This document shows, piece by piece, positions 1 to 8,325 of a DNA stretch of 8,325 nucleotides. The notes beneath the pieces are model-generated. The model made no database searches. It was given only the letters and a program-made list of their open reading frames with translations, and was not told where the DNA came from. The stretch is from Pyrobaculum sp. (GTDB lineage: Archaea > Thermoproteota > Thermoprotei > Thermoproteales > Thermoproteaceae). The stretch spans positions 1 to 8,325 of the forward strand of contig WYEI01000047.1 in the NCBI GenBank assembly GCA_009903905.1, given 5' to 3'. Position numbers and translations under genes: made by a program. Position 1 is the first letter of the stretch. Each line of letters begins with the position of its first letter.

Positions 1-20
1 GCCTCATCGACGCGCTTCAC
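1..20 (-). CDS. Possible 5' edge of a gene downstream of glnA
   Basis: After the glnA stop, the minus strand carries AGGAG, an 8-9 nt spacer, and a GTG at 20-18 opening a frame that runs off the window (M-K-R-V-D-E-A). This looks like a ribosome-binding site and start codon. Only seven codons are visible, so no function can be given. An alternative reading on the plus strand (3-38, ending in TGA) gives L-I-D-A-L-H-E-L-L-L-L, which could equally be the C-terminus of a convergent gene. Flanking sequence would decide. Confidence 0.25.
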
Positions 21-47
21 GAGCTTTTACTCCTCTGAAGAAATTCG

Positions 48-64
48 GTACCAAAAAGCTAGTT
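48..64 (-). terminator. T-run just after glnA
   Basis: Read on the minus strand, the bases right after the glnA TGA contain CTTTTT (53-58 on the plus strand is aaaaag). Archaeal termination often needs only a T-rich stretch without a hairpin, and no strong hairpin is seen here. This is a plausible but weak terminator. Confidence 0.35.
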
Positions 65-1360
65 TCAGACCGTATAGAGGTACTGCTGGTATTCCCAATC
101 GGTTACTGTGTTCCAGGTCTTCTCCCAGCTGTATTTAGCGCTGTAGCTCTCCCATTCCGCCTCCTTAACCTTCACGTAGGCCTTCACCAGCTGGGAGGGG
201 AGCTTACTAGCGATGTTGCTTTCTGTGAAGTATTTCAGGGCTTCGCCTAGGTGCTTGGGCGTTTCTTTCACGCCCTCCAGCTCATATGCCACGTCGGCCA
301 CGGGCTGGGGCGGCGTTTTTCTCGCCGATATGCCGTCAACCACCGACATGGCGATTACGGCAAACGCCAGGTACGGGTTCATGGACGGGTCTGGATGCCT
401 ATATTCAATCCTGTTTATCTTACCGCCGTAATACGGCACGCGCACCATCGCCGAGCGGTTCCCCAGGCCCCACACAACGCGCGTCGGCGCTTCGTGGTGC
501 GGCACGAGACGCTTGTACGAGTTCACCGTGGACGCCACAACCGCGGAGATGGAGATCGCGTTCTCCAGAAGGCCGGCCACCGCGTATTTCAGCTCCTCTG
601 TCGGCTCCTTATACGAGGCGAAGAGGTTCCGCCCGCCTTTCCACACGGATATGTGGGTGTGGGCCCCGCTCCCGTTTATGCCCCAAAACGGCTTCGGCAT
701 GAAGGTGACCCCATATCCGTACTTCGCCGCGATGGAGCGGGCCATTATCTTAAAGACCAGTATCGAATCCGCCACCTTCACGGGGTCGCCGTACGGGATG
801 TTGACCTCAAACTGCGAAGGCGCCACCTCGTGGTGGGCCTTGGTCTCCCCTATTCCAGACGCCACGAAGTTGTCCATTATCTCCTCCACCACCTTTCTCG
901 TAGACTGCGGCGGCACGTCGAAGTACCCAACCGTGTCTATAAGCTCAGGCGGGTTACCCCTCACGATGAAGTACTCCACCTCGACGCCCGTCTTAACGTC
1001 GTATCCCCTCGCCCGGAGGTCCTCCAAGGTCTTCCTCAGCACGTTTCTCGGGTCTAGCATCGAGAAGCCGCCTCCCTCAAGGGTGTTAGTGAAGACAAAG
1101 GCTGTCTTCCCGCCGTTCCACGTCTCCACATACACCGAAGAGGGGTCAACCTCGGCCACTAAATCGCTTCTGTTTACAGTTGTGTAGGCTGGGATCGACG
1201 ACCCGTCGTATGGTACGCCGTCTATAAACGCGTCCTTAGCCGCGTCTATCGACATCACGTCAACTCTCGGCCTCCCGAATATGTCCACTATTACAAAATT
1301 CACGTATTTTACACCCGCGCCTTTCAACACCCTCCACACGTCTATTCCTTCCACCGGCAT
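65..1360 (-). CDS. glnA: Glutamine synthetase, type I (short, non-adenylylated form)
   Basis: Cytoplasmic glutamine synthetase: ATP + glutamate + ammonia to glutamine, the main high-affinity ammonia-fixing step. With the ATG at 1360 it has 431 residues. Visible family motifs, in order: YDGSSIPAY (51-59); metal-binding VEVEY (E127, E129); HHEVAPSQFE (E178, E185); GSGAHTHIS with the catalytic-site H234 and H236; NSYKRLVPHHEAP (280-292); NRSAMVRVP (301-309); RIEYRHPDPSMNPYLAF (E319, R321). The C-terminus lacks the NLY adenylylation-site motif of enterobacterial GSI-beta and the protein is shorter than that class, so it resembles the GSI-alpha/archaeal group and control by adenylylation is unlikely. 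An in-frame GTG at 1366 would add two residues, but a TATA box centred near 1383 lies about 24-26 nt upstream of the ATG, favouring a leaderless message from 1360. It is the last well-supported gene of the nitrogen cluster. Confidence 0.97.
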   Translation of the reverse strand: MPVEGIDVWRVLKGAGVKYVNFVIVDIFGRPRVDVMSIDAAKDAFIDGVPYDGSSIPAYTTVNRSDLVAEVDPSSVYVETWNGGKTAFVFTNTLEGGGFSMLDPRNVLRKTLEDLRARGYDVKTGVEVEYFIVRGNPPELIDTVGYFDVPPQSTRKVVEEIMDNFVASGIGETKAHHEVAPSQFEVNIPYGDPVKVADSILVFKIMARSIAAKYGYGVTFMPKPFWGINGSGAHTHISVWKGGRNLFASYKEPTEELKYAVAGLLENAISISAVVASTVNSYKRLVPHHEAPTRVVWGLGNRSAMVRVPYYGGKINRIEYRHPDPSMNPYLAFAVIAMSVVDGISARKTPPQPVADVAYELEGVKETPKHLGEALKYFTESNIASKLPSQLVKAYVKVKEAEWESYSAKYSWEKTWNTVTDWEYQQYLYTV

Positions 1361-1377
1361 AAACACAGAAATCCCCC

Positions 1378-1394
1378 GCTATATAAACTTTACC
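1378..1394 (-). promoter_or_regulatory. glnA TATA box with purine-rich BRE
   Basis: The minus strand reads GGTAAAG-TTTATATAGC here. TTTATATA is a near-ideal archaeal TATA box, and the preceding GTAAAG fits a purine-rich BRE. Its centre is about 24 nt from the glnA ATG at 1360, which places the transcription start at or next to the start codon. A second TATATAGC lies at 1422-1429 and could drive a leadered transcript about 40 nt longer. Confidence 0.7.
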
Positions 1395-1397
1395 CAT

Positions 1398-1409
1398 CTA
1401 AATATTTAG
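1398..1409. promoter_or_regulatory. Perfect 12-bp palindrome upstream of the glnA TATA box
   Basis: CTAAATATTTAG is a perfect palindrome about 10 bp upstream of the glnA TATA box, roughly -38 to -50 from the start codon. That is where archaeal activators or dimeric regulators often bind. No regulator gene is visible in the window and I do not see the same palindrome before the other genes, so the operator role is inferred. Confidence 0.35.
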
Positions 1410-1489
1410 TGGAAGCCGCAAGCTATATAGGTAATATGTACTTAGGAATCCAGGACATGATGTAAAAAATACAGAAAATACCTAGACTA

Positions 1490-1603
1490 TCAATAAAAAA
1501 TACAAGAGGGATCACGGCCAATTTCTACATAAGCTACACCATTGTAAATCTTACATTTCTTAATACATAACCAAAAATTTATCAAACATACAAAGAGGAT
1601 CAT
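1490..1603 (-). CDS. Possible 37-aa single-span membrane peptide
   Basis: I do not recognise a family. The ATG at 1603-1601 is preceded on the minus strand by GGAGGTG (1613-1607), an exact match to the anti-Shine-Dalgarno complement, with a short 3-nt spacer. The peptide starts with a hydrophobic stretch, MILFVCLINFWLCI, followed by a basic KKCK and a polar tail with two further cysteines/aromatic residues, so it could be a tiny membrane protein. The same frame can be opened further upstream from a TTG at 1711 (73 codons). The region is AT-rich compared with its neighbours. Against it: unusually tight spacing, short length and no homology information. It lies between the asparagine synthetase and glnA genes, in the same orientation. 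Confidence 0.3.
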   Translation of the reverse strand: MILFVCLINFWLCIKKCKIYNGVAYVEIGRDPSCIFY

Positions 1604-1761
1604 GCCCACCTCCCCCGCCCCAACATGACCAGCACGTATAACAACCATGCCGAAGGTAAACACAGAGCTAATGCAGGCGTACAATAGCCTCAAGGCCTGC
1701 CGTCGATGCAATCAGCTGGGTCCCGTGGTTTGCCTACAGCGGATACTCGGCTTACAGATGT

Positions 1762-1783
1762 TAAAACTACTAAAATATAGAAT
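1762..1783 (-). terminator. T-rich stretch after the asparagine synthetase gene
   Basis: Directly after the TGA at 1786-1784 the minus strand reads CTATATTTTAGTAGTTTTAA, with two T4 runs. This is the usual look of an intrinsic archaeal terminator without a hairpin. It supports the view that the gene ends its own transcript before glnA. Confidence 0.4.
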
Positions 1784-2833
1784 TCAGGGTCCGCCGACGA
1801 TGCCGGCGACTTTTGGGTAGGGGCGTGCCTCCCAGAGGGCTCTTAGACCGCACAGATACCTCGTGAGTCTCTCAACGCCTATGCCGAAGCCGGCCGTCTG
1901 TAGCGGGTAGAGCTCCTTGGCCATCTGGAGGAACCAGGCGTATTTAGCGGGGTCTTCGCCGCCTTCTCTAATGCGGGCCACGAGCCTTTCGGGCTCGTAC
2001 TCTCTCTCCGCGCCGCTTATGGCTTCCCCAAAGCCCTCGGGGTAGAGCATGTCGAAGTCGCGGAGGATCCCGGGCCTTTCGGGGTCCTCCCGGTCATAGA
2101 AGCCCCTCGAGCCGCGCGGGTAGTCATATACGAAGAACGGCGAGTCGTGGTGGGCCGACATCAGTTTTTCGCATTCCCACAGGAGCTCCTCCTTGGGCGG
2201 GTTTCTGCAACCAAGCTTGTTCACAAACTCGATGGCTTCGCGGTGCGTGTACCGTTTAAATGGTCTCTTGAACTCGGGCAACGTCCTCCCTAGCTTCTCC
2301 TCAAGCTCCTTGCCGTGGACGTCCCTTATGTACTTCACCACATAGCTTACCAAGTCCTCCGCCAAGTCCATGGCGTCGATATACGACGCCTTGTACATCT
2401 CTATGTCGACTTGGTAGAACTCCACGAGGTGCCTCCCGGTGTATATGCTGTCAAGAGGCTCCAGCCGCACGTTGGGACTTACGAAGTATATCTTGCCAAG
2501 GGAGGCGGCCATGTACTGTTTGTAGAGTATCGCCGACGACATGACCTTGTACTCGGCGCCGTAGAAGTTGATAGTGGCTTGCTTGGCTCCTCTTATGCCG
2601 GGGTCCGTCACGGGCCCTATCACCGGCGAGAGCACCTCGACGAAGCCGCGCGAGTCGAGGAACTCCCTGATTCCCCTCAACGCCGAGGCCTGGACTCTGA
2701 AGATGAATCTGTACTTATCGCTAGCGGCCCATCGCCAAGAAAACTTTACCCACTCCTCAAGCTCTTTTTTATACATCTCCCTGTCTGCCACCATCTTTTC
2801 GAACTCGACCACAGCAGGGTGGGGACTTGGCAT
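1784..2833 (-). CDS. Archaeal asparagine synthetase, class II tRNA-synthetase-like (AS-AR type)
   Basis: Likely makes asparagine from aspartate, ATP and ammonia through an aspartyl-adenylate. The 349 residues are a class II aminoacyl-tRNA synthetase catalytic core close to AsnRS/AspRS: motif 1 around residues 59-75 (P70), motif 2 beginning at R123 with RHLVEF (134-139) and E145, the YPEGFGEAISGAERE loop (264-278), and motif 3 GFGIGVER (315-322). The N-terminal OB-fold that binds the anticodon is absent: the protein opens almost directly into the catalytic domain. This is the hallmark of the archaeal AS-AR family rather than of a true AsnRS. An upstream TTG/ATG-type extension (to 2890) would add 19 hydrophobic residues, but a TATA box sits about 26 nt before the ATG at 2833, so I chose that leaderless start. 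Neighbours (GDH, Amt, GS) fit an ammonia-using biosynthetic role. A residual tRNA-linked function cannot be excluded from sequence. Confidence 0.87.
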   Translation of the reverse strand: MPSPHPAVVEFEKMVADREMYKKELEEWVKFSWRWAASDKYRFIFRVQASALRGIREFLDSRGFVEVLSPVIGPVTDPGIRGAKQATINFYGAEYKVMSSAILYKQYMAASLGKIYFVSPNVRLEPLDSIYTGRHLVEFYQVDIEMYKASYIDAMDLAEDLVSYVVKYIRDVHGKELEEKLGRTLPEFKRPFKRYTHREAIEFVNKLGCRNPPKEELLWECEKLMSAHHDSPFFVYDYPRGSRGFYDREDPERPGILRDFDMLYPEGFGEAISGAEREYEPERLVARIREGGEDPAKYAWFLQMAKELYPLQTAGFGIGVERLTRYLCGLRALWEARPYPKVAGIVGGP

Positions 2834-3061
2834 AAACGGCCAGTAGCCACTCCACTTAAAAATCAACAATACAAAATACAGCAAAGCCACGGCTATCCTA
2901 TAATATTATTCCTATATGTTGAGGTGCTATACAGCTTATTTCCCGATATACGCAGGGAAGAACGCACAACTTACTTGGTACTTCGCAGTGGCCGGAGCTA
3001 TATCAGTATCCCTATGCCATGGCCCGTCGACCTCTGGGTCTTAACCTGCGGCAGACTGATG
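2834..3061. other. 228-nt spacer between the glutamate synthase and asparagine synthetase genes
   Basis: Apart from the promoter at 2855-2866 and an AT-rich patch near 2895-2920 with further TATA-like words, I see nothing here: no RNA gene, no repeat and no clear T-run terminator after the FMN-domain gene. A plus-strand frame crosses it but is a shadow of the neighbouring genes. Confidence 0.5.
2855..2866 (-). promoter_or_regulatory. TATA box of the asparagine synthetase gene
   Basis: The minus strand reads GATTTTTAAG, with the T/A-rich core centred near 2858, about 26 nt upstream of the ATG at 2833. This is the exact spacing expected for a leaderless archaeal transcript, and it decides the start codon against the longer reading frame. 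Confidence 0.6.
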
Positions 3062-4420
3062 CTAGCTGTAGACGTAGAGTATGCCAAGCATTGTTGCAAC
3101 GTCTTTGTCTAGGGAGGCGACGTCTTCCGGGCCGATTTCTCCCACGTCATATTTGCCGAGTGCCGACGTTAGCATCTGTATTTCTACCTTCAGCGACTCT
3201 ATGTAGTTTTCTACGCCTTTCTCGCCCCTGGCTAAGGCCGCTATGAGGAAAGGCCGTGCCATGTAGGTCGACGAGGCGCCTAGCGCCAAGCTCTTTACCA
3301 CATGTCCCCCGTCGTAAAGCCTGCCGCCTATTAGCAACGATATCTTGTATCCCTCTGCGCGGGCGCGTCTTATGAACTTAAGCGCGGCCAACGTGGGGTA
3401 GCCGAGGTCCTTCATGGCGGCTGTCGGAGCCATGCCGGTCCCACCTTCCTTGCCGTCTATCACAACGGCGTCGGCGCCCTCCTCTGCAGCGATTCTAATC
3501 ACGTCAAGGGCATCTCTAAATGGGCCGAGCTTAATCCATATCTTCGCCCTTGGATAGGCCGTCTTCATGAACCTAATGGCGCCCCTCAGTATCTCAGCCG
3601 TAAAAGTGCCCGGCACCGAGTACCTCGTTACCTCTTTCTTCCCGAGCTCCTCCTCGTCGAACTTATACTTAGCTCTAAGTCTCTCTACCTGTTTTTTAGG
3701 TATCTTCACCACGCCGCCTAGACCCGGCTTCGCGCCTTGGCCTATCTTTATCTCGAAGCCGATTCTGCCCTCCTCAAGATGCGGCTCCACGTCTTTGTCG
3801 CTGTAAACCCTATTCCACAGCTCATCGTAGGCGTCCTCCACGCTTTGTTGTATCAACACTCCACCTTTTTTATCTATATTTGTTAAATACATCAACAGCC
3901 TCTCCTTAAACGTCGGGTGCCCCCTTGTAAGTCTTTCCGAGTACCCCCTCACCGTCGACACGTTCTCTCCAACACCGTAGACCAAACCCGCGCGGGCGGC
4001 GCCCCGCGCTACCGCCAGCGCGGTCTTGCTGGCTATATGTGTCGAACCCATGGAGCCCACCACCACGGGCAACGATGAGGAAAAGCCGCCGACCTCGACG
4101 TCAGTTTTGACGTCCATGAAGCTGGGCTCCCTAAACAACTCCGCGGCCTTTTTTAGCCGCCCGGGCGTAAAAGCAGGAGGCACCAAGACGACGGCGTCTA
4201 GCGTCTTAAACCGGGGACACCCCCTTTCGTAGATCCCAGCGCCTAGGACTGCGGCGCCGTAAGACGCCAGGAGGCCAAATGGGTAAACGGCGTCTTTGCC
4301 CTTCAGCGCCCTAAACACGATCGCGTCAACTGGGTAGTTCTCTAAGAAATCGCGGTAGCCCCGCAGGGTAAGGGAAAGCCCCTTTATGAGGACCGCCAAC
4401 CTAGCGAGCGGAACTACCAT
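3062..4420 (-). CDS. Glutamate synthase FMN-domain protein (split GltB central domain)
   Basis: Stand-alone version of the FMN-binding synthase domain of glutamate synthase, which combines 2-oxoglutarate, ammonia from glutamine and reducing equivalents to give glutamate. Its 452 residues show FEIKIGQGAKPGLGG (222-236), IDGKEGGTGMAPTAAMKDLG (321-340) and IGGRLYDGGHVVKSLALGA (364-382), the hallmark FMN/substrate segments of the GltB synthase domain. The usual amidotransferase and GXGXG domains are absent from the chain. The only cysteine is C68, so the three cysteines that hold the [3Fe-4S] cluster after the last motif are missing, and the electron path must differ. The ATG at 4420 overlaps the TAG of the upstream amidotransferase gene (ATGGTAG, 7 nt shared), indicating translational coupling and partnership. 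A longer frame up to 4486 is less likely because it buries deeply in the upstream gene. Alternatives: MgsC-like N-methylglutamate synthase subunit or another FMN transferase of this fold. Confidence 0.82.
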   Translation of the reverse strand: MVVPLARLAVLIKGLSLTLRGYRDFLENYPVDAIVFRALKGKDAVYPFGLLASYGAAVLGAGIYERGCPRFKTLDAVVLVPPAFTPGRLKKAAELFREPSFMDVKTDVEVGGFSSSLPVVVGSMGSTHIASKTALAVARGAARAGLVYGVGENVSTVRGYSERLTRGHPTFKERLLMYLTNIDKKGGVLIQQSVEDAYDELWNRVYSDKDVEPHLEEGRIGFEIKIGQGAKPGLGGVVKIPKKQVERLRAKYKFDEEELGKKEVTRYSVPGTFTAEILRGAIRFMKTAYPRAKIWIKLGPFRDALDVIRIAAEEGADAVVIDGKEGGTGMAPTAAMKDLGYPTLAALKFIRRARAEGYKISLLIGGRLYDGGHVVKSLALGASSTYMARPFLIAALARGEKGVENYIESLKVEIQMLTSALGKYDVGEIGPEDVASLDKDVATMLGILYVYS

Positions 4421-5106
4421 AGACGCTCTATCTTCACGCCGCCCTCGTCTAAAATCACAAGAGAATCGTTGGGGATGGGGCTCCACGGGCCTTCGTCGAG
4501 AGGTTCCGACGCTATGAGCATGTCGCCCTGCCTCTTCACCGGGATGAAGTGGGGGTCCTCAGAGGCGCAATGGGTTATGAAGTAGGCAGAGGCGGTCTCT
4601 AGGTTCACAATCGCCATGTTCAGCAGGGGCTCCTCCGGGTCTAGGTGCTTAGCCGCCAGGCGCGCAAGCAGGCGGAGGTGTTTCACCTCGCCCCCTAAAT
4701 CCACGAAGGCCTTGAGGAAGAGCTCGGTGTCTGTGGAGCCTCCGGTGCGTGTGTCTACGCCGAGTTGCTTCAGCTCCCTGCCGAACGCCTCCTTGTCTAT
4801 GGTACCGTTATGCGCAATTGCGTATCTGCCGTAGATGATCGGGTGCGTATTTGCAAGAGAAACGGCGCCGACAGACGCCAGACGTGAATGGAAGAGATAA
4901 AGCAAGTAGCCGTCTGGCGGCTCGACAAAGCTCTCCCATATGGGGCTGGTGGACTTGTAGACACCATAACTGCCTTTTCTGGCATACAAAACGCCCCATC
5001 CAGAGCCGTGCGACCAGCCCTTGGTCCTGTCACGTCGAGAGATCTCCACAAACGACAACATGTGGCTCCGGCTCGGCTTACCCCATGAGATAAGAAGACG
5101 GCACAC
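4414..5106 (-). CDS. Class II glutamine amidotransferase, GATase_4/YafJ type (glutamate synthase partner)
   Basis: N-terminal-nucleophile glutaminase that should release ammonia from glutamine and pass it to the FMN-domain partner encoded just downstream. The start is set by chemistry: class II amidotransferases need cysteine right after the initiator, and a GTG at 5106-5104 is followed directly by TGC, giving MCRLLISWGKP. The longer frame from 5163 would put 20 residues before the nucleophile. In the 230-residue protein: C2 nucleophile; SGWGVLY (35-41); HSRLAS (73-78, substrate arginine R75); NTHP (86-89); AHNGTID (98-104, oxyanion-hole N100/G101); GGSTDTE (122-128, D126). This is the pattern of the GATase_4/YafJ group rather than the CGVGF start of canonical GltB. 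The gene overlaps the FMN-domain gene by 7 nt. Coupling suggests a two-protein complex; an unrelated hydrolase role is possible. Confidence 0.85.
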   Translation of the reverse strand: MCRLLISWGKPSRSHMLSFVEISRRDRTKGWSHGSGWGVLYARKGSYGVYKSTSPIWESFVEPPDGYLLYLFHSRLASVGAVSLANTHPIIYGRYAIAHNGTIDKEAFGRELKQLGVDTRTGGSTDTELFLKAFVDLGGEVKHLRLLARLAAKHLDPEEPLLNMAIVNLETASAYFITHCASEDPHFIPVKRQGDMLIASEPLDEGPWSPIPNDSLVILDEGGVKIERLW

Positions 5107-5126
5107 AGCCCGTCCGTCATCCACCG

Positions 5127-5185
5127 TTATTTCAATTTCCCTTAGCTTGAGTACAACGGCCACCGGCCGTTAGCTGAAAATAATT
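5127..5185 (-). promoter_or_regulatory. Candidate promoter boxes of the amidotransferase-FMN operon
   Basis: Two AT-rich elements precede the GTG at 5106. ATTGAAATAA (5136-5127) is centred about 25 nt upstream and would give a leaderless message. AATTATTTT (5185-5177) would start transcription near 5155 and leave a leader of about 50 nt. Neither is a strong TATA box. No convincing Shine-Dalgarno sequence lies at the right distance from the GTG. Confidence 0.3.
5155..5171. repeat. 7-bp perfect inverted repeat upstream of the glutamate synthase unit
   Basis: AACGGCC-ACC-GGCCGTT is a perfect inverted repeat with a 3-nt centre, about 50-65 nt upstream of the amidotransferase GTG and between the two candidate TATA elements. 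It could be an operator for a dimeric regulator or, if transcribed, a short GC-rich hairpin in the leader. Confidence 0.45.
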
Positions 5186-5369
5186 CCGTAAGCACACATC
5201 ATTTGCATTTGCCAGCTCCAAGACCTGAATGCGGCCCATTGCATAATCTGTTTCCGCAAAGCTCTTTGCCTATGAGACTGCGCTAAGCCGTCTGGTGAAG
5301 ATGTTAGGCGCCGTAGAGGGCTAATATGAAGTCAGGTGCAGGAGGGGCGTGGACCAGAGGCGCCGTTGT

Positions 5370-5390
5370 AAGGGAGAGACGGAAAAAGGA
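5370..5390 (-). terminator. Pyrimidine-rich tract downstream of nadE
   Basis: On the minus strand, about 45-60 nt after the nadE stop, a run of T and C including TTTTT (5387-5383) resembles an archaeal T-rich terminator. It would end the amt-PII-nadE message. There is no hairpin in front of it. Confidence 0.3.
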
Positions 5391-5433
5391 GTTGGTTGTT
5401 TGACGTAGTTCAAGTGGGTCGCCTTTTTGTTCT

Positions 5434-6279
5434 CTATGTTTTTAGTTGACCTCCCTTTATTGCTCTTTTTGTATAAAGCCGAGATTTAGTAAGTTGCGCC
5501 GTTGGTGGGGGTTGTCGTTTATGCGCGTTCTCTTTTACACGTCTTAGTATCGCTCTTATTTTTTGAGGCTCTACGCCTGTGACTTCTGCTATTCTGCGTT
5601 GCGGCGTGCCTATTTCCAGCGCATAGAGGACCACGTCGGCTTCCGTGTAGCTTACCCCCAGCTCGCCCTCTGCGGTTTGGCCTACCCACAGCCGCGGACT
5701 TGAAGGCTTTGTAACTACCCGGGTGGGTAGGTTTAGTCTCCTCGCCATTTCTCTTACCTGCGTTTTGTAGAGGTCTCCTATAGGCAAAAGATCGACGCCG
5801 CCGTCGCCGTATTTCGTGAAGTAGCCCAGCATCAATTCGCTTTTGTCACCTGTCCCCATCACTAAGAGGTTGTGTCTATTGGCGTAGTAATACAGGATGG
5901 ACATCCTCACCCGAGCCGTCAAGTTACCGCGGGCCACTCTGTCGTTTACATCGTATTCTGGTATGTTTTCAAAGGCCTTCAAGATGGGGTCTACCTCGAC
6001 CATGTAGTACGTAATGCCTAGCAGACGCGCCAACGCCACCGCGTCTTCTACGTCCTCTCTCGGCGTGGCTTTCGTAGGGAGTATAAAGGCCGTCACCTTC
6101 CCCCTACCCAGAGCCTCCACGGCTAGTCTAGCAGTAAGGCTAGAGTCAACGCCGCCGCTGAGCCCCACCACGACGCCTCTAGCTTTAGCCTTATCTATAT
6201 AAGCAAGGATGAAGTCCTTGATCTCCTCAACCGCCGACTCGTAGTTGATTGAATTTATCACGTCGCTTATTGTGATCAT
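5434..6279 (-). CDS. nadE: NH3-dependent NAD+ synthetase
   Basis: Last step of NAD+ synthesis: nicotinate adenine dinucleotide + ATP + ammonia to NAD+, in the cytoplasm. The 281 residues show the PP-loop SGGVDSS (41-47), NLTARVRM (119-126), GTGDKSE (142-148), KYGDGGVDLLPIGDLYKT (156-173) and KPSSPRLWVGQTAEGELG (191-208), all hallmarks of NadE. There is no N-terminal nitrilase-type glutaminase domain, so it should use free ammonia. The ATG at 6279 shares one base with the TGA of the PII gene (TGATG), a classic re-initiation junction; the upstream in-frame TTG at 6285 is less likely. It therefore sits in an operon with the ammonium channel and PII. In some bacteria PII proteins bind and regulate a glutamine-dependent NAD synthetase, so a regulatory link here is a reasonable inference, not shown by sequence. 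Confidence 0.95.
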   Translation of the reverse strand: MITISDVINSINYESAVEEIKDFILAYIDKAKARGVVVGLSGGVDSSLTARLAVEALGRGKVTAFILPTKATPREDVEDAVALARLLGITYYMVEVDPILKAFENIPEYDVNDRVARGNLTARVRMSILYYYANRHNLLVMGTGDKSELMLGYFTKYGDGGVDLLPIGDLYKTQVREMARRLNLPTRVVTKPSSPRLWVGQTAEGELGVSYTEADVVLYALEIGTPQRRIAEVTGVEPQKIRAILRRVKENAHKRQPPPTAQLTKSRLYTKRAIKGGQLKT

Positions 6280-6569
6280 CAACAAAGTTTCTCGCCTGTT
6301 CTTATTCTATATGCCTGCTCCACTGACAGCACGAATACCCTGCCGTCCCCCACGGAGCCTGTCTTCGCCGTCTTCAATATGGTGTTCACCACCTTCTCCA
6401 CCTCCTTCTCGTTTACCACAATATCCACAGCGACGCGGGGGGTCAAGGCGTCGTATACTTCGCCGCCTATCACAACGACGCCGCCCTCGCCTCCCATACC
6501 CTCCACCTCTCTATACACCGTGGCGCCCTGTATCCCCGAGTCCACCAGCGCCTTAAGGACCTCAGGCAA
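6279..6569 (-). CDS. PII nitrogen regulatory protein (main frame; N-terminus split off by frameshift)
   Basis: PII trimers sense ATP/ADP and 2-oxoglutarate and, next to amt, normally plug the ammonium channel. From the TTG at 6569 this frame gives 96 residues: VLKALVDSGIQGATV (helix 1 and strand 2), a T-loop at about 22-45, the B-loop TGSVGDGRVFV (70-80) and the C-terminal RIRTGE (88-93), which bind the nucleotide phosphates. It lacks the first beta strand of the fold (usual AIIKP region), which is encoded just upstream in another frame (6562-6615). A GGAGG (6580-6576) six nt before the TTG gives a good ribosome-binding site, and CTTATAAG (6600-6593) is a possible internal TATA box. The T-loop is about two residues shorter than in E. 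coli GlnB, with E for Q39, R for K58 and no tyrosine at the Y51 position by my alignment, so uridylylation is unlikely. It could be a working truncated protein, a frameshift-expressed one, a broken gene or a sequence error. Confidence 0.88.
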   Translation of the reverse strand: MPEVLKALVDSGIQGATVYREVEGMGGEGGVVVIGGEVYDALTPRVAVDIVVNEKEVEKVVNTILKTAKTGSVGDGRVFVLSVEQAYRIRTGEKLC

Positions 6570-6575
6570 CCTCTC

Positions 6576-6580
6576 CCTCC
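6576..6580 (-). promoter_or_regulatory. Shine-Dalgarno GGAGG before the PII TTG
   Basis: GGAGG on the minus strand lies six nt upstream of the TTG at 6569. It may allow initiation of the shorter PII frame, or, as in bacterial prfB, an internal SD-like sequence could promote +1 slippage of ribosomes coming from the ATG at 6615. Confidence 0.45.
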
Positions 6581-6592
6581 TTAATTATCGCC

Positions 6593-6600
6593 CTTATAAG
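6593..6600 (-). promoter_or_regulatory. Possible internal TATA box before the PII main frame
   Basis: CTTATAAG is centred about 27 nt upstream of the TTG at 6569, the spacing for a leaderless start at that codon. It lies just past the end of amt. If active, PII-nadE would also be made without amt. The box is short and could be chance. Confidence 0.3.
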
Positions 6601-6607
6601 AAGACAC

Positions 6608-7852
6608 CTAGCCATAGCCCACCTTGTGGTCAATGGCATCTAGCCCCACTATTTCCTCCTCATGCGTAGTCCTGTACTTAATCAACAACAGTCTCACAAA
6701 TACATACGTCGTAGCCGCTACGAACCCCAGCGCCAACACCATGCCGAGCCACTGCACCGCCACGAACCCGAAGCCGCCGCCGTATATCAAGCCGCGCATG
6801 CCGCTGATTTCCGGATGCGCCAGCACAGGCACCATCATGCTACCCACTATTCCGTTGAATCCATGCACAGGCAGGCTCCCCACCGGATCATCTATCACAT
6901 AGAACCTTTCCACAATTTTAATGCCGTAGTAAGTTATGACGCCTGCAACAATGCCGACAACAAAGGCAAGAGCCTGCTCTATGAAGCCGGCCAGAGGGGT
7001 TATCATAACTAGTCCGCCTAGTACGCCTGATATGGCCATGATGGGGCTCCACGCCCTCTCCGCGGCCTTGGACAGCAACAAGGCAACGAAGCCGCCCAGG
7101 CTCCCCGCCACGGCGGTGTTCGCAATGGCGTATCCCGTCTGTTCCGATACGACAAGCGTAGAGCCTCCGTTGAACCCGAACCATCCAAAGAAGAGGAGGC
7201 TGGTCCCTATTATGGCCAACGAGAGCTCTGGCCTCATAGCCTCCACCGCCTCCTTATACGCAAACTCAGCCCTTACTCTGACGCCGCCGTTTAGCTGATA
7301 CCTCCTCAGGCTGGGCCCCAGCAACATGGTTATTATGAGGCCAGCTAATCCAGCATAGGCGTGGACCACGGTCCCGCCTGCGAAGTCTCTAACCCCTAGG
7401 CCCGGCGCCAGCCCCGTTATGTCGCCAAGCGACGCAAGCCATCCGCCGCCCCACACCCACGAAGCGACCAGCGGCCACTGCACCGCGGAGAAAAACACTG
7501 CAAACAACAGCCATCCATTGAATTTAAGCCTTTCAGGCGCCCCGGCAAATATGAGGGCTAACGTGACAGCCCCGAAGACGCCGAGGAAAAACGCGTAGAT
7601 ATACATCGGTATACCTACGCCGTTGCCCGTGGGGTAGAACCCGTCTTTTGTAACGCTACCGAAGTATATGGGAAACACGGCGAACCATATGGGCAGAAAC
7701 ACGGCGACGGCGAGCAACCCCTTCATTAAGCCGTTTATTACATTGCGACGCCTTACTAGACCTGCCTCGAGGAATCCTATGGCAGGTACCATTAGGAACA
7801 CCAAGACCGCGCTTACGGCAGTCCATAGGGTTGAGGTTTGGTCCACCTGCAT
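6608..7852 (-). CDS. amt: Ammonium transporter, Amt/MEP family
   Basis: Membrane channel that takes up ammonium, a trimer with about eleven transmembrane helices per chain. The 414 residues from the ATG at 7852 show many hydrophobic spans and the family signatures: FLEAGLVRRRN (27-37), FAGAPERLKF (102-111), SWVWGGGW (131-138), DFAGGTVVH (156-164, with D156/157-region aspartate and pore histidine H164), FFGWFGFNGGS (221-231), DPVGSLPVHGFNGIVGS (322-338, second pore histidine H330). The C-terminal tail EEEIVGLDAIDHKVGYG keeps the E..GLD...H pattern important for gating and PII binding. No signal peptide is visible, as in archaeal Amt proteins. A longer frame from TTG 7912 would add 20 polar residues not seen in relatives; a TATA-like AGATATTT (7880-7873) about 25 nt before 7852 supports the shorter form. 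Its end overlaps the PII start by 8 nt. Confidence 0.95.
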   Translation of the reverse strand: MQVDQTSTLWTAVSAVLVFLMVPAIGFLEAGLVRRRNVINGLMKGLLAVAVFLPIWFAVFPIYFGSVTKDGFYPTGNGVGIPMYIYAFFLGVFGAVTLALIFAGAPERLKFNGWLLFAVFFSAVQWPLVASWVWGGGWLASLGDITGLAPGLGVRDFAGGTVVHAYAGLAGLIITMLLGPSLRRYQLNGGVRVRAEFAYKEAVEAMRPELSLAIIGTSLLFFGWFGFNGGSTLVVSEQTGYAIANTAVAGSLGGFVALLLSKAAERAWSPIMAISGVLGGLVMITPLAGFIEQALAFVVGIVAGVITYYGIKIVERFYVIDDPVGSLPVHGFNGIVGSMMVPVLAHPEISGMRGLIYGGGFGFVAVQWLGMVLALGFVAATTYVFVRLLLIKYRTTHEEEIVGLDAIDHKVGYG

Positions 7853-7872
7853 GGGGTGGAAAACTGTATTGC

Positions 7873-8010
7873 AAATATCTCTTACCTGAACTCCAGGATT
7901 GAAACACGACAAGTCTCGTTAAATCCTCCCATATATTCGGAATTTTTCTCAAACATCATGCGGGCAATTTGAAAACATATCCGCACGCAGGACACCCCCT
8001 ATTTATAAAA
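7873..8010 (-). promoter_or_regulatory. Promoter region of amt with three TATA-like boxes
   Basis: On the minus strand: TTTTATAAAT (8010-8001), the strongest box, followed by a G-rich stretch, predicting a start near 7978; AATATAT (7937-7931) with an A-rich upstream element, start near 7908; and AGATATTT (7880-7873), start near 7851, at the preferred amt ATG. The nested boxes suggest either condition-dependent starts or a leader of up to about 125 nt. GGGAGG (7930-7925) lies in the leader but about 14 nt before the TTG at 7912, too far for a normal ribosome-binding site. Confidence 0.4.
7882..7956 (-). CDS. Possible 24-codon leader ORF before amt
   Basis: An ATG at 7956 opens a 24-codon frame, M-F-E-K-N-S-E-Y-M-G-G-F..., ending in TAA at 7884-7882, 30 nt before the amt ATG. 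It would begin about 22 nt into a transcript from the TATA box at 8001-8010. No ribosome-binding site and no family; it may well be chance. Confidence 0.15.
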   Translation of the reverse strand: MFEKNSEYMGGFNETCRVSILEFR

Positions 8011-8188
8011 CAAAGAGCATATCTAGATAAAGTTGATATGAGAATGACTTGCAATATCCAAGCCTATATATCTACAAAAACATTTATGGAATTGTAAGGC
8101 CCCTCGTTATCCTATGTAAGCCACAGCACACCTCTCACACGCAAAAGCGCTATGAGCTTTGCAAGAGCCTAAGCCGTCACAAACTAAG
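7913..8188. other. Spacer between GDH and amt
   Basis: Besides the amt promoter boxes and the hairpin after GDH, it contains an AT-rich patch (about 8020-8095) with a GATATATAGG word on the minus strand and a short inverted repeat TGCGG (7959-7963) / CCGCA (7981-7985). I see no tRNA, C/D-box RNA or mobile element. Confidence 0.45.
8141..8162 (-). repeat. Imperfect hairpin after the GDH gene
   Basis: GCAAAAGC (8141-8148) and GCTTTGC (8156-8162) can pair with one bulged base around a 7-nt loop, about 27-48 nt past the GDH stop on the minus strand. It may be a 3' end structure of the GDH message. No T-run follows directly, so terminator function is doubtful. Confidence 0.3.
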
Positions 8189-8325
8189 CTAGATCCATCC
8201 TCTTAGTTTCATGGCTTTGTATATTCTTTCTAGTGCGGTGGCTATTGCGGCGTCGCGCATGGTCCATTCTTTTTCTTTTTGCCATCTGTCGTATACCTTG
8301 GACACGTTGTTTATCATTATTGCCT
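8189..8325 (-). CDS. Glutamate dehydrogenase, C-terminal end (partial)
   Basis: Only the last 44 residues are in the window; the gene continues beyond 8325. The ending [19 protein letters not shown] followed by KLRGWI and a TAG matches the conserved C-terminus of hexameric glutamate dehydrogenases (the MRDAAY...RV..AM..RGW pattern), as in archaeal GDHs. The enzyme interconverts 2-oxoglutarate plus ammonia and glutamate with NAD(P)H; cofactor choice cannot be judged from this piece. It is co-oriented with the downstream amt-PII-nadE unit, with a 276-336 nt gap containing separate promoter boxes, so it is probably a separate transcript. The visible codons favour A-ending forms (ATA, AAA, AGA, CTA) more than the neighbouring genes do. 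Confidence 0.88.

Follow-up and report, generated by a model that had tools for sequence, protein, structure and literature searches.

PII proteins bind the ammonium transporter Amt and, in bacteria, the dimeric glutamine-dependent NadE, as set out in passages of PMC7196632, which also describe PII-nadE gene islands in Crenarchaeota and propose the control of other NadE types. A frameshift-split archaeal gene is described, in the part of PMC3575233 drawn on here, for the chitinase PF1233/PF1234 of Pyrococcus furiosus. Literature searches on Pyrobaculum PII, PII/glnK frameshifts, and archaeal programmed frameshifting, covering titles and the starts of abstracts, returned no split PII gene.

Here, we analysed an 8,325-nucleotide stretch of a Pyrobaculum contig (the window), which is a nitrogen-assimilation cluster. 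Profile matches identified glnA (65-1366), an asparagine synthetase A-like gene (1784-2890; NF005052, cut-off clearly exceeded), the FMN domain of glutamate synthase (3062-4486), and a class II amidotransferase (GATase; 4414-5163). The glutamate synthase-like FMN and amidotransferase domains (3062-5163) are thus separate neighbours, beside the asparagine synthetase A-like gene and glnA. The minus strand carries an intact amt (6608-7852; PF00909, E 5e-76), glnK, and a nadE paralogue encoding an NAD synthase with an open frame (5434-6279; PF02540, with NF010587 above its cut-off), joined by successive start/stop overlaps. The end of amt, with its stop TAG at 6610-6608, overlaps the glnK start (ATG 6615-6613), and the nadE ATG (6279-6277) overlaps the glnK stop. 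The gene thus lies directly behind amt, as does that for the PII of an Amt-GlnK pair, and amt and PII matches are adjacent in the genomes of 10 relatives. The nearest relative found, locus L001 from a Pyrobaculum sp. MAG, is collinear with the window over most of its length. The spacer of about 400 bases (1384-1780) that separates glnA from the asparagine synthetase-like gene holds short ORFs only, together with five of the 15 indels relative to L001.

The split frame of glnK and its intact relatives

The window's glnK is read in two frames. An N-terminal piece (6615-6562, minus strand) runs from the ATG to a premature TGA at 6564-6562 and reads MARCLLIRAIIKEGEVA, while the remainder (6569-6279, minus strand) is open from a TTG at 6569 to the TGA at 6281-6279, reads LPEVLKALVDSGIQG..., and is without the first beta strand. 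The nearest upstream in-frame stop, a TAA at 6587-6585 on the same strand, closes the remainder's frame on its 5' side, and a Shine-Dalgarno-like GGAGG (6580-6576, minus strand), a possible restart site, stands six bases before the TTG. The original prediction, made from the sequence alone, had placed both frames, the TAA, and the premature stop correctly, and its assignment to PII was borne out by a PF00543 match to the downstream part (E 5.9e-19; 68.7 bits against a cut-off of 25). That match covers only profile positions 14-102, so that no complete domain exists in one frame, and since the match of the intact relative P0001 begins at position 3, the first strand is absent from the downstream frame. 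The out-of-frame piece MARCLLIRAII agrees in 10 of 11 residues with MSRCLLIRAII of clusters P0001-P0005 and P0009, which argues that the N-terminal PII piece is not there by chance; L001 also matches the MARCLLIRAIIKEGEVA piece. The T-loop of this PII group (window 6430-6480; compared through P0001) is two residues shorter than that of chain 2eg1_A, leaving a Tyr-Arg of the latter unmatched; this Arg has a role in plugging Amt, and the shorter loop may no longer plug the transporter.

For comparison, glnK was aligned across 12 loci from 10 genomes, namely L001 and nine further genomes reached via L001. One genome contributed L057, which a contig end truncates, together with L048, to which it is nearly identical; G009 contributed both of its copies (L051 and L056). 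All 12 aligned loci keep the frame open across the junction and have one base fewer than the window, which upholds the one-base frame difference originally proposed. No stop was found inside the PF00543 match in any of the 21 places listed, including genomes G030, G031, G033, G037, and G043, which match the family and lie outside the glnK alignment. At the protein level, MSRCLLIRAIIRRE followed by R or K and then L occurs in one frame in the intact clusters P0001 (68 member sequences), P0002, and P0003. Intact orthologues thus exist in relatives and the lesion is private to the window sequence, as in a frameshift pseudogene. Plasmid records yielded 17 matches, all below 60% identity, and viral contigs yielded no match.

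Multiple alignment and a scan of gap placements located the surplus base, relative to all 12 aligned loci, in a pair of Ts at 6583-6584 on the minus strand. A gap at T6583 or T6584 gave the best fit to L001, with 7 mismatches over an 81-base stretch. The next-best placements, at 6581-6582 and 6585-6586, gave 8 mismatches each; any position within 6570-6580 gave 9 to 14, and 28 remained without a gap. These counts place the one-base difference at or beside the T pair and not in the purine run 6570-6580, where the original prediction had put it.

Age of the lesion and damage elsewhere in the genus

Against L001 the dN/dS of the window's PII was 0.25 (8.5 nonsynonymous and 10.5 synonymous changes over 95 codons), compared with 0.075-0.197 for glnA, the asparagine synthetase, the FMN-domain gene, and the GATase gene and about 0.16 for amt (413 codons, no gaps). 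The last 23 of the 452 FMN-domain codons fell outside this comparison, as L001 consists of N there. PII lies above all five neighbours compared, an excess that is not significant (Fisher p of 0.12 against four of them, counts rounded, amt excluded), and a single downstream PII residue of the window, the N in VNEKEV, is absent from P0001-P0005 and P0009. The five neighbours together showed no gap in 1,872 codons compared. Aligned blocks of the window and L001 differ by 15 indels, 14 of them intergenic and one (6584) within a gene, so small indels do arise naturally between the two sequences. The nadE figures were not used as a yardstick because the L001 copy is decayed.

Old decay of glnK was ruled out, as the sequence is conserved on both flanks of the junction; this leaves a single recent insertion or an error, and agrees with the earlier argument from the preserved strand. 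Of the paired outcomes that the original prediction had named as refuting it, the uninterrupted frame was indeed found in the relatives (12 of 12 loci), and neutral decay downstream was not (dN/dS 0.25). Its absence fits what is expected if the mutation is very recent or the base is an error. Judged from these comparisons, the glnK lesion is either very young or not real.

Damage to the same operon was seen elsewhere. Six PII clusters are close to the window (84-95% identity), and three of these look damaged, while P0001-P0003, like L001, are intact. P0005 carries an out-of-frame tail that, when the protein tail is set against the frames of the window and L001, matches the shifted reading of the window's glnK. 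On protein-level evidence only, P0009 is cut short at 66 aa, and four residues are missing from the TGSVGDG stretch of P0004, an in-frame deletion in the nucleotide loop. The glnA control showed damage in none of five close clusters (P0018-P0022; at least 94% identity, 431 aa each). The GlnA search scored the 8000 candidates with most shared words; the 120 best of them were listed and reached down to 318 bits, which means that a close GlnA of 55% length ought to have been among them. Pieces shorter than 55% lie beyond the length range of the search for PII and GlnA alike. Among the matches listed, one shorter GlnA (P0073, 279 aa) has 77% identity and falls outside the close group. With even per-codon chance, the probability that all three lesions fall in glnK is 0.013 by clusters and 0.002 by members, a post hoc estimate from small counts; with the in-frame deletion of P0004 excluded it becomes ~0.06 and ~0.016, respectively, again post hoc. 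From these protein sequences, glnK looks fragile in the close Pyrobaculum group. Residue 277 of the window's GlnA (65-1366, counted from the ATG) is Ser and is Pro in 119 of the 121 other aligned sequences, which could be an unusual substitution at an almost invariant position or a further sequence error.

The wider operon is patchily kept. Seven of the 11 genus genomes (completeness not given) gave a match to neither PII nor Amt. G009 carries two damaged amt-glnK copies, with amt in more than one frame in both and with glnK shifted near its end in one and internally deleted in the other. In L001 the operon's nadE (1970-2240) is decayed: compared with the window it has lost ~330 and ~430 bases, the second gap extending past the gene end, and it contains a stop. 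Another nadE is present elsewhere in 11 of 11 genus genomes, and for L001 it lies at G001:C51. The amt-glnK-nadE operon looks like an accessory, eroding element in Pyrobaculum.

Inactivation, error, and recoding as explanations

On balance, we favour a recent inactivation of a dispensable glnK by an ordinary one-base frameshift, a reading that is somewhat better than even on the sequence comparisons above. In this reading a Pyrobaculum-like lineage would very recently have acquired a surplus base in its glnK, with T6583/6584 as the best position, and normal translation would then end after 17 codons and yield no full PII. The insertion most likely occurred in the cell, in a gene dispensable for the lineage, and we infer that the extra base is present in the real genome; that glnK looks damaged or is not found in several relatives was counted toward a real lesion in a dispensable gene. 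Its loss would plausibly leave Amt, and perhaps the adjacent NadE, without PII control. Sequencing or assembly error, in which case the organism itself would carry a whole glnK and the surplus base would be artificial, is a less probable and still substantial alternative. In its favour are a lone one-base difference with both sides conserved, the intact frames in P0001-P0003 and L001, and a glnK remainder that lacks any significant sign of decay. Position 6584 is, moreover, the sole gene-internal indel of the 15, and a near-invariant Pro is altered in the neighbouring GlnA. Yet the T run involved spans two bases and is no long homopolymer, the five neighbouring genes are otherwise free of gaps over the codons compared, and the damage to the same gene within the group, with none in the glnA control, suggests that glnK really breaks in these organisms. 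A bolder version of real loss would have glnK break repeatedly and independently with amt intact (as holds for the window and L001 only), convergent loss being favoured in ammonia-poor springs because it would free ammonium uptake from the PII brake. We regard this as unlikely. Were it true, selection would be seen removing a widespread nitrogen sensor convergently, with the process still under way. A more modest lead is that glnK may be an often-failing part in one Pyrobaculum group.

Two further readings would have the split gene still make a PII protein. The first strand belongs to the core of the PII fold. Reinitiation at TTG 6569 would give a 96-residue PII that lacks it, stays translationally coupled to nadE, and might keep some function. 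The six-base spacing from GGAGG to the TTG is good for a Shine-Dalgarno-like element, the frame is open up to the nadE overlap, and the downstream codons are still conserved. The loss of a core strand weighs against such a product, recency alone can explain the downstream conservation, and the Shine-Dalgarno-like run and TTG already lie inside the intact L001 gene and are thus no adaptation to the shift. We consider restart quite improbable.

The original prediction had also raised programmed +1 frameshifting at or before the TGA 6564-6562, aided by GGAGG and giving full-length PII. The frame arrangement and spacing are compatible with it, GGAGG does stand upstream of the stop, and a passage of the review PMC8211752 states that most interrupted genes in sequenced genomes are functional and regulated. 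However, the shift arrangement, which a programmed site should preserve between species, was found in 0 of the 12 aligned relatives' loci, the surrounding RNA shows no stronger folding than shuffled sequences (z of +0.71 and +0.95), and the GCC codon before the stop would be expected to re-pair poorly at CCT. In L001 the GGAGG is spelled by Arg-Arg-Glu codons within an intact frame, with no shift. The part of PMC8037382 consulted gives, as unequivocal archaeal recoding, only the readthrough of stops for selenocysteine or pyrrolysine and a -1 frameshift in a fucosidase. A programmed frameshift in PII would be new as far as the literature was searched; the comparison with relatives removes this reading almost completely, and we hold it to be exceedingly improbable. 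Frameshift bypass has been described in homonucleotide repeats of 3-8 bases (PMC3812077). The T pair 6583-6584 falls below this range, though a GGG (6577-6575) comes after it, so low-level bypass may take place at the site.

Comparison with known systems

The +1 shift site of prfB (RF2) is conserved across species. The window's glnK has a UGA and an upstream Shine-Dalgarno-like run in roughly the same order (GGAGG 6580-6576, TGA 6564-6562), a possible likeness of layout. It differs in that none of the 12 loci aligned to it has the shift, and the GGAGG recurs in L001 without one. With the PII/GlnK proteins of amt-glnK(-nadE) operons, the window's copy shares its family (PF00543), its place behind amt, and the nadE overlap. 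It departs from them in having no continuous frame and, in its downstream part, no first beta strand. The NadE treated in PMC7196632 has a fused glutaminase domain, whereas the profile search found no such domain in the window's NadE. The lesion itself resembles that of P. furiosus PF1233/PF1234, where a one-base insertion most likely splits the gene in one lineage and a relative is whole, although that gene is a different one and the strain there is named and studied.
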